DNA of 64,000 nt from assembly GCA_905221235.1 (NCBI GenBank), contig CAJNCJ010000002.1:177699-241698 (forward strand), given 5' to 3'. Position 1 is the first letter of the stretch. The number at the start of each line of letters is the position of its first letter. A program made the position numbers and the translations under genes. Below are positions 1 to 64,000 of the stretch, piece after piece. Origin of the DNA: a bacterium. Lineage in GTDB: Bacteria; Bacillota; Bacilli; Lactobacillales; Streptococcaceae. Below the pieces are notes generated by a model. That model saw nothing but the letters and a program-made list of their open reading frames with translations. It made no database searches and had not been told where the DNA came from.

Positions 1-138
1 CATACGTAAGAGGGTTGTCTTACCTCCACCAGAAGGTCCAACGATAGCTAGGATTTGCTTTTCAGGAATTTTTAGACTGAAATTAGATAAAATTTGCTTT
101 TCACCAAAGACTTTATTGATATTTCGTAATTCTAACAT
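1..138 (-). CDS. Amino-acid ABC transporter ATP-binding protein (N-terminal fragment)
   Basis: Only the first 46 codons are in the window; the gene runs off the left edge. The ATG at 138 is preceded by an AGGAGG-type ribosome site at 141-151. The visible N-terminus (MLELRNI...) and the Walker A-type G-G-G-K-T segment near position 15-40 are those of a polar amino-acid ABC ATPase. It follows the permease by 9 bp, so the two form an operon. In this family the ATPase drives uptake through a His/Gln-type permease. Substrate cannot be told from the fragment. Confidence 0.85.
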   Translation of the reverse strand, partial: MLELRNINKVFGEKQILSNFSLKIPEKQILAIVGPSGGGKTTLLRM

Positions 139-147
139 GGCAGCCTC

Positions 148-789
148 CTATCTATAGTAACTGTACTTCTTCTCAACTTTTTTGGAAATGATTGTCACAA
201 TCCCAATCAAAATCAAGTAAATGGCTCCTGCCAAGAACATAGGAACCAGACTAGCATCACGGTTGGCAGCTGTGCGACTAGCCAAGATAAGGTCTGAAAT
301 TCCTAGAGCATAGACCAGAGAGGTATCCTTGACCAAACTCATAACCTCATTAAATACACTAGGGAGAACAATCTTGGTCACCTGAGGCAAAATAATATAG
401 CGCACTGTATCAAAGGGACTAAACTTCAAGACCTTGGCAGCCTCATATTGACCTTTAGGAATGGTATCAATCCCTCCACGGAAGATTTCAGCAAAGTAAG
501 CCGCATAATTCAAAACAAAGGCAATGATAGCCGCAGGAAGACGATCCAAACGAATCCCAATGCTTGGTAACACATAATAGATAAAGATCAATTGCAAGAG
601 CAAGGGTGTCCCTCGCATGATCCAAATATAAATATTAATCAGATGATGGAGGAGCTTCCAATGGACTTGCAAAGCAAAGGCAATCAAAACGCCCAAGGGA
701 ATAGAAAAAATCAAGACCAGTGCAAATACCTGTAACGTCATGCTTGCACCGCTCAATAAACTCGGTAATATCTCAAACAAATAAGACAT
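148..789 (-). CDS. Polar amino-acid ABC transporter permease (HisM/GlnP type)
   Basis: A 213-aa membrane protein with about five hydrophobic segments. It carries the conserved EAA loop (EAAKVLKFSPFDTVRYIILPQ region, about residues 117-137) that docks the ATPase, and the N-terminal T-L-Q-V-F and R-G-T-P-L-L motifs of the HisM/QM family. The start at 789 has AGGAGG seven bases upstream. It lies directly upstream of the ATPase gene, and a SigA promoter lies just in front. No substrate-binding protein gene is adjacent on the upstream side, so the binding protein must be encoded elsewhere or beyond the left edge. Substrate is unknown. Confidence 0.9.
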   Translation of the reverse strand: MSYLFEILPSLLSGASMTLQVFALVLIFSIPLGVLIAFALQVHWKLLHHLINIYIWIMRGTPLLLQLIFIYYVLPSIGIRLDRLPAAIIAFVLNYAAYFAEIFRGGIDTIPKGQYEAAKVLKFSPFDTVRYIILPQVTKIVLPSVFNEVMSLVKDTSLVYALGISDLILASRTAANRDASLVPMFLAGAIYLILIGIVTIISKKVEKKYSYYR

Positions 790-818
790 ACTGACACCTC
801 CTAAAAATAATTGCTCCT

Positions 819-847
819 ATTATAGCATAAATAAACTAAATAACCAA
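819..847 (-). promoter_or_regulatory. SigA promoter of the amino-acid ABC transporter operon
   Basis: On the minus strand TTGGTT (847-842) and TATAAT (824-819) are separated by 17 bp. The box lies 30 bp upstream of the permease start. The RUP element begins about 38 bp further upstream. Confidence 0.75.
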
Positions 848-884
848 CTATTTTTGTAAAAAAATTCTTTTTCAATAGAAAAAG

Positions 885-992
885 TATAGTATTTTGAAAC
901 TGGAATAGGACGATACGAATTCTAAATCCTTGTCAGAAATTTGATTTGAATTTCCTAATAGATTTGTTCATATTCTATTCCAATATACTATA
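885..992. repeat. RUP element (repeat unit of pneumococcus)
   Basis: A 108-bp segment starting TATAGTA and ending TACTATA with imperfect terminal inverted repeats (TATAGTA..TTGAAACTGGAATAG against the complement of CTATTCCAATATACTATA). The order of short blocks (TTGAAACT, GAATAG, TTCTAAA, AGAAAT.GATTTGA, GATTTGT, TACTATA) matches the roughly 107-bp RUP repeat of S. pneumoniae as I remember it. RUPs are non-coding, probably mobilised in trans by an IS transposase, and duplicate TA. It sits between the obg-side terminator and the ABC transporter promoter. Confidence 0.75.
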
Positions 993-1003
993 TTTTATAA
1001 GTG

Positions 1004-1030
1004 AAAAGAAAGGACAAACTTTGCCCTTTC
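1004..1030 (-). terminator. Rho-independent terminator downstream of obg and the 51-aa ORF
   Basis: On the minus strand GAAAGG (1030-1025) pairs with CCTTTC (1013-1008) and is followed by TTTTC. It closes the obg transcription unit. Confidence 0.65.
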
Positions 1031-1093
1031 TCGATCTTAGCTTCTATTTGTTACAGTTAACTTGACTGATAATTGAAGTTTTATCTTACGTAT

Positions 1094-1249
1094 TTAAGAT
1101 GGATTTTCTTTTTTAGTTCGTGCTAATCTCAGGGCACGATTTGGATTGAGACGATTAAATAGTTCTTCCAATTTCTTTTCATTCCAAACGTCTGCGGCAG
1201 AAACGAAATTGCCATCCGCATCTCGGAAAGATATCGGTTTATCTCCCAT
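1094..1249 (-). CDS. Small conserved-looking protein downstream of obg (51 aa)
   Basis: An open frame of 51 codons starting ATG at 1249 with AGGAGA at 1260-1255, overlapping the obg stop region. The translation begins MGDKPISFRDADGNFVSAAD and ends RTKKENPS. It contains a helix-like acidic/basic centre (VWNEKKLEELFNRLNP). There is no signal peptide or membrane segment. The good ribosome site, tight coupling to obg and sensible composition argue that it is real. I do not recognise a characterised function; a protein of this size follows obg in pneumococci as I recall. Confidence 0.75.
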   Translation of the reverse strand: MGDKPISFRDADGNFVSAADVWNEKKLEELFNRLNPNRALRLARTKKENPS

Positions 1250-1258
1250 ATCAGTCTC

Positions 1259-2569
1259 CTAGTCTACAAATTCAAACTCAAATTTACCAATGCGGACCAA
1301 ATCGCCATCTTTAGCACCACGCGCACGAAGAGCTTCATCAACCCCCATACCACGTAACTGACGGGCAAATTTCATGACTGATTCGTCACGATCAAAGTTG
1401 GTCATATTGAAGAGTTTCATGAGTTTTTCACCAGAAAGTACCCATGTCGCATCGTCATCACGACTAATTTCAAAGGCTTTTTCTTCCTCGTCAAATCCAT
1501 AGTAAGCTTCTTCTTCCATATCTGACTCGTCGTAGAGCAAGAATTCTGGTGTCTTATCTAACAATTCAGCTGTAGCATCCAAGAGCGTTGCCAGACCTTG
1601 CTTGGTCAAACCAGAAATTGGGAAAATAGCTGGTAACTCTTCAAATTCATCATAGTTTTCAGCCAATTTTTTCTTAAATTCTTCAAGATTTTCCTGACTC
1701 TCAGGCATATCCATCTTATTGGCTACAATAATCTGTGGACGCTCCATGAGGCGAAGATTGTATGACTCCAACTCCTTATTGATAGCTAGGTAGTCCTCAT
1801 AAGGATCACGACCTTCACTAGCTGACATATCAATGATATGGAGGATGACACGTGTACGCTCAATGTGGCGGAGGAACTGAGTCCCCAACCCGACACCTTG
1901 ACTAGCCCCTTCAATCAAACCTGGCAGGTCGGCTACTGCAAAGGATTCACCTGATTGGGTGCGAACCATACCTAGATTTGGTACAATAGTGGTAAAGTGG
2001 TAGGCACCAATTTTAGGTTTAGCTGAGGTGATAACACTTAGAAGTGTTGATTTCCCTACTGATGGGAATCCAACTAAACCAACATCTGCCAAGATTTTTA
2101 GTTCTAATTGTAACTCACGTTCCTGACCTGGTTCTCCATTTTCAGAGATTTCCGGTGCAGGATTTTTTGGTGTCGCAAAGCGGATATTCCCACGTCCACC
2201 ACGACCTCCATGGGCTACGATAAATTCTTGCCCGTGTTCAATCAAATCTGTCAAAACCTTGCCAGTCTCTGCATCACGAACAGTTGTACCTTGTGGCACT
2301 CGAACTCTAAGGTCCTCGGCACCACGACCATGCATCCCTTTGGTCATTCCTTTTTCACCAGAATCAGCCTTGAAATGGCGATTGTAGCGGAAATCCATGA
2401 GGGTACGTAGTCCTTCGTCTACAACGAAGACCACATTGCCTCCACGACCACCATCACCACCCCAAGGACCTCCATTAGGGACATATTTTTCACGACGAAA
2501 GGCAACCATGCCATCGCCACCATTACCAGCCTTGACCTTAATCTTAGCTGTATCTAAAAACATACTCAT
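1259..2569 (-). CDS. obg: GTPase ObgE/CgtA
   Basis: A 436-aa ribosome-associated GTPase acting in 50S assembly and stress signalling. The Gly-rich Obg fold occupies about residues 1-158. The G domain has the P-loop GFPSVGKS (167-174), DLPG (214-217) and NKMD. A C-terminal OCT domain (about 360-436) is typical of Gram-positive Obg. Length is normal. The ribosome site is a weak GAGAAG, so either the first ATG or the ATG two codons later may be used. It is the last large gene of the cpoA glycosyltransferase-side cluster, but a terminator-like hairpin at 2586-2610 separates it from the DUF4044-like gene. Confidence 0.97.
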
Positions 2570-2585
2570 TTTTTCTTCTCACTTT

Positions 2586-2610
2586 AAAAAAGGGCTGGGA
2601 AATCCCAGTC
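2586..2610 (-). terminator. Terminator-like hairpin between the DUF4044-like gene and obg
   Basis: On the minus strand CTGGG-ATTT-CCCAG (2608-2595) is followed by CCC and six T. The stem is only 5 bp, so it may be a partial attenuator in front of obg. Confidence 0.55.
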
Positions 2611-2632
2611 ACTAAATTTTCTTGAATCTATT

Positions 2633-2767
2633 TTATAGATTACTGAGGGCACCAATTGCAGTTGCAAAAATTCCCAATAAACTTGCTACTAGCATGATAA
2701 TCACGATAAACAAGGTTATTTTCTCAAACAAGGTTTTTTTACGATTTCCATTATCTCCAAATGCCAT
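2633..2767 (-). CDS. Small membrane protein, DUF4044-like (44 aa)
   Basis: An open frame of 44 codons starting ATG at 2767 behind an AGGAG-type site. The N-terminus is basic (MAFGDNGNRKKTLFEK). It is followed by one strongly hydrophobic helix at about residues 17-40 (ITLFIVIIMLVASLLGIFAT). This layout, a short cationic cytoplasmic tail plus one transmembrane helix, is that of the DUF4044 family of lactic acid bacteria. It lies between the PspC-domain gene and obg. The function is not known. Confidence 0.8.
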   Translation of the reverse strand: MAFGDNGNRKKTLFEKITLFIVIIMLVASLLGIFATAIGALSNL

Positions 2768-2825
2768 TTTTCTCTCCTTCGTTACATTCTATTTTCTATT
2801 ATCTTAGCATGAATTGAGCTAGTTT

Positions 2826-3017
2826 TCAATAGTCAGTTGCTACAGGTGCAATAATCCATAAAATGATATAAGCTACAATTCCTGCTCCGTAACAGCAAGC
2901 AAGGACACCCCAAATGACTCGAACGATAGTTGGATCCATATCTAAATAATGGGCCACACCGGCACAAACACCAGCAATCTTTTTATCACGACCACTTCTC
3001 ATTAATTGTTTTTTCAT
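2826..3017 (-). CDS. PspC-domain membrane protein
   Basis: A 63-aa protein consisting of a single PspC domain: a cytoplasmic basic start (MKKQLMRSGRDKKIAGVCAG), the G-V-A-x-Y-L-x-x-D-P-T-x-V-R motif, and a hydrophobic helix at about residues 33-58. PspC domains belong to phage-shock/envelope-stress systems. No pspA/pspB partner is in the window. It starts 14 bp after the glycosyltransferase and is probably co-transcribed with it, fitting a membrane-lipid locus. The role in streptococci is unproven. Confidence 0.85.
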   Translation of the reverse strand: MKKQLMRSGRDKKIAGVCAGVAHYLDMDPTIVRVIWGVLACCYGAGIVAYIILWIIAPVATDY

Positions 3018-3031
3018 AGCTTTTCCTCTTT

Positions 3032-4357
3032 CTATTCTTCATGGTCTTTCCAATAATCTCTTATGCTGATCAACTGTGTTTTTGAAGCCTTCAGCATGCG
3101 TTTAGAGCCTTTTACGGGCACAGCAACCACCTGTTGCGGAAGATACAAAACTGTTTTAAAGATACGCTGACTAACCGTATCATCTTTAGCCAAATCTTTC
3201 TGGAAGTTATTTGAAATAATGACATCCAGATAAAACTCATGCACTCGTTTCCCAAAGTTCTCAGCTGAAATCTCGTACAATTTCTCTGATAAGGTATGCT
3301 CATTCATATCTGGCGTAGCAATCAAGGCCTCTAAAATAGCTCCAGCCAAATCATGTTCTCCATAGTACAAGGTTCCAAACATCTTATCATTGATGAGATT
3401 ATCCAGATAAGGATTTCCATGTGCGATGACTGGTGTTCCACTAGCCAAGCTTTCCAAGTAGGTCAAACCTTGGGTTTCACTTGTCGATGCCGAGATGAAG
3501 AAATCTGCTGCCTTATAGTAAAGGGCCGTTTCACTAGGAGCAATCATGCCAGTAAAGATGACTGAGTCTTGAATCTCTAGTTTTTTGGCTTGCTCTTTGA
3601 GGTCATCCAAATAAGGACCGTCCCCAGCTACCACCAGTTTAACCTTGTCTTCTTCTTTCAGAACTTCTGCAAAGGCTGCTAGTACTGCTTGAATATTTTT
3701 TTCATAGGAAATTCTGGAAAGACTAAGCAACATCTTTTCATCATCTTGAATTCCTAGTTTACTACGCAGTTCTGTCAAATTTTCCTGCTTGATTTCAGGA
3801 CGCTCAAACTTAGCTAATTCAATCCCAGTTGGAATAACCCGTTTTTCCACCTTGACCTTATAGTCAGATAGCAAGTCACGGACAATCTCACTCGGACAAA
3901 TAACCCCATCCACATCATGCAAGAAACCTCTAACTAGGTACTTGACCATACTCGGACGAATCAGCATCCCCTTGGCAATATAATGCACATAGTCTTCATA
4001 CTGGGTGTGATAGGTATGGATAACTGGAATCTTCAATTCACGCGCAATCCAAATCCCCAACAAGCCAAGAGAAAATTCTGTCTGAGTATGGATAATATCC
4101 AGTTGATACTGTTTAGCAATTTCAAGCGCCTTGCTGAAGCCTCGATAGGCAAAGCGGCGGTCCTTAAAAGCAAAAAAGGGAACACTTGGAATACGGATAA
4201 TTTGCCAATCTTCATAACGATTGACATCCTTATCTGTCGTTGTAAAGATAAAAACAGCATGCCCTTGCTTTTCAAGTTCTGTTTTCAAGGTTCGAATACT
4301 GGTCGCAACACCTGAAACCTGAGGAAAATAGGTATCTGTAAATAAACCAATTCGCAT
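3032..4357 (-). CDS. GT4 glycosyltransferase, probable monoglucosyl-diacylglycerol synthase
   Basis: A 441-aa two-domain GT-B enzyme. The N-terminal acceptor domain opens with MRIGLFTDTYFPQVSGVATS. The C-terminal GT4 nucleotide-sugar domain contains the E-x7-E-type motif SETQGLTYLESLASGTPVIA (about residues 293-312). The basic, amphipathic C-terminus (KGSKRMLKASKTQ) suits membrane association. In pneumococcus the homologue next to cpoA has been assigned the first step of glycolipid synthesis, glucose transfer to diacylglycerol. It follows cpoA by 15 bp and has its own GAGAGG site. The reaction is inferred from family and context. Confidence 0.85.
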   Translation of the reverse strand: MRIGLFTDTYFPQVSGVATSIRTLKTELEKQGHAVFIFTTTDKDVNRYEDWQIIRIPSVPFFAFKDRRFAYRGFSKALEIAKQYQLDIIHTQTEFSLGLLGIWIARELKIPVIHTYHTQYEDYVHYIAKGMLIRPSMVKYLVRGFLHDVDGVICPSEIVRDLLSDYKVKVEKRVIPTGIELAKFERPEIKQENLTELRSKLGIQDDEKMLLSLSRISYEKNIQAVLAAFAEVLKEEDKVKLVVAGDGPYLDDLKEQAKKLEIQDSVIFTGMIAPSETALYYKAADFFISASTSETQGLTYLESLASGTPVIAHGNPYLDNLINDKMFGTLYYGEHDLAGAILEALIATPDMNEHTLSEKLYEISAENFGKRVHEFYLDVIISNNFQKDLAKDDTVSQRIFKTVLYLPQQVVAVPVKGSKRMLKASKTQLISIRDYWKDHEE

Positions 4358-4372
4358 AGATTACCTCTCTTT

Positions 4373-5416
4373 TTACTTTCTCCCTAAAGCGGCTTGTTTC
4401 TCATAAAAGTCCAACCAGATTTGTAACAGATGCTCTTCTGAATACTCTCTAGAAATATTCTTAGCCTTTTCTTTAAGTTCTTTTAAGGTAGCAGGATTGG
4501 CTTGATATTCCAAAATAGCTTCTTTCATCTCTTCTCTATCTGCTGTCGCCCGATAATTTCCCTCCAAAATTACCTTATAGAGATCCAAATCACGCAACAT
4601 AACAGGAGCCTCACAACTCGCAGCCTCTAAAATAGTCATAGGAAATAGCTCATTATAACTAGGCAACAAGAAAAGGTCCGCTAGGGCATACAACTCGCGC
4701 ATTCGCTCTGGCGACACGATACCTGGAAAAATCAAGTTTTTAGGGGGATTTTCCATTATTTTCTTATAGCGTTCATAGCCATCTGTTATGCCCCCAAAAG
4801 AGAAACCACCCGCCCAAATAAAGGTAATTTGAGGCAAGTCCTCAGCCAGACGGATAAAGTCATCAATCCCTTTACGTTTCTGAACTTGCCCAGCGCCTAC
4901 TACGATAAACTGATTATCACTAAGACCTAGATCTGTTCGCAGTCTCACTACCTCTTCTTGCGGAAGAGGATGCCATTTTTCCTTATTGACAAAGTTAGGG
5001 ATATAGGTCACTTTTTCACGTGGAATACCAGCCGCAACCAAATCCTCAATAAACATCGGGTTGACCACCACCAAGTGCTCCATCCGGTTGTAAAAAGAAA
5101 ATACATAGCGTTTGACAATTCCCTTTAAGAAAAATGGAATCTTCAAACTCCCCTCAAGTGTATCAGGCAAGAAATGCACATAGCCAATTTTTCTCCCTGA
5201 GCGTTTCTTTTGGAAGGTTGATAAATAATAGGGGAAATCAATCGTATGAAAATGAGTCACATCTGCCTCGATTGGAAGATTTTCTGTAACAATCAATTGA
5301 TCCTTGGCATCACGATGAAGAAGACGAACTAATTCACGGTAGGCACCTGAAACTCCTTGTCCTGCTACTTTCTCACTTGAACTCAACATATTGATGCGTA
5401 ATTTCTTTTTTTCCAT
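4373..5416 (-). CDS. cpoA: CpoA, galactosyl-glucosyl-diacylglycerol synthase (GT4)
   Basis: A GT4 glycosyltransferase of 347 aa starting MEKKKLRINM. It has the C-terminal donor motif YNELFPMTILEAASCEAPVM. In pneumococcus CpoA adds galactose to glucosyl-diacylglycerol; mutants show altered glycolipids and beta-lactam resistance. An in-frame ATG at 5455 is possible, but it would lie upstream of and across a TGATATAAT extended -10 box (about 5434-5424). The ATG at 5416 begins about 7 bases after that box, with no clear ribosome site, so the mRNA may be leaderless. It is paired with the second glycosyltransferase downstream. Confidence 0.88.
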   Translation of the reverse strand: MEKKKLRINMLSSSEKVAGQGVSGAYRELVRLLHRDAKDQLIVTENLPIEADVTHFHTIDFPYYLSTFQKKRSGRKIGYVHFLPDTLEGSLKIPFFLKGIVKRYVFSFYNRMEHLVVVNPMFIEDLVAAGIPREKVTYIPNFVNKEKWHPLPQEEVVRLRTDLGLSDNQFIVVGAGQVQKRKGIDDFIRLAEDLPQITFIWAGGFSFGGITDGYERYKKIMENPPKNLIFPGIVSPERMRELYALADLFLLPSYNELFPMTILEAASCEAPVMLRDLDLYKVILEGNYRATADREEMKEAILEYQANPATLKELKEKAKNISREYSEEHLLQIWLDFYEKQAALGRK

Positions 5417-5423
5417 AACTACT

Positions 5424-5434
5424 ATTATATCATT
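5424..5434 (-). promoter_or_regulatory. Extended -10 promoter of cpoA
   Basis: TGATATAAT on the minus strand lies immediately in front of the CpoA ATG at 5416. No good -35 box is seen at 17 bp, as is common for extended -10 promoters in streptococci. Transcription would start at or within a few bases of the start codon. Confidence 0.55.
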
Positions 5435-5462
5435 TTCTTTGAATAAAATCAGCAAAAGAAAG

Positions 5463-5515
5463 GAGAGACTAGAGGAAAAGAAGGGGAAATTTCCTCGCTT
5501 TTCCTCTAGTCTCTC
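5463..5515. terminator. Strong 18-bp perfect hairpin between sufT and cpoA
   Basis: GAGAGACTAGAGGAAAAG (5463-5480) is exactly complementary to 5498-5515. The 17-base loop contains a second palindrome (GGAAATTTCC). On the minus strand it is followed by T-rich sequence (CTTTCTTTTG). It closes the dnaG-rpoD-sufT unit and insulates cpoA. Confidence 0.75.
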
Positions 5516-5531
5516 ACATTCTTTTATCTAT

Positions 5532-5861
5532 TTACTTAATGCCTAAGGCAATGCGGGCATAGCGACTCATTTTTTCAACCGTCCAGGCTGGATACCAAAC
5601 TAATTTAACCTCAGTATCAGTTACTTCTGGCACCTCTGTCATGGCATCATAAATCTGGTCCGTCAAAAGATCTGCCAGGGGACAACCCATAGTTGTCAAA
5701 GTCATATCAATCTCTGTTTGACCTGTGTCGCCATCAAAACGAATCTCATAAATCAAACCAAGATTAACAATATCGATTCCCAACTCAGGGTCGATGACTT
5801 CTTCCAAGGCTGTTAAAATGCGTGTTTTGATATTCTCAATTTGCTCTTCTGTATAAGCCAT
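5532..5861 (-). CDS. Metal-sulfur cluster assembly factor (MIP18/DUF59, SufT-like)
   Basis: A 109-aa protein of the MIP18 family. It shows the D-P-E-L-G-I-D-I-V-N-L-G-L-I-Y motif near residues 24-38 and the T-x-x-G-C-P-L loop with the conserved Cys near residue 60. Members help mature Fe-S proteins. The ATG at 5861 is chosen because GAGGAT lies seven bases upstream; the in-frame GTG at 5873 overlaps that site. It follows rpoD by 14 bp and ends in front of the 18-bp hairpin. Confidence 0.88.
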   Translation of the reverse strand: MAYTEEQIENIKTRILTALEEVIDPELGIDIVNLGLIYEIRFDGDTGQTEIDMTLTTMGCPLADLLTDQIYDAMTEVPEVTDTEVKLVWYPAWTVEKMSRYARIALGIK

Positions 5862-5875
5862 ATTTATCCTCACTC

Positions 5876-6985
5876 TTAGTCTTCAATAAAATCACGAAGC
5901 GGTTTGCTGCGACTTGGTTGGCGTAGTTTTCTCAAAGCCTTGGCTTCAATCTGACGGATACGCTCACGGGTTACGTTAAAGACTTTACCCACATCTTCAA
6001 GGGTGCGCATTTTTCCATCATCTAGCCCGAAACGGAGACGTAGAACATTTTCTTCACGGTCTGTAAGAGTATCCAAGACCTCATCCAACTGCTCACGCAA
6101 GACGATACGAGTTGTGTAATCAACTGGATTTTCAATCACTTCATCTTCGATAAAATCCCCAAGGTGGCTATCATCCTCTTCACCGATAGGAGTTTCAAGA
6201 GATACTGGTTCTTGAGCGATCTTCAAGATTTCACGGACCTTGTCTGGTGTCATATCCATACGTTCTGCGATTTGTTCTGGCGTTGGATCTTGTCCCAATT
6301 CTTGAAGGAGATTACGCTGTTCACGAACAAGTTTGTTAATCGTTTCAACCATATGGACTGGGATACGAATAGTACGAGCTTGGTCTGCAATAGCACGAGT
6401 GATAGCCTGACGAATCCACCAAGTTGCATAAGTTGAGAACTTAAATCCTTTAGAATAGTCAAACTTGTCAACCGCCTTCATCAAGCCCATATTCCCTTCT
6501 TGAATCAAGTCAAGGAACTGCATACCACGGCCGACATAACGCTTGGCAATGGAAACAACCAAACGAAGGTTGGCTTCCGCAAGACGTTGTTTGGCTTCGA
6601 TATCACCAGCTTCAACAGCAAGCGCCAATTCTTTTTCCTCTTCATTGGTCAAGAGAGGAACGACCCCGATTTCTTTCAAGTACATACGGACAGGGTCATT
6701 GACCTTAGCCGAAGTTGATCCAATCAAGTCCTCATCGCTAAGTTCGGGCTCTTCTTCTGCACTAAGAACACGCGCACTTGGATTTCCTTCGTTATCTGTG
6801 ATTGAAATCCCTGCATCCTGAATTCGTTGCAAGAGATCTTCAATCCCATCAGCATCCAAGGTAAAAGGAACAACTAGACTAGCATTGATTTCATCGTCTG
6901 TTGCTGTCCCTTTTTGTTTATGATTACGGATAAATTCTGCTACTTGTACGTCAAATGTTGTTACTTCTTTTTGTTTTGTTGCCAT
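5876..6985 (-). CDS. rpoD: RNA polymerase primary sigma factor SigA (RpoD)
   Basis: A 369-aa housekeeping sigma factor. Regions 1.2-2.4 run through [20 protein letters not shown] and [20 protein letters not shown]. Region 3 follows, and region 4.2 has the helix-turn-helix [20 protein letters not shown] at the C-terminus. The short region 1.1 is typical of Firmicutes. The gene starts 2 bp after the dnaG stop, and its ribosome site (GGAG) lies inside the end of dnaG, so the two are translationally coupled. This is the macromolecular-synthesis operon without rpsU. Confidence 0.98.
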
Positions 6986-6987
6986 TA

Positions 6988-8748
6988 TTACTCCATTCTT
7001 CTCTTTTGGGAAATTAAACGTTCCAATTCTTCTAGGGCTGTATCGGTATCTCCTACATGGCTAGCTTCCTGCACCTTCTTTTTGATTCTCATATTGTCCT
7101 GATTCAAGAGAGCCTTGTTTCGAGTCATTTCTACTTCACTAAGTTCCTGAGGTGACATTTCAGCAGGTAAATCCTGAGCTAAGACTTGGTACCAAGCTCT
7201 TTCAACTTCCTCTGTCTGTTCTGCTAAGACTTCTGGAGGAAGATTTCCATACTGACCAAGTAAGTCATATAAAACCTGAAATTCAGGTGTGTCAAATGCA
7301 AAGTCTTCTCGCAAACGGTAATCATTCAAAATAAGAGGAGATTCCATCATTCGATAAAGTAGATGGGCTTCTGCCCTCATAATAGCCGATAACTGCTTGG
7401 TGACAGGCATAGTAATTGGCGTCGGTCTGGAAATTCCTTCCATGCGATTCTGCCTTTGTGCCTGTCGACTCTCATTAACAATCTGCTCAATCTGGGCATA
7501 ATCAAAGGACGCCAGACTGTCAGCTAAAATATGAATATAGCTGTTTTGAGCAGTGATAGACTTTTCTTGAACAATCAAGGGAGCTATTTTTTCAATAAAC
7601 TCAATCTGAGCCTGCAGATTTTCACTATTTTCAGGCTTGTACTGGTGAATGTAGAACTCAATCGGACTAATACGAGTTTTCGTTAATAGATAGGCCAAAT
7701 CTTCTGGACCATTTTTTTGTAGATACTCATCTGGATCCAAGTTATCAGGCATGCTGACGATCTGCACAGGCATATCGCCGATTTCATCCAAAGCTTTCAA
7801 TGTCGCTGCTTGCCCAGCCTTATCGCCATCATATACCAGAACTAACTTCTTGGTTAACCTTTTCAGATGATCAACATGCTCACGACTCAAGGCCGTACCC
7901 ATAGACGCGACAGCATTTTCGATTCCAGCCCGATAGGCTGCAATAACATCCATGAACCCTTCCATGAGGTAAATCTCACTGGCTTTACCAGAAGATTTTT
8001 TTGCCCTATCCATATGATATAATTCGTAACTTTTGTTAAAAATTGCAGTCGATCGGCTATTTTTATACTTAGAAGTTTGTGAATCCGTTTTCTGCCAGAT
8101 ACGACCTGAGAAGGCAATGACCTTTCCCTGATCATTGGTCAAGGGAAACATAATCCGATTGTGAAAAGTGTCTACAAATTGATTGGCATCCGAGAGGTAA
8201 AATAATCCTGAATCTAGAAAATCCTCTTCACGATACTGACCAGACAAACGTTGATAGAGATAGTTTCGTTCTGGAGGTGCTAAACCAATCCGAAAATGTT
8301 TGAGGACTTCATCTGTCAAACCACGCTGATAGAGGTAATTTCTGGCCTCTTCCCCCATGGTCGTTGTCATGAGAATAGCATGATAAAATTTGGCAGCATC
8401 TTCGTGCATATCATAAAGAGCTTGGTGGGGGGAGGCGGGCTTCTGCTCACTATAAAGCGGTTTTTCCACCTCTATCCCAACACGCTGACCTAAGATTTGG
8501 ACAGCCTCCATAAAGGGAACCCCTTGGTACTCCTCGATGAATTTAAAGACATCACCTGAGCGACCACAACCAAAACAGTGGTAAAACTGCTTATCCTCAA
8601 CAACGTTGAAAGAAGGTGTTTTTTCACCATGAAAAGGACAGAGCCCTAGATAGTTCCGTCCTGCCTTTTGTAAAGAAATCACATCTCCTATGACTTCCAC
8701 AATGTTGGCATTGTTTTTGATTTCTTCAATGACTTGTTTGTCAACCAT
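6988..8748 (-). CDS. dnaG: DNA primase DnaG
   Basis: A 586-aa primase that makes RNA primers at the replication fork. The N-terminal zinc-binding domain has C-P-F-H (near residue 38) and CFGCG (near residue 60). The TOPRIM core has [15 protein letters not shown] and [12 protein letters not shown]. The C-terminal helicase-binding region is present. The ATG at 8748 is favoured over one 15 bases upstream because GGAGG lies just in front of it. A TTTACT-17-TATACT promoter lies upstream. Confidence 0.96.
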
Positions 8749-8784
8749 ACACAATACCTCCATGTTATCATAGTTTACTTTATA

Positions 8785-8814
8785 TAGTATACTTTATTTC
8801 AGAAAAAAAGTAAA
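8785..8814 (-). promoter_or_regulatory. SigA promoter of dnaG-rpoD-sufT
   Basis: On the minus strand TTTACT and TATACT are separated by 17 bp just downstream of the trpZ stop. No convincing terminator for trpZ is visible between 8749 and 8837, so some read-through into dnaG is possible. Coordinates are approximate to a few bases. Confidence 0.55.
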
Positions 8815-8837
8815 CCATTTCACTCATTTTCCCTACT

Positions 8838-9596
8838 TTATTCAAAGAGTTGATAATAATCAGAGATTTTCATTTTTGCTTTTTCTTCTTGGTTCAAATC
8901 TTGGATAATTCGTCCTTCTTTCATAACAATTAAACGATTGCCATATTTGAGAGCATCTTCCATATGGTGGGTAATCATAAGGGCTGTCAGCTGATCTTTC
9001 TTGACAAACTCATCCGTCAATTCCATGAGTGCGACACTGGTCTTTGGATCCAGGGCCGCAGTATGCTCGTCCAACAAGAGTAATTCAGGACGTTTCAAGG
9101 TTGCCATCAAAAGACTCAAGGCCTGTCTTTGTCCACCGGATAAGAACTCAATCGGTGTATTCAAGTGTTTCTCAAGACCATTTCCTACTTTTTCAATAGT
9201 AGCCTGAAACTCATCCTTATAACTAGCCAGACGTCTCGGAAACAGTCCACGCTTTTCACCACGAAACTTGGCAATTAAAAGATTTTCAGCCACCGTCATA
9301 CGAGGAGCTGTTCCCATTTTGGGATCTTGAAAAACACGTGACAAATACTTAGCTCGCTTCTCTGGTGAAAATTTGGTAACATCTTCACCCAAAATACGGA
9401 TGGTTCCACTGGTTAATGACAAGGTTCCTGCAATAGTGTTAAAGAGAGTTGATTTTCCAGCACCATTTCCACCTAAAATCGTGATAAAGTCCTGTTCAAA
9501 AATTTCTAAGGAAACATCATTTAAAATAATCTTTTCTTCATCAAGGCCATTTTTAACGACTTTGGTTGCATTTTTTAATTCTACAATTGCTGTCAT
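8838..9596 (-). CDS. trpZ: ABC transporter ATP-binding protein, tryptophan-type (TrpZ)
   Basis: A 252-aa ATPase with Walker A GGNGAGKST (about residues 42-50), Q-loop FQDP, signature LSGGQRQ and Walker B LLLLDEH. It overlaps the permease gene by 4 bp. It energises import by the TrpX/TrpY complex. The tryptophan assignment rests on the UGG T-box in front of trpX and on the naming of this streptococcal operon; no transport data can be read from sequence. Confidence 0.88.
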   Translation of the reverse strand: MTAIVELKNATKVVKNGLDEEKIILNDVSLEIFEQDFITILGGNGAGKSTLFNTIAGTLSLTSGTIRILGEDVTKFSPEKRAKYLSRVFQDPKMGTAPRMTVAENLLIAKFRGEKRGLFPRRLASYKDEFQATIEKVGNGLEKHLNTPIEFLSGGQRQALSLLMATLKRPELLLLDEHTAALDPKTSVALMELTDEFVKKDQLTALMITHHMEDALKYGNRLIVMKEGRIIQDLNQEEKAKMKISDYYQLFE

Positions 9597-10459
9597 TTGC
9601 TTAACTTGGCTCCTTTCAAGATGGTTTGCTTAAATGTTGGAATCATGAGGCAGACTGCTAAAATCACTGCACTGTATAGACGAAGGTAACTTGTGTTAAA
9701 GCCAAGCGCGATAACTGCCCATACTAAGAATTGATAGGCAATAGAACCTACAACGATGGTAACCAAACGCTCTGCCAAGCTCAAACTCTTGAAGATAACT
9801 TCTCCAATAATCAAACTTGCAAGCCCCACAACGATGACACCAATTCCTCGAGAAACATCAGCATAGCCTTCTTGCTGGGCAATGAGGGCACCTGCAAGGG
9901 CAATCACCCCATTTGATAAGACCAAGCCCATGAGCTCCATGCGTCCAGTATGAATTCCGAAACTTCTAGCCATATCAGGATTGTCACCTGTAGCAATATA
10001 GGCTTGTCCAAGTTTAGTGTCCAAGAAAAAGAGCATGAGAGCAATGACAAGACTGACAAAGATAAGACCTGTCAAGAGTTGGTTCAAGTCTGAATCAAAA
10101 GGTAAGACATCCTGGATTTGCTTAGTTCCAAGCAAGCCTAAATTTGCACGTCCCATAATCAAGAGCATGATAGAGTGACAAGAAGTCATCACCAAAATCC
10201 CTGAGAGCAAGGTTGGAATCTTCCCTTTTGTATAAAGAAGACCTGCTGCCATTCCAGCCAAACAACCTGCTCCTACAGCAACAAGTGTCGCTAAAAAGGG
10301 ATTTACACCTTTGGTTATCAGAGTGACAGCAACAGCTCCCCCAAGAGGGAAGGAACCTTCTGTCGTCATATCTGGAAAGTTTAAAATCCTAAATGTCATA
10401 AAGATTCCCAGACCTAAAATAGCCCAGACAAATCCTTGAGAAATAATAGATAATATCAT
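9593..10459 (-). CDS. trpY: ABC transporter permease, tryptophan-type (TrpY)
   Basis: A 288-aa multi-spanning permease of the branched-chain/sugar type (BPD_transp_2) with about eight to nine hydrophobic helices. The open frame extends to 10528, but the start MILSIISQGF at 10459 is preferred. The upstream part is not membrane-like and contains the terminator hairpin at 10495-10526, and AAAGG lies 11 bases before 10459. It overlaps trpZ. Confidence 0.85.
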   Translation of the reverse strand: MILSIISQGFVWAILGLGIFMTFRILNFPDMTTEGSFPLGGAVAVTLITKGVNPFLATLVAVGAGCLAGMAAGLLYTKGKIPTLLSGILVMTSCHSIMLLIMGRANLGLLGTKQIQDVLPFDSDLNQLLTGLIFVSLVIALMLFFLDTKLGQAYIATGDNPDMARSFGIHTGRMELMGLVLSNGVIALAGALIAQQEGYADVSRGIGVIVVGLASLIIGEVIFKSLSLAERLVTIVVGSIAYQFLVWAVIALGFNTSYLRLYSAVILAVCLMIPTFKQTILKGAKLSK

Positions 10460-10494
10460 CTGTTTCTTAACCTTTTCTATATGATTTCTATTGT

Positions 10495-10526
10495 AAAAAA
10501 TTGGAGGAGATGTCCCCAACTCCTCC
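10495..10526 (-). terminator. Intra-operon terminator between trpX and trpYZ
   Basis: On the minus strand GGAGGAG (10526-10520) pairs with CTCCTCC (10509-10503), followed by AATTTTTT. It starts 8 bp after the trpX stop and probably lowers expression of the membrane and ATPase subunits relative to the binding protein. Confidence 0.75.
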
Positions 10527-10534
10527 ATTACAGA

Positions 10535-11530
10535 TTATTCAATCACTTGTCCTGCTTCTTTTAGAACAGATTCAGGAATCGTAATACCTAGTTCTTGTGC
10601 CAATTTTTTATTGATTACTGATTTACCAGTTGAAAAGACATTGACTGGTGTATCAGCTGGTTTTGCACCTTTCAAAACTTGAGCAATCATTTTACCAGTT
10701 GCCACACCAAGATCATGTTGGTCAACTACAACGGATGCCAAACCACCTGCTTCTACCATGGCAGTTGCGCTTGGGTAGATTGGTTTTTTAGCTGATTGGT
10801 TGCTTGATACAACAGTTGAGAAGGCTGAAGCAATAGTGTTATCAATTGGAACCCAGATAGCATCAACCTTGCTAGTCATAACGTTAACTGTTGAAGCAAT
10901 TTCATTTGTTGAAGGAACTGCAAACGTTTCTACTGTCAAACCTGCTTTTTCAGCATAAGCTTTAAATTCTTCTACCTGTGTTTTTGAATTGTCTTCACTA
11001 CTTGAGTAAAGAGCACCGATTGTTTTCACATTTGGTGTCAGAGCCTTGATGAGTTCAACTTGTTGTTGAGCTGGGTTGTGGTCTGATACCCCTGTAATGT
11101 TGCCACCTGGTTTTTTCAAATCTTTAACCAAGTTCGCACCGATTGGGTCTGTAATAGCAGCCATGATAACAGGTAGATCTTTTGTTGCACTAGCCAAACC
11201 TTGAGCAGCTGGTGTTGCGATACCAACCACAAGATCATTACCATTCGCAACCAATTGTTTACTCATGGTCGCAACCTTACTTTGGTCACCTTCTGAGTTC
11301 ATAAAGTCAATTTTCAACTGATCATCTTTATAGCCTTCTTCTGCAAGTCCATCTTGAATCCCTTTATAAATCAAGTCAAGAGATGGATGGCTCACAAACT
11401 GAAGGACACCAACTTTGGCAACTTTCTTCTCATTCTTAGCTTCTGGTTTATTCATTGAAGAGTAAATCAAGCTTCCTGCTACTAAGACTGCTAATGCAGC
11501 GATAATTCCAATTAAACGTTTATTTTTCAT
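10535..11530 (-). CDS. trpX: ABC transporter substrate-binding protein, tryptophan-type (TrpX)
   Basis: A 331-aa periplasmic-type binding protein of the ABC_sub_bind family. It has repeated family motifs such as VGVLQFVSHPSLD, VVGIATPAAQGLA and WVPIDNT. The N-terminus is a 20-residue hydrophobic anchor (RLIGIIAALAVLVAGSLIYS), but there is no lipobox cysteine, so it is probably held by an uncleaved signal anchor or released. AAGGAG precedes the ATG. A Trp T-box and terminator lie upstream, and a 3' terminator separates it from trpY. Confidence 0.88.
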   Translation of the reverse strand: MKNKRLIGIIAALAVLVAGSLIYSSMNKPEAKNEKKVAKVGVLQFVSHPSLDLIYKGIQDGLAEEGYKDDQLKIDFMNSEGDQSKVATMSKQLVANGNDLVVGIATPAAQGLASATKDLPVIMAAITDPIGANLVKDLKKPGGNITGVSDHNPAQQQVELIKALTPNVKTIGALYSSSEDNSKTQVEEFKAYAEKAGLTVETFAVPSTNEIASTVNVMTSKVDAIWVPIDNTIASAFSTVVSSNQSAKKPIYPSATAMVEAGGLASVVVDQHDLGVATGKMIAQVLKGAKPADTPVNVFSTGKSVINKKLAQELGITIPESVLKEAGQVIE

Positions 11531-11567
11531 TCTATTTCTCCTTTTTAATTCCTTTAAACTACTTCAC

Positions 11568-11603
11568 TTATCTAAACAAGCGACGCCATCGTTTTCTTTC
11601 CAT
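11568..11603 (-). CDS. Possible 11-aa peptide MERKRWRRLFR between T-box and trpX
   Basis: ATG at 11603 with GGAGG five bases upstream, ending TAA at 11568. The peptide has six Arg/Lys and one Trp codon in eleven residues. It lies after the T-box terminator and before the trpX ribosome site. The excellent ribosome site is the main support; composition and length do not prove coding. It could be a translated leader that senses Trp or simply chance. Confidence 0.35.
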   Translation of the reverse strand: MERKRWRRLFR

Positions 11604-11616
11604 ACTAACCTCCATC

Positions 11617-11855
11617 AAAAAAGTCCTCACACAAAAAACTTGTGTGAGGACGTCGATGCGCGGTACCACCTCAATTATAGGGAATTTCCCTATCGCTCTG
11701 TCTCGCAATAACGAGATGCACTGTAAGGTGTGCTCACCGAATTTTTATGATTTCAAATTCTAAATAACATTCAGCCCAATTTTCATCATCACCACTTATC
11801 TGTTTTCAGCTACCACAGACTCTCTAAAAAGTTTATATGATTACTTTTCTGAATG
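11617..11855 (-). promoter_or_regulatory. T-box leader, specifier UGG (tryptophan)
   Basis: The conserved T-box element AGGTGGTACCGCG is at 11671-11659. The stem I base pairs CATTCAG with CTGAATG. The specifier loop shows the S-turn AGUA (11845-11842) on one side and GAA followed by AAU-UGG-G on the other, putting UGG at 11778-11776. The terminator is GTCCTCACAC...GTGTGAGGAC with a run of T (11651-11617). Uncharged tRNA-Trp should favour antitermination into trpX. The fold was done by eye. Confidence 0.88.
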
Positions 11856-11860
11856 GTTAA

Positions 11861-11888
11861 ATTATATCATTTTTTAACTACTTGTCAA
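11861..11888 (-). promoter_or_regulatory. SigA promoter of the T-box/trpXYZ unit
   Basis: Consensus TTGACA (11888-11883) and TATAAT (11866-11861) are separated by 16 bp, and the -10 is extended by TGA. It starts right after the ppc terminator. Confidence 0.85.
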
Positions 11889-11915
11889 GACTCTTTTAGC
11901 ATTTTTTTGAAATAT

Positions 11916-11947
11916 CAAAAACTTCCCCTATGGAAAAGAGGAAGTTT
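11916..11947 (-). terminator. Terminator of ftsW-ppc
   Basis: On the minus strand AAACTTCC pairs with GGAAGTTT and runs into TTTTT. It lies 9 bp after the ppc stop. Confidence 0.8.
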
Positions 11948-11955
11948 GATGGGTA

Positions 11956-14652
11956 TCAGCCTGAATTACGCAATCCTGTCGCAATTCCGTTGATGGTTGT
12001 ATGGATTAATTTTTCTTGATCGCTTGATAATTCTCCACGACGTTGACGTTTAATCAGCTCCAACTGGATATAGTTGAGAATATTAAAGTAAGGCATACGG
12101 TAATCCAAACTTGCTTTTAGATATGGATTTTCAGCCAAGAGTTCATCGTAACCTTCGATAGCCAAGATGACTTCCTTGGTAACTTGCCATTCATTTAGAA
12201 TAGTCTCATAAATTGCTTTTACTTGATCATCTTCACAAAGTTTGGCATATTCAAAAGCGATATTCATATTTGATTTTGACAAGACCATGTCAACATTTGA
12301 AAGAAGTGACTGGAAGAAAGGCCAATTTTGGTACATATCTCGTAGGATAGCGATATTTTCTGGATTCTTATCGATAAATTCTTTGAAACTTGAACCAACT
12401 CCATACCAACCAGGGAACATGACACGGCTTTGTGACCATGAGAAGACCCAAGGGATAGCACGCAAACCACCGATTTCAGTAATCGTCTTACGAGCAGCTG
12501 GACGAGAACCAATATTAAAGCTTGAAATAGCCTTGATTGGACTTGACTCAAAGAAATAATCATAGAAATGGTCATTACCAAAGACCAAATCACGGTAGAT
12601 ATCGTAACTACGGTCCACTACTTGGTCCATGATGGCTTCATAACGATTGGATGTATTGGTATCGCTCTTCTTCTGCGTAATCATACGGTTAATGGCTGCA
12701 GATACTAGCATTTCAAGGTTATAGTAGGCGGCATCTTTGTTACCGTATTTATTGCCAATTACTTCACCCTGCTCCGTCAAACGGATACGATCCTTGATAG
12801 ACTTAAGCGGTTGAGACGTGATAGCTTCATAGGTTGGGCCACCACCACGACCAACAGTACCACCACGGCCATGGAAGAAGGTAACCTTAACGCCAAATTC
12901 ATCTCCAATAGCAGTCAATTGTTGTTGAGCTTTGTAGAGAGTCCAACATGATGAAAGGTAACCACCATCTTTATTACTATCAGAGTAGCCAAGCATGATT
13001 TCTTGGTAGTTATTACGCGAAGCAATCCATTTCTTAGCAAGAGGAAGAGAAAGGTATTCTCTCATAGTTTCTTCTGAGTGATCCAAGTCCTCAATTGTCT
13101 CAAAGAGAGGAACGATTTGGACACGGGCTCTTTCTTTATCAACTAACCCTACTTCTTTTAGCAAGATTGCCAATTCCAGCATGTCTGATACGCTGGTTGC
13201 ATGTGAAATAATTGTCTGACGAATAACATCATCACCCAACTTATCTTTCAAATTACGAGCAGCCTTAAAGATAGCCAATTCTTTTTCAAGTAACTCTGAT
13301 TTTTCAACATGAGTGGCAGAAAGAATACGTGGATCTTCTTCCAATTCTTTCAAGAGAAGCTGGCATTTTTCTTCTTCACTTAGTTCGCTATAACGCGAAT
13401 GAATGCCTGCTGATTTCAAGAGTTCGGCTACACAGGCCTCATGGACACTTGAATCTTGACGCATGTCAATAGATGCCAAATAGAAACCAAAAATTTCAAC
13501 TGCCTGAATCAACTCAACAAAATCACCAGAAATTAGTGCTTCACCCTTGTTTTCCAAAAGGGAATCACGGATAGTAACTAAGTCCTTATAAAAGTCATTG
13601 GCTGTTTCATAACGAGCTCCAACTTCCTTATCCTCAATCAGATAAGCTTTTGTTGCTTGGATTTTTGATTGAATATCAAACAAGGCACGACGATACAGCT
13701 CTTTTTCACGGTAAATCGAGTTATCCTTAGATTGACGAGCCATTTCTCTGACTTGCTTGCTGACATTGACAATACTGGTTGAGAGAGAGAACTCACGATA
13801 AAGTTGGTAAATCTTTTCATCGTAGTAGTTCATGATGACTTCACACTGAGTCATAGCAGATTGTTTCAAGGTATCTGCTGTAACAAAAGGATTCCCATCA
13901 CGGTCCCCACCAATCCACATTCCCATGGTAATTGGTTTAGGATGTTTCAACTCCAAGCCATGTTTTTTAGCCAGGCGCTTGTACTCAGCAGTCAAATGAG
14001 GAACAGCTTTCAGGAATGAACTATTGTAGTATTCCATAACATTCGTGATTTCATTGGTAACTTTCAATTTCTTTTCACGAATCATGTCTGTCTGCATGAT
14101 AATCTCAATGTAACGACGGAGATCATTATGCCATTTTTCCTTATTGATCAAGCCTAATTTCACATCACGGTACTTACGCAAGAGGGTATGGATATGGTTG
14201 GTCAAATCCAGCATACTCTTACGTTGCACTTGTGTTGGATGAGCTGTCAAAACAGGGACAACATTCAAGTGTTCTAGAATTTCAACCGCATTTTCTTTTT
14301 CTGCAACCATTTTGATAGTTGCTGATAACTTACCAAGATAATCTTGATCGATATTATTTTGGTGGTTGATTTCATAGGCCAAATCCACGTCTTCTGAAAT
14401 ATTAATCAAGAGGGGCAAGATAGAGAAATAGCGTGAAATATAAGCCATTTCATCATTTGTCAGGCTAGTAACCAATTGGTTCAAGCCTTGATAATCTTCT
14501 TGAGTTGACAATTCTTTCAACTGCATGATTTTTTCAAAAGTCTCTGGGGCAAGCATATTTTTAGTGATATCTTCTAACAATTCTGTTAAAATCAATACTT
14601 CTTCTTGCACGACAGCTTTATTACTATAGTTTTCTAATTTTTGAAGAGACAT
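11956..14652 (-). CDS. ppc: Phosphoenolpyruvate carboxylase
   Basis: An 898-aa cytoplasmic enzyme that carboxylates phosphoenolpyruvate to oxaloacetate, an anaplerotic step supplying aspartate in organisms with an incomplete TCA cycle. Visible motifs are the catalytic-His segment [13 protein letters not shown] (about residues 132-144), the K-D-G-G motif [10 protein letters not shown] and the Gly-rich loop [13 protein letters not shown], followed by [11 protein letters not shown]. Length is normal for Gram-positive Ppc. It lies 24 bp downstream of ftsW and is probably co-transcribed. Confidence 0.97.
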
Positions 14653-14676
14653 AGGTAATCCTTTCCACTATCAGCT

Positions 14677-15900
14677 CTACATATAGTTTGAGGAGTGAGC
14701 TTCTAACTCCTCATACAATTGAGCACGCTTTTCACTTGCATCAATATTTAAGACAAAGGCGATGGCTACAGACAAGACCAGAAGACTATTCCCTCCTTGC
14801 GATAAGAAAGGAAAGGTTACTCCTGTCGAAGGAATAATACCAGAAATTCCACCGATATTGACAAAGACCTGGATCAACATCATCCCCCCAACCCCAATCG
14901 CCATCATGGAATTAAAGGGATTCTTAGCACGAATTCCGACTAGGATGATTCGTAAAATAAGGAAAAAAACAAGTGCTAAAATCAAGCTGGCCCCTACAAA
15001 TCCAAATTCTTCGATGACAATTGAAAATACAAAATCTGTATGGGCCTCTGGTAAATAACCCCGTTTTTCAATTGAATTTCCTAAGCCTAGACCAAACCAA
15101 CCACCATTTACCATGGCAAAGTAGGAATTTGCGAGTTGGTGGCCTGCTCCTGCCAAATCAGCAAAGGGATTAAAGTAGGCACTGAAACGCTTAGCAACGT
15201 AGCCAAATATTGGAATTTTTGAAAACTTATCAACCCCAATCATAGAAATAGCTGATAAGGATAGGGCTGAAATACCAACCAAAATTCCCAAAAAGGCAAT
15301 AAACCATCTATAAGCGATACCACTAGTCGTATACATAATCAAGGCAACCAAAGCTAAAATAGAAGCATTCCCCAAATCTGGGAAAATAGCAAGGCTCCCA
15401 ATCAGTACAAAGAGAACAAAGCGCCAGTCATTAAACGCACGAGGAAGCCACTGATTCTGTGTCAAAACTTGAAAATCATAAATAGCTATATCCTCTTGTT
15501 GTTTGGAAAATCTGTTTGCTAAATACCAAATAATAATAATTTTCAAGTATTCGGCTGGCTGAATGGTCAAAGGTCCTACAGAAATCCAGCCATAGGCTCC
15601 ATTGACAGGAATACCAATCAAACGAGCCAAAACTAAAAGAATCAGCTCAACGAACATAACGATAAATAAAAGACGTTCGTTTCTTAAAAAATTCAGTCTC
15701 AACTTATATATCAAGGCAATCAGTATCAAACTAAATATCCAAAATAGTCCCTGACTTCGGACCAATTGCAGTGCACTTTGGCCTTCTTGAATTAAAATAG
15801 CACTGGTTGTCGAATAAACCACAATCAAGCCCAAAATAGATAAAAGTAAGTAAGGAACTAGAATAGAATAATTTAATAGGTGCCTTTTACTAATCTTCAT
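14677..15900 (-). CDS. ftsW: Septal peptidoglycan glycosyltransferase FtsW
   Basis: A 407-aa SEDS-family polytopic protein with about ten membrane helices. It contains the family signatures GAYGWISVGPLTIQPAEYLK and PEAHTDFVFSIVIEEFGFVG. SEDS proteins polymerise lipid II together with a class B PBP. No PBP gene is adjacent. Identification as FtsW rather than RodA rests on its linkage to ppc, as in pneumococci. An extended -10 promoter lies upstream. Confidence 0.93.
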   Translation of the reverse strand: MKISKRHLLNYSILVPYLLLSILGLIVVYSTTSAILIQEGQSALQLVRSQGLFWIFSLILIALIYKLRLNFLRNERLLFIVMFVELILLVLARLIGIPVNGAYGWISVGPLTIQPAEYLKIIIIWYLANRFSKQQEDIAIYDFQVLTQNQWLPRAFNDWRFVLFVLIGSLAIFPDLGNASILALVALIMYTTSGIAYRWFIAFLGILVGISALSLSAISMIGVDKFSKIPIFGYVAKRFSAYFNPFADLAGAGHQLANSYFAMVNGGWFGLGLGNSIEKRGYLPEAHTDFVFSIVIEEFGFVGASLILALVFFLILRIILVGIRAKNPFNSMMAIGVGGMMLIQVFVNIGGISGIIPSTGVTFPFLSQGGNSLLVLSVAIAFVLNIDASEKRAQLYEELEAHSSNYM

Positions 15901-15970
15901 AGTATCACCAATCTAATGAGAACAACACAATTGCTTCCCAAATTCCGTTTGTTTTCTAGTTTTGATTGCT

Positions 15971-15979
15971 ATTATACCA
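15971..15979 (-). promoter_or_regulatory. Extended -10 promoter of ftsW-ppc
   Basis: TGGTATAAT on the minus strand, about 70 bp before ftsW. No clear -35 is seen. The intergenic stretch 15901-16061 otherwise holds only this box and the prsA terminator. Confidence 0.6.
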
Positions 15980-16029
15980 TTTTTTCCGAAAGAAAAAAAC
16001 TCTTATCCATCAGATAGACCATTTTTGTC

Positions 16030-16056
16030 ATAAGAAAAAGAGCACTTGGCTCTTTT
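16030..16056 (-). terminator. Terminator of prsA
   Basis: AAAAGAGC-CAAGT-GCTCTTTT on the minus strand (16056-16036) continues into TTCTTATG just after the prsA stop. Confidence 0.8.
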
Positions 16057-16061
16057 CTGTT

Positions 16062-17000
16062 TTATTCTTTTGATGAACTACTTGAGCTTGAATCTCCACC
16101 ACCGATATATTGAGTAAAGATATTTTGGAAGGCTTGGTCCTTAACCTTGATATTGGCTGCTTGTAATTCTTTTCCGATAATACTTTGAACAAATGATGAA
16201 TCATTTTGTTTTTGAGTCAAGATAACAGTTTTTAATTTTTCTTTGTAGTCATCGATATTAGATGATTTTTCTGTTTTCTTAATCAGTTTTACAATGTAAT
16301 ATTGGCTGCTGTAGGCTTGTGTACCAGTGGCTGTAATCACATCAGAAACGCCGTTTACATCTAGAGCAAATGCCGCTTTCTTAACTTGTTCTGGTACTTC
16401 TGTTGAAGCAGAATCAAAGGTGATTTCTCCACCATTCGCTTTGGTTTTCTCATCAGTTGAGTTATCTTTAGCTAATTGAGCAAAGTCTGCATCACTAGCT
16501 TTAGCTTTTTCAAGAATTTCTTTAGCCTTGTCTTCATTGTCCAAACGGATGATTTGAGCCGTTACATCTGGAGTGTACTCGTCAAATGCTTTCTTATAGG
16601 CATCATCTGTCAATTCAGCTTCTGCTGCCTTCTTAACTGCCAACTCAACTAATTTACTTGTACGAATTTGAGCTTTACGTGTTTCAAGGGTCATTCCTGC
16701 TTGTGACAAGACACGTTGGTAGTTCTCACCATATTGTTTCTCTTCTTCGGCAATAGTATCATTGACTTCTTTGTCATCTACTTCTGAGCCATATTGCTTC
16801 TCAAATACTTTTTGGATGGTCAAGTTCAACAACACTTGTTGAGCTGAAGGATTGCTTTTCACTTGCTCATAAAATTGATGTTCTGTGATGATATCTCCTT
16901 TCATGCTGATAAGGTCTGCCCCTTCTGAACCTTTCGAACAAGCTGCTAAAGTTGCTACTGATAATAGTGTAATGGCTCCTGCCAATAATTTTTTCTTCAT
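16062..17000 (-). CDS. prsA: Foldase lipoprotein PrsA/PpmA (parvulin PPIase)
   Basis: A 312-aa surface lipoprotein that assists folding of exported proteins. The signal peptide ends in the lipobox LAAC with Cys21. The N-terminal SurA-like helical part is followed by a parvulin domain at about residues 140-245 (VTAQIIRLDNEDKAKEILE; FAQLAKDNSTDEKTKANGG). The C-terminal Ser tract (GGGDSSSSSSSKE) is unusual but known in PpmA. AAAGGAG lies five bases before the start. It is preceded by the O-methyltransferase gene. Confidence 0.95.
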   Translation of the reverse strand: MKKKLLAGAITLLSVATLAACSKGSEGADLISMKGDIITEHQFYEQVKSNPSAQQVLLNLTIQKVFEKQYGSEVDDKEVNDTIAEEEKQYGENYQRVLSQAGMTLETRKAQIRTSKLVELAVKKAAEAELTDDAYKKAFDEYTPDVTAQIIRLDNEDKAKEILEKAKASDADFAQLAKDNSTDEKTKANGGEITFDSASTEVPEQVKKAAFALDVNGVSDVITATGTQAYSSQYYIVKLIKKTEKSSNIDDYKEKLKTVILTQKQNDSSFVQSIIGKELQAANIKVKDQAFQNIFTQYIGGGDSSSSSSSKE

Positions 17001-17066
17001 GTCTACTCCTTTGAGATAAGTGTTACCCTATCTATTTTACTATATTTTCTTAAATTTTTCTGAAAA

Positions 17067-17780
17067 TCATTCGCTGTCAGGCAATTGAACATCTGCTACA
17101 TTTTTACGAAGCATGAGAATGCCGTCCCCCAGAGGTACTAATGTTGCGGTGAGTCCTGGATTGTCTAAGGTTGCGTCAAATAGTCTTTGAAGTCCTCGAT
17201 AAATGGTTCGCTGGCCACGACGAACTTCCATAATGTCCTTGGCAACATCACCACCTTGGAAAATATCATCCAAAACAACCACACCTCCAACTTCCAAATG
17301 TTTGAGGATTTCTGGCAGAAAGACGATGTATTTAGACTTGGCAGAATCCATAAAGACGAAATCATAAGACTCTGTCAGGGTAGATAAGACATCCACCGCA
17401 TCTCCTTCTAGAAGTGTGATTTGCTTACGACTGTCAAACTGGGCAAAATTTTCCTTGGCAAAACCAATCATTTCTGGATTGCGATCAATGGTTGTAATCT
17501 TTGCATTTGGTGCATGTTCAGCCATCAAAAGGGCTGAAAAACCGATAGCCGTCCCAATTTCCAGTATGTTTTTAGGTTGCATGGTTTCCATAAGAAAACG
17601 GAAATAAGCAACCGTTTCATGAGGGATGATGGGAATATTTTCCTTATGGGCAAAGTCTTCCAATTCTTTCAAAGAACCTGTAACTTGCTTTTGACGCTGA
17701 CGCATCAAGTTTACAATTTCTTCCTTGACAACAGGGCGACGCATGTTATGGTTGGCATTCTTACTATATGATTCAACCAT
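17067..17780 (-). CDS. SAM-dependent O-methyltransferase (COMT/YrrM-like)
   Basis: A 237-aa class I methyltransferase. Motif I is ILEIGTAIGFSALLMAEHAP, followed by TTIDRNPEMIGFA, the metal-binding/post-I segment YDFVFMDSAKSKY and VVVLDDIFQGG. These match the cation-dependent O-methyltransferase family. In related bacteria YrrM-type enzymes may modify wobble uridines of tRNA; that role is inference here. It begins 1 bp before the pepF stop region, in the coiA-pepF-prsA order. Confidence 0.88.
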   Translation of the reverse strand: MVESYSKNANHNMRRPVVKEEIVNLMRQRQKQVTGSLKELEDFAHKENIPIIPHETVAYFRFLMETMQPKNILEIGTAIGFSALLMAEHAPNAKITTIDRNPEMIGFAKENFAQFDSRKQITLLEGDAVDVLSTLTESYDFVFMDSAKSKYIVFLPEILKHLEVGGVVVLDDIFQGGDVAKDIMEVRRGQRTIYRGLQRLFDATLDNPGLTATLVPLGDGILMLRKNVADVQLPDSE

Positions 17781-17781
17781 C

Positions 17782-19584
17782 TTATGCCAATCCTAATTTT
17801 TCAACAAGGACTTCAAACTCATTCAAACGACGTTCAAAGACTGCAAAGGCATCATTGAGGTAGTCTTCCTTCTCCATATCAACACCAGCTTTTCTCATGA
17901 CATTGAGTGGATAGTCAGACTTACCTGCCTTGAGGTAGTCGATATAGCGGTCACGGTCTTCTTGACTACCATGAACAATCTTTTCAGCCAAGGCTGAGGC
18001 TGCTGCAAAACCAGTTGAATATTGATATACATAGTAGTTATAGTAGAAGTGTGGAATGCGAGCCCATTCGTATTGGATTTCAGGATTGTCTTCCTTGCTC
18101 AATCCATAGTACTCTTGGTTCAAGTCTGCATAGAGTTTATTTAGGAAATCACTTGTCAAGACTTCTCCATTTTGGTCTGCTTGGTGGATGGCGTGTTCAA
18201 ACTCAGCAAATTGAGTTTGTCGGAAAACTGTTCCACGGAAACCGTCCAAGAAGTTATTAAGAATAGCAAAGCGCGTTGCATCGTCTGCCACTTCTTCCAA
18301 TAATTTCTCCGTCAAGATATTTTCATTGGTTGTTGAAGCAATCTCAGCCAAGAAGATAGAGTAATCTCCGTAAACATAAGGTTGCGTTTCACGAGTATAG
18401 CTAGAATGCATACTGTGACCTGTTTCATGAACTAGAGTAAAGAGATTGTCTAGATTGTCCTGCCAGTTAAGGAGCATAAAGGCATTGGTATCGTAAGAAC
18501 CGCCAGAGTAGGCACCTGAACGCTTACCTTGGTTTTCGTAAACATCAATCCAACGTTCGCTGAAGGCACGTTTAACACGGCTCAAGTAATCCTCACCCAA
18601 GACTGCCAAGGCTTCTTCTGCTTTTTTCAAGGCTTCTTGGTAGGTAAAACTATATTCAACAGATGAAAGCGGTGTATAGACATCGTACATCTTGAGGTCT
18701 GAAATCCCCAAAATCTTTGAACGAAGCTCAAGGTAACGATGCAAGAGGGGCAAATGCTTGCGAACTGCTGCTACTAAATTGTCATAAACACTCTCTGGAA
18801 CAAAATTTGCCGCTAGGGCTGCATGACGAGCACTCTTGTAGTTGCGAACTTTGGCACGGTAGTTTTGGACCTTAACATTGGTTTGCAAGGTTTTGGCATA
18901 GGTATGTTGGAATTGTTCATAAGTCGCATAAAGGGCTTGATAGGCACCACGGCGCACCTCACGATTTTTAGACTCCATCAAACGTGTGTAAGTTCCATGA
19001 GAGAGCTGAACTTCCTTACCATCATCGTCGAGAACATAAGGGAAAACAATATCCGCATTGTCCAGGATAGCAAAGGTTTCACTCGCCGAACCAAAGATTT
19101 CTCCAGCTCCAGCCAATAATTCTTCTTCACGTTGTGAAAGAACGTGATCCTTGCCTTGCAAGAGCTTGTCAAAATAGTGTTGATAAACCTGCAATTTTGG
19201 TTGAGCTTCTAAGAAATCAGCATACTGCTTCTCACTAATCTCCATAAATTCAGGTTCATAGAATGAAAAGGCTTGGTCTAATTGGCTGTAAAGAGTCATT
19301 GCCTTGGCGTAGTACTCTTGATACTTGGCTTCACGTGTGTCCTGGTCATTTTTCATATGAGCATAAACGTAAAGCTTCTCCATCTGGCGTTCCATCTCAA
19401 GAGAAAATTCAGTAATTTCGAGTAGACTATCCGCACTATCCAAGAGATGGCCTTCATACTGGGCTACTGTCTCCAATTGTTCTGTTAAATCTTTTAAGGC
19501 TTCTTCCCAAGCCTGGTCAGTTGGGTAAATCGTTGATAGATCCCATGTATCTTTTTCATTTATTTCATGTCTTTGTAATACCAT
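17782..19584 (-). CDS. pepF: Oligoendopeptidase F (M3B)
   Basis: A 600-aa zinc metallopeptidase that degrades oligopeptides. The active site [14 protein letters not shown] (HExxH near residue 387) is followed by the downstream Glu helix [14 protein letters not shown]. Length matches PepF/PepB of streptococci. It starts 18 bp after coiA and so lies in the competence-induced unit, although its function is general peptide turnover. Confidence 0.96.
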
Positions 19585-19602
19585 TAGATTCCTCCATCCT
19601 TT

Positions 19603-20556
19603 CTATTCTACCATATTTTTTAAGAAATATTGCTGATAAAAGGCTGGTGGATAAAGCTTTTGCCAATCATTTTGGGGATTTTCTTGGTAATAGGTGTAAA
19701 AGTGCTGATAATAGCTGGTCAAATCTTGCTCAATTTGGAAAAATTTGCCTACTAGTGGTCGAATTTGTGGATACCATTCTTTTAGCCCATAAGTTAGGAG
19801 ATTTTTTCCCTTTTGATAGGCTTCTGCTTGTTCTTTCATCCAAAAGGGATTTTGATAATAGAGCTGTTGTCGGATATAGCGACAGATGTCCCTATCTTGA
19901 GAAACTGTAAAATGAGATATTTTTTGTTTCTTATAGGGAAGACGCAATATTTCCAGTAGACTGCCTTGACCATAGGGAAATTCCTTGATTTGATAATGGA
20001 GTTTACCACGGAGGTCTTGGTGAATCAGGTATTTGAGCCTTAAAAGCTGTTTTTCCTTATCTAATTCCCAAACATAAAAGCCCATGTTGTGACTGAAATA
20101 GAGAAACCCTTGTTGCAGACGAGTCAAACGCTCCTTGAGCCACAGTTTTTGACCCAACAACCACAGTACTTGGTACCCCTGACTACGATAGCCTTCACTT
20201 CGCTCTTTAAGAACTTTTTGAGTCAAATGACTACACTGAACTTCTAGAACTAGATTGCCATTTACAAACACATCCGCAATCTGTTTAAGTTCTGGGAGCG
20301 GGTATTCTAATTGAACCTCTGTCTCTTTTTTCAACCAGTGATAGAGGGATTCCTTATTGGCTAGGTGTTCTGGACTTTCATTTTCAAATGAAAAATCACA
20401 GTCTTTTAAAGATTTATGGGCAAAATGGGTTCGGACACTTGGTCCTTGCCGCAAACGGAGCTGACCTCCACAAGCTGGGCAGGTGTATGCTTGCTTCTCA
20501 AGCTTATTCTCTAACACATTTACCAATTCTCCCCTAGCATCTCTCGCAACAAACAT
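19603..20556 (-). CDS. coiA: Late-competence protein CoiA
   Basis: A 317-aa protein needed for genetic transformation, acting after uptake in RecA-dependent recombination. The N-terminal zinc-ribbon-like segment has YTCPACGGQLRLR and HFAHKSLKDC. It is followed by a restriction-like nuclease motif (IADVFVNGNLVLEVQCS). Its SigX box ends 21 bases upstream of the ATG. The gene is intact despite the hicAB insertion in front. Confidence 0.93.
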   Translation of the reverse strand: MFVARDARGELVNVLENKLEKQAYTCPACGGQLRLRQGPSVRTHFAHKSLKDCDFSFENESPEHLANKESLYHWLKKETEVQLEYPLPELKQIADVFVNGNLVLEVQCSHLTQKVLKERSEGYRSQGYQVLWLLGQKLWLKERLTRLQQGFLYFSHNMGFYVWELDKEKQLLRLKYLIHQDLRGKLHYQIKEFPYGQGSLLEILRLPYKKQKISHFTVSQDRDICRYIRQQLYYQNPFWMKEQAEAYQKGKNLLTYGLKEWYPQIRPLVGKFFQIEQDLTSYYQHFYTYYQENPQNDWQKLYPPAFYQQYFLKNMVE

Positions 20557-20577
20557 GATTTTCCTCCTTTTCTATAT

Positions 20578-20585
20578 TATTCGTA
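20578..20585 (-). promoter_or_regulatory. SigX (ComX) box of coiA
   Basis: TACGAATA on the minus strand, 21 bases upstream of the coiA ATG. It is the octamer of late-competence promoters and forms one end of the left 42-bp repeat copy. Confidence 0.9.
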
Positions 20586-20590
20586 AAAAA

Positions 20591-20619
20591 GAAAAAAGAT
20601 CAGGAAAATTCCTAATCTT
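20591..20619 (-). terminator. Terminator downstream of hicB
   Basis: AAGAT.AGGAA/TTCCT.ATCTT stem on the minus strand followed by TTTTTTC, inside the left repeat copy, 16 bp after the hicB stop. Confidence 0.75.
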
Positions 20620-20634
20620 AATCATTCTATAATA

Positions 20635-21012
20635 TTAGAGTTGCAAGCGACTTTCAAGAGCTTGTGTCAACACTTCAGAATAGTTCACTTTCTCACGATC
20701 TGCAAGTCTGACTAGCCACTCTGGAACCGTAACATTTTTTCGAATCGCCTTATTATTCTTTACGAAAGGCAAGGGATTGACCTGAATCAAAGTCACAAAT
20801 CCATCAGGAGCTTTCAACCTAGAAATGTCACTAGGAGTAGGCAAAGCCAGTCCTTCATCAATATAAGAAGCTAAAACACTCTCAAGCATTTCCCGAGCAT
20901 TTTTCATTGCAAGTTCAAGCGTTTCTCCTTCAGTCCCACCTCCAAATTCCGGAAATTCAACCCAGTATCCAGTGCCTTCTCTATGAAAAATAGCAGGATA
21001 AGATTTTAGCAT
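20635..21012 (-). CDS. hicB: HicB antitoxin
   Basis: A 125-aa type II antitoxin. The N-terminal partial RNase H-like HicB fold starts MLKSYPAIFHREGTGYWVEF with PEFGGGTEGETLELAMKNA. The C-terminal ribbon-helix-helix DNA-binding part is KNVTVPEWLVRLADREKVNY followed by SEVLTQALESRL. The ATG at 21012 has GGAGG six bases upstream; an in-frame start 27 bases earlier would lie across the hicA stop. It neutralises HicA and probably represses the pair through the palindrome at the promoter. Confidence 0.93.
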   Translation of the reverse strand: MLKSYPAIFHREGTGYWVEFPEFGGGTEGETLELAMKNAREMLESVLASYIDEGLALPTPSDISRLKAPDGFVTLIQVNPLPFVKNNKAIRKNVTVPEWLVRLADREKVNYSEVLTQALESRLQL

Positions 21013-21039
21013 AATACACCTCCACAATTTCCAAATCAA

Positions 21040-21228
21040 CTACAGTCCCAAATCTTTTACTATTTTTCTCTCTAAACCTTTTCCTAAATCCTCATTACCG
21101 TGGACTGGAATAGTGACAAGATAGGGAACTCCTTCTTTCTTAAAATGATGATGACTTCCTCTCTTACGAACTTCAATCCATCCATTTGCAAGAGCTAATT
21201 TTACCATTTCCTTACCTGTGATTGGCAT
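21040..21228 (-). CDS. hicA: HicA toxin (mRNA interferase)
   Basis: A 62-aa toxin with the dsRBD-like HicA fold. It begins MPITGKEMVKLALANGWIEV, followed by the catalytic G-S-H-H-H-F motif (His near residue 27) and HGNEDLGKGLERKIVKDLGL. HicA proteins cleave mRNA when free of HicB. Length is normal and the catalytic His is present, so it looks active. It is first in the hicAB operon, 27 bp upstream of hicB. The ribosome site is AAAGGTG. Confidence 0.93.
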   Translation of the reverse strand: MPITGKEMVKLALANGWIEVRKRGSHHHFKKEGVPYLVTIPVHGNEDLGKGLERKIVKDLGL

Positions 21229-21251
21229 TTACGGTCACCTTTCTATCTGAA

Positions 21252-21280
21252 ATTATACTTATAATGCGTATTTTTGTCAA
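21252..21280 (-). promoter_or_regulatory. Consensus SigA promoter and operator-like palindrome of hicAB
   Basis: TTGACA (21280-21275) and TATAAT (21257-21252) are separated by exactly 17 bp, a perfect consensus. ATTATA-AG-TATAAT, an inverted repeat, covers the -10 box and is a likely HicB operator. Confidence 0.85.
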
Positions 21281-21295
21281 TTCTTCTATCTTATC

Positions 21296-21303
21296 TATTC
21301 GTA
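21296..21303 (-). promoter_or_regulatory. Second SigX (ComX) box, upstream of hicA
   Basis: TACGAATA on the minus strand at the end of the right repeat copy, 67 bases before the hicA ATG and 15 bp upstream of the SigA -35 box. It is identical to the coiA box. Confidence 0.8.
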
Positions 21304-21337
21304 AAAAAGAAAAAAGATCAGGAAATTTCCTAATCTT
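21296..21337. repeat. Right copy of the 42-bp direct repeat flanking hicAB
   Basis: The partner of 20578-20619 with one mismatch in the hairpin loop. It begins 9 bp after the tehB-like stop and acts as that gene's terminator (AAGATTAGGAA...TTCCTGATCTT then T run), followed by a SigX box. Confidence 0.92.
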
Positions 21338-21346
21338 CATGTGTGT

Positions 21347-22207
21347 TTATTTGATTTTCTTAGCTAGCATGGTCGCGAAACGTAGTTGAATACGATTTCC
21401 ATTCTCATCGCGACGGTGCAAATGTCCTGGATTTTCATTGTACTTAACCAATTCCCAGTCCTTGTAATAGTCTGCTAGCTCTCCTTCTTTAAATGTGAAT
21501 GGGAAGTTCACTGAGCAAGGATAATCCTCCGTGTCCATGGCACAAACGATAAGATTGTAACCACCGACCGTGGTGTGCTCCTGCATGTTTCGGATAATAG
21601 CTGGAATGCGGTCCGCTTGTAAAAACATGAGAACAACTGTTGATACGATAAAATCATAGGCTTGCCCGATGCTGGCTGAATTGATATCGTAAAGACCAAC
21701 AGGCATATCCAAATCTTCCTGTTCCACAATGCTTTGCAAGATTTCAAGAGCCAGTTCATTTTGATCTACAGCTGTCACATCAAATCCTTGCTGGGCTAGA
21801 AAAAGAGAATTGCGCCCTTGACCACAACCTAAATCCAAGGCTTTACCCGGTTTCACTGTTTGCATAGCTTCCAGAACTTCTGAATGAACAGGATTGGTAT
21901 TGTATTTCTTAGGGAAATAGTCCTCAGGTTTACAATAAAATTCCAAGTACCATTCTACATCGTCTGTGGCAGCTTCCACTCGGTGCCATGCTTGAGGTTG
22001 CGCCATTGGATTGTCTGCTCCTGCTTCAAAGAGGTGTTCAGCTAGAACTTCTCCTTCTTCGGTCAATTCAATAAACTTGAGGGCTCCTTTTACAACAGTA
22101 ATCTTCCCCCAAGTCCCAATCTTGGTATTGTGCTTTTGCTGAACCGCCTCTGGCATGGTTTCTTTAGTCCACAAAGGCATACGTTTATAGGCAACTAGTT
22201 TTTCCAT
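21347..22207 (-). CDS. TehB-family SAM-dependent methyltransferase
   Basis: About 286 aa. An N-terminal cupin-like TehB extension (residues 1-90, IGTWGKITVVKGALKFIELT) is followed by a class I methyltransferase with motif I ALDLGCGQGRNSLFLAQQGF and VTAVDQNELALEI. TehB enzymes methylate tellurite/selenite in vitro; the natural substrate is unknown. The third codon ATG (22207) fits the GAGG site better than the first. It is the last gene of the ybeY-to-smpB run. Confidence 0.88.
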   Translation of the reverse strand: MEKLVAYKRMPLWTKETMPEAVQQKHNTKIGTWGKITVVKGALKFIELTEEGEVLAEHLFEAGADNPMAQPQAWHRVEAATDDVEWYLEFYCKPEDYFPKKYNTNPVHSEVLEAMQTVKPGKALDLGCGQGRNSLFLAQQGFDVTAVDQNELALEILQSIVEQEDLDMPVGLYDINSASIGQAYDFIVSTVVLMFLQADRIPAIIRNMQEHTTVGGYNLIVCAMDTEDYPCSVNFPFTFKEGELADYYKDWELVKYNENPGHLHRRDENGNRIQLRFATMLAKKIK

Positions 22208-22222
22208 TTTCATTTCCTCTTT

Positions 22223-22690
22223 TTATCGCTGATTAACAGCTTTCATCACGCGCGCAATATCGCGATTCTGCTCACGACGTTTGATTGACTCTCGTTTGTC
22301 GTAGTCATGCTTCCCTTTAGCTAGGCCTAAAAGGAGCTTGGCATAGCCATCTTTTATATAGGCCTTAAGGGGAACTAGGGTCATTCCTGTCCCTTTAGTC
22401 TCTTGTTCCAGCTTTTGAATTTGTTTCTTATGGAGCAAGAGTTTGCGACGGCGTTCTGGTTCCTGATTCCAGATATTGCCCTCTTCGTAAGGAGCGATAT
22501 GAACATTGCTCAACCAGACCTCCCCATTTTTTACTTGGGCAAAGCCGTCCTTGAGATTGATTCGAGCAGCTCGTACACTCTTGATTTCAGTTCCAGTCAG
22601 GACCATTCCTACCTCTAGCGTATCTACGATTGTATAGTCGTGGCGCGCCTTTTTATTTTGTGCGACGACCTTTCCCTCGCCCTTTGCCAT
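22223..22690 (-). CDS. smpB: SsrA-binding protein SmpB
   Basis: A 155-aa partner of tmRNA in trans-translation. It shows the SmpB core ([40 protein letters not shown]) and the C-terminal [19 protein letters not shown] tail that enters the ribosome. It overlaps the 3' end of rnr by 38 bp, so RNase R and SmpB, which act together on stalled mRNA, are coupled. Confidence 0.97.
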
Positions 22691-25007
22691 GCTTGGCTCC
22701 TTTCTTAGCTACTTCCTTATAAAAAGGTTTCTTTCCTTTTTTCTTCTTATCTTTCTGAGAATGCTTGCGCTTATCATTTGAGCGTCCTGATTTTCTCTTG
22801 TCTTCCTTCTTATCTGAACGACGACTGGAACCACGCCCTCTGTCACTGCGATTAGACTCTTTCAAGCCTTTTTCAATCACATCAAATTCACTTGGAATGT
22901 AAGAGAAGTCGATCTCACCCGTCATCTTATCGGCTCTTTCAACCCGAATGCGAATCTGCTGACCTACACGGAATGTTGTACCCGATTTCTCCCCACGAAG
23001 GGTCAAATCACGCTCATTGAAATGATAAAATTCAGGCAAATTGGTGATATGAATCAAGCCTTCAACCGTATTTGGTAATTCAACAAAAAGACCGAATTTG
23101 ACAATACTTGATACAACCGCATCGTATTCTTCACCTACGTATTCTTCCATGTACTCAGCCTTTTTCATGGCTTCGACTTCACGCTCGGCCTCGATAGCAC
23201 GACGCTCACGGTTGGAAGACTGGGTCGCAATCTCTGGAATCACTTGCTCAAAATACTCTGCTATTTCCTTAGAACGACCGTAATCCCGAATCATACGGTG
23301 AACAAGAAGGTCTGGATAACGACGAATCGGACTAGTAAAGTGAGTGTAATAGTCAGCAGCAAGTCCATAGTGGCCGTGATTGTGCTCAGAATAGCGAGCC
23401 TGCTGCATGGAGCGAAGAAGCATCATGGACAATACATCCGCATAAGGTTCTCCCTCAACAGTACGCATGATGTCTTGAAGCGCCTCCTGGCTAATCTCAC
23501 TGGCAGTCCCATAAATCCGCAAGCCAAAACTTGAAGCATAATCAATAAACTTCTGAACCTTTTCAGCCTTTGGCTCCTCGTGAATTCGATAGATGAAAGG
23601 CAAATCCAACTTGCTGAAATGCTCGGCAACTGTTTCATTGGCCATCAACATAAAGGACTCAATCATGCGCTCGGCAACACCACGCTGGCGAAGAACGATA
23701 TCAACAGGCTTACCTTGTTTGTCCACTAAAATCTTCGCTTCGTTGGTATCGAAATTGAGGGCTCCACGTTTCACACGCATGTTTTCTAGCCTTTCATGGA
23801 GCTTGGCCATAAGTTCGATACTTGGAACAATTTTCTGATATTCTTGTCTCTTTTCCTTGTCTCCAGCTAGGATATCATTGACATCACTGTAGGTCATCCT
23901 GAAGCTTGTCTTGATAACCGTTTGTGTAATGGTGTAATTGACCACACGACCATGTTTATCAATTTCCATAATAGTAGACTGGGTCAGACGGTCAACTTGA
24001 GGATTGAGAGAGCAGATGCCATTTGACAAACGCTCTGGAAGCATTGGCACCACTCGGTCTGTCACATAGACAGAAGTCGCGCGGTTAAGGGCTTCCTTAT
24101 CAAGGGCAGAACCCTCGGTCACATAATAGGAAACATCTGCGATGTGAACTCCAAGCTCCAGATTTCCATTTTTCAGAGCCTTGATATGTACCGCATCATC
24201 CAAGTCCTTGGCATCGGCACCGTCAATGGTAAAGGTAATCTCATCTCTCAAATCCAGACGGCCTTCCATATCCTTTTGAGACGGAACATCAGGCACACTT
24301 TCTGCTTCCTTGACAACAGCTTCTGGAAACTCGGATACAATGTCCATAGACTCCAAAACCTCAAGGACATCAATCCCAACATCCGTCGAGTGCCCCACCA
24401 CATCAAGGACACTAGCAACAAAGAAATCATGTTTCTTGCTTGGATATTTGTCGATAAAGACCTTGAGAACTTCGGTTCCTTCTAGTTTAAGAGCTGGTTT
24501 CTTAACATAAATTGGTTGGCTGATTTTCTGGTTTTTCGAACGGATGTATCCAGCATACTTAGGTTTTTCCTGATCTAGTACGATTTGACCGACTACGGTT
24601 GTTAGACTGTGTTCTAAGATATCAATAATTTTGGCTTCTGCTGCTGTTCCCTTATTGCGGTCAGCGACTTTCTTGATGACGACCTCAACGGTATCGCCAT
24701 CAATAGCATAGTTGACATCGTTTTTTCCTACAAAAAGGTCGTCCTCTTCCCCTTCTAGACTAACAAAACCAAAGCCATTTTTATGGGCATGAAAAATCCC
24801 CTTGAGAGTAATCTCATGTTTTTTCTTGGCTTCCAAGGTCAGACTCCCATCTTCTTCAAAGCGAATCTGGTGCTTTCTTTCCATTAGGGACAAGGTTTTA
24901 ATCAACTCACGAAAATCCTTGGACCCATCTTTTCCCAAAGCCTGAGCCAAGTCATTGACCGTCACCTTTCCCTTGTCTTGTAAATATTCTTTTATTCTAT
25001 CTTTCAT
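22653..25007 (-). CDS. rnr: Ribonuclease R
   Basis: A 784-aa 3'-5' exoribonuclease. An N-terminal winged helix and cold-shock domains are followed by the RNB catalytic core with [16 protein letters not shown], an S1 domain (about 630-710) and a Lys/Arg/Gly-rich tail ending [13 protein letters not shown]. RNase R degrades structured RNA and is recruited by tmRNA-SmpB. It follows secG by about 100 bp and overlaps smpB. Confidence 0.97.
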
Positions 25008-25107
25008 ATTTTCTTTCTAGATTTTTAATTTTCTTTTACTGTAAAACCGTCTCAAACATCCTTTAAAAATAAAAAGAGGCAAAGACCTAGTCCTGCCCAT
25101 TATTTTC

Positions 25108-25341
25108 TTATCTACTTGATAATACCGTCAATGCTAAGGCAATGGCTAGCCAGAAAAAGACTAAAATCCCTGTCAAACGCTGCATTACAGCTTCAAAACC
25201 GCGTGCTTTACTGCGTTCAAACAAATCACCTGAGCTGGCATCAAATACATTGCTGGATTGGTTTTTAGTTGGTTGCATGAAAATCGCAATCACAATCACA
25301 ACAGATAATACTAATAAAATGGTTAATAATAGGTTATACAT
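25108..25341 (-). CDS. secG: Preprotein translocase subunit SecG
   Basis: A 77-aa protein with two membrane helices (YNLLLTILLVLSVVIVIAIF and LTGILVFFWLAIALALTVL) separated by the N-V-F-D-A-S-S-G-D-L-F loop typical of SecG. It is an accessory subunit of SecYEG. It lies between rpmG and rnr, the usual Firmicute secG-rnr-smpB order. Confidence 0.95.
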   Translation of the reverse strand: MYNLLLTILLVLSVVIVIAIFMQPTKNQSSNVFDASSGDLFERSKARGFEAVMQRLTGILVFFWLAIALALTVLSSR

Positions 25342-25380
25342 ATCAAACTCCTTAAAATCCTTATCATTTTACCATAAAAT

Positions 25381-25530
25381 CTACTTAGATTCAAGATGTA
25401 GGGTTACTTTTCTTTCCTTGGGACAATACTTTAAAACCTCTATCTTGTCTGGATGAGTTTTTGAATTTTTACTGGTTAGGTAATTAATACTGCCACAAGA
25501 GGAGCATTTGAGATTAATTTTTACTCGCAC
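25381..25530 (-). CDS. rpmG: Ribosomal protein L33
   Basis: A 49-aa protein starting GTG at 25530: [17 protein letters not shown], with a [14 protein letters not shown] end. It has one full CxxC pair at the front, while the second pair is reduced to a single Cys (KYCPKE). The GTG start shares one base with the pmrA stop codon (TAGTG), so translation is coupled. Confidence 0.9.
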
Positions 25531-26729
25531 TAGATTTCCTTTACTTTTAATAATGTTCGAAATTGAAGCAGGTTAAAGAAACAACTAAAGGCAACACAAA
25601 GACTTGTCGCATAAAAGACAGCATGGTAGCCAAATTGGCCTGCTACTGCAGAACCTGCCATGGGACCAACGACACCTCCCAGATAAAAGAATACCTGATT
25701 AAAGGCAAAGACCCTCGAAATACCAGCTTTGGGCGTCATCTTGCTGAGAAGGGCATTAACTCCGGGAATCAAGGCACCGGTTCCCAATCCAAAGAGGAAA
25801 CGATAAAGTCCTAATTGAAGGGGGCTAGAGGCATTGGCACAGAGAAGATAGATGATAACTGAATAAAACTGGGCGACAACCAAGAGACGATGATTGCCCA
25901 CCTTGTCACCTAGCTTGCCCATAACTCCCGCACTCATCATACTGGAAAAGCCCATACTGGATACAATCAAACCAGAGACAAAAAGAAGATTCTCTGTCTG
26001 CCCTAAGTCACGCACATAAAGAGCCAAAATAGGGCCAATCGATTGGGCTGAAAATTGGATGACAAAACTGGTTAAAAAGAGATTGACCAAAAGATAGGGA
26101 TATTTGACCGAGGTAAATAATTCCTTTGTTGGAATAGCCTTTTCCTTGGCTACTGGTTTAAAATCTTCCTTAATAAAGCAAATAGTCAAAATAGCGGCTA
26201 AAAACAGAAAACTACCAACCAGTAAAAAGACAGTACGAATTCCAAATAATTCTGCGATAAAGCCCCCGATAAAGGGACCAGTTAGAGTACCTGCAACTAC
26301 TCCAGTAGACAAAGTGCCTAAGGCAGAGCCTGATTTCTCCTTGGGAACCTGACTGGCTATCAAGGCTGTTGCATTGGGAACAAAACCTGCAAATACACCA
26401 TTCAGTAAACGAAGAAAGATTAGCCAATAGATATTTGGGACAAAGGCCAAGCCTCCCATAGTAATGGTCATAGCAAGCCCAGCCCGAATCATCATAGGTT
26501 TTCGACCGTATTTGTCAGCAAGGATTCCCCAGATAGGAGAAAAGAGCGCCGCGGAAATAGCAGATACAGAAATAGCTAAGCCTGCATAAAAAGCAGCTTG
26601 CTCACTCCCAACACCTAGATTTTCCACAAAAATGGGCATAAAGGGCACAACCAAAGAAATACTGGCTCCTGTCAGAAAATTACCAAACCAGGCAATGCGC
26701 AAATTATCCTTCCAGTTAATCTCTGTCAT
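25530..26729 (-). CDS. pmrA: MFS multidrug efflux protein PmrA
   Basis: A 399-aa, twelve-helix major facilitator. The start [10 protein letters not shown] at 26729 has GGAGG eight bases upstream; it overlaps the coaE end by 14 bp. The family motif A is [17 protein letters not shown]. The pneumococcal homologue was first linked to fluoroquinolone efflux, though its contribution is debated. Natural substrate is unknown. Confidence 0.92.
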
Positions 26730-27321
26730 CTTGTGCACCTCCCTCAAGAAGGTTACGTACCTGAGTAAGAAGCTGGTCCTGATTTCCATTGTTATCTAAA
26801 ACATGACTAGCCAAATCTTTCTTTTTCTCTAAAGGCCACTGGGCTGCCAGACGAGATTCAGATTCATCTTTGGACAAGTGGTCTCTTTTCATTAAACGTT
26901 CTACTTGGATATCTCGATCCACATAGACCAACCAAGTCTCATTAAACCAGGAGGCATAGTCTTGTTCAAAAAGTAGGGGAATATCCATGAAGAAAACAAC
27001 TTCTGTCTGAGCCAACTGATCTCTTAATGTAGCCAGTTCCTCACGGATAATTTCTCCTTGGATTTGCTTCGACCATTCTCGTTCTTCATGATTTAAAAAG
27101 ATGAGTCTAGCTAGGAGAGGGCGATTGAGTTCTCCATTTTCTAGAATGATTTCTTGACCAAAATGCTGGACTAGAGCCTCAAACAGACGACCACCAGGTT
27201 TCTGTAGTTGGTGGACGACTGCATCGGCATCCACCACTTGAAAACCTTGCTGTCTTAGAAAATTTGTCACAGTTGACTTACCAGAGGCAATTCCTCCTGT
27301 AATTCCAATGATTTTTCCCAT
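26716..27321 (-). CDS. coaE: Dephospho-CoA kinase
   Basis: A 201-aa enzyme that phosphorylates dephospho-CoA in the last step of coenzyme A synthesis. The P-loop is GITGGIASGKST (about residues 6-17), followed by the D-A-D-A-V substrate motif and a lid region (RDIQVERLMKRD). The ATG at 27321 has GGAGG close upstream and overlaps the mutM stop (TGATG). Confidence 0.95.
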   Translation of the reverse strand: MGKIIGITGGIASGKSTVTNFLRQQGFQVVDADAVVHQLQKPGGRLFEALVQHFGQEIILENGELNRPLLARLIFLNHEEREWSKQIQGEIIREELATLRDQLAQTEVVFFMDIPLLFEQDYASWFNETWLVYVDRDIQVERLMKRDHLSKDESESRLAAQWPLEKKKDLASHVLDNNGNQDQLLTQVRNLLEGGAQDDRD

Positions 27322-28145
27322 CAGTCCCTCCTTTGACAGTTTGGACAAAAGTGGGTGCCTCGTCCACCTAGTTGGATTTTCTCAATGATGGTGCCACAAC
27401 GTGAACATTCTTGACCAGCCTTGTCATAGACCTGATGAAAATCCTGCATGGTTCCATCTTCCCCAAAGGCATTGGTATAGGTCCGAATGGTGGAACCACC
27501 TTTTTCAACAGCCTGTCCCAAAACAGCAATGGTCTGGTCATGAATGGCTGACGCTTCTTCTGTCGTCAAAGTGTGGGAAGGTCTAGCTGGATGAACCTGA
27601 GCTCGCCAGAGAACTTCATCCACATAAATATTGCCAAGACCAGCTACCAAGGTCTGGTCTAGGAGGTGGGATTTGATAGGCTTTTTAGACTTGGCTAAAG
27701 CAGCTTGAAAGACCTGTAAATCAAAGTCTTGCTCCCTTGGTTCAGGCCCTAATTTCTTAGAAATAAAGTAGGTGTCCAAAAGGTCAGGAGACAATAGTTC
27801 CATAGTACCAAACTTGCGTACATCCTCATAAACAAGCGTTCCACCGTCCTCAAACTGGAAGAAAACATGGGCATGCTTGCGTTCAGGAACCTGGTCTGGA
27901 TAGTAAAAATACTTGCCCTCCATGCGCAAATGGGAAATCAAGACCTTGTCTGTCAAGTAAAAAAGCAAGTATTTTCCACGCCGTCCCATTGACTCAACAA
28001 CTTGACCAGGCACTTCCTTTTGAAACTCGTCCAGATCTGTCTTAATCATCTTGGGATAGCGAATTTCTATACTCGAAATTTTCTTACCTAGAATCAATTT
28101 TTCTAAGCCACGACGAACCGTTTCAACCTCAGGTAATTCAGGCAT
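27321..28145 (-). CDS. mutM: Formamidopyrimidine-DNA glycosylase
   Basis: A 274-aa base-excision repair glycosylase/AP lyase acting on 8-oxoguanine. The start [14 protein letters not shown] at 28145 leaves the catalytic Pro2 and Glu3 at the processed N-terminus. AGGAGG lies four bases upstream. The C-terminal zinc finger is CSRCG...FCPNCQ. The longer open frame to 28187 would bury the catalytic Pro and is rejected. Confidence 0.97.
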
Positions 28146-28193
28146 AAGTCCTCCTTCTGTAAAAACAAGAAGCAGGCATGTGCCCACCTCTAC

Positions 28194-29093
28194 TTAGTAT
28201 TCTTTTTCATTATAGCCAAAGTCAGCCAAATCTAGCTTTTTATCACGCCAGTTTTTCTTAACCTTGACCCATGTTTCTAGGAAGACCTTGTCTCCTAGCA
28301 TGAGTTCAATATCACGACGGGCCATACTACCAATTTTCTTAAGCATAGCGCCACCTTTACCGATGATAATCCCTTTCTGACTATCGCGCTCGACCATGAT
28401 GGTTGCACGGATGTGAACCTTGTCTGTCTCTTCGTCTCGTTTCATAGAATCCACAACTACTGCTACCGAATGCGGAATCTCTTCACGCGTTAGGTGCAAG
28501 ACTTTCTCGCGAACCATTTCTGAAACCAAGAAACGCTCTGGATGGTCTGTAATTTGATCAGACGGGAAATACTGGAAACCTTCATCTAGATTTTCACTCA
28601 AAATATCCACTAGACGAGAGACGTTATTCCCTTGAAGTGCTGAGATTGGAACGATTTCCTTAAAGTCCATTTGATTACGGAAGTCATCAATCTGAGACAA
28701 AAGCTGGTCTGGATGAACCTTGTCAATCTTGTTCACCACCAAAATGACAGGGACCTTGGCAGCCTTGAGGCGCTCAATAATCATATCGTCCCCCTTACCA
28801 CGCGCTTCGTCCGCAGGCACCATGAAAAGAACGGTATCCACTTCACGAAGGGTACTATAGGCAGATTCGACCATGAAATCTCCTAGAGCCGTTTTAGGCT
28901 TGTGAATCCCTGGCGTGTCGATAAAGACAATTTGCTCCTTATCAGTCGTGTAAATTCCCATGATTTTGTTGCGCGTTGTCTGCGCCTTGTCACTCATGAT
29001 GGCAATCTTTTGCCCCATAACGTGATTTAAAAAAGTTGACTTCCCGACATTGGGACGTCCTAAAATGGCTACAAAGCCTGATTTAAAAGTCAT
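28194..29093 (-). CDS. era: GTPase Era
   Basis: A 299-aa ribosome-assembly GTPase that binds 16S rRNA. The P-loop is GRPNVGKST (about residues 11-19), with DTPG and NKID motifs. The C-terminal KH domain includes [20 protein letters not shown]. It lies in the ybeY-dgkA-era order characteristic of Gram-positive bacteria. Confidence 0.98.
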
Positions 29094-29109
29094 AATTTCC
29101 TCTTACTGT

Positions 29110-29505
29110 TTAAAATATTAAATCCCAGATTCGTGGGAGAAAAATCAATGCGCCTGTTAAGGCTGCGAAAAGAGAGACCACTAATACCGCGCCAGCCGCC
29201 ATATCCTTAGCATTTTTAGCCAGCATGGAAAAGTGATAGTGACTGGCCAAATCCACCACATTTTCAATAGCAGAATTGATAATTTCAAATGCTACTACCA
29301 AGAAAATGCTCAATAGGAGAAAGAGCCATTCGATTCGTGACACCTGAAAAACAAACCCTGCAAGGATGACCACGAGAGCCGTCACTGCATGCTTTCGCAT
29401 ATTGCGTTCTTCCTTGATAGCAGTAAAAATCCCTGTAATGGCAAATTCTAAACTGGATATCAGGTCACGATTTTTCCATTTTCGTTTATTGTCTTGTGAG
29501 TCCAT
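29110..29505 (-). CDS. dgkA: Diacylglycerol/undecaprenol kinase DgkA
   Basis: A 131-aa small integral-membrane kinase with three to four helices and the conserved [15 protein letters not shown] motif. Gram-positive members phosphorylate undecaprenol and so recycle the cell-wall lipid carrier. It overlaps ybeY by 20 bp. Confidence 0.94.
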
Positions 29506-29983
29506 AGGCTGTCAAAATTTCTTCTTGTAAACCGAACATCTCCGCTTCTTCTTCTGGAGTGTAGTGATCATAGCCGTTGATATGTAAAAAGCCGTGTACT
29601 GCCAAGAAGCCCATCTCACGCTCAAAGCTGTGACCATATTCCTCAGCCTGCTCATGAGCCTTATCGATAGAGATGAACAGTTCCCCAATATAGGCATCAA
29701 ACTCAGACATCATCTCTGCCAATTCTGGATTTTCAAGCAAATCCTCTTCGTCAAAGGCAATTTCCAATTCTGGTTTATACTCAAGGCTGATGACATCTGT
29801 CGGACGGTCGGTGTCACGGTACTCCAGATTGAGTTCATGACTACGCTCATTGGTCACAAAGGTGACTGCCATTTCCTTGTCTTCTTTGCCTAATTTTTGT
29901 GCTGCAAACTCCAAAATTTCTTGGGTTTGTTGCAACATTTCTTTTGAAACTTGACCAGTTTCATCTACCATTTCAATATACAT
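29486..29983 (-). CDS. ybeY: Endoribonuclease YbeY (rRNA maturation)
   Basis: A 165-aa zinc protein with the H-x3-H-x5-H motif [11 protein letters not shown] near residue 131. It functions in 16S rRNA 3'-end maturation and ribosome quality control. It is the first gene of the long minus-strand run that reaches tehB. A TATAAT box lies about 30 bp upstream. Confidence 0.95.
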
Positions 29984-30007
29984 GTGCTTCTCGTTTCTCT
30001 TTACTTG

Positions 30008-30020
30008 GCTTTATTATACC
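30008..30020 (-). promoter_or_regulatory. -10 box of the ybeY operon
   Basis: GTATAATA on the minus strand, divergent from the rqcH promoter about 40 bp away. The -35 is not clear. Confidence 0.5.
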
Positions 30021-30048
30021 ACATTTCCATGATTTTATTCTACCTTTT

Positions 30049-30057
30049 TGATATAAT
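30049..30057 (+). promoter_or_regulatory. Extended -10 promoter of rqcH
   Basis: TGATATAAT on the plus strand, 31 bp before the rqcH start, in the 104-bp divergent region with ybeY. Confidence 0.65.
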
Positions 30058-30087
30058 ACTATGGAATACAATCACAAGGAGAGAACG

Positions 30088-31743
30088 ATGTCATTTGACG
30101 GATTTTTTTTACACCACATGGTTGAGGAATTGCGAAGAGAGTTAGTGAATGGTCGCATCCAGAAAATCAATCAGCCTTTTGAACAAGAGTTGGTCTTGCA
30201 AATCCGCAGCAATCGCCAAAGCCATCGCCTGCTCCTTTCTGCCCATCCAGTTTTTGGACGCATTCAGCTGACCCAAACAACTTTTGAAAATCCAGCCCAA
30301 CCTTCCACCTTTATCATGGTTTTGAGAAAGTATTTGCAGGGTGCCCTAATTGAGTCGATTGAGCAGGTTGAGAATGACCGAATTGTGGAAATTACTGTTT
30401 CCAATAAAAACGAGATTGGAGACCATATTCAGGCTACCTTGATTATCGAAATCATGGGAAAACACAGTAATATTCTACTAGTTGATAAAAGTAGTCATAA
30501 AATCCTCGAAGTTATCAAACACGTCGGCTTTTCACAAAATAGCTACCGCACCTTGCTACCTGGATCTACCTATATCGCTCCACCAAGTACGGAATCTCTC
30601 AATCCTTTTACTGTCAAGGACGAGAAACTCTTTGAAATCCTGCAAACACAGGAAACGACAGCTAAAAATCTTCAAAACCTCTTTCAAGGTTTGGGTCGTG
30701 ATACGGCAAACGAACTGGAAAGTCTATTGGTTCATGATAAACTGTCCACTTTCCGTAACTTTTTCAGTCAAGAAACCAAGCCATGCTTAACTGAGAATTC
30801 CTTCAGCCCAGTTCCTTTTGCAAATCAGGTGGGAGACCCTTTTGCCAGCCTTTCTGATTTGCTGGACACCTACTATAAGGACAAGGCAGAACGCGACCGC
30901 GTCAAACAGCAAGCCAGTGAACTAATCCGTCGTGTTGAAAATGAACTTCAAAAAAATCGTCACAAGCTGAAAAAACAAGAAAAAGAGTTACTGGCGACTG
31001 ACAATGCTGAGGAATTTCGCCAAAAAGGGGAATTGCTGACAACCTTCCTCCACCAAGTGCCTAACGACCGAGACCAGGTTATCCTAGACAACTACTACAC
31101 CAACCAACCTATCACGATTGCGCTTGATAAGGCTCTGACTCCCAACCAGAATGCCCAACGCTATTTTAAACGGTATCAGAAACTCAAAGAAGCTGTCAAA
31201 TACTTGACTGATTTGATTGAAGAAACTAAGGCAACCATTCTCTATCTGGAAAGTGTGGAAACTGTTCTCAACCAAGCTGGGCTGGAAGAAATCGCTGAAA
31301 TCCGTGAAGAATTGATCCAAACCGGCTTTATCCGCAGAAGACAGCGAGAAAAAATCCAGAAACGTAAAAAACCAGAACAATATCTGGCCAGTGATGGCAA
31401 GACCATCATCTATGTCGGTCGCAACAATCTTCAAAACGAAGAATTGACCTTTAAAATGGCCCGCAAGGAGGAACTCTGGTTCCATGCCAAGGACATCCCT
31501 GGAAGCCATGTTGTCATCTCTGGCAATCTTGACCCATCTGATGAAGTCAAGACAGACGCAGCTGAGCTGGCCGCCTACTTCTCTCAAGGTCGCCTGTCAA
31601 ATCTGGTTCAGGTGGATATGATTGAAGTCAAGAAACTCAACAAACCGACTGGTGGAAAACCCGGCTTTGTAACTTACACAGGACAAAAGACTCTCCGTGT
31701 CACACCAGACCCTGAAAAAATTGTATCAATGAAAAAATCCTGA
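30088..31743 (+). CDS. rqcH: Ribosome quality-control protein RqcH (Rqc2/NFACT; fibronectin-binding PavA)
   Basis: A 551-aa NFACT protein. The N-terminal NFACT-N fold (MSFDGFFLHHMVEELRRELV) is followed by a central coiled coil (about 270-430, ENELQKNRHKLKKQEKELLA) and the NFACT-R domain with KEELWFHAKDIPGSHVVIS. RqcH adds alanine tails to stalled nascent chains; the pneumococcal protein was described as the adhesin PavA. AAGGAG lies six bases before the ATG at 30088, which is preferred over the one at 30061. Confidence 0.94.
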   Translation: MSFDGFFLHHMVEELRRELVNGRIQKINQPFEQELVLQIRSNRQSHRLLLSAHPVFGRIQLTQTTFENPAQPSTFIMVLRKYLQGALIESIEQVENDRIVEITVSNKNEIGDHIQATLIIEIMGKHSNILLVDKSSHKILEVIKHVGFSQNSYRTLLPGSTYIAPPSTESLNPFTVKDEKLFEILQTQETTAKNLQNLFQGLGRDTANELESLLVHDKLSTFRNFFSQETKPCLTENSFSPVPFANQVGDPFASLSDLLDTYYKDKAERDRVKQQASELIRRVENELQKNRHKLKKQEKELLATDNAEEFRQKGELLTTFLHQVPNDRDQVILDNYYTNQPITIALDKALTPNQNAQRYFKRYQKLKEAVKYLTDLIEETKATILYLESVETVLNQAGLEEIAEIREELIQTGFIRRRQREKIQKRKKPEQYLASDGKTIIYVGRNNLQNEELTFKMARKEELWFHAKDIPGSHVVISGNLDPSDEVKTDAAELAAYFSQGRLSNLVQVDMIEVKKLNKPTGGKPGFVTYTGQKTLRVTPDPEKIVSMKKS

Positions 31744-31766
31744 TTCGACTTGAAATCAGGATTTTT
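31732..31766. terminator. Bidirectional terminator between rqcH and lytB
   Basis: AAATCCTGATT (31735-31745) pairs with AATCAGGATTT (31754-31764), with an A run on one side and a T run on the other. It serves both convergent genes and overlaps the rqcH stop. Confidence 0.85.
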
Positions 31767-31803
31767 AACATACTATTCACTCAAATCATATCCAATTATA
31801 GGA

Positions 31804-33516
31804 CTAATCTTTGCCACCTAGTTTTTCATTGATTTTCATCATCACACTAGCAATTTTCTCGCCCCAATAAGGGTCTGAGGCATATTCCACATTCATACCA
31901 GACGCCTTGTTTCCAAGGAAAGTTCTGCCCCTATCGATATAATTTTCCTTAATCCACTTGGTTGCACCTAAAATTCCCTTATCCACATCATCAAATGTCT
32001 TGGCAGAAAGGTAAGGTGTCGTATCATAGGCTGTAATGCCAAAGAAATTATTCTTATCTTTGGCAATCTTACTTCGTCCCCAATCACTTTCTAAAGCACT
32101 ATGAGCAAGGAGATAGAGGGCATTGATATGGTAATGTTCCTCGGCTTCCTTAAAGGTAGCTCCCTTATTTTCCAAGAGACTATTGTCAATATTTAACAGA
32201 CTAAATACCTTATCCAAGTCTTCAGCACTGTAGTTTGTAGCCTCTGTTAAATCTTTGAAAAGGAAGGGATTTTCAAGCTTAAAACCATCAAAATGCAACC
32301 CATCTGCCGAATAATATTTCTTGCCCACTTCCATATCAGGAAGATGAGAAGCTACTGGGATACTAGCATTCTGAGCCACATAGTGATAAAAACGGTGACC
32401 ATCACTCTCATAATAAGGGATAAAATCCTTACTAGCATCTAGTGCTTGTAAATCTTCTGTTTTCATATAGCCTGACAAACCAGAAACAGTAATAGCCAGA
32501 CGCTTATCATCACTTTTTCTATCCTTGTCTAGCCAGACGACACTACCTTGCGATATATAGGACAGCTTTTCACCATCTGCATTATAAACATTTGCTGTGA
32601 CAGGTACTACTTGATAATAAGCAGCATTTTCATTTGTAGCTTTTTCTCCAAGCCATTTACCATCGTTTCCAAGCTGATAACCATCTACTGTCTCATTTTT
32701 CGCCATGTAGCCACCGGATTTGAAGTAGTACCAGGCTTGACTTTTAGAATCGTATAGCCATTCTTTATCAGCCATTTTACCATCAGACTTGAGGTAAAAC
32801 CATGACTCTTTATCCCAAATCCATTCATTTGCTGCCATATAGCCTCCGGATTTTAGATAATAATAGTGACCATTATCAAAAATCCATTCTTTATCAGAAT
32901 GATTTCCATTTTCTTTAATGTAAAACCAAGATTGGTATTGTTTGTCAAAAAGCCAACCTTGCTGTACTTTGGCACCACTAGCATTCACATAAGCCTGGTC
33001 AATCCACTGACTTGTCAGTAGATAACCACCGGATTTGAAATAATAGTCCTTACCTTTAATTTGGAGCCATTCTTTCTCTGCGTGTTGTCCATCTGCTTTT
33101 ATATAAAACCAAGCATCATATTGAGAATCATAGACCCAGTCTTCTATTACCTTGGCACCTGTAGCACCGACATAGGAAGATCCTAGCCAAGCATTTCTTT
33201 TCATCTTTCCATCTTGGTCAAGATAATAGAAGGTTCCCTTGTCTTCTATCCATTCTGACTTGGCCATATAGCCACCAGATTTGAGGTAAAAATAGTCGTC
33301 ACCTTGCTTCAACCATTCATTTTCAGCATAGTTAGCATCTGCTTTGATATAAAACCAAGATTGATAATGAGCATCAAAAACCCACTCATTAGCTGCTTGA
33401 CTGCCATCTGCTTTCAGATACTGTTTTCCTTGCCAAGTACCATCGCTAGCCATTGCACTCTCTGGTCTGACTAGGAAAAATAGCAGGGCTAAAAAAATAA
33501 ATTTCAATTTCTTCAT
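31804..33516 (-). CDS. lytB: Choline-binding endo-beta-N-acetylglucosaminidase LytB
   Basis: A 570-aa secreted cell-separation hydrolase. The signal peptide is KKLKFIFLALLFFLVRPESAMA. Next come about a dozen choline-binding repeats (units with G-x-W-F-Y and K-S-G-G-Y-M-A), then an SH3-like/linker part. The C-terminal GH73 catalytic region has HSALESDWGRSKIAKDKNNF with the catalytic Glu. It cleaves peptidoglycan to release daughter cells. Pneumococcal LytB is longer (about 650-700 aa as I recall), so this allele has fewer repeats. The start at 33516 has AGGAAG upstream. Confidence 0.93.
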   Translation of the reverse strand: MKKLKFIFLALLFFLVRPESAMASDGTWQGKQYLKADGSQAANEWVFDAHYQSWFYIKADANYAENEWLKQGDDYFYLKSGGYMAKSEWIEDKGTFYYLDQDGKMKRNAWLGSSYVGATGAKVIEDWVYDSQYDAWFYIKADGQHAEKEWLQIKGKDYYFKSGGYLLTSQWIDQAYVNASGAKVQQGWLFDKQYQSWFYIKENGNHSDKEWIFDNGHYYYLKSGGYMAANEWIWDKESWFYLKSDGKMADKEWLYDSKSQAWYYFKSGGYMAKNETVDGYQLGNDGKWLGEKATNENAAYYQVVPVTANVYNADGEKLSYISQGSVVWLDKDRKSDDKRLAITVSGLSGYMKTEDLQALDASKDFIPYYESDGHRFYHYVAQNASIPVASHLPDMEVGKKYYSADGLHFDGFKLENPFLFKDLTEATNYSAEDLDKVFSLLNIDNSLLENKGATFKEAEEHYHINALYLLAHSALESDWGRSKIAKDKNNFFGITAYDTTPYLSAKTFDDVDKGILGATKWIKENYIDRGRTFLGNKASGMNVEYASDPYWGEKIASVMMKINEKLGGKD

Positions 33517-33551
33517 TAATTTACTTCCTCTGTTCTTACTCATTTCATTAT

Positions 33552-33560
33552 ATCAAAATT
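33552..33560 (-). promoter_or_regulatory. Extended -10 promoter of lytB
   Basis: TGATATAAT on the minus strand about 35 bp upstream of the lytB start, downstream of the pyrDb stop. Position good to a few bases. Confidence 0.5.
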
Positions 33561-33613
33561 CTCTATAATCAACATTACAAACTAATAAAAATCAAGAACA
33601 GATTGATTGCAGT

Positions 33614-35363
<1,750 letters not shown>

Positions 35364-35394
35364 GACTTTTCCTCCTTAAATTTTAAGGGGACCA

Positions 35395-35577
35395 GATAAA
35401 GAAAAGACCTTGCGATTGCAAGGTCTCAGTTAAAATCATACAAAACAATAGAGCACACTCAAACAGTCTCCTCTAGAAAATTGTACTATTCTTTTATCTG
35501 ACACCTTGTGAGTCTCTCTGGACTCCCCTTAAAGGTTAAATTTTTATTAGTATACTCTTTCAGCTAAAAAAAGTCAA
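35395..35577 (-). promoter_or_regulatory. PyrR attenuation leader and promoter of pyrK-pyrDb
   Basis: TTGACT (35577-35572) and TATACT (35554-35549) lie 17 bp apart. The leader contains the PyrR-binding loop AGTCCAGAGAGACT (35524-35511), close to the consensus UCCAGAGAGGCU. It ends in an AGACCTTGC/GCAAGGTCT terminator (35426-35405) with a T-rich tail. PyrR bound to UMP would promote termination. pyrR itself is not in the window. Confidence 0.85.
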
Positions 35578-35611
35578 GTAGAAAACGAACATTCTACTTG
35601 ACTTCACGAGA

Positions 35612-35992
35612 TTATTTTTCACGAATGACTTCGACCTTGTAGCCATCAGGGTCTTTGACAAAGTAATAGTTAGGTGCAGTTCCTGGTAAGCCATTTGGCT
35701 CAGTCACTTCATAGCCTTTGGCACTGTGCTCTTGATGAAGAGCTTCAAGGTCAGGTGTACTGAGGGCGATATGAGCAAACCCATCTCCTACCACATAAGG
35801 GCCATGATCGTAGTTATAAGTCAACTCCAACTCATAGTCGTCACCTTCAAGTCCTAGATAGACAATCGTGAAGGCATGATCTGGAAAATCCCTGCGACGC
35901 AATTCTTTAAAACCAAAAGCATCTTGATAAAATGCGATTGATTTTTCAAGATTTTCTACTCGCAAGCAAGTGTGTAGCATTTTTGAAGCCAT
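35612..35992 (-). CDS. gloA: Glyoxalase I family protein (lactoylglutathione lyase-like)
   Basis: A 126-aa vicinal-oxygen-chelate protein. The metal-ligand His is in MLHTCLRVENLEKS, and the Glu ligand is in DDYELELTYNYD. FAHIALSTPDLEAL and VEVIREK complete the GloA pattern. It probably detoxifies methylglyoxal. AAGGAG lies five bases before the ATG at 35992. It follows the rplT terminator and is monocistronic. Confidence 0.9.
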   Translation of the reverse strand: MASKMLHTCLRVENLEKSIAFYQDAFGFKELRRRDFPDHAFTIVYLGLEGDDYELELTYNYDHGPYVVGDGFAHIALSTPDLEALHQEHSAKGYEVTEPNGLPGTAPNYYFVKDPDGYKVEVIREK

Positions 35993-36011
35993 ATTTTTCT
36001 CCTTTATTTTC

Positions 36012-36042
36012 AAAAAGACTGGGACAATCCTGTTCCAGTCTT
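36012..36042 (-). terminator. Terminator of infC-rpmI-rplT
   Basis: AAGACTGGAACA/TGTCCCAGTCTT stem on the minus strand (36042-36015) followed by TTTTG, 9 bp after the rplT stop. Confidence 0.85.
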
Positions 36043-36050
36043 ATCAGTTA

Positions 36051-36410
36051 TTATTTACCAAGTTTTGCTTTCGCTGCATCTGCAAGAGCTGTGAAAGCTG
36101 CTGCATCGTTAACAGCCAAGTCAGCAAGCATTTTACGGTTAACTTCGATCTCAGCCAATTTCAATCCATGCATCAATTGTGAGTATGAAAGTCCGTTCAT
36201 ACGAGCTGCCGCGTTGATACGAGTGATCCACAATTTGCGGAAGTCACGTTTTTTCTGACGACGGTCACGGTATGCATAGTAGTAAGAGTTCATTACTTGT
36301 TCTTTTGCAGTACGGAACAAGATGTGTTTAGCTCCATAGTAACCTTTTGCTAATTTAAGAATACGTTTACGACGTTTGCGTGATACAACGCCACCTTTAA
36401 CACGTGCCAT
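36051..36410 (-). CDS. rplT: Ribosomal protein L20
   Basis: A 119-aa protein starting [20 protein letters not shown] with the L20 signature [15 protein letters not shown]. It is a 50S assembly protein and, in many bacteria, a repressor that binds the infC leader or rpmI region. It is the last gene of infC-rpmI-rplT. Confidence 0.98.
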
Positions 36411-36461
36411 GTTTTATTTCCTCCAAATATTTCCTAGAATTGTTTACTTACAGTCAAGCTA

Positions 36462-36662
36462 TTATTTCAAGCGAGTAAGCATTGCTTTGATACGTTTGTA
36501 ATCTCCTGAATGCACCATAGATGCTTTACGAAGATGACGACGTTGTTTCTTAGTTTTTCCGTGGAAACGGTGAGAAGTGTAAGCACGGAAACGTTTAAGT
36601 CCACCAGAACCTGTACGTTTGAAACGTTTAGCTGATGCGCGGTGTGTTTTTTGTTTTGGCAT
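36462..36662 (-). CDS. rpmI: Ribosomal protein L35
   Basis: A 66-aa, very basic protein ([20 protein letters not shown]) with the L35 signature. It lies between infC and rplT in the conserved order. Confidence 0.98.
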
Positions 36663-36694
36663 GATTTTTTCTCCTTTATTTAACTTTCTGACAA

Positions 36695-37216
36695 TTATTT
36701 TTTGTCAGTCGCTGGCGCCAATTGCATGAACATTTGACGTCCATCCATTTTAGCACGCTGTTCGATGATGGCAATATCTTGAGTTGCTTCAGCAAACTCG
36801 GCTAAAACTTTTGCACCAATCTCTTTATGGGTAATCATACGACCCTTAAAGCGAATAGATACCTTAACTTTATTTCCTTTTTCAAGGAATTTGCGTGCAT
36901 TGCGAAGTTTTGTATCAAAGTCACCCTTGTCAATAGTTGGACTTAGACGAACTTCTTTCACAGTAACAACACTTTGTTTTTTACGTTGTTCTTTTTGCTT
37001 CTTCTGGTACTCAAATTTGAACTTACCGTAGTCCATAATTTTTGCAACAGGCGGTTTGGCTTGGGGTTGAATCAATACTAGGTCAACATTAGCGTTATCA
37101 GCCAAAGCTTGCGCTTCACTGAGTGGCTTGATGCCTAGCTGTTCTCCTTCAAGACCAATCAAGCGAACTTCACGTACACGAATCTCATCATTGATGAATA
37201 AGTCTTGCTTTGCTAT
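36695..37216 (-). CDS. infC: Translation initiation factor IF-3 (AUA start)
   Basis: A 173-aa factor that monitors start-codon selection on the 30S subunit. IF3-N starts at [16 protein letters not shown] and IF3-C covers [20 protein letters not shown]. The most likely start is ATA at 37216, six bases after AGAGGTG. Upstream in-frame ATG codons are absent, and the longer frame to 37282 runs through the leader terminator. A rare AUA/AUU start is typical of infC and allows self-regulation. Confidence 0.9.
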
Positions 37217-37409
37217 GGTTTTCACCTCTTTTGTTTTATTAGAGAAAAACAATAGCGGACTCGTAAATATACAAGCCCGCACGTTATGATAGCGTTTCTT
37301 AGAAACTTTTCATCCGTAGGGCCAGGCAACTTAATGTCACAAGGCGAGAAGCTCTCACTTCTGCTTTTCTCAACTTTTATATGATACCAAGTTTTCTATC
37401 CCTTGTCAA
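37217..37409 (-). promoter_or_regulatory. infC leader (L20-leader type) with promoter and attenuator
   Basis: TTGACA (37409-37404) and TATCAT (37386-37381) lie 17 bp apart. The roughly 160-nt leader ends in a GCGGGCTTG...CGAGTCCGC hairpin (about 37281-37256) followed by TATTGTTTTTC, a terminator just before the infC ribosome site. This fits an L20-responsive attenuator. The upstream part is structured but was not folded completely. Confidence 0.75.
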
Positions 37410-37467
37410 GATAAAAAGTTATTTTTTTGAAAAGTTTGTATTTGTATTTTGGCTTGATTTCCTAATC

Positions 37468-37498
37468 AAAAAGAGAGAATCAAGTTGATTCCCTCTCT
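37468..37498 (-). terminator. Terminator of the ABC exporter genes
   Basis: AGAGAGGGAATCAA/TTGATTCTCTCT stem on the minus strand followed by TTTTTG, about 35 bp after the permease stop. Confidence 0.8.
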
Positions 37499-37532
37499 AT
37501 GTTAGTTTTTACTTATTTTCCCTATAGAAAAG

Positions 37533-38717
37533 CTAGGATCTATTAAAAAATTCTTTTTTACGTGAACTTCCCCAGCTTTCGATAAATAGAATTCCCAATA
37601 GCAAAAAGATAATCAGGCAAGGAAGTAAAACTAGCCCCATGTCCCAATTTAGATTGACGTTATCAATTTGCTTAGGTAATCTTCCAGACAAAATCTCCAC
37701 TGAACGCAAGTAAGTAAAGGGAATCAGATGTGCAATCTTTTGAAGAGGCTGAATTGTTTGAATACCAAACAATAAGCCAACAATCCCAATAAGTGAAAGA
37801 AAGAGGACAGGCATTTTTTGCTTGAAAAAGTAAGCAATCAAGTACACTACTTCCACAATGATGATAAAAGCTAAGAAAGCTAGTAACAAGCTAGGAAATA
37901 ACACATCTTGTATTTTTCCAATAGTTACCTCTTGATTCACTAAGCTATAAATCGGGTAGGGATAATCTAACTGTCCAAAACCACTTGTCAGACTTCCCAC
38001 TAGAAAAGAAAATCCGCTGATTCCGATAAACAGCACAGTTACATAACCCACTCCAACTCCAAGAGAGGATATTGCAAATTTCACTTTTGAAAAAGGATAT
38101 AAGTGAGCTGTATCCAGATGATTTTGATATCTTTCTGCAAATAGTTGCGTTAGCATAAAAATAATAGCAACCACAAACAAGCTTGGGATGATAAGCTCTA
38201 AAATCCAGACAATCTGATCAATCCCGTGGGTCGGATAAACTAAATTGTGGGCTTTTATGTTCAAGGGATATAGGGCTTGGTAAGTCTTTCGTTCGCGGTC
38301 AACCGCCATTTTTAAGTCAGAACTAGAAGTCGGTTGCTTCGATACAATTTCATAACTCTTTTCCTCATCTTGCCACTGCAAATAGTAGGCTTCTTTCCAG
38401 CGTCCTTCTCTTAACAAAGCCAGAATTTCTTTCTTTTGAGTCAAAAGATTTTTTTCCGATTCTAAATTAATTTTAGCAATCTGGTATTCCTCCGAGTTGG
38501 TATCAGATATTTGGGAGAGTTTCTCTTCATATTCATTGATGACTCTCTCATCTTTTACAAGACGGGTTTCCAACTCGCTCTCCAAGCTGACGGAGTTTGC
38601 AGTCTGACTATTAAAATAAAAGGTAACACCGAGTCCAGATACAAATAAAGCTAAGATAATCCAGTTTAAGCGACTTTTGAAAACTTTTTTTAATAAAAAT
38701 AGACTAATATCTTTCAT
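37533..38717 (-). CDS. ABC-2-type exporter permease
   Basis: A 394-aa membrane protein. One N-terminal helix (about residues 18-34) is followed by a 120-residue extracytoplasmic, charged coiled-coil-like segment. Five or six further helices start near residue 170. The layout is that of ABC-2 permeases used for peptide export, immunity or envelope stress. It is coupled 3 bp behind the ATPase. The substrate is not known; the Tyr-rich ORF upstream is a candidate partner. Confidence 0.8.
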   Translation of the reverse strand: MKDISLFLLKKVFKSRLNWIILALFVSGLGVTFYFNSQTANSVSLESELETRLVKDERVINEYEEKLSQISDTNSEEYQIAKINLESEKNLLTQKKEILALLREGRWKEAYYLQWQDEEKSYEIVSKQPTSSSDLKMAVDRERKTYQALYPLNIKAHNLVYPTHGIDQIVWILELIIPSLFVVAIIFMLTQLFAERYQNHLDTAHLYPFSKVKFAISSLGVGVGYVTVLFIGISGFSFLVGSLTSGFGQLDYPYPIYSLVNQEVTIGKIQDVLFPSLLLAFLAFIIIVEVVYLIAYFFKQKMPVLFLSLIGIVGLLFGIQTIQPLQKIAHLIPFTYLRSVEILSGRLPKQIDNVNLNWDMGLVLLPCLIIFLLLGILFIESWGSSRKKEFFNRS

Positions 38718-38720
38718 AAA

Positions 38721-39308
38721 CTAAACCTCTTCTATCTGCCCCTGATGAATGGTTACTACTCTATCGCAGACATCAAGCAACTCTTCCTTATAGTGGGAAC
38801 TTAAAAGAACCAGCTGTTCTTGTCTATCGATTTTTGCTAGCCTATCAAAAAACTTCTGTCGATAATACTCATCTAAGCCATTTGTAATCTCATCCATGAG
38901 CCAGCATTTCGCCTGACTGAGGAAATACATGGCAATCACCAAGCGTTGCTTCATGCCTAAGGAATACTTGCGAATGGGAAGTCTGACATAGTCCGACATT
39001 TCCCAGTAATCAATTTCATCCCCCAAGTTCAGCCCTGACTTCCAGATGTTTTTGATAAGACGAAGGTAGTCCATCCCACTTAAGTTTCCATCCAGCCATT
39101 CAATACTCTCATAATAAAATAAAGAAGGAGGGGCTGCAATATTTCCACTACTTATAGGAATTAAATTGCTAATAGCGCGGAAAAGTGTCGTCTTTCCAGA
39201 GCCATTTATAGCAAGAATACCATAAATCCTACCCTTTTCAAATGTAAAATCAACATCTTGTAAGATGACTTGTCGCGTTTTTAAGGTCACATGAGTAAGT
39301 TGCAACAT
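38721..39308 (-). CDS. ABC exporter ATP-binding protein
   Basis: A compact 195-aa ATPase. Walker A is INGSGKTT (about residues 35-42), the signature is degenerate (YSLGMKQR) and Walker B is CWLMDEIT. AAGGAGG lies seven bases before the ATG, directly after the Tyr-rich ORF. It is shorter than usual (220+ aa), but all nucleotide motifs are present. Confidence 0.88.
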   Translation of the reverse strand: MLQLTHVTLKTRQVILQDVDFTFEKGRIYGILAINGSGKTTLFRAISNLIPISSGNIAAPPSLFYYESIEWLDGNLSGMDYLRLIKNIWKSGLNLGDEIDYWEMSDYVRLPIRKYSLGMKQRLVIAMYFLSQAKCWLMDEITNGLDEYYRQKFFDRLAKIDRQEQLVLLSSHYKEELLDVCDRVVTIHQGQIEEV

Positions 39309-39328
39309 ATCTAGCCCTCCTTTTTGGA

Positions 39329-39517
39329 TTAATAGCTTCCGCTGTAGTAGTTTAGTACCTCATAACGATTGTAATTCAAACCAGAACCAACTTTATACTC
39401 TGAATAGCTGTCATAACGATACCATAACAGGGAATTAATATAGTTATATCTCTGGCAATTCATACTAGACTTATAGTAGGTATTCCAATCATACCTATAA
39501 CTTTTAGTCACTATCAC
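39329..39517 (-). CDS. Tyr-rich small ORF upstream of the ABC exporter
   Basis: A 62-codon frame opening with GTG. Seventeen of 62 residues are Tyr, and the end is NRYEVLNYYSGSY. It stops 20 bp before the ATPase ATG. No ribosome site precedes the GTG. The frame continues upstream without ATG as IGLFQSSVSAVIVTKS, which resembles the end of a signal peptide, before a TGA. It may be a secreted peptide gene that has lost its 5' end, or one with a non-standard start. I do not recognise the family. Confidence 0.45.
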   Translation of the reverse strand: MIVTKSYRYDWNTYYKSSMNCQRYNYINSLLWYRYDSYSEYKVGSGLNYNRYEVLNYYSGSY

Positions 39518-39695
39518 AGCAGATACACTAGACTGAAAAAGACCAATAGATCATAAACTAACTAATTAAACGGTTTTTACTAATTTTTAATGGTTTTATA
39601 TCATTAACATTGAATACGTTTTCCTTATATCGTTTTTATCATTATTATGCAACAGATTTTTAGTTTATTTTACTAATATATAATATTTGTCCTTC

Positions 39696-41936
39696 CTATC
39701 GAACACTTTCGATTTTCCAACTATTCCACCCCTTAAAGCGTATAGCTCCTTGCTGGTCAGTTCGGTAAACTTTGCTATTGATAGTTTCCAGTCGTATCAA
39801 GGTTTCCTGATGGGGGAGTTTCGTTCGATTATTCTTTCCAACTGAGATGAGAGTCATCTCTGGTTTGAGCTGTTCTAAAAAGGCTGAACTTGATGATTTT
39901 TTAGAGCCATGTTGGCTAGCTTTCAAGACATCCACCTCTAGGTCAGGATATTGCTTCAGCAAGTCCTTCTCTCCTTTCTCCTCCAAATTTCCTGTGAAAA
40001 GAAAGTGCTTATCCAAGAGTTTCCCATAAAGAACCAGAGAATCTTCATGACCTCCATCTCCCATTTTCCTTGGAGCTAGGACTTCTAACTGACTTCCAAA
40101 AATTAGCAAGTTCTCTCCTGTTGTCACACTGCGCACCTTGGTTTGAATTGCCTGTAGTTCTGCAACAATTTCCTTCTGTTTCAAACTGCCTTTGGACACT
40201 AAAATTTCGCCTACATGGAAAGCCTTGGTCACCTCCAACAAATCTCCAACATGTTCCTTGTCCGTATTTGTCAAAATCAGCTGGTCAATCTTATCTACTC
40301 CTCGACTTTTGAGATAGGGAATCAAGGTTCGCTGGGCATTGCTGGTCGTCGTCTTTTCTTGCCATTTTTCAATTTTCTTATCAGACTCTGCCTTACCTCC
40401 CACATCTATGAGAATGGTTTTCCCAGTTACATCCCGTAGGAAAATACTTTCGCCTTGCCCCACATCCAGCATGGTGATTTCATTTTCTAGTGGATACTTG
40501 GTCAAGAAAAAGAGACCCACAATAAGTAAGCTAAAGCCAGCTACTCTTTTGATATTTTTCCTCAAATCATAGATTAAAGCCAAGGAAATTAACAATAAAA
40601 TTAAAAGCCACGCATTAGGTTGTCCAAAGACAAGCGGTCTACTTGCCAGCTGCGATACCAAGCGAATCATTCCCTCTAACCATTCAAAAATAAAATTAAG
40701 CTGAATGACTGAATAGAGAAAGGAAAGGGCAAATAAGATAGACAAGAGCGGTAAGAGGACCATGTCAAATAGAAAGGAAAAGACAAAAGTCAAAAGGATG
40801 GACCAAGGCTGAAATTCTGCAAAATAGAAGGATAGAATGGGTAATATTCCCAAAGAAATAACCAGACTTTCTCTGGCAATAGCCTTGAGCCCCTCCCCTT
40901 CTTTGCTGGTCATGGTCAAGATAAAAGCATAAGCGCAGGACAAGACTCCTCCTGCAGTCAGGAAAAAGTTTGGCATGACCATAAAGAGGACAAGGACTGT
41001 CAAGGCAAAATTATCCAAGCCCTTAACACCATGTTGAGCCAGTAACTTTTGCAAGAGACTGCGAATGACCGAGGCTGAAAATCCTGTCAGACCTGCATAA
41101 ATAAGGGAAAAGGGATAAGTCAGCCATTTCAACTTTTCTTGAGTCAAGCCCAATCGCAAAAGAAGCTTCTTAAATCCATCCATGAAAAAGCCTACCTGCA
41201 TACCTGACAAGGCAAAAAGATGGATAATTCCTAGACTGGAATAAAGCTCATTCATCTCCTCAAAGTCGGTGTCCAGATGTCCTAATAGAAGCCCCGTCAT
41301 GTAATTGCGCATAGGGTCTGGAAAATGTGTCTTAATCCAAACTACAGCCTTTCGACGTAAACTGGACAGGTTTTCACCTATATCCCAACTGCCAACCTTT
41401 TGAATCAACTGGATTTTTTTGATAGTAAGTGTCTGGTAAATTCCCTGAGTCTTCAGATAGGCTTGGTAGTCAAAGCCACCAAAATTTCTCTGCCCTTCTG
41501 GCTCCGAAAGTTTTCCTTCTAACTCTATCTCATGAAGGTCTGTTAAGACTTGAAATTTCTCTTTTTCATTCTCGGACTGAAGCTTATAGTAAACTTGGAA
41601 GGTACGGCTGTCAGACTTGCCCCGAAAGGACAGACTATTACCATTGACCTTAATAGTGTCAGGCAAAATCCGCACCCTTTCAACAGAATCTGCTAGGTTT
41701 TGACTAGCTTGACTCTGTTGCCAATTTTGAAAAACAAACCAAAATCCAAAGATTCCGCAAATTGCCAAAACTTTTCCAGCAGATTTCCAAGGAAATTGGA
41801 TAAAGAGACAGACTAGCAGAAAAACAAAACCCAACAAAGCAAGATAGGATGCTGAGAAAATGGCGTAGTAAAACCAGAGCAATAGGAAACTCAGATAGAT
41901 TAGGGGAATAGGGAAAGTCTTAATCCACTGTAACAT
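39696..41936 (-). CDS. comEC: DNA uptake channel ComEC (CelB)
   Basis: A 746-aa competence membrane protein. The N-terminal soluble domain is followed by the multi-helix Competence domain (about 210-470; GLLLGHLDTDFEEMNELYSS, HLFALSGMQVGFFMDGF). The C-terminal metallo-beta-lactamase domain has LDVGQGESIFL, but the metal motif reads TNTDKEHVGD rather than HxDxDH. It forms the channel for single-stranded DNA entry. It overlaps comEA by 17 bp and is controlled by the comEA SigX box. Confidence 0.96.
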   Translation of the reverse strand: MLQWIKTFPIPLIYLSFLLLWFYYAIFSASYLALLGFVFLLVCLFIQFPWKSAGKVLAICGIFGFWFVFQNWQQSQASQNLADSVERVRILPDTIKVNGNSLSFRGKSDSRTFQVYYKLQSENEKEKFQVLTDLHEIELEGKLSEPEGQRNFGGFDYQAYLKTQGIYQTLTIKKIQLIQKVGSWDIGENLSSLRRKAVVWIKTHFPDPMRNYMTGLLLGHLDTDFEEMNELYSSLGIIHLFALSGMQVGFFMDGFKKLLLRLGLTQEKLKWLTYPFSLIYAGLTGFSASVIRSLLQKLLAQHGVKGLDNFALTVLVLFMVMPNFFLTAGGVLSCAYAFILTMTSKEGEGLKAIARESLVISLGILPILSFYFAEFQPWSILLTFVFSFLFDMVLLPLLSILFALSFLYSVIQLNFIFEWLEGMIRLVSQLASRPLVFGQPNAWLLILLLISLALIYDLRKNIKRVAGFSLLIVGLFFLTKYPLENEITMLDVGQGESIFLRDVTGKTILIDVGGKAESDKKIEKWQEKTTTSNAQRTLIPYLKSRGVDKIDQLILTNTDKEHVGDLLEVTKAFHVGEILVSKGSLKQKEIVAELQAIQTKVRSVTTGENLLIFGSQLEVLAPRKMGDGGHEDSLVLYGKLLDKHFLFTGNLEEKGEKDLLKQYPDLEVDVLKASQHGSKKSSSSAFLEQLKPEMTLISVGKNNRTKLPHQETLIRLETINSKVYRTDQQGAIRFKGWNSWKIESVR

Positions 41937-42570
41937 AGTCTTTTAGCTTTTCTATCGTTTTAACACCGATGCCAGAAACCTTCTTGAGTTCATCAACCGA
42001 CTTGAACTTTCCATTTGATTCACGATGGTCGATAATATCCTGAGCTCGTTTACCACCCAGACCCTTGACCTGCTTGAGCTCTTCCAGACTGGCCTTGTTG
42101 AGATTGACCTTCTTTTCCTTGCTCGTTGAAGAAGTTGTCCCAGAACCAGTCTGTTGACTAGCTACTTCTTCTCCCTTAGTTGGAACGTAAACTAGAGCCT
42201 CATCACTAACTTTCTGAGCTAGATTGAGCGACTTGCTGTCTGCTTGCTCTGTCAAGCCACCCGCCTTTTGAACGGCATCATTGACCCGACTACCTACGGG
42301 CAAGTCATAAATTCCTGGCGATTTGACAGCACCTTTGACATCTACTGTGATTAGATCTTGTTCAACCGGTTCTTCCTTTTCTTCCTTCTTCACATCCTTT
42401 TCGGTCGATGAGTCCTTGGAAATAGCTGCGACTTCTGCCTGTAAATTCGTTTCTTTTACAGGTGTTTGTGGAGTTGGCTTTAGCAGGAAAAATCCTCCTA
42501 CAAGCAAGCCCAGACCAGTACAGATGACAATGATTTTATACTCTTTGATTTTCTCGATAATTGCTTCCAT
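41920..42570 (-). CDS. comEA: Competence DNA receptor ComEA (CelA)
   Basis: A 216-aa membrane-anchored DNA-binding protein. One N-terminal helix (IIVICTGLGLLVGGFFLL) is followed by an SLBB domain (VDVKGAVKSPGIYDLPVGS), a Ser/Thr linker and two helix-hairpin-helix motifs (VNLNKASLEELKQVKGLGGK, VSGIGVKTIEKLKDYV). It binds incoming double-stranded DNA. A SigX box lies 19 bases upstream. Confidence 0.96.
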   Translation of the reverse strand: MEAIIEKIKEYKIIVICTGLGLLVGGFFLLKPTPQTPVKETNLQAEVAAISKDSSTEKDVKKEEKEEPVEQDLITVDVKGAVKSPGIYDLPVGSRVNDAVQKAGGLTEQADSKSLNLAQKVSDEALVYVPTKGEEVASQQTGSGTTSSTSKEKKVNLNKASLEELKQVKGLGGKRAQDIIDHRESNGKFKSVDELKKVSGIGVKTIEKLKDYVTVD

Positions 42571-42589
42571 ATTTTCTCCTCTCTTAGAT

Positions 42590-42597
42590 TATTCGTA
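42590..42597 (-). promoter_or_regulatory. SigX (ComX) box of comEA-comEC
   Basis: TACGAATA on the minus strand, 19 bases before the comEA ATG and directly behind the terminator of the upstream gene. Confidence 0.92.
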
Positions 42598-42605
42598 AGA
42601 GGAAG

Positions 42606-42636
42606 AAAAAAACAGTTGAAAATTTCTTCTCAACTG
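42606..42636 (-). terminator. Terminator of the acetyltransferase gene
   Basis: CAGTTGA/TCAACTG stem on the minus strand (42636-42613) followed by seven T. It abuts the comEA SigX box. Confidence 0.85.
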
Positions 42637-42637
42637 C

Positions 42638-43207
42638 TTATTTATTTGCAAAATAGTCTTCCTTGGTCAAGACATAATGAACTCTTGTCACGATTCGGCC
42701 TTCTTCATGCTGGTCCATACAAGCATAAGCTTCTTCGTGGGAAAAACGCATTCCTGATTTCTCCATGACCTTTCCTGACGCAGGATTATCCTTATCGTGA
42801 AGAGCAACTAACTTGTTCATTCCTATTTTCTCAAAAACTAGCTTAATTACGGCACGATTGGCTTCTGTCGTCAATCCTTGATTCCAATACTTTTTATTGA
42901 TAATGTAGCCAATAGCTGCCTTCTTAAGAACAGGATCAATCTTGTACAGGTCAATAGTTCCAATAAACTGACCATTGCTTTTTAGCTCTATTCCCCAACG
43001 TCCTAAGGGATTGGCCAAGTAGAACTGAGCAATGTTATTCTTGGTTTCTTCCAAGCTCTGATTGGTTGGGAAAGTGTAGCGCGTATTATCCTTGTCCGAG
43101 GCATAGTCAAACATTGCTTCCGCATCATCCAAGGTTACAGGTCTAAGCAATAAACGCTCTGTCTCGACTATGGGATACTGAGCTAGTTTTAAAAAGATTG
43201 ATTCCAT
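42638..43207 (-). CDS. GNAT acetyltransferase (RimJ/RimL type)
   Basis: A 189-aa N-acetyltransferase of the RimJ/RimL group. It starts with ETERLLLRPVTLDDAEAMFD and has the acetyl-CoA site IGYIINKKYWNQGLTTEANR (about residues 98-117). It ends with NPASGKVMEKSGMRF. The substrate is unknown; relatives acetylate ribosomal proteins or small amines. It is a single-gene unit. Confidence 0.88.
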   Translation of the reverse strand: MESIFLKLAQYPIVETERLLLRPVTLDDAEAMFDYASDKDNTRYTFPTNQSLEETKNNIAQFYLANPLGRWGIELKSNGQFIGTIDLYKIDPVLKKAAIGYIINKKYWNQGLTTEANRAVIKLVFEKIGMNKLVALHDKDNPASGKVMEKSGMRFSHEEAYACMDQHEEGRIVTRVHYVLTKEDYFANK

Positions 43208-43313
43208 AGGATTCCACCACTTGAAAAGTTTCTAACTAAGATAAGGATATTGAATGAAATATTTAAAAAGCAAATTTATACTTGGTATTGAGATAACTTT
43301 AAATACAAAAGAA

Positions 43314-44318
43314 CTACCCTTCAGACAGAGGTTGAGACTCTAATTCTTCACTCTCTTCATTCTTGACCGGTGCTGGTTCATAAGCTCGAATAATCTGAGC
43401 AACAACTGGATGGCGAACCACATCCTTGGCTGAAAAATGAACAAAGTCAATTTGATGAATGTTCTTGAGTTTTTCTTGGGCATCAATCAAACCGGACTTG
43501 ACATTACGCGGCAGGTCAATCTGACTGATATCTCCATTGACAATCATCTTAGAATTAAAGCCTAAACGAGTCAGGAACATCTTCATCTGCATGATGGTCG
43601 TATTTTGCGCCTCATCGAGAATGACAAAGGCATCATCCAAGGTCCGTCCACGCATATAGGCAAGGGGTGCAATCTCGATAATTTCACGCTCCATGAGACG
43701 AGTTGTTTGGTCTTTCCCAAGAATCTGATACAAGGCATCATAAACAGGTCGAAGGTAAGGATCTACCTTCTCCTTAAGATCACCCGGAAGAAAACCTAGA
43801 CTCTCTCCTGCTTCAACTGCTGGTCGAGTCAGGATAATCCGTTTGACCTGGCCACGCTTGAGAGCAGTCACTGCCAAGGTCACTGCAAGAAAGGTCTTTC
43901 CTGTCCCTGCAGGTCCGATTCCAAAGGTCACATCGTGTTGCTTAACGCTATCCACATAAAGCTTTTGACCTAAGGTTTTGACACGGATTGGTTTCCCAGT
44001 ATTGTCCTTGATAATTTCTTCTTCGTAAAGGGCGACAAACTTATCAATTTCATCGTTTTTGACCATGCTAATCGCAGTCACCACATCTGGCGTACCAACG
44101 GTCATCCCACGATTTACCAAGACCATCAAAGCCTGAATAACCTGACGGGCTTCTTCACAGGCAGTCTCTTCTCCCAAAACCTGGACAATCTCCGTACGGG
44201 CATGAATCACCACATCCAGCTCTTCTTCCATCATACGAAGATGGCGTTCATTGGAACCAAAAAGATGAAACAGGTCATCTGGATGACTCAGTTGAATGTC
44301 TATTGAATGTTCCTTCAA
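43314..44318 (-). CDS. phoH: PhoH-like ATPase
   Basis: A 334-aa P-loop ATPase with GPAGTGKTFLAVTLA (Walker A, about residue 138), the PhoH motif LGFLPGDLKEK and DEAQN (Walker B). The start at 44318 is TTG, eight bases behind GAGAGG. The protein is linked to RNA metabolism and is often near ybeY in other Firmicutes, but here it is about 13 kb away. Confidence 0.93.
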   Translation of the reverse strand: MKEHSIDIQLSHPDDLFHLFGSNERHLRMMEEELDVVIHARTEIVQVLGEETACEEARQVIQALMVLVNRGMTVGTPDVVTAISMVKNDEIDKFVALYEEEIIKDNTGKPIRVKTLGQKLYVDSVKQHDVTFGIGPAGTGKTFLAVTLAVTALKRGQVKRIILTRPAVEAGESLGFLPGDLKEKVDPYLRPVYDALYQILGKDQTTRLMEREIIEIAPLAYMRGRTLDDAFVILDEAQNTTIMQMKMFLTRLGFNSKMIVNGDISQIDLPRNVKSGLIDAQEKLKNIHQIDFVHFSAKDVVRHPVVAQIIRAYEPAPVKNEESEELESQPLSEG

Positions 44319-44403
44319 ATAAAGAACCTCTCTAATCCTTTTATTTCTTTTTATTATAGCAAAGGGATCGATAAATTACTAGCCCAAACCCAATGAATAA
44401 AGT

Positions 44404-44619
44404 CTAGTGTTCTAAGTATTCTTGCCAGATAACGTCAAAATCTCCTAGGTTAAAAGAGAAACTGGCATGTTCTTCCAAAAAGCGACTCACCTCATCAAAA
44501 TCATCTGTGTGTTTTGGGAAGGCTGACTCTTCAAATGCTAGATCTGCCAAGATGGCTTTGGGACTGTTACTCTTAGGATTGCGCTCAGTCATGAGCCAAG
44601 TGTAAAATGATTTTCTCAT
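44404..44619 (-). CDS. YozE-family protein (UPF0346)
   Basis: A 71-aa protein with the YozE SAM-like signature ([37 protein letters not shown]). Structures of relatives are small helical bundles; the function is unknown. It begins 9 bp after cvfB. Confidence 0.9.
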
Positions 44620-44627
44620 ATGTCACC

Positions 44628-45482
44628 CTAGATCAACTCTGTCCCAAACTGGTCTTGCTTGATTTTACCAGCCTTCATCAAGCCACCGAGTGCTTTCTTG
44701 AACTGACCTTTAGAAATACCAAAGGTTGCCTTGATGTCGTCTGGGGATGACTTATCATTCAAGGTCATAAAACCGCCATTGCTTTCCAAATAGGTCAAAA
44801 TCATCTGAGCATCATTTTCCAACATCTCAAAGGAACGTGGTTTGAGGGAGAGGTTCAAGGTACGATCCACCTCACGGAAACCAATGACACGCGCATCTAA
44901 TACTTGCCCCAAACGTGGCTCTGCGTAACGCTCGCTAGGATGGATAAAACCAAGCATGTTATTTTCTGGCAGGTAAACAAAAGTTCCCGATAGCTTGAGA
45001 CGGTATACAATGGCTGGCCAGTTTTGGTTCTGCATGTTGTTGTAGGCAGGACGAGCCAGACGTTGGAAGTCTTCTTGATAAGCCAATAGTCCCCAAATAC
45101 GGTCTTTCTTGTCCACTTCAAGATGGATGTAGAGTTGGTCGCCCTTCTTAGGCCAGAGTTCCTTGAGCTCAGGGAGGATATCGAGTGACACTACGATTTC
45201 CTTGTCAGGAAGTCCTGTATCCACAAAAACACCCAAGTCCTTACGAACTTCTGTGACACGTCCCCAACCAAATTGGTCCTGAGTAGCAGTCACTTCTAGA
45301 GTCGTCAAGCGGAGTTTTTGCTTCATATCCGTGTAAGCAAAACCTTTAACCGTATCCCCTACTGTATGCTGACCTTCTTCCTTAGCAAGCGCATAGGTTT
45401 GCCCATCCTTTTGCACAAAGTAAAAACGGTCATTTTCATCGATGATGAGTCCAACGATAAAACTTGCAAGATTTGTATTCAT
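44628..45482 (-). CDS. cvfB: CvfB, S1-domain RNA-binding protein
   Basis: A 284-aa protein with three S1-like domains and a C-terminal winged helix (SPDDIKATFGISKGQFKKAL). It has NMLGFIHPSERYAEPRLGQV in the third repeat. CvfB relatives bind RNA and affect virulence-factor expression in Gram-positive cocci. The ATG at 45482 has GAAGGA three bases upstream. Confidence 0.92.
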   Translation of the reverse strand: MNTNLASFIVGLIIDENDRFYFVQKDGQTYALAKEEGQHTVGDTVKGFAYTDMKQKLRLTTLEVTATQDQFGWGRVTEVRKDLGVFVDTGLPDKEIVVSLDILPELKELWPKKGDQLYIHLEVDKKDRIWGLLAYQEDFQRLARPAYNNMQNQNWPAIVYRLKLSGTFVYLPENNMLGFIHPSERYAEPRLGQVLDARVIGFREVDRTLNLSLKPRSFEMLENDAQMILTYLESNGGFMTLNDKSSPDDIKATFGISKGQFKKALGGLMKAGKIKQDQFGTELI

Positions 45483-45541
45483 ATTTCCTTCTTTCGAATA
45501 AAACTCAGCCAGCAATGCCAACTGAGTTTTTCTGTTTATTT

Positions 45542-46099
45542 TTAGACTTCCAAGAGTTCTTTTTCTTTGTTGGCAGTCATGTCGTCGATGTGTTTGACAG
45601 CATCGTCTGTTACTTTTTGAATGTCTTTTTCAAGAGTCTTCAATTCGTCTTCAGTAATTTCTTTTGCTTTTTCTTGTTTCTTAGCTTCGTCCATAGCATC
45701 TCGACGGATATTGCGGACAGCCACTTTAGCATTTTCACCGACCTTCTTCACTTCTTTAGCAAGGTCACGACGAGTTTCTTCTGTAAGAGCTGGGATAACC
45801 AAGCGAATCACAGAACCATCATTAGCTGGTGTAATACCAAGATCCGAAGCGTTCAAGGCACGTTCGATGTCTTTCAATGAAGACTTGTCAAATGGTGTTA
45901 CTAACAAAACACGCGCTTCTGGAATGGTAATTGAAGCGATTTGGTTAAGAGGAGTTTCTACTCCATAGTATTCTACATGTACACGGTCAAGCAAGCTTGC
46001 ATTGGCACGACCGGCACGGATACCACCAAATTCACGAGCAAGTGATTGGTGAGACTGGGTCATTCTCTCTTTAGCTTTTTCAATAATTGCGTTAGCCAT
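45542..46099 (-). CDS. frr: Ribosome recycling factor
   Basis: A 185-aa tRNA-mimic that splits post-termination ribosomes with EF-G. It shows the RRF pattern ([39 protein letters not shown]). It follows pyrH by 8 bp in the conserved pyrH-frr order. Confidence 0.98.
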
Positions 46100-46107
46100 A
46101 ATCTTTC

Positions 46108-46845
46108 TTATTCCTTTTCTTCGATATTATTTGAAACTGTTGTTCCGATATTTTCCCCAAATACGACACGTTTGATGTTGCCTGGTTGGTTCATGTTAAA
46201 GACAACCAAGTCAATGTCGTTGTCCATTGAGAGGGTTGAAGCTGTTGAGTCCATGATACGCAGACCTTTATTGATAACGTCACGGTGAGTCAATTCTTCA
46301 AACTTAACGGCTGTCTTGTCTTTCTTAGGATCGGCATTATAAACACCGTCGACACCATTTTTAGCCATAAGGATGGCATCTGCTTCAATTTCAGCTGCAC
46401 GAAGGGCCGCTGTTGTATCTGTTGAGAAGTAAGGTGAACCAATTCCGGCACCAAAGATAACGATACGGCCTTTTTCAAGGTGACGAAGGGCACGTCCACG
46501 TACGTAAGGCTCTGCCACTTGTTGCATGGCAATAGCTGTTTGTACACGCGTATCGACACCAACTTGTTGCAATGAATCTGCCATCACAAGAGCATTCATA
46601 ACAGTCCCAAGCATTCCTGTGTAATCTGCCTGAACGCGGTCCATTCCTGCTTCTGCTGCAGGTTCTCCACGCCAGAGATTTCCTCCACCAATAACAAGGG
46701 CAATTTCGATACCTAAGCTATGAACTTCTTGAATCTCTTTTGCGATTGTTTGAACTGTTTGGATATCAATCCCTACGCCACGTTCACCGGCAAGGGCTTC
46801 ACCTGATAACTTGATTAAAATACGTTTATACTTGGGATTCGCCAT
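46108..46845 (-). CDS. pyrH: UMP kinase
   Basis: A 245-aa amino-acid-kinase-fold enzyme that phosphorylates UMP. It has [15 protein letters not shown] at the N-terminus, GGGNLWRG and [20 protein letters not shown]. The third codon ATG (46845) is the better start because GGAGAG lies at the right distance; a GTG two codons upstream overlaps it. Confidence 0.97.
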
Positions 46846-46928
46846 TTTCACTCTCCTTTTTTTATCCTACCTATTTTATCACAATTTCTAAGATTTTTAT
46901 AGTATCATGAGCAATTCTTTCAAAAAAA

Positions 46929-48263
46929 TTAGACTGTTAAAAATTCCTCTAAGTCGGCAAGGGCACGCTCTGCAATTTTTTCATAACGAGCCTTCTTATC
47001 ACGGATACGTTCGCCTTCCAACTCCTTGATGATCCCAAAATTAACATTCATCGGTTGGAAATGTTTGCTGTCTGCATGAGTGATGTAATGAGCCAAGCTT
47101 CCAATAGCTGTCGTCTCTGGGAAAATAGCCTCGCTTTCTCCCTTGAAGAGACGAGCTGCGTTAATCCCCGCAACTAAGCCTGAAGCCGCTGACTCAACAT
47201 AGCCTTCCACACCCGTCATTTGACCAGCAAAGAAGAGATTTGGTTGTTTCTTAGAACGATAGGTCTGTTCAAGAAGATTTGGTGAATCCATGTAAGAATT
47301 GCGGTGCATGACCCCATAACGAACAAACTCCGCATTTTCAAGACCTGGAATCATTTGGAAGACACGCTTTTGTTCTCCCCATTTGAGGTGGGTCTGGAAA
47401 CCGACGATATTGTAGAGGCTACCAGCCGCATTGTCCTGACGAAGTTGAACAACCGCGTAAGGTGTTTTGAATTCGCCATCACGAGGTCCTGTGTAGTCGT
47501 CTGGATACTCCAGACCGACTGGCTTCATAGGGCCATAAAGCATAGTTTTAATACCACGTTTAGCCATGACTTCGATAGGCATACATCCTTCAAAGTACTT
47601 TTCTTTTTCAAAGGAATTCAGCGGTGCTTCCTCCGCATTGACCAAGGCTTCATGGAAATCCATAAACTCTTGCTTAGTCATAGGCGCGTTGAGGTAGGCT
47701 GCCTCTCCCTTATCATAACGAGACTTGAGATAGACCTTGCTCATATCAATGGTGTTGACATCGATAATAGGTGCTGCCGCATCGTAAAAATAGAAACCAT
47801 CGCCGTCATTAAGGGCATGAATCTTCTCAGCCAGGGCATCGCTAGTCAAAGGACCAGTAGCGACAACCGTAATAACATCAGTCGGTAATTCTGTAACTTC
47901 ATCACGAACCACCTCAATCAAGGGATGATTAGCCACTTTTTCGGTCACCATTTGAGAGAAACCATCACGGTCTACCGCAAGAGCCCCACCCGCAGGAACA
48001 CATGTAGCCTCAGCAGATTCCAAGATAACAGAACCCAAGCGACGCATTTCTTCCTTGAGAAGACCAACAGCATTGGTCAAAGCATCCCCACGCAAGGAAT
48101 TGGAACAAACTAACTCAGCAAAATTGTCTGTTTTGTGCTGGGGTGTTGACTTGACCCCACGCATTTCATATAGTTTAACTGGAATACCACGTTCTGCAAT
48201 TTGGTAAGCTGCTTCAGAACCTGCCAAACCAGCACCGATAACATTGATATAAGATTGAGACAC
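46929..48263 (-). CDS. trmFO: tRNA (m5U54) methyltransferase TrmFO
   Basis: A 444-aa FAD- and folate-dependent enzyme that makes m5U54 in tRNA. The FAD motif is [20 protein letters not shown], the catalytic Cys region is [15 protein letters not shown], and [18 protein letters not shown] lies near the end. The start is GTG at 48263 ([10 protein letters not shown]), nine bases after AGAGGT; the longer frame to 48296 lacks a better site. It is monocistronic. Confidence 0.96.
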
Positions 48264-48355
48264 GACACTAATACCTCTTTGGGAGTGTGAAGACAAGATT
48301 CACATTGAAAAAGCCAACCGAACTTACTCGCTTTCGAATTTCTTGGCTCAGGCTG

Positions 48356-48446
48356 AAAAAGTCCACAGGACTTTTTCACTCCCACAAATCTTTCTATTTT
48401 TTTCTTCTACTAGTATAACAAAAAAAGGGAAGAAGGCAAACTTCCC
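48356..48446 (-). terminator. Two tandem hairpins downstream of rsmI
   Basis: GGGAAG/CTTCCC (48446-48427) followed by seven T is the terminator of the tmk-rsmI unit. About 50 bp further on, AAAAAGTCC/GGACTTTTT (about 48377-48357) is a second hairpin lying in front of trmFO. The 154-bp gap to trmFO holds nothing else I can name. Confidence 0.75.
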
Positions 48447-48449
48447 TGT

Positions 48450-49319
48450 TTAGTCACTTTCTTCCCAGTCGTGGTAGGCAGCGTAGAGCTGACTTTTATT
48501 CCACTGGTAAATCTTCGCTACTTCCTTAATGGCTTGATTTTTCTTCATGCCTTGCTGGATGCGAGATTGGATTTCTAAGAACAAGTCTTCCTCGTCTTTT
48601 TCCTCCACATCTTGGTTGGCACCTTCAACGATGAGTAGACACTCACCCTTGAGCGGTGTTTCAGCAATGCTTTCTAATAACTCAGAAATGATACCGCGTT
48701 GGTATTCTTCATAGATTTTGGTCAATTCTCTAACCAAGACGACCGAGCGGTCACCATAGACTTCTAGCATATTTTCCAACGTATCTACCACACGATGGGG
48801 CGATTCATAGAAAATCTGAGTTTCAGGATAATCTTTTTTCGAGTCGAAAAATTGCTTTTGCTGGCCTGATTTTCTTGGTAAAAAGCCATAAAAGATATGT
48901 GGCTGCGGTGCTAAACCACTGGCAATCAATGCAGAAATACCTGCAGAGGCTCCTGGAACTGTGACAACCGCAATTTCTTCCTCAATAGCTGCCTTAACCA
49001 AATCATGACCAGGGTCTGAGATACTAGGCAGACCCGCATCGGATACCTGAGCAATACTTTGCCCTGCTTTCAAGAAACCAATCAAATCAGGAATTTTTTC
49101 CTTGGCATTGTGCTCATGAAAACTAATCTGCTTGGTGGAAATATCAAAATGCTTGAGCAAAAGTCCTGTATTGCGCGTGTCCTCAGCCGCAATACAGTCC
49201 ACTTCTTTCAAGGTTTGGATAGCACGAAAGGTCATATCATCTAGATTGCCAATCGGCGTTGCCACTAGATACAGCTTGCCATAGGGAGACTGCCCCTTAA
49301 AACTTTTTTGAATCTGCAT
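48450..49319 (-). CDS. rsmI: 16S rRNA (cytidine-1402 2'-O) methyltransferase RsmI
   Basis: A 289-aa tetrapyrrole-methylase-fold enzyme that 2'-O-methylates C1402 of 16S rRNA. Signature segments are YLVATPIGNLDDMTFRA, SDAGLPSISDPG and PGASAGISALIASG. It starts 2 bp after yabA. Confidence 0.97.
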   Translation of the reverse strand: MQIQKSFKGQSPYGKLYLVATPIGNLDDMTFRAIQTLKEVDCIAAEDTRNTGLLLKHFDISTKQISFHEHNAKEKIPDLIGFLKAGQSIAQVSDAGLPSISDPGHDLVKAAIEEEIAVVTVPGASAGISALIASGLAPQPHIFYGFLPRKSGQQKQFFDSKKDYPETQIFYESPHRVVDTLENMLEVYGDRSVVLVRELTKIYEEYQRGIISELLESIAETPLKGECLLIVEGANQDVEEKDEEDLFLEIQSRIQQGMKKNQAIKEVAKIYQWNKSQLYAAYHDWEESD

Positions 49320-49321
49320 GC

Positions 49322-49639
49322 TTACTCCCTGTATAACAACTCGTCACAGAACATACATTCTTCGTCCTGCTCCCGACGTTGCCCATAAAAATCATTACAT
49401 ACGTGAAATCCATCACGGTAAATGCGACGGACACTTTCACGAACATGCTTAGCCTTGACAGGAGCATCTGCTTCCACCTCACCCAAGCGTTCTCGCAACT
49501 TACTATTTTCCAAGCGAAGAGCTGTATTTTCCTCTACCAGGCTCTTGAGATTTTTCTTGATGGCTTCCACATCGGCCAAGGTCACCAATAACTGTTGGGA
49601 AAAATCATCCAGCGCGTCAAATAATTCTTTTTTGTCCAT
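49322..49639 (-). CDS. yabA: Replication initiation-control protein YabA
   Basis: A 105-aa regulator that binds DnaA and DnaN to limit initiation. An N-terminal leucine-rich helix forms the tetramer stalk (about residues 1-60). A C-terminal zinc motif uses H-V-C near residue 80 and CMFC near residue 97. It lies between holB and rsmI, the usual Gram-positive order. Confidence 0.95.
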
Positions 49640-49678
49640 AAACCAGCCCTTTCCTTTCTTTATCGTTCATTTTTGAGT

Positions 49679-50569
49679 TTACATTTCTTTCAAGACCAGA
49701 TATTCCATGGCATTTTGAAAGCTGACATTGGCTTGCCACATTTTTCTAGCTTCTAGCAAATCTTGTAGAATTACCCGAACTCTTGCTTGCAGGAGGTCCT
49801 GCCCACAGAGGACTTCAAGGATTCGCAAGACCTGATCCTGTTTTTCCTTGTCATCTGCCAAGTTGGCTAATTTGGCAACCTGCAGATAACTTTCTTTTTT
49901 CTTAGCTAATAACCAGGTCAGCAGGCGTTCACTTTCATCCACCAAGGTCCAAAAGCTTGCCTGATTGGCCAACTTTTCTGCTTCAGCTCGTGATTGACTA
50001 AACTGGGCTAAAAGAGTCGCTTTTTTCTTAACCAGTCCCATTTGTTCTAAGAGCAAGATGAGTTTTTCTTCTTGCTTTTTAAAGTGGAAAATCTGGGTCC
50101 GACTACGAATGGTCGGTAACATCTTTTCCTCATCGCTGGTCAAGAAGAAAATATAAACCTCACTTTGGGGTTCTTCGATAACCTTGAGCAGAGAATTAGC
50201 TGCGTTGGGATGCATTTTCTCAGCTTGCTCGATTATAAAGACTTGTTGTTGGCTTTCAATCCCTGCTTGAGAAAACTGTCCCACCAATTCCCGAATGCGT
50301 TCTGTCTTGATGACCTGATTGACTGGCTTAATCAAGCTAACATCTGGAAACTCTTCCTGTTCAATCAGCTTGCAATTTCGGCATTTCTCACACGGCAAAA
50401 CGCCTACCTTATCCGTGCAAAAGAGGCTCTTAGCCAAAAACTGCGCCATTTCCAAGTTTCCAAAGAAACCTGAAAAGAGATAGGCGTGATTGAGCTGGTC
50501 TTGTTCTAGGATACGGACAAAGCGGTCAAACTGGTCTGGCTGCCAACCCTTTAATTCTTCTTGTTTCAT
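49679..50569 (-). CDS. holB: DNA polymerase III delta' subunit HolB
   Basis: A 296-aa clamp-loader subunit. The zinc cluster [18 protein letters not shown] is near residue 60, and the AAA+ sensor segment is [15 protein letters not shown]. Like other delta' proteins it lacks a full Walker A. It overlaps tmk by 4 bp. Confidence 0.95.
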
Positions 50570-51204
50570 TTAGCCAAGCCCATTCTGTCAAATAAGACAG
50601 CCTTGGTAGCTTCCACCACTTGGTCCAAAGGGAGGCTGGCATCAATCTTGACAATGCGATTTCCTTCTTTGTCCAGAAGAGAAAGGTAGCCTTGACGAAC
50701 TTTTTTATGTAAATCCAAACCTTCCAAGTCTAAACGATTGACCTCGCGGTCACTATTAGCAGCAATGCGAGCCAGTCCCTCTTCCACTTCGATGTCAAAA
50801 TAAAGTGTCAAATCAGGTTTGAGGCCATCTGTGGCAAATTTATTAAGCCAATCAATGGAGTCAATGTCCAAACCACGACCAAATCCCTGATAGGCAACAG
50901 AACTATCGATGAAACGATCCATAATAACCAACTTGCCAGCTTCAAGGGCTGGAAGAACTTTTTCCACCAAATGCTGTCTGCGACTGGCAATATAGAGAAG
51001 GAGTTCTGTCTTCGCATCCATCTGAGTATGACTTGGATCCAAAATCACTTGACGAATCTTCTCCCCAATCAAGACTCCGCCAGGTTCACGGGTCGTCAGC
51101 ACCTCTACTCCTTTTTCCTCTAAAATTGGGAGTAAAGCCTCTAAAACACTGGTCTTTCCTGCTCCCTCTGGTCCCTCAAGAGAGACTAAAAATCCTTTTG
51201 ACAT
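50566..51204 (-). CDS. tmk: Thymidylate kinase
   Basis: A 212-aa P-loop kinase converting dTMP to dTDP. The P-loop is [17 protein letters not shown], followed by the REPGG motif and the [17 protein letters not shown] (DRY-like) segment. It is first in tmk-holB-yabA-rsmI. Confidence 0.97.
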
Positions 51205-51291
51205 GTCTAACTCATTTCTTTTTTACTACTTCTATTCTATCAAAAAAATAGGGGTTTGTGACAATCTTTTTGTCTTCTCATTTCAACCACC

Positions 51292-51319
51292 ATAAAAGAG
51301 GTAGTCAAAGCCACCTCTT
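51292..51319 (-). terminator. Terminator of proBAC
   Basis: AAGAGGT/ACCTCTT stem on the minus strand (51319-51296), overlapping the proC stop and followed by TTATGG. The T run is short. Confidence 0.6.
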
Positions 51320-52115
51320 ATTTACCTAGTTCTTGTGTTCGCTTGTAGGCTTGACCAACTGCGTCCATGACTGTGCCTCGAAAAGCATGCGCTTCCAGAC
51401 TTGCTACACCAGCGATAGTCGATCCTCCTGGGCTACAAACTTGGTCTTTCAAGACCCCAGGATGCTCTTGGCTTTCTAGGACCAATTGACCAGCTCCAAC
51501 CACAGTTTGAGCCGCCATTTTCAAGGCCGTTTCTCGTGGCAATCCAGTCTGAACACCTGCATCTGCCAAGGCCTCGATAAAAAGATAGACAAAGGCCGGT
51601 CCACAACCTGCAAGACCTGTCGCTGCATCGATTAATCCTTCACCTAGTTCAACCAAGAGGCCAGCATTTGCTAAAAGCTGACAAAAGAGCTCACTGTCCT
51701 CAGCACTACAATTAGAAGACAAGGCATAACTAATCACTCCTTGCCCAATAGAAGCAGGGGTATTTGGCATCATACGAATAATTCTGTGTTGACTTGGGAT
51801 AAGACTTGCTAGTTTTTCTAAAGTCAATCCAGCTGCCATGGAAATCAAAAGAAGATTCTCTCGTTTTTCAAGGATGGTTTGGTATTGAGAAAGCAGTTCA
51901 GAAAACTGAGCAGGCTTAACTCCTAGAAAAATCACATCTGCATCTGCGAAGATTTCTTCATTATTGGAAGCCTGACCACCGAAGTTAGCGATGAAAGCAT
52001 CCACCTTGGCTTGACTGCGATTGGCAAGGAGAATGTCATCACCCGTCTTTGCCTGCAAAACAGCCTTGGCCAAACTAGCACCCATATTCCCCAAACCGAT
52101 AAATCCAATCTTCAT
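51318..52115 (-). CDS. proC: Pyrroline-5-carboxylate reductase
   Basis: A 265-aa NAD(P)H enzyme making proline from pyrroline-5-carboxylate. It has a Rossmann GFIGLGNMGASLAKAVL, MPNTPASIGQGV and the C-terminal signature CSPGGSTIAGVASLEAHAFR. It is last in the proline operon proB-proA-proC. Confidence 0.97.
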   Translation of the reverse strand: MKIGFIGLGNMGASLAKAVLQAKTGDDILLANRSQAKVDAFIANFGGQASNNEEIFADADVIFLGVKPAQFSELLSQYQTILEKRENLLLISMAAGLTLEKLASLIPSQHRIIRMMPNTPASIGQGVISYALSSNCSAEDSELFCQLLANAGLLVELGEGLIDAATGLAGCGPAFVYLFIEALADAGVQTGLPRETALKMAAQTVVGAGQLVLESQEHPGVLKDQVCSPGGSTIAGVASLEAHAFRGTVMDAVGQAYKRTQELGK

Positions 52116-52118
52116 CTC

Positions 52119-53381
52119 TTACTCCCTTATCTGTCCGTCACCAGTAACCACATACTTGTAGCTGGTCAACTCTTTCAAGCCCATTGGACCACGCGCGTGC
52201 AGTTTTTGAGTAGAAATCCCCATTTCACAGCCAAGGCCAAATTGACCACCATCGGTGAAACGAGTTGAGGCATTGACATAAACCGCTGCAGAGTCCACTT
52301 GATCTGTAAAGTAAGCTGCAGCTTCAGCATTTTCCGTCACAATGGCATCCGAATGATGGGTACTGTGGGTTTCAATATGCGCAACCGCTTCTTCTAAACT
52401 ACTCACAACCTTAACAGCTAGGACATAGTCTAAAAACTCAGTATCAAAGTCTTGATCCTCAGCTGCTTGACCTGAAACAAACTGACTTGCTTTGCTATCC
52501 AAGCGTAATTGAATTGGTTCCAGTCCAGCTTCTTTTCGATCTGCAACTAGAACTTGCTCCAAACGAGGAAGGAAGCTTGCTGCCTTGTCTTCATGAACTA
52601 GCAAAACCTCCATGGCATTGCAGACAGAAGGACGACTGGTTTTAGCGTTATTGATGATAGATAGAGCCTTGTCCTCATCTGCATCCTTGTCCACATAAAC
52701 ATGGACAATCCCAGTCCCTGTCTCGATAACAGGTACGATAGCATTCTCAACCACGGCATTGATCAAGCCAGCTCCTCCACGAGGAATAAGAAGATCTAGA
52801 TAGCCCTTGGCCTTCATCATTGCATAGCTACTTTCACGGCTAGTATCTTCCACTAGTTGAATCACATCTGGATGAATAGTCGTGGTCTCCAAACCCTTCT
52901 TCAGGGCTGTGACAATGGCATGGGCTGTTTGATAGGCATCCTTACCACTACGAAGAACAACCGCATTTCCACTCTTAAGAGCCAAAGCAGCCGCGTCAGA
53001 CGTCACGTTTGGACGACTTTCATAGATAATACCGATGACCCCCATAGCCACCCGTTTCTTGGTAATAATCAAGCCATTTTCAAGCTGACTCGTTTCTAAA
53101 ACTTCACCAATTGGATCTGGTAAGGCAACCACTTCACGAATCCCGGTTGCCATTGCTTCAATACGTCCTGCATCCAAATAAAGACGATCCAACATCACAT
53201 CTGAGATTTTCCCCTTGGCTGCTTCCATATCGAGGGCATTGGCCGCTAAAATTTCCTCAGTAGCAGCCACTAAGTAATCAGCCATGGCTAGCAAGGCTTG
53301 GTTTTTCACATCTTCACTAGCTGTGTTAATTGATTTTTTAACAGCCTGTACCTGTTCAAATTGTTCTTGTGTACTTACCAT
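52119..53381 (-). CDS. proA: Gamma-glutamyl phosphate reductase
   Basis: A 420-aa enzyme of the aldehyde-dehydrogenase superfamily, reducing gamma-glutamyl phosphate. The active-site Cys is in [16 protein letters not shown], and [14 protein letters not shown] is conserved. It lies 3 bp before proC and 9 bp after proB. Confidence 0.97.
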
Positions 53382-53390
53382 AGTTTACCT

Positions 53391-54500
53391 CTAAAATTCT
53401 GTAAAGAGTAGTTGGATTTCAGGCGTAATGGAAATCCAGTCATCACGGTGAATCAAGACACCCTTAGCTTTTTGAGAACGCAACATATCCTCCAAAGCAG
53501 ATGCTCCAAATTGCACGCGTCCTTTCCCAAGTGATTTTCCACTTTCCTTGTCAAATACTGTCACGATATCACCGTAAGAAAAGGCTCCTTCTGCTTCAAC
53601 AATACCAGATAAGAGAAGACTCTTTCCATGTTGAGAGAGAGCTTCTGCAGCCCCTTTATCAACCCAAATAGAACCCTGACTCTGAGCATAAAAGGCCAGC
53701 CATTGTTTTTGGGTACGAAGTCCCTTCTTTTGCGCAACAAAGTAGGAACCATCCTTGGTTTCCTCAGCTGCCTCAATCATGGCATCTGACTTTAAGGATG
53801 AGCAGATATAAACAGGAACTCCTGATTCTGTCGCGATCGTAGCTGCTTTGATCTTAGTCAACATGCCTCCAGTTCCATTTGACGAGCCAGCTCCACCAGC
53901 CATATCAATAATCTCACGATTAATGGTCTCGATTTTCTCCAATCGTTTGGCTTGTGGATCTGAATTAGGATTTCCAGTATAAAGACCGTCGACGTCTGTC
54001 AAGAGAACCAAAAGATCTGCTTGGACCATGGCCGCTACCTGGGCACTAAGAGTGTCATTGTCCCCAACCTTGAGCTCATCAATGACGACACTATCATTCT
54101 CATTTATGATGGGAATCGCCCCACGGCTAAGTAGAACTGACAAAGCCTGATGAGCATTTTTATAACGGCGCTTATCCACAAAGTCATCCTGGGTCAGTAA
54201 GATTTGTGCAGAAACGATTTGGCGCAAGAGAAGATTGGTGGTATATTCTTCTAACAAAAGCCCCTGCCCTACTGCTGCTGAAGCCTGTTTATCAGCAATC
54301 TTAGTCGGACGCTTTTTAAATCCTAAGGCTCCGAAACCTGCCGCAATGGCACCTGACGACACCAAAATCAATTCATGACCAGCCTCGTGCAGCATAGCCA
54401 ACTGCTGGGTAATAGCCTTTACCTTACTACGTGATAAACTTCCATCCTCATTTGTCAGAGAAGAAGTCCCCACCTTAAAGACAATCCGTTTGTATTTCAT
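53391..54500 (-). CDS. proB: Glutamate 5-kinase
   Basis: A 369-aa first enzyme of proline synthesis. The amino-acid-kinase domain has [40 protein letters not shown] and the [12 protein letters not shown] loop. A C-terminal PUA domain (about 275-365) is present. The ATG at 54500 has GGAGTG upstream. A TATAAT box lies at 54535-54530. No T-box for proline is evident in the short leader. Confidence 0.96.
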
Positions 54501-54529
54501 AGTTTCACTCCGATTCTTCATATTTATCC

Positions 54530-54535
54530 ATTATA
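54530..54535 (-). promoter_or_regulatory. -10 box of proBAC
   Basis: TATAAT on the minus strand, about 30 bp before the proB start. The -35 is uncertain. Confidence 0.55.
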
Positions 54536-54570
54536 ACATGAATAGCAGGAAATAGAAAAGAGTTGATAGA

Positions 54571-54598
54571 AAAAGAAGGCCCTAAAACCTTCTTTTTT
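54571..54598. terminator. Terminator of lysR-lspA-rluD-pce
   Basis: AAAAGAAGG (54571-54579) pairs with CCTTCTTTT (54588-54596). T runs on the minus strand; it abuts the pce stop. Confidence 0.8.
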
Positions 54599-54599
54599 A

Positions 54600-56483
54600 C
54601 TACTGTTCTGATTCCGATTTGTTTGCACTCGTTTCAGAGCTTTGTGAAGTTGAGGAAGTCAAATCTTGACTAGTCGAAGAACTTGTAACACCTTCATATT
54701 GACTCGTTTCTTTATTTTCAAGATCTTTTTTCACTACTTCTTTAGATTCTTTTGTCTCTGAATGACTTGTAACTCTAGTTGTAGCGGATTTCTCTACAGG
54801 AACATCCACTAACCAGGCACCACTTGAATCAACAGTATAGCCTTCTGGTGTCTTGCCATTTACAAGTAATTGACCATTTTCTTTCAAGAAGTACCATTTA
54901 TCCTTGTCCTTGATCCAACCAACAGCTCTTGAACCATCTTCCTTGTAGAAATACCAATCATTTGCCTTTTTAAGCCAACCTTGCTTCATAGCTCCTGAAT
55001 CTTCTAGATAGTAATGATGACCAGCAACTTCTATCTCGCCTGTCTTCATGATACCAGTAGAATCCATATAGTACCAGGTTTCTTTATCTTTTACCCAACC
55101 CGTTTTCATTTCCCCTGATTGAGCAAAGTAATACCATTGCCCCTTATATTGAAGCCAGCCTGTCTTCATAGAGCCATCGTTTGATAAATAATAGGACTGA
55201 CCTCCAGTATTTACCCAACCAATTTCCATCTGATTTTCTTTGTTAAAATAATACCAGATTCCAGCGATTTTCTTCCAATTTTTAGCAGAAGCACCAGAGT
55301 CTGTTAAATAGAACCAACGATTGTTCCATTTTTTCCATTGATTCTGTAATAAGATACCCGTTTGGTTAAAGTAATACCATTCACTCTTAATTTCATTCCA
55401 ACCGACAGCATACTCTCCTGTAGAATCAGGTGCTTGATACCACCAGTTTCCATAAGCACTTTTATGCCAACCAGCTTGAAAACTTGGAATCGGCTTGTAG
55501 GAGGTTGAAATATTGACAAAACCGTCTTGTCGAATCTCAAAAACTGTCGCATCATAGTCTTTGCTGGCTGCGTTAATTCTCTCGATTCCTCGTTCTTTGA
55601 GCCAATTGACATACTCACTATCGACACCATTTTTCCAAGGTAGACTATCTGAAGTTTGAACAATCAAACTTGGACTCAAATTTTTAATGAAATCCTTGGT
55701 GTTTGATTTATTAGTATCATAGTGATGATTAAACTTCATCAAATCAACTTTTCCAATAAGAGGCCCATACTTGTCTTCCGCTCCATGAACATTATCTAAG
55801 TCGCCCCCAAGGTAAATTTTCTTGCCATTGACTTTTACTACACTAATCAAGGAATTGGAATTGTCATCCCAAATTTTCTTTAATTCACCTGATGAATCAG
55901 TTTCATTTTCATAGTTATAGAGTTGAATATCCATGTCCCCAAACTGAAAATGAGCATCTCCCTGTGTGATGTTTTGAATAACTGAAACACCTTTTTCGGC
56001 GGCAGTCTGTAAAACCTTATCATAACCGTACAGATTATCCCATAAACGTTCCGAATTAGTAATACGACTATCACTATATTTTTTAAGATAGACTCGGTCA
56101 ACTGGATAGGTAGACAGTAATTCATCAACATTTCCAATATGGTCACTGTGAGTATGGGTTACCAAAATAAAATCAAGTTTTTGAACACCCAATTCCTTCA
56201 AACGACGAAAGACACGGTCTGTTAAAACATGCTTATAAGACGTTTCAATTCCTTCTCTCCATGGATAGCGAGAATCACTTCCATCTGGGAAATCATAATC
56301 TTCTCCTGTATCCACCATGGCAAAATGTCCATTGCTTTCAAGAATAATCGCATCACTGCCACCTTCTTGAACATTGATAAAGTGGATTTTATTTCCTGAA
56401 CTTTCTTGAGCTTGAACATTCCCATACCATGACAAACCTAAAAAAGCGCCTGCAAGTACTAAACTAGTTAATTTCTTTTTCAT
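54600..56483 (-). CDS. pce: Choline-binding phosphorylcholine esterase Pce (CbpE)
   Basis: A 627-aa surface enzyme that removes phosphorylcholine from teichoic acids. The signal peptide is MKKKLTSLVLAGAFLGLSWY. The metallo-beta-lactamase catalytic domain (about 30-330) has VTHTHSDHIGNVDELL, GGDLDN and FNHHYDT. About ten choline-binding repeats (GWYYF-type units, about 340-550) follow. The C-terminus is a Ser/Thr/Glu/Lys-rich tail of about 65 residues after the repeats. It starts 2 bp after rluD, an unusual place for a surface protein. Confidence 0.95.
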   Translation of the reverse strand: MKKKLTSLVLAGAFLGLSWYGNVQAQESSGNKIHFINVQEGGSDAIILESNGHFAMVDTGEDYDFPDGSDSRYPWREGIETSYKHVLTDRVFRRLKELGVQKLDFILVTHTHSDHIGNVDELLSTYPVDRVYLKKYSDSRITNSERLWDNLYGYDKVLQTAAEKGVSVIQNITQGDAHFQFGDMDIQLYNYENETDSSGELKKIWDDNSNSLISVVKVNGKKIYLGGDLDNVHGAEDKYGPLIGKVDLMKFNHHYDTNKSNTKDFIKNLSPSLIVQTSDSLPWKNGVDSEYVNWLKERGIERINAASKDYDATVFEIRQDGFVNISTSYKPIPSFQAGWHKSAYGNWWYQAPDSTGEYAVGWNEIKSEWYYFNQTGILLQNQWKKWNNRWFYLTDSGASAKNWKKIAGIWYYFNKENQMEIGWVNTGGQSYYLSNDGSMKTGWLQYKGQWYYFAQSGEMKTGWVKDKETWYYMDSTGIMKTGEIEVAGHHYYLEDSGAMKQGWLKKANDWYFYKEDGSRAVGWIKDKDKWYFLKENGQLLVNGKTPEGYTVDSSGAWLVDVPVEKSATTRVTSHSETKESKEVVKKDLENKETSQYEGVTSSSTSQDLTSSTSQSSETSANKSESEQ

Positions 56484-56485
56484 TC

Positions 56486-57373
56486 TTACTTTCTCAATCT
56501 CTCCAATGTTTCCTTAAAAATCTCTGGGATATCTGCTGTAAATTCCATGGTCTCACCTGTTCTAGGATGAGTAAAACCTAAAGTCTTGGCATGAAGAAAT
56601 TGCCCATGCCCTTTCAGAGTCTTGCGTGGTCCATAGACTTCATCACCAGCAACTGGATGGCCAATATAAGCCATGTGAACACGGATTTGATGGGTACGTC
56701 CTGTCTCCAGTTGCAACTCCACTAAGCTGTAATCACCAAAGCGTTCCAAGACGTGAAAACGGGTCACTGCAGGCTTCCCTTTAGCAGTCACAGCCTGTTT
56801 CTTACGGTCTTTTTCACTCCGACCAATCGGCGCTTCAATCACACCACGATCATTGGGCAGATTTCCATGAACAATCGCCCAATATTTACGGAGTGACTTT
56901 TTATCCTTGAGTTCTTGGGCAAGTGCTAAGTGCGCCTCATCGTTTTTAGCAATCATAAGAAGACCTGACGTGTCCTTGTCAATACGGTGAACAATTCCTG
57001 GACGTAGAACCCCATTGATACCCGACAAATCCTTGATATGATACATAAGAGCATTTACCAGGGTTCCACTAGTATGACCAGCACTCGGATGCACAACCAT
57101 CCCCTGAGGTTTGTTAACGACGGCCACATCCTCATCTTGGTAGATGATGTCTAGCGGAAGATTCTCAGCCACATACTCTAAGACCTCTGGTTCTGGCACT
57201 TGATAAGTGACGATATCGCCCTCTTGGACCGTGTATTTAGCTTTCTTGACTTGACCATTGACCAAGACCTGACCTGATTTAATTTGTTCATTCGCGAGAC
57301 TACGTGATAATTCTGTCAAATCCGACAAAGCCTTATCCAAACGCAGGCCACCAGTTTCAATTTTAATTTCCAT
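56486..57373 (-). CDS. rluD: 23S rRNA pseudouridine synthase RluD
   Basis: A 295-aa enzyme with an N-terminal S4 domain (GGLRLDKALSDLTELSRSLA) and the catalytic GIVHRIDKDTSGLLMIAK with the essential Asp. QLETGRTHQIRVHMAYIGHP is the RluA-family hallmark. It probably modifies U1911/1915/1917 of 23S rRNA. It overlaps lspA by 11 bp. Confidence 0.94.
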   Translation of the reverse strand: MEIKIETGGLRLDKALSDLTELSRSLANEQIKSGQVLVNGQVKKAKYTVQEGDIVTYQVPEPEVLEYVAENLPLDIIYQDEDVAVVNKPQGMVVHPSAGHTSGTLVNALMYHIKDLSGINGVLRPGIVHRIDKDTSGLLMIAKNDEAHLALAQELKDKKSLRKYWAIVHGNLPNDRGVIEAPIGRSEKDRKKQAVTAKGKPAVTRFHVLERFGDYSLVELQLETGRTHQIRVHMAYIGHPVAGDEVYGPRKTLKGHGQFLHAKTLGFTHPRTGETMEFTADIPEIFKETLERLRK

Positions 57374-57824
57374 TTATTTCCTCTTTTAGCATTGCAATCA
57401 ATAAAATAATCACTCCAACAGTCAGATAGCTATCTGCCACATTGAAAATTGCAAAATTGATAAAGTCAAGGTGGAACATATCCACAACAAATCCCTGACT
57501 TATTCTGTCAATAAAGTTTCCAAGACCACCTGCGATGATCAAGGTCAAACCCAAGACAATCCAGAGTGAGTCCTCCATGTGTTTATGTAGATACCAAATG
57601 GCACCTACCATAACGACCAATGTAATGATAGCAAATAACCACTGCTGGTCTTGTAACATGGAGAAGGCTGCCCCTCGATTTTGCAGGTAGGTCAAGCTAA
57701 CGAAATTGGGTATCCACGAACGAACCTCACCAAGTGGAATCTGCCAGACGATATAGGATTTGACTAACTGATCCAGCGCAATCAAAAGCAGTACAATGAC
57801 TGCCACTATTCCTCTTTTTTTCAT
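57363..57824 (-). CDS. lspA: Lipoprotein signal peptidase LspA
   Basis: A 153-aa four-helix aspartyl protease that cleaves prolipoproteins. The catalytic Asp residues are in GGLGNFIDRISQGFVVDMFH and FNVADSYLTVGV. It is needed for PrsA and the other lipoproteins. It overlaps lysR (ATGA) and rluD. Confidence 0.97.
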   Translation of the reverse strand: MKKRGIVAVIVLLLIALDQLVKSYIVWQIPLGEVRSWIPNFVSLTYLQNRGAAFSMLQDQQWLFAIITLVVMVGAIWYLHKHMEDSLWIVLGLTLIIAGGLGNFIDRISQGFVVDMFHLDFINFAIFNVADSYLTVGVIILLIAMLKEEINGN

Positions 57825-58729
57825 GATTTCCTCTTCTGATCAAAATATTCTTGCATGACTTCTACGAAAAGAGTTCCAGCCTGACTAAGCTCGACTTCCT
57901 CACGTTTAACATAGACCATGCGATTATCCAAATTATCCTTGAGACGAATAACAGTGATGCCATTAACACTATCACTATCTAAAAATCCAGAACCTGTCGC
58001 ATAGGCGTCTGTCCGCTCCAAAATACCATTCAAAGTAGCACGGTCTGTCACATTAAACATCTGTGAACTAGCACTGGTATCAACAAAGTTCTCTGAATAA
58101 TAAAGGTACTCGTCTTTCTCTTGGGTAAAACGAACCGTTGGTAGATCCGCTAAATCCTCCATGACCAATCCCTCTTTCTGGGCTAAAGGATGCCCCTCAC
58201 GAAGATAAATGTGGGTATGGAAGGGAATCAACTCAATGACCTCCAGACCTAGCTTTTCAACCCGCTGCATGATACCCTTTTTATTTTGATTGTTGAGGTA
58301 GATAATCCCAATCTCACTATGCCCTTGCGCTACTTCGTCTAAGATTTGAACAGTAGTTGATTCAAAAATACGAAAGTTCTTATAATCCGGATAACGCTCT
58401 GAAAAAGCCGTAATAGTTGGTGGCAAGAAGTCATAGTGCTGGCTAGCAATGGAAAATTCATCCTTTTCTTCCTCAGGATTGGCATACTGATTTTGAAAAA
58501 TATCAAATCCCTTGACCAATTCTTGCGCTTTTTCATAAAATTCCATACCACGACGGGTCAAGAAAGTCCCTGAGCTGGTCCGACGGAAAATCTTAAAGCC
58601 CAATTCTTTTTCCAAATCTCGCACAGAAATAGACAAACTCGGCTGACTTACATACATCTTTTCAGCTGCTTCACGGAAAGTACCACTATTGGCAATGGCA
58701 ACAACATAGCGTAATTGTTGAATGTTCAT
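57821..58729 (-). CDS. LysR-family transcriptional regulator
   Basis: A 302-aa regulator. The N-terminal winged helix is GTFREAAEKMYVSQPSLSIS followed by VRDLEKELG. The C-terminal effector domain has two Rossmann-like lobes from about residue 90. Streptococcal relatives near lspA control metabolism or envelope genes, but the effector is unknown. It leads the lspA-rluD-pce operon, which has an extended -10 promoter (TGGTATAAT, about 58766-58758). Confidence 0.9.
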   Translation of the reverse strand: MNIQQLRYVVAIANSGTFREAAEKMYVSQPSLSISVRDLEKELGFKIFRRTSSGTFLTRRGMEFYEKAQELVKGFDIFQNQYANPEEEKDEFSIASQHYDFLPPTITAFSERYPDYKNFRIFESTTVQILDEVAQGHSEIGIIYLNNQNKKGIMQRVEKLGLEVIELIPFHTHIYLREGHPLAQKEGLVMEDLADLPTVRFTQEKDEYLYYSENFVDTSASSQMFNVTDRATLNGILERTDAYATGSGFLDSDSVNGITVIRLKDNLDNRMVYVKREEVELSQAGTLFVEVMQEYFDQKRKS

Positions 58730-58757
58730 CTTCTACCCCCAACTTCTTTATCTTTTC

Positions 58758-58766
58758 ATTATACCA
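58758..58766 (-). promoter_or_regulatory. Extended -10 promoter of lysR-lspA-rluD-pce
   Basis: TGGTATAAT on the minus strand about 28 bp before the LysR ATG. The rest of 58767-58890 holds no gene. Confidence 0.65.
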
Positions 58767-58892
58767 TATTTTAGAAGTTTTCCAAAAAGGAAAAAAGTCT
58801 GGAAATTTTCAAATTCCAATGAAGAGTCTAACAACCCAATGCAAAAATTAGAATAATATCTTTTTTCAGTCCTCATCTGATTTCAAGCAAAT

Positions 58893-58921
58893 AAAAACAG
58901 TAAATCTTTTTGATTTACCGT
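58893..58921 (-). terminator. Terminator downstream of the small lipoprotein gene
   Basis: ACGGTAAATC/GATTTACTGT stem on the minus strand with loop AAAAA, followed by TTTTATT. Confidence 0.8.
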
Positions 58922-58967
58922 TTATAATATGATGCAAGAAAATTCTCTAATTCTTATGCTCTATAAA

Positions 58968-59378
58968 TCAACTAGAAAAAGCCTCTTCATTCCTATTAGC
59001 TATATTTGGATTTACTTCCCAAATACCAGCATAAGGTTGCTCAATATACTGTTTTTCTTTCATAGTATATAGATAGACTAAACTATCCTTTTCTTCATTC
59101 TGATGATAAAACTTGATAATGATGTAATCTTTAACATTTGTCGGTTGATCATTTACACTCTTCAAAGTTGTAGATTTTGACTGTTTCTGTATCTCCTTAA
59201 TCAATTCTGAGATATCATCTTTCTTATTCATAATTTTAACATCTCTAGAGATACTTTTCTGCAAATAAATTCCTGATATCGTTTCGGGTTCAGGAAGAAT
59301 AAGTTTTTTGTTACTACCGCAAGCAGATAGAACAAGAAAAGAGATTGAACAGACTATTATGATGAATATCCTTTTCAT
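58968..59378 (-). CDS. Small lipoprotein of unknown function
   Basis: A 136-aa lipoprotein. The signal peptide MKRIFIIIVCSISFLVLSAC carries a lipobox (LSAC, Cys20). The mature part is hydrophilic with no recognised catalytic motif; possibly it belongs to the DUF5301-like streptococcal lipoproteins, but I am not sure. It is a single gene between its own promoter (TATAAT at 59430-59425) and terminator, and lower in GC than its neighbours, which may hint at acquisition. Confidence 0.8.
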   Translation of the reverse strand: MKRIFIIIVCSISFLVLSACGSNKKLILPEPETISGIYLQKSISRDVKIMNKKDDISELIKEIQKQSKSTTLKSVNDQPTNVKDYIIIKFYHQNEEKDSLVYLYTMKEKQYIEQPYAGIWEVNPNIANRNEEAFSS

Positions 59379-59424
59379 ACAGGGTCACATCCTTTCATTC
59401 TTCTTACTTCTTCTCTTAGATACA

Positions 59425-59430
59425 ATTATA
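59425..59430 (-). promoter_or_regulatory. -10 box of the small lipoprotein gene
   Basis: TATAAT on the minus strand about 45 bp before the start, in AT-rich DNA. No clear -35. The rest of the 300-bp gap 59379-59678 holds this box, the two rpmA terminators and otherwise nothing I can name. Confidence 0.45.
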
Positions 59431-59571
59431 ATATCAAATCTTAGCAATTTTTACAATATCTTATTCCCTTATAAAATTCATCACTGTAAAAGTTTCACAT
59501 TTATAATTTTACAACTAAGTTCGCCTCGTAGATAGGATTGTAGATATGAGTACCGAAATGGGTACCAAAAC

Positions 59572-59610
59572 AAAAAAATAGGCTCTCCGAAAAACTCAGA
59601 AAGCCTGTTT
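59572..59610. terminator. Second terminator of the rplU operon
   Basis: AGGCTTTC/GAGAGCCT stem (59606-59580) with one G-T pair. It is followed by ATTTTTTT on the minus strand, and the plus side also has GTTTTT, so it may work in both directions. Confidence 0.75.
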
Positions 59611-59655
59611 TTATGCTATTTCTAGCTTCCTCGCCTTTACATTTCAAGGCTCGGG

Positions 59656-59682
59656 ATAAAAAGGTTCACTGGACCTTTTTAT
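59656..59682 (-). terminator. First terminator of rplU-prp-rpmA
   Basis: AAAAGGTCCAGTGAACCTTTTTAT hairpin on the minus strand, overlapping the rpmA stop codon region. Confidence 0.75.
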
Positions 59683-59972
59683 TTAGCGATTGGGTAAACA
59701 GAAACTTGTTTTTTATCGCGTCCTTTACGTTCAAAGCGTACTACGCCTTCAACTTTAGCGAACAAAGTATCGTCTCCACCACGTCCAACGTTTACACCTG
59801 GGTAGATGTGTGTACCACGTTGACGGTAAAGGATTGATCCACCTGTTACAGTTTGTCCGTCAGCTGCTTTAGCTCCAAGACGTTTCGCTTGTGAATCACG
59901 TCCGTTTGATGTAGAACCTCCACCTTTTTTGTGGGCGAAAAGTTGCAAGTTGTTAAGAGTCATTTTTAACAT
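59679..59972 (-). CDS. rpmA: Ribosomal protein L27 (with Prp-cleaved N-terminal extension)
   Basis: A 97-aa protein. The N-terminus [19 protein letters not shown] carries the Firmicute extension that ends in the Prp cleavage motif LQLFA, exposing HKKGGG at the peptidyl-transferase centre. GGAGG lies eight bases before the ATG at 59972. The gene for the protease Prp is directly upstream. Confidence 0.97.
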
Positions 59973-59988
59973 AATGTTTTCCTCCGTG

Positions 59989-60342
<354 letters not shown>

Positions 60343-60348
60343 TTAAAA

Positions 60349-60663
60349 TTAAGCGTTGATTGCGTTGATGACAACTTTTGTATATGGTTGACGGTGACCT
60401 TGTTTACGGTGGCTACCTTTTTTAGGTTTGTACTTGTAAGTAACAACTTTCTTTTGTTTTCCTTGTTTTTCAACAGTTCCAACTACAGTAGCTCCAGCAA
60501 CAAGTGGAGTTCCGACAACAGTGTTTTCACCACCAACAAGAACAACTTCGTTAAAAGTAACTTCTTGACCAGCTTCAACGTTCAATTTTTCAACGTAAAC
60601 TGCTTGACCAACTTCAACTTTAACTTGTTTTCCGCCAGTTTTGATAATTGCGTATGTGCTCAT
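60349..60663 (-). CDS. rplU: Ribosomal protein L21
   Basis: A 104-aa 50S protein ([37 protein letters not shown]). It is first in rplU-prp-rpmA and is preceded by a 240-base leader. Confidence 0.98.
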
Positions 60664-60930
60664 TATGCACCTCCTATGATTTTTATGGGATTCCCCGAAT
60701 TTTTTGTGAAGACTCGCCTAGCATCGTGGGACGAACCACTTAAAAGAAGAGCTCTAAGTATAACAAAGAATAAACTAGGAATTGAGCCGAAGGCATAACT
60801 TATGTTAGGCAAGGCGACAATGACGAAGTTTAAATTTGTTATACGACGAGCAACGATGTTCGTGCGGTTGCACAGGAATGTGCATAGTCAACTCTTCAAG
60901 TATAGCATATCTCCTATTTTCTTACAAGTA
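60664..60930 (-). promoter_or_regulatory. rplU promoter and long structured leader (L21-leader-like)
   Basis: TTGTAA and TATACT lie 17 bp apart on the minus strand (about 60926-60898). The leader of about 230 nt contains a long inverted repeat (GTATAACAAA 60844 to TTTGTTATAC 60758) and further G/C-rich segments (GTGGTTCGTCCCACGATGC, CGGGGAATCCC). Position and size fit an autoregulatory L21 leader; I could not test this by alignment. Confidence 0.6.
60758..60844. repeat. 87-bp inverted-repeat segment inside the rplU leader
   Basis: It begins GTATAACAAAG and ends TTTGTTATAC, a 10-bp perfect terminal inverted repeat. Inner partial pairing is TAAAC/GTTTA. It could be a small MITE-like insertion or the outer helix of the leader RNA. 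Confidence 0.55.
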
Positions 60931-60937
60931 ATAACAC

Positions 60938-61630
60938 CTAAAATGAAGCTTTTTCTTTTACTTTTTTCTGCCATGAAGCAAAAAGCATACTGAGGTAAAA
61001 AATGCTCATCATAATAGGAACACCAAGAATGGTCTTTTCCTGATAAAAAATCGTCAAATAGGCTGAAAAGACAACGCCAAGGACAAAACTGCTAAGCAGG
61101 CTAACAAATATGAAACCTTCACGCAAAAAAGGAGTGTGCTTGGTCCGGAAATAATCTCCAAAAGCCAGCATGGTCCGTTTGATATTTCCTGTCATAAATG
61201 CATTGTTATAAGCAATACCCGATACTTCTCCAAAGGCAGTTGTCACCAACCCCATACAAAAGGCCAAGGGCGGTACTAGATAGATATTCTCTACAGTTTG
61301 TGGTACAAATCCAATAATGATTGATAGGATTGCTAAAGGAATCAAGGACAGAATCGGTTTTTTCACAATTCTCAATTTTTCCTTATAAATCGTTAATAAA
61401 AAGACCCCCATCATAAAAGCTAGCAAGGTCATTACTTTGGCACTGGCATCTGACACATTGTGTTGAATGAGTCCCACTGATAGAAAGACGACATTCCCAG
61501 TTTGTCCAGCCACAAGAGTGTTCCCTCGCACAATAAACGTATAGGCATCTACATATCCTGCACAAAAAGTCAAAAAAAGCGCTAGTCTCTTAGACTGACG
61601 TGATATTTTTCTTATAGGTAATAGCCTCAT
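60938..61630 (-). CDS. YoaK-family membrane protein (DUF1275)
   Basis: A 230-aa protein with six hydrophobic helices. It has the family motifs FLTFCAGYVDAYTFIVRGNT, AGQTGNVVFLSVGL and AYNNAFMTGNIKRT. The start at 61630 has GGAGG close upstream, better than the ATG four codons earlier. Function is unknown; a transport role is only inferred. Confidence 0.88.
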   Translation of the reverse strand: MRLLPIRKISRQSKRLALFLTFCAGYVDAYTFIVRGNTLVAGQTGNVVFLSVGLIQHNVSDASAKVMTLLAFMMGVFLLTIYKEKLRIVKKPILSLIPLAILSIIIGFVPQTVENIYLVPPLAFCMGLVTTAFGEVSGIAYNNAFMTGNIKRTMLAFGDYFRTKHTPFLREGFIFVSLLSSFVLGVVFSAYLTIFYQEKTILGVPIMMSIFYLSMLFASWQKKVKEKASF

Positions 61631-61729
61631 TTTTCCTCCCATTTCATTTACTCATCTCATTATTGTACCACTTTCTTCGGGAAAGTCCTAGTAGCTTATT
61701 TTAAAATTTTTACCCTCTGTTGGATAGTC

Positions 61730-61772
61730 TCGTCTATCTATGTTATAATGAAAGAAGGATTTGAAAACGGAA
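61730..61772 (+). promoter_or_regulatory. SigA promoter of the oxidoreductase-helicase pair
   Basis: TTGGAT and TATAAT (about 61744-61749) are spaced about 18 bp on the plus strand, 35 bp before the first gene. Confidence 0.55.
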
Positions 61773-61783
61773 AAGGAGTAACC

Positions 61784-62761
61784 ATGCTTAAATTAGGTGT
61801 CATCGGAACAGGGGCTATCAGCCACCACTTCATAGAGGCAGCCCATTCCAGTGGAGAATACAAGCTGGTCGCAGTCTATTCTAGAAAACTAGAAACTGCG
61901 GCAACCTTTGCTTCTCGCTATCAGAATATCCAACTCTTTGATCAAGTAGAGGACTTCTTCAAGAGCTCCTTTGATGTGGTCTATATTGCTAGCCCAAACT
62001 CCTTGCATTTTGCTCAGGCAAAAGCTGCACTGTATGCAGGTAAACATGTCATTCTTGAAAAGCCAGCTGTCACTCAGCCACAAGAATGGCTAGATTTGAA
62101 ACATACAGCTGAGAAAAATCACTGTTTCATATTGGAAGCAGCTCGCAATTACCATGAAAAAGCTTTCACTATCATCAAAAACTTTTTAGCAGACAAACAA
62201 ATTTTGGGAGCAGATTTCAACTATGCCAAGTATTCTTCCAAGATGCCTAACTTGTTGACTGGGGAGACACCAAATGTCTTCTCAGACCGTTTTGCTGGTG
62301 GAGCTCTTATGGATTTGGGGATTTATCCCCTCTACGCTACCGTTCGTCTCTTTGGAAAAGCTCAAGACGCGACTTACCATGCTCAACAGCTTGACAATAG
62401 CATTGACCTAAATGGAGATGGTATCCTCTTATACCCAGACTATCAAGTTCATATTAAGGCTGGGAAAAACATTACTTCCAATCTTCCTTGCGAGATTTAT
62501 ACGACAGATGGAACCTTGACCCTCAACACTATCGAACATGTCAGCTCGGCTATTTTTACCGACCACCAAGGAAATCAAGTCCAGCTCCCTATCCAACAAG
62601 CTCCCCATACGATGACTGAGGAAGTCTCTGCATTTGCACAGATGATTCAGCAACCAGATCTGAATCTCTACCAAACTTGGTTGGAAGATGCAAGTTTTGT
62701 TCATGAACTACTATTTACCATGCGCCAGACTGCTGGCATTAGATTTGAGGCAGAAAAATGA
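61784..62761 (+). CDS. Gfo/Idh/MocA-family oxidoreductase
   Basis: A 325-aa NAD(P)-dependent dehydrogenase. The N-terminal Rossmann motif is LKLGVIGTGAISHHFIEAA, and the EKPAVT motif with the catalytic Lys is near residue 95. The C-terminal alpha/beta domain follows. The substrate is unknown (sugar or inositol derivative likely). AAAGGAG lies five bases before the ATG at 61784. It overlaps the helicase gene by 4 bp. Confidence 0.9.
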   Translation: MLKLGVIGTGAISHHFIEAAHSSGEYKLVAVYSRKLETAATFASRYQNIQLFDQVEDFFKSSFDVVYIASPNSLHFAQAKAALYAGKHVILEKPAVTQPQEWLDLKHTAEKNHCFILEAARNYHEKAFTIIKNFLADKQILGADFNYAKYSSKMPNLLTGETPNVFSDRFAGGALMDLGIYPLYATVRLFGKAQDATYHAQQLDNSIDLNGDGILLYPDYQVHIKAGKNITSNLPCEIYTTDGTLTLNTIEHVSSAIFTDHQGNQVQLPIQQAPHTMTEEVSAFAQMIQQPDLNLYQTWLEDASFVHELLFTMRQTAGIRFEAEK

Positions 62762-63840
62762 AAAGCAAACTACCTACTGAATGGCAAGAACTAAGTGACC
62801 AACTCAGTTTCCAGGAATTCACCCCCATTCAAACCCAACTATTTGAACCACTTCTTGCAGGAGAAAACCTCCTAGGAGTGAGCCCAACAGGAACTGGTAA
62901 GACCCTAGCTTACCTCCTACCAAGTCTTCTCAGACTACAAAAGAAAAAAGCCCAACAACTCTTGATTCTAGCGCCTAATACAGAACTGGCTGGACAGATT
63001 TTTGATGTATGTAAAACGTGGGCTGAAGCTATCGGCTTGACAGCTCAACTCTTCTTATCAGGTTCGAGTCAGAAACGCCAGATTGAACGCCTAAAAAAAG
63101 GACCAGAAATTCTGATTGGAACTCCTGGCCGTATCTTTGAACTAATTAAATTGAAAAAAATCAAGATGATGAATGTGGAAACCATCATCCTGGATGAATT
63201 CGACCAATTGCTAGATGATTCTCAGATACACTTTGTCGAGAAAATTACTCACTACGCACCTCGTGACCACCAACTTGTCTATATGAGTGCTACGACCAAG
63301 TTTGACCAAGAAAAGCTTGTGTCGAATACACGCACTATTAATCTCTCTGACCAAAAACTGGACAATATCCAGCACTTCTACATGCAGGTAGAGCAACGTC
63401 ACCGAGTTGATATGCTACGAAAATTGGCTCATGTTGATAATTTCCGCGGACTAGTCTTCTTTAACAGCCTATCAGACCTTGGCAGTGCGGAAGAAAAATT
63501 ACAATATCGTGATATATTGGCTGTTTCCCTCGCTAGCGATGTCAATGTTAAATTTAGAAAAGTCATCTTAGAAAAGTTTAAAGATAAGCAACTAACCCTA
63601 CTCCTTTCAACTGACCTTTTGGCTCGTGGAATTGATATCGATAGTCTAGAATGCGTCGTAAACTTTGATGTTCCTAGAGATATTGAAACCTACACTCACC
63701 GTGCTGGTCGTACAGGTCGCATGGGTAAAGAAGGCTATGTTATCACTCTCGTCACTCATCCAGAAGAAATCAAAAAACTCAAGAAGTTTGCAAGCGTACG
63801 TGAAATTGTCTTGAAAAACCAAGAACTCTACATCAAATAA
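62758..63840 (+). CDS. DEAD-box-like RNA helicase (motif II DEFD)
   Basis: A 360-aa two-domain helicase. It has motif I SPTGTGKTLAY, motif II IILDEFDQLL (DEFD in place of DEAD), motif III MSATTK, motif V LLARGIDI and motif VI HRAGRTGRMG. The Q motif (FTPIQTQLFE) is present. It is short, with no C-terminal extension. It probably works in ribosome assembly or RNA turnover. It is translationally coupled to the upstream oxidoreductase (ATGA). Confidence 0.9.
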   Translation: MKSKLPTEWQELSDQLSFQEFTPIQTQLFEPLLAGENLLGVSPTGTGKTLAYLLPSLLRLQKKKAQQLLILAPNTELAGQIFDVCKTWAEAIGLTAQLFLSGSSQKRQIERLKKGPEILIGTPGRIFELIKLKKIKMMNVETIILDEFDQLLDDSQIHFVEKITHYAPRDHQLVYMSATTKFDQEKLVSNTRTINLSDQKLDNIQHFYMQVEQRHRVDMLRKLAHVDNFRGLVFFNSLSDLGSAEEKLQYRDILAVSLASDVNVKFRKVILEKFKDKQLTLLLSTDLLARGIDIDSLECVVNFDVPRDIETYTHRAGRTGRMGKEGYVITLVTHPEEIKKLKKFASVREIVLKNQELYIK

Positions 63841-63849
63841 TCCCCCATT

Positions 63850-63881
63850 GCTCTATGCACATCTAGTGTATGGAGCTTTTT
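63850..63881 (+). terminator. Terminator of the helicase gene
   Basis: GCTCTATGCAC (63850-63860) pairs with GTGTATGGAGC (63866-63876) with two wobble pairs, followed by TTTTTC. Confidence 0.8.
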
Positions 63882-63952
63882 CGGTAAGCAATTCTTTCAT
63901 TTTAGTTCAATATTCGAAAAAAAGAGTCTGGGACAAAATAGTTCTCAACCAC

Positions 63953-63992
63953 AAAAAGCTAGAGATTTCCAATTGCGGAACTCTAGCTTTTT
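63953..63992. terminator. Bidirectional terminator near the right edge
   Basis: AAAAAGCTAGAG (63953-63964) is exactly complementary to CTCTAGCTTTTT (63981-63992). It is a second stop signal 70 bp after the first and probably serves a converging gene beyond the window. Confidence 0.75.
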
Positions 63993-64000
63993 AATTTTGA

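Follow-up and report, generated by a model that had tools for sequence, protein, structure and literature searches.

Toxin-antitoxin pairs under competence control are already known, and the SigX-driven, coiA-linked hicAB predicted here would be a further variant. In Escherichia coli, hicAB has a distal promoter, P1, which is driven by Sxy/CRP-S and yields both proteins, and a second promoter, P2, which is repressed by HicB and yields the antitoxin only (PMC11594946, PMC6957337; all papers are cited here for parts of their text). The Haemophilus influenzae toxTA pair is a competence-induced operon with the toxin first and a second promoter, and toxT is often broken or deleted across strains (PMC6957337). 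In Streptococcus pneumoniae, RipAB is a toxin-antitoxin pair tied to competence (PMC12795458), and the HicBA pair of strain TIGR4 (5yrz) belongs to the HicAB family at SP_RS08870/08865, with no competence link mentioned in the part of the source used (PMC11594946).

The locus described here lies in a 64-kb window, the whole stretch of DNA that was analysed, and consists of a hicAB pair between tehB and the competence gene coiA. Like the E. coli operon, it has the toxin gene first, and a competence-type promoter is predicted upstream of a putatively antitoxin-regulated one. Unlike that operon, it would respond to an alternative sigma factor and not to the activator Sxy/CRP, its competence promoter was apparently gained by insertion beside a competence gene, and, where P2 serves the antitoxin only, the SigA transcript predicted here would begin shortly before the hicA ribosome site and may or may not yield HicA. 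It shares with toxTA the order of genes, a second promoter, a predicted competence induction and a toxin gene that is disrupted in some strains; toxTA differs in its unrelated proteins (best structural match HigB/HigA), and in its CRP-S control, and the text used does not speak of a duplicated competence promoter. The TIGR4 HicBA is distant in sequence and sits at another locus, and in RipAB the toxin induces competence, whereas the prediction for hicAB is the reverse, induction by competence. A preliminary description of the locus knew of no described case; this is too broad in general, given toxTA and the E. coli hicAB, and for streptococci none was found among the top-ranked papers of the literature searched. 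No report of a SigX-controlled hicAB was found among the top-ranked papers of the literature searched, supplementary tables aside. The words "toxin" and "hic" are absent from the main text of the S. mitis CSP RNA-seq paper on two strains (PMC6001120) and from the portion used of the S. mutans core-regulon paper (PMC5069739), and a mitis-group comparison (PMC6722419) names one toxin-antitoxin module and, in the portion used, no coiA.

The features are listed in Table 1. All lie on the minus strand, in the order tehB, terminator, SigX box, SigA promoter, hicA, hicB, terminator, SigX box, coiA. The direct repeat of 42 bp (41/42 identical) reported in the preliminary description was recovered and extends to 45 nt (96% identity), and both copies contain a terminator-like hairpin, a T-run directly after it and the 8-mer TACGAATA. 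The hairpins fold at -12.8 kcal/mol (copy 1) and -11.5 kcal/mol (copy 2), with z-scores of -3.7 and -3.8, and both beat 200/200 shuffles. The consensus SigA promoter and the separate SigX box of coiA, likewise described before, were also found. The SigA promoter lies 15 bp downstream of the hicA-side box, and hicA and hicB are spaced by 27 bp in the same operon. They are the only annotatable ORFs between the repeats, and no integrase or transposase was seen in the inserted unit.

Table 1 Features of the tehB-hicAB-coiA locus (positions in the 64-kb window)
Feature	Position	Strand	Evidence
tehB, upstream neighbour	21347..22213	-	Pfam TehB PF03848 317 bits + DUF1971
Direct repeat copy 1 (terminator + T-tract + SigX box)	21296..21340	-	43/45 to copy 2
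Terminator hairpin copy 1, tehB terminator	21313..21338	-	Folding vs shuffles
Extended ComX/SigX motif before hicA	21289..21317	-	28/29 positions; core TACGAATA 21303-21296
Predicted SigX start for hicAB	about 21288	-	End of extended motif
SigA-type promoter of hicAB, TTGACA-17-TATAAT	21252..21280	-	12/12 consensus positions
Predicted HicB operator, imperfect palindrome ATACGCATTATAAGTAT	21255..21271	-	Between -35 and -10
hicA, toxin, 62 aa	21040..21228	-	HicA_toxin PF07927 68.6 bits; GSHHHF motif
hicB, antitoxin, 125 aa	20635..21012	-	HicB_lk_antitox PF15919 42.2 bits
Direct repeat copy 2	20578..20622	-	43/45 to copy 1
Terminator hairpin copy 2, ends hicAB	20596..20619	-	Folding vs shuffles
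Extended ComX/SigX motif of coiA	20571..20599	-	28/29 positions; core 20585-20578
coiA, competence gene	19603..20556	-	CoiA_nuc PF06054 90.5 bits

We propose that hicAB was inserted into the tehB-coiA gap of a strain of the Streptococcus mitis complex and that the insertion duplicated a 45-bp unit made of the tehB terminator and the coiA SigX promoter. The pair would then have two stacked promoters, a distal, copied SigX promoter upstream of the predicted HicB operator and a proximal consensus SigA promoter with that operator inside it. The copied terminator would end hicAB and should insulate coiA, which would retain its own box. At the onset of competence, SigX would transcribe hicA-hicB strongly from a start near 21288 with a leader of ~60 nt; the SigA transcript would start near 21245, a position that we take from the rule for the distance from the -10 element, and would have a very short leader. 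Recombination would then have carried the allele to other strains of the mitis complex and on into another lineage. To this reading, that promoter capture put hicAB into the SigX regulon, with the activity of the promoter predicted, we give a probability of roughly 0.74. The layout of the locus, its empty and occupied sites, the conserved sequence, the patchy distribution and the broken toxin gene of 4/13 carriers are observed; SigX-dependent transcription, the function of the operator and any physiological effect are what we infer.

A DNA search covered 284 genomes of the genus, of which 226 matched, and was supplemented with region fetches and one scan of named genomes. Among the matches listed, from which weaker sites may be missing, the empty tehB-coiA interval held a single repeat unit in 22/22 readable genomes and never two, and the occupied interval with contiguous hicAB held two units in 12/12. 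Empty intervals were 65-75 bp long, with the exception of G015 (178 bp), where a RUP-like repeat lies beside the unit. hicA is intact in the window, G169, G048, G100, G238, G228, G220 and S. mitis CAMHZQ (L082), and holds a ~106-bp insert in G159, G094, G227 and G229; in the 13th carrier, G102, the locus falls on two contigs, each of which holds one unit. The distribution is patchy, and carriers include genomes labelled S. pseudopneumoniae 163_SPSE, S. pneumoniae SMRU824 and S. mitis 850_SMIT, labels that may be wrong. G095, G106 and G167, which have a mitis-type coiA with contig breaks or tehB out of reach, were left out of the counts. The terminator-box pattern (<=3 mismatches) was searched in six genomes and was present in five, solely at the tehB-coiA locus, with two sites in G048 and G220 and one in G094, G089 and G158; no such pattern was found in G100 at this threshold, and T-runs are shorter there. 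The ancestral order tehB-terminator-SigX box-coiA suggested in the preliminary description agrees with these counts, and an insertion history with a duplicated control region is well supported by comparison of the sites.

Other variation was seen at the same place. The tehB-coiA gap is an insertion hot spot, as five genomes (L031-L034 and L108; G109, G198, G107, G092 and G201) have inserts of 4.3-13.8 kb instead of hicAB, which end exactly at the T-tract of the coiA box. The L034 insert, the only one scanned, encodes a YSIRK/LPXTG surface protein with DUF1542 repeats, and one ORF in the L031 insert is 4402 codons long. Among the fetched genomes of oralis type (L067-L080), ~1.4 kb of other sequence separates tehB from coiA, and the coiA box reads TTCGAATA. 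The tehB match of G159 (L007) is one base short with a broken frame, and coiA of G227 (L009) has one internal stop.

The extended ComX/SigX motif TTTTTNHNNNYTHTTMCGAATADWNWRRD is 29 nt long and ends at the start site (Slager et al., PMC6560143). Three sites with <=1 mismatch were found in the window, those before hicA and coiA with 1 mismatch each and one at 42611-42583 before a comEA-like gene with 0; in 20 simulated windows, a mean of 0.05 sites had 2 mismatches and none had fewer. The comEA-like ORF, the only other gene in the window with such a site, begins 19 bp past its SigX box and encodes SLBB and helix-hairpin-helix domains. For the core TACGAATA, 0.8 occurrences would be expected in the window and 5 were counted, of which three precede the comEA-like, hicA and coiA ORFs and two lie inside opposite-strand ORFs. 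The seven bases that follow the box before hicA (box 1), GATAAGA, lie outside the repeat and yet fit the extended motif. In S. mitis, TTCGAATA promoters were SigX-dependent by RT-PCR, TGCGAATA is given for ssbB and comGA, and coiA was induced 58.6- and 139.6-fold by CSP (PMC6001120). A SigX promoter on hicA is strongly predicted, and its input to hicAB may be minor next to the strong SigA promoter. Palindromes near TACGCATAATGCGTA occur at the same place in relatives of hicAB, as judged by eye, and the palindrome of Table 1 is a putative operator to which HicB would bind. It lies downstream of the predicted SigX promoter and within the SigA promoter, and the regulation itself is predicted. Folding of the leaders predicted for the SigX and SigA transcripts was no better than that of shuffled sequences, and we therefore do not propose an RNA switch.

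HicA, HicB, TehB and CoiA were confirmed by the Pfam search (cut-off 27 bits for both HicA and HicB), and NCBIfam and PADLOC gave no match to HicA or HicB. The motif G[STC]HHHF is conserved in the 11 intact HicA copies translated, and its His is presumably catalytic. The best solved relative of HicB is 5yrz_A (E 1.9e-12). By domain content, hicAB is a type II toxin-antitoxin pair with the toxin first. Its closest relatives away from coiA in the collections searched are, by HicB identity, the hicAB of satellite phages of anginosus-group and other streptococci (77%) and the rplS-linked hicAB of S. mitis M334 (80%), with the hicAB of enterococcal plasmids more distant (51%); no SigX motif was seen upstream in the satellite-phage and M334 regions read. 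In Javan66 and Javan63 (S. anginosus satellite phages) and phiJH1301-3 (phage-like, S. suis), hicAB lies near one end (L145, L146 and L147) and is annotated as hypothetical proteins.

In the four carriers with the insert (4/13; L007-L010), hicA is broken after ~11 codons by a dispersed repeat, and the frame stops after 28 codons. The repeat, which we take to be a RUP element, has a 34-nt head that matched 33-119 times per genome across six genomes. hicB is intact in 13/13 carriers, and the HicA toxin appears dispensable because hicA is interrupted in these four. A changed second codon of hicA is common to three of the four disrupted copies.

A second lineage, represented by G170 and G173, carries the same hicAB (94 and 92% identity in hicA, 87 and 90% in hicB), in front of a coiA with only 69% identity. 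G217 and G241, whose coiA is nearest (92 and 91% over that stretch), gave no hicAB match before coiA. The sequence 5' of hicA reads TACGAATAGATG in G170 and TGCGAATAGATG in G173, and that 5' of coiA reads TTCGAATA. Upstream of the hicA box the sequence has been replaced, by a G5-domain gene in G170 and by other sequence in G173, and the 45-bp repeat was not seen in either genome. Mismatches to the extended motif at the hicA box number 7 in G170, which keeps the 8-mer and has lost the T-tract, and 3 in G173; at coiA there are 2 in both. SigX control of hicAB is therefore doubtful in G170, though not to the same degree in G173, and the odds of promoter capture are slightly lower on account of G170. 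The hicB-side terminators of both have a mitis-like left arm (by eye), and transfer of hicAB out of the mitis type is therefore likelier than the reverse. The coiA frame of G170 (L013/L035) is lost.

Box 1 reads TACGAATA in 13/13 carriers; it departs from the extended motif at 0-2 positions, never more than the coiA box of the same strain does. The coiA box differs at position 2 in 5/13 (TG in G048 and G094; TT in G228, G159 and CAMHZQ), and the 8-mer is absent from 6/22 empty-site boxes. One site of 23 segregates in box 1 and the spacer to the -35 element, fourfold sites segregate at 5/22 in hicA and 10/49 in hicB (15/71 together), and the flanking genes have 60/94 (tehB) and 41/66 (coiA). 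In a set that is young and small in numbers, the low variation of box 1 favours constraint; it may also come from recent spread and not from selection. The most serious competitor to promoter capture, unlikely but with a real chance of being right, is that the box was duplicated by accident, that hicAB lives on SigA and that any SigX transcription is without consequence. The perfect SigA promoter so close to the box, the insert that breaks hicA in four carriers and the G170 box with its 7 mismatches are in keeping with this, as is the report that deleting S. mitis-unique CSP-responsive genes left transformation unaffected (PMC6001120). It is harder to reconcile with a box that is invariant next to a coiA box varying in five strains and that fits the motif at least as well as the latter in every carrier, or with the 3-mismatch motif that G173 keeps despite its replaced upstream sequence.

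Mean silent divergence among carriers was 0.10 for hicA (n=9 of 13), 0.09 for hicB (n=13), 0.46 for tehB (n=11 of 13) and 0.30 for coiA (n=13). The values for hicAB are about 3-5 times below those of the flanking genes, and hicAB therefore seems to have reached most backgrounds recently; dN/dS was 0.13 for hicA and 0.18 for hicB. The occupied/empty label changes 10 times on the coiA trees (35 rows, 22 empty and 13 occupied) and 11 times on the tehB trees (30 rows, 18 and 12), and shuffled labels average 10.7 and about 9.6, respectively. These data fit a presence/absence allele that is freely exchanged at a fixed place, presumably by homologous transfer through transformation, and the trees alone fit gain and loss alike. 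The two-copy state could instead be old and the empty sites the product of recombination between the 45-bp repeats; a deletion of this kind would yield precisely one copy, and the unclustered label would suit it. Such a history is improbable in view of the low silent divergence of hicAB relative to tehB and coiA in the same strains, the empty state of G154, whose mitis-type site diverges most, and the lack of hicAB from the fetched sites of oralis type; hicAB may occasionally be lost.

Among 35 distinct hicAB upstream regions at other loci, none matched the extended motif with <=3 mismatches, and the one at 4 mismatches lacks the core. On these regions the SigX box is no general trait of hicAB, and for the same reason it most likely came with the coiA site. 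That hicAB brought its own SigX box and that the repeat formed later by conversion is very improbable, for although G170 and G173 have a SigX-like 8-mer at hicA with no 45-bp repeat seen, copy 1 has the native tehB terminator next to the box, an arrangement also found in the empty sites, the other loci lack the motif, and the copy-2 terminators of those two genomes point to transfer out of the mitis type.

At hicAB loci other than coiA, TACGAATA was also considered as a box: TNCGAATA lies 84-99 bp before hicA in 11/35 of the distinct non-coiA regions, and the 8-mer there comes after the csn2 stop (csn2 match in 10/11, csn2 tail alone in L124). It was rejected as a SigX promoter, as by eye a T-tract is missing and a hairpin comes next. 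A related hicAB adjoins csn2 and type II-A CRISPR repeats in 12 genomes (L122, L125-L130, L133, L135, L137, L138 and L140; L098 is the same genome as L126), with the ORF order cas1-cas2-csn2-hicAB-repeats where read (L128, L130 and L126), and in 10/12 of this set TNCGAATA follows the csn2 stop without a T-tract.

Three readings of the role of hicAB are considered: it may have no effect, it may slow or arrest competent cells, or it may defend itself against curing by transformation. That transformation can rid cells of mobile elements has been proposed before (PMC4774983, PMC12637031), and toxin or curing words are not mentioned in the part of PMC4774983 used. Transformation would swap the occupied for the empty allele, and competent cells alone would lose hicAB in this way; the stolen competence promoter would charge exactly those cells with HicA/HicB and poison recombinants that have lost the locus. 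We hold such an anti-curing device to be rather unlikely. If true, it would account for the recent spread through many lineages, for the position of hicAB at a competence promoter and for the disrupted toxin genes, as a later escape.

If promoter capture is correct, competence control of toxin-first pairs would have arisen separately in gamma-proteobacteria (Sxy/CRP-S) and in streptococci (SigX). The streptococcal case would come with a traceable history, in the form of the empty site, the promoter in two copies and naturally occurring alleles with a broken toxin gene. A single locus with such natural controls would make a standing question testable, namely whether these pairs benefit the competent cell or protect their own presence when transformation could remove them.
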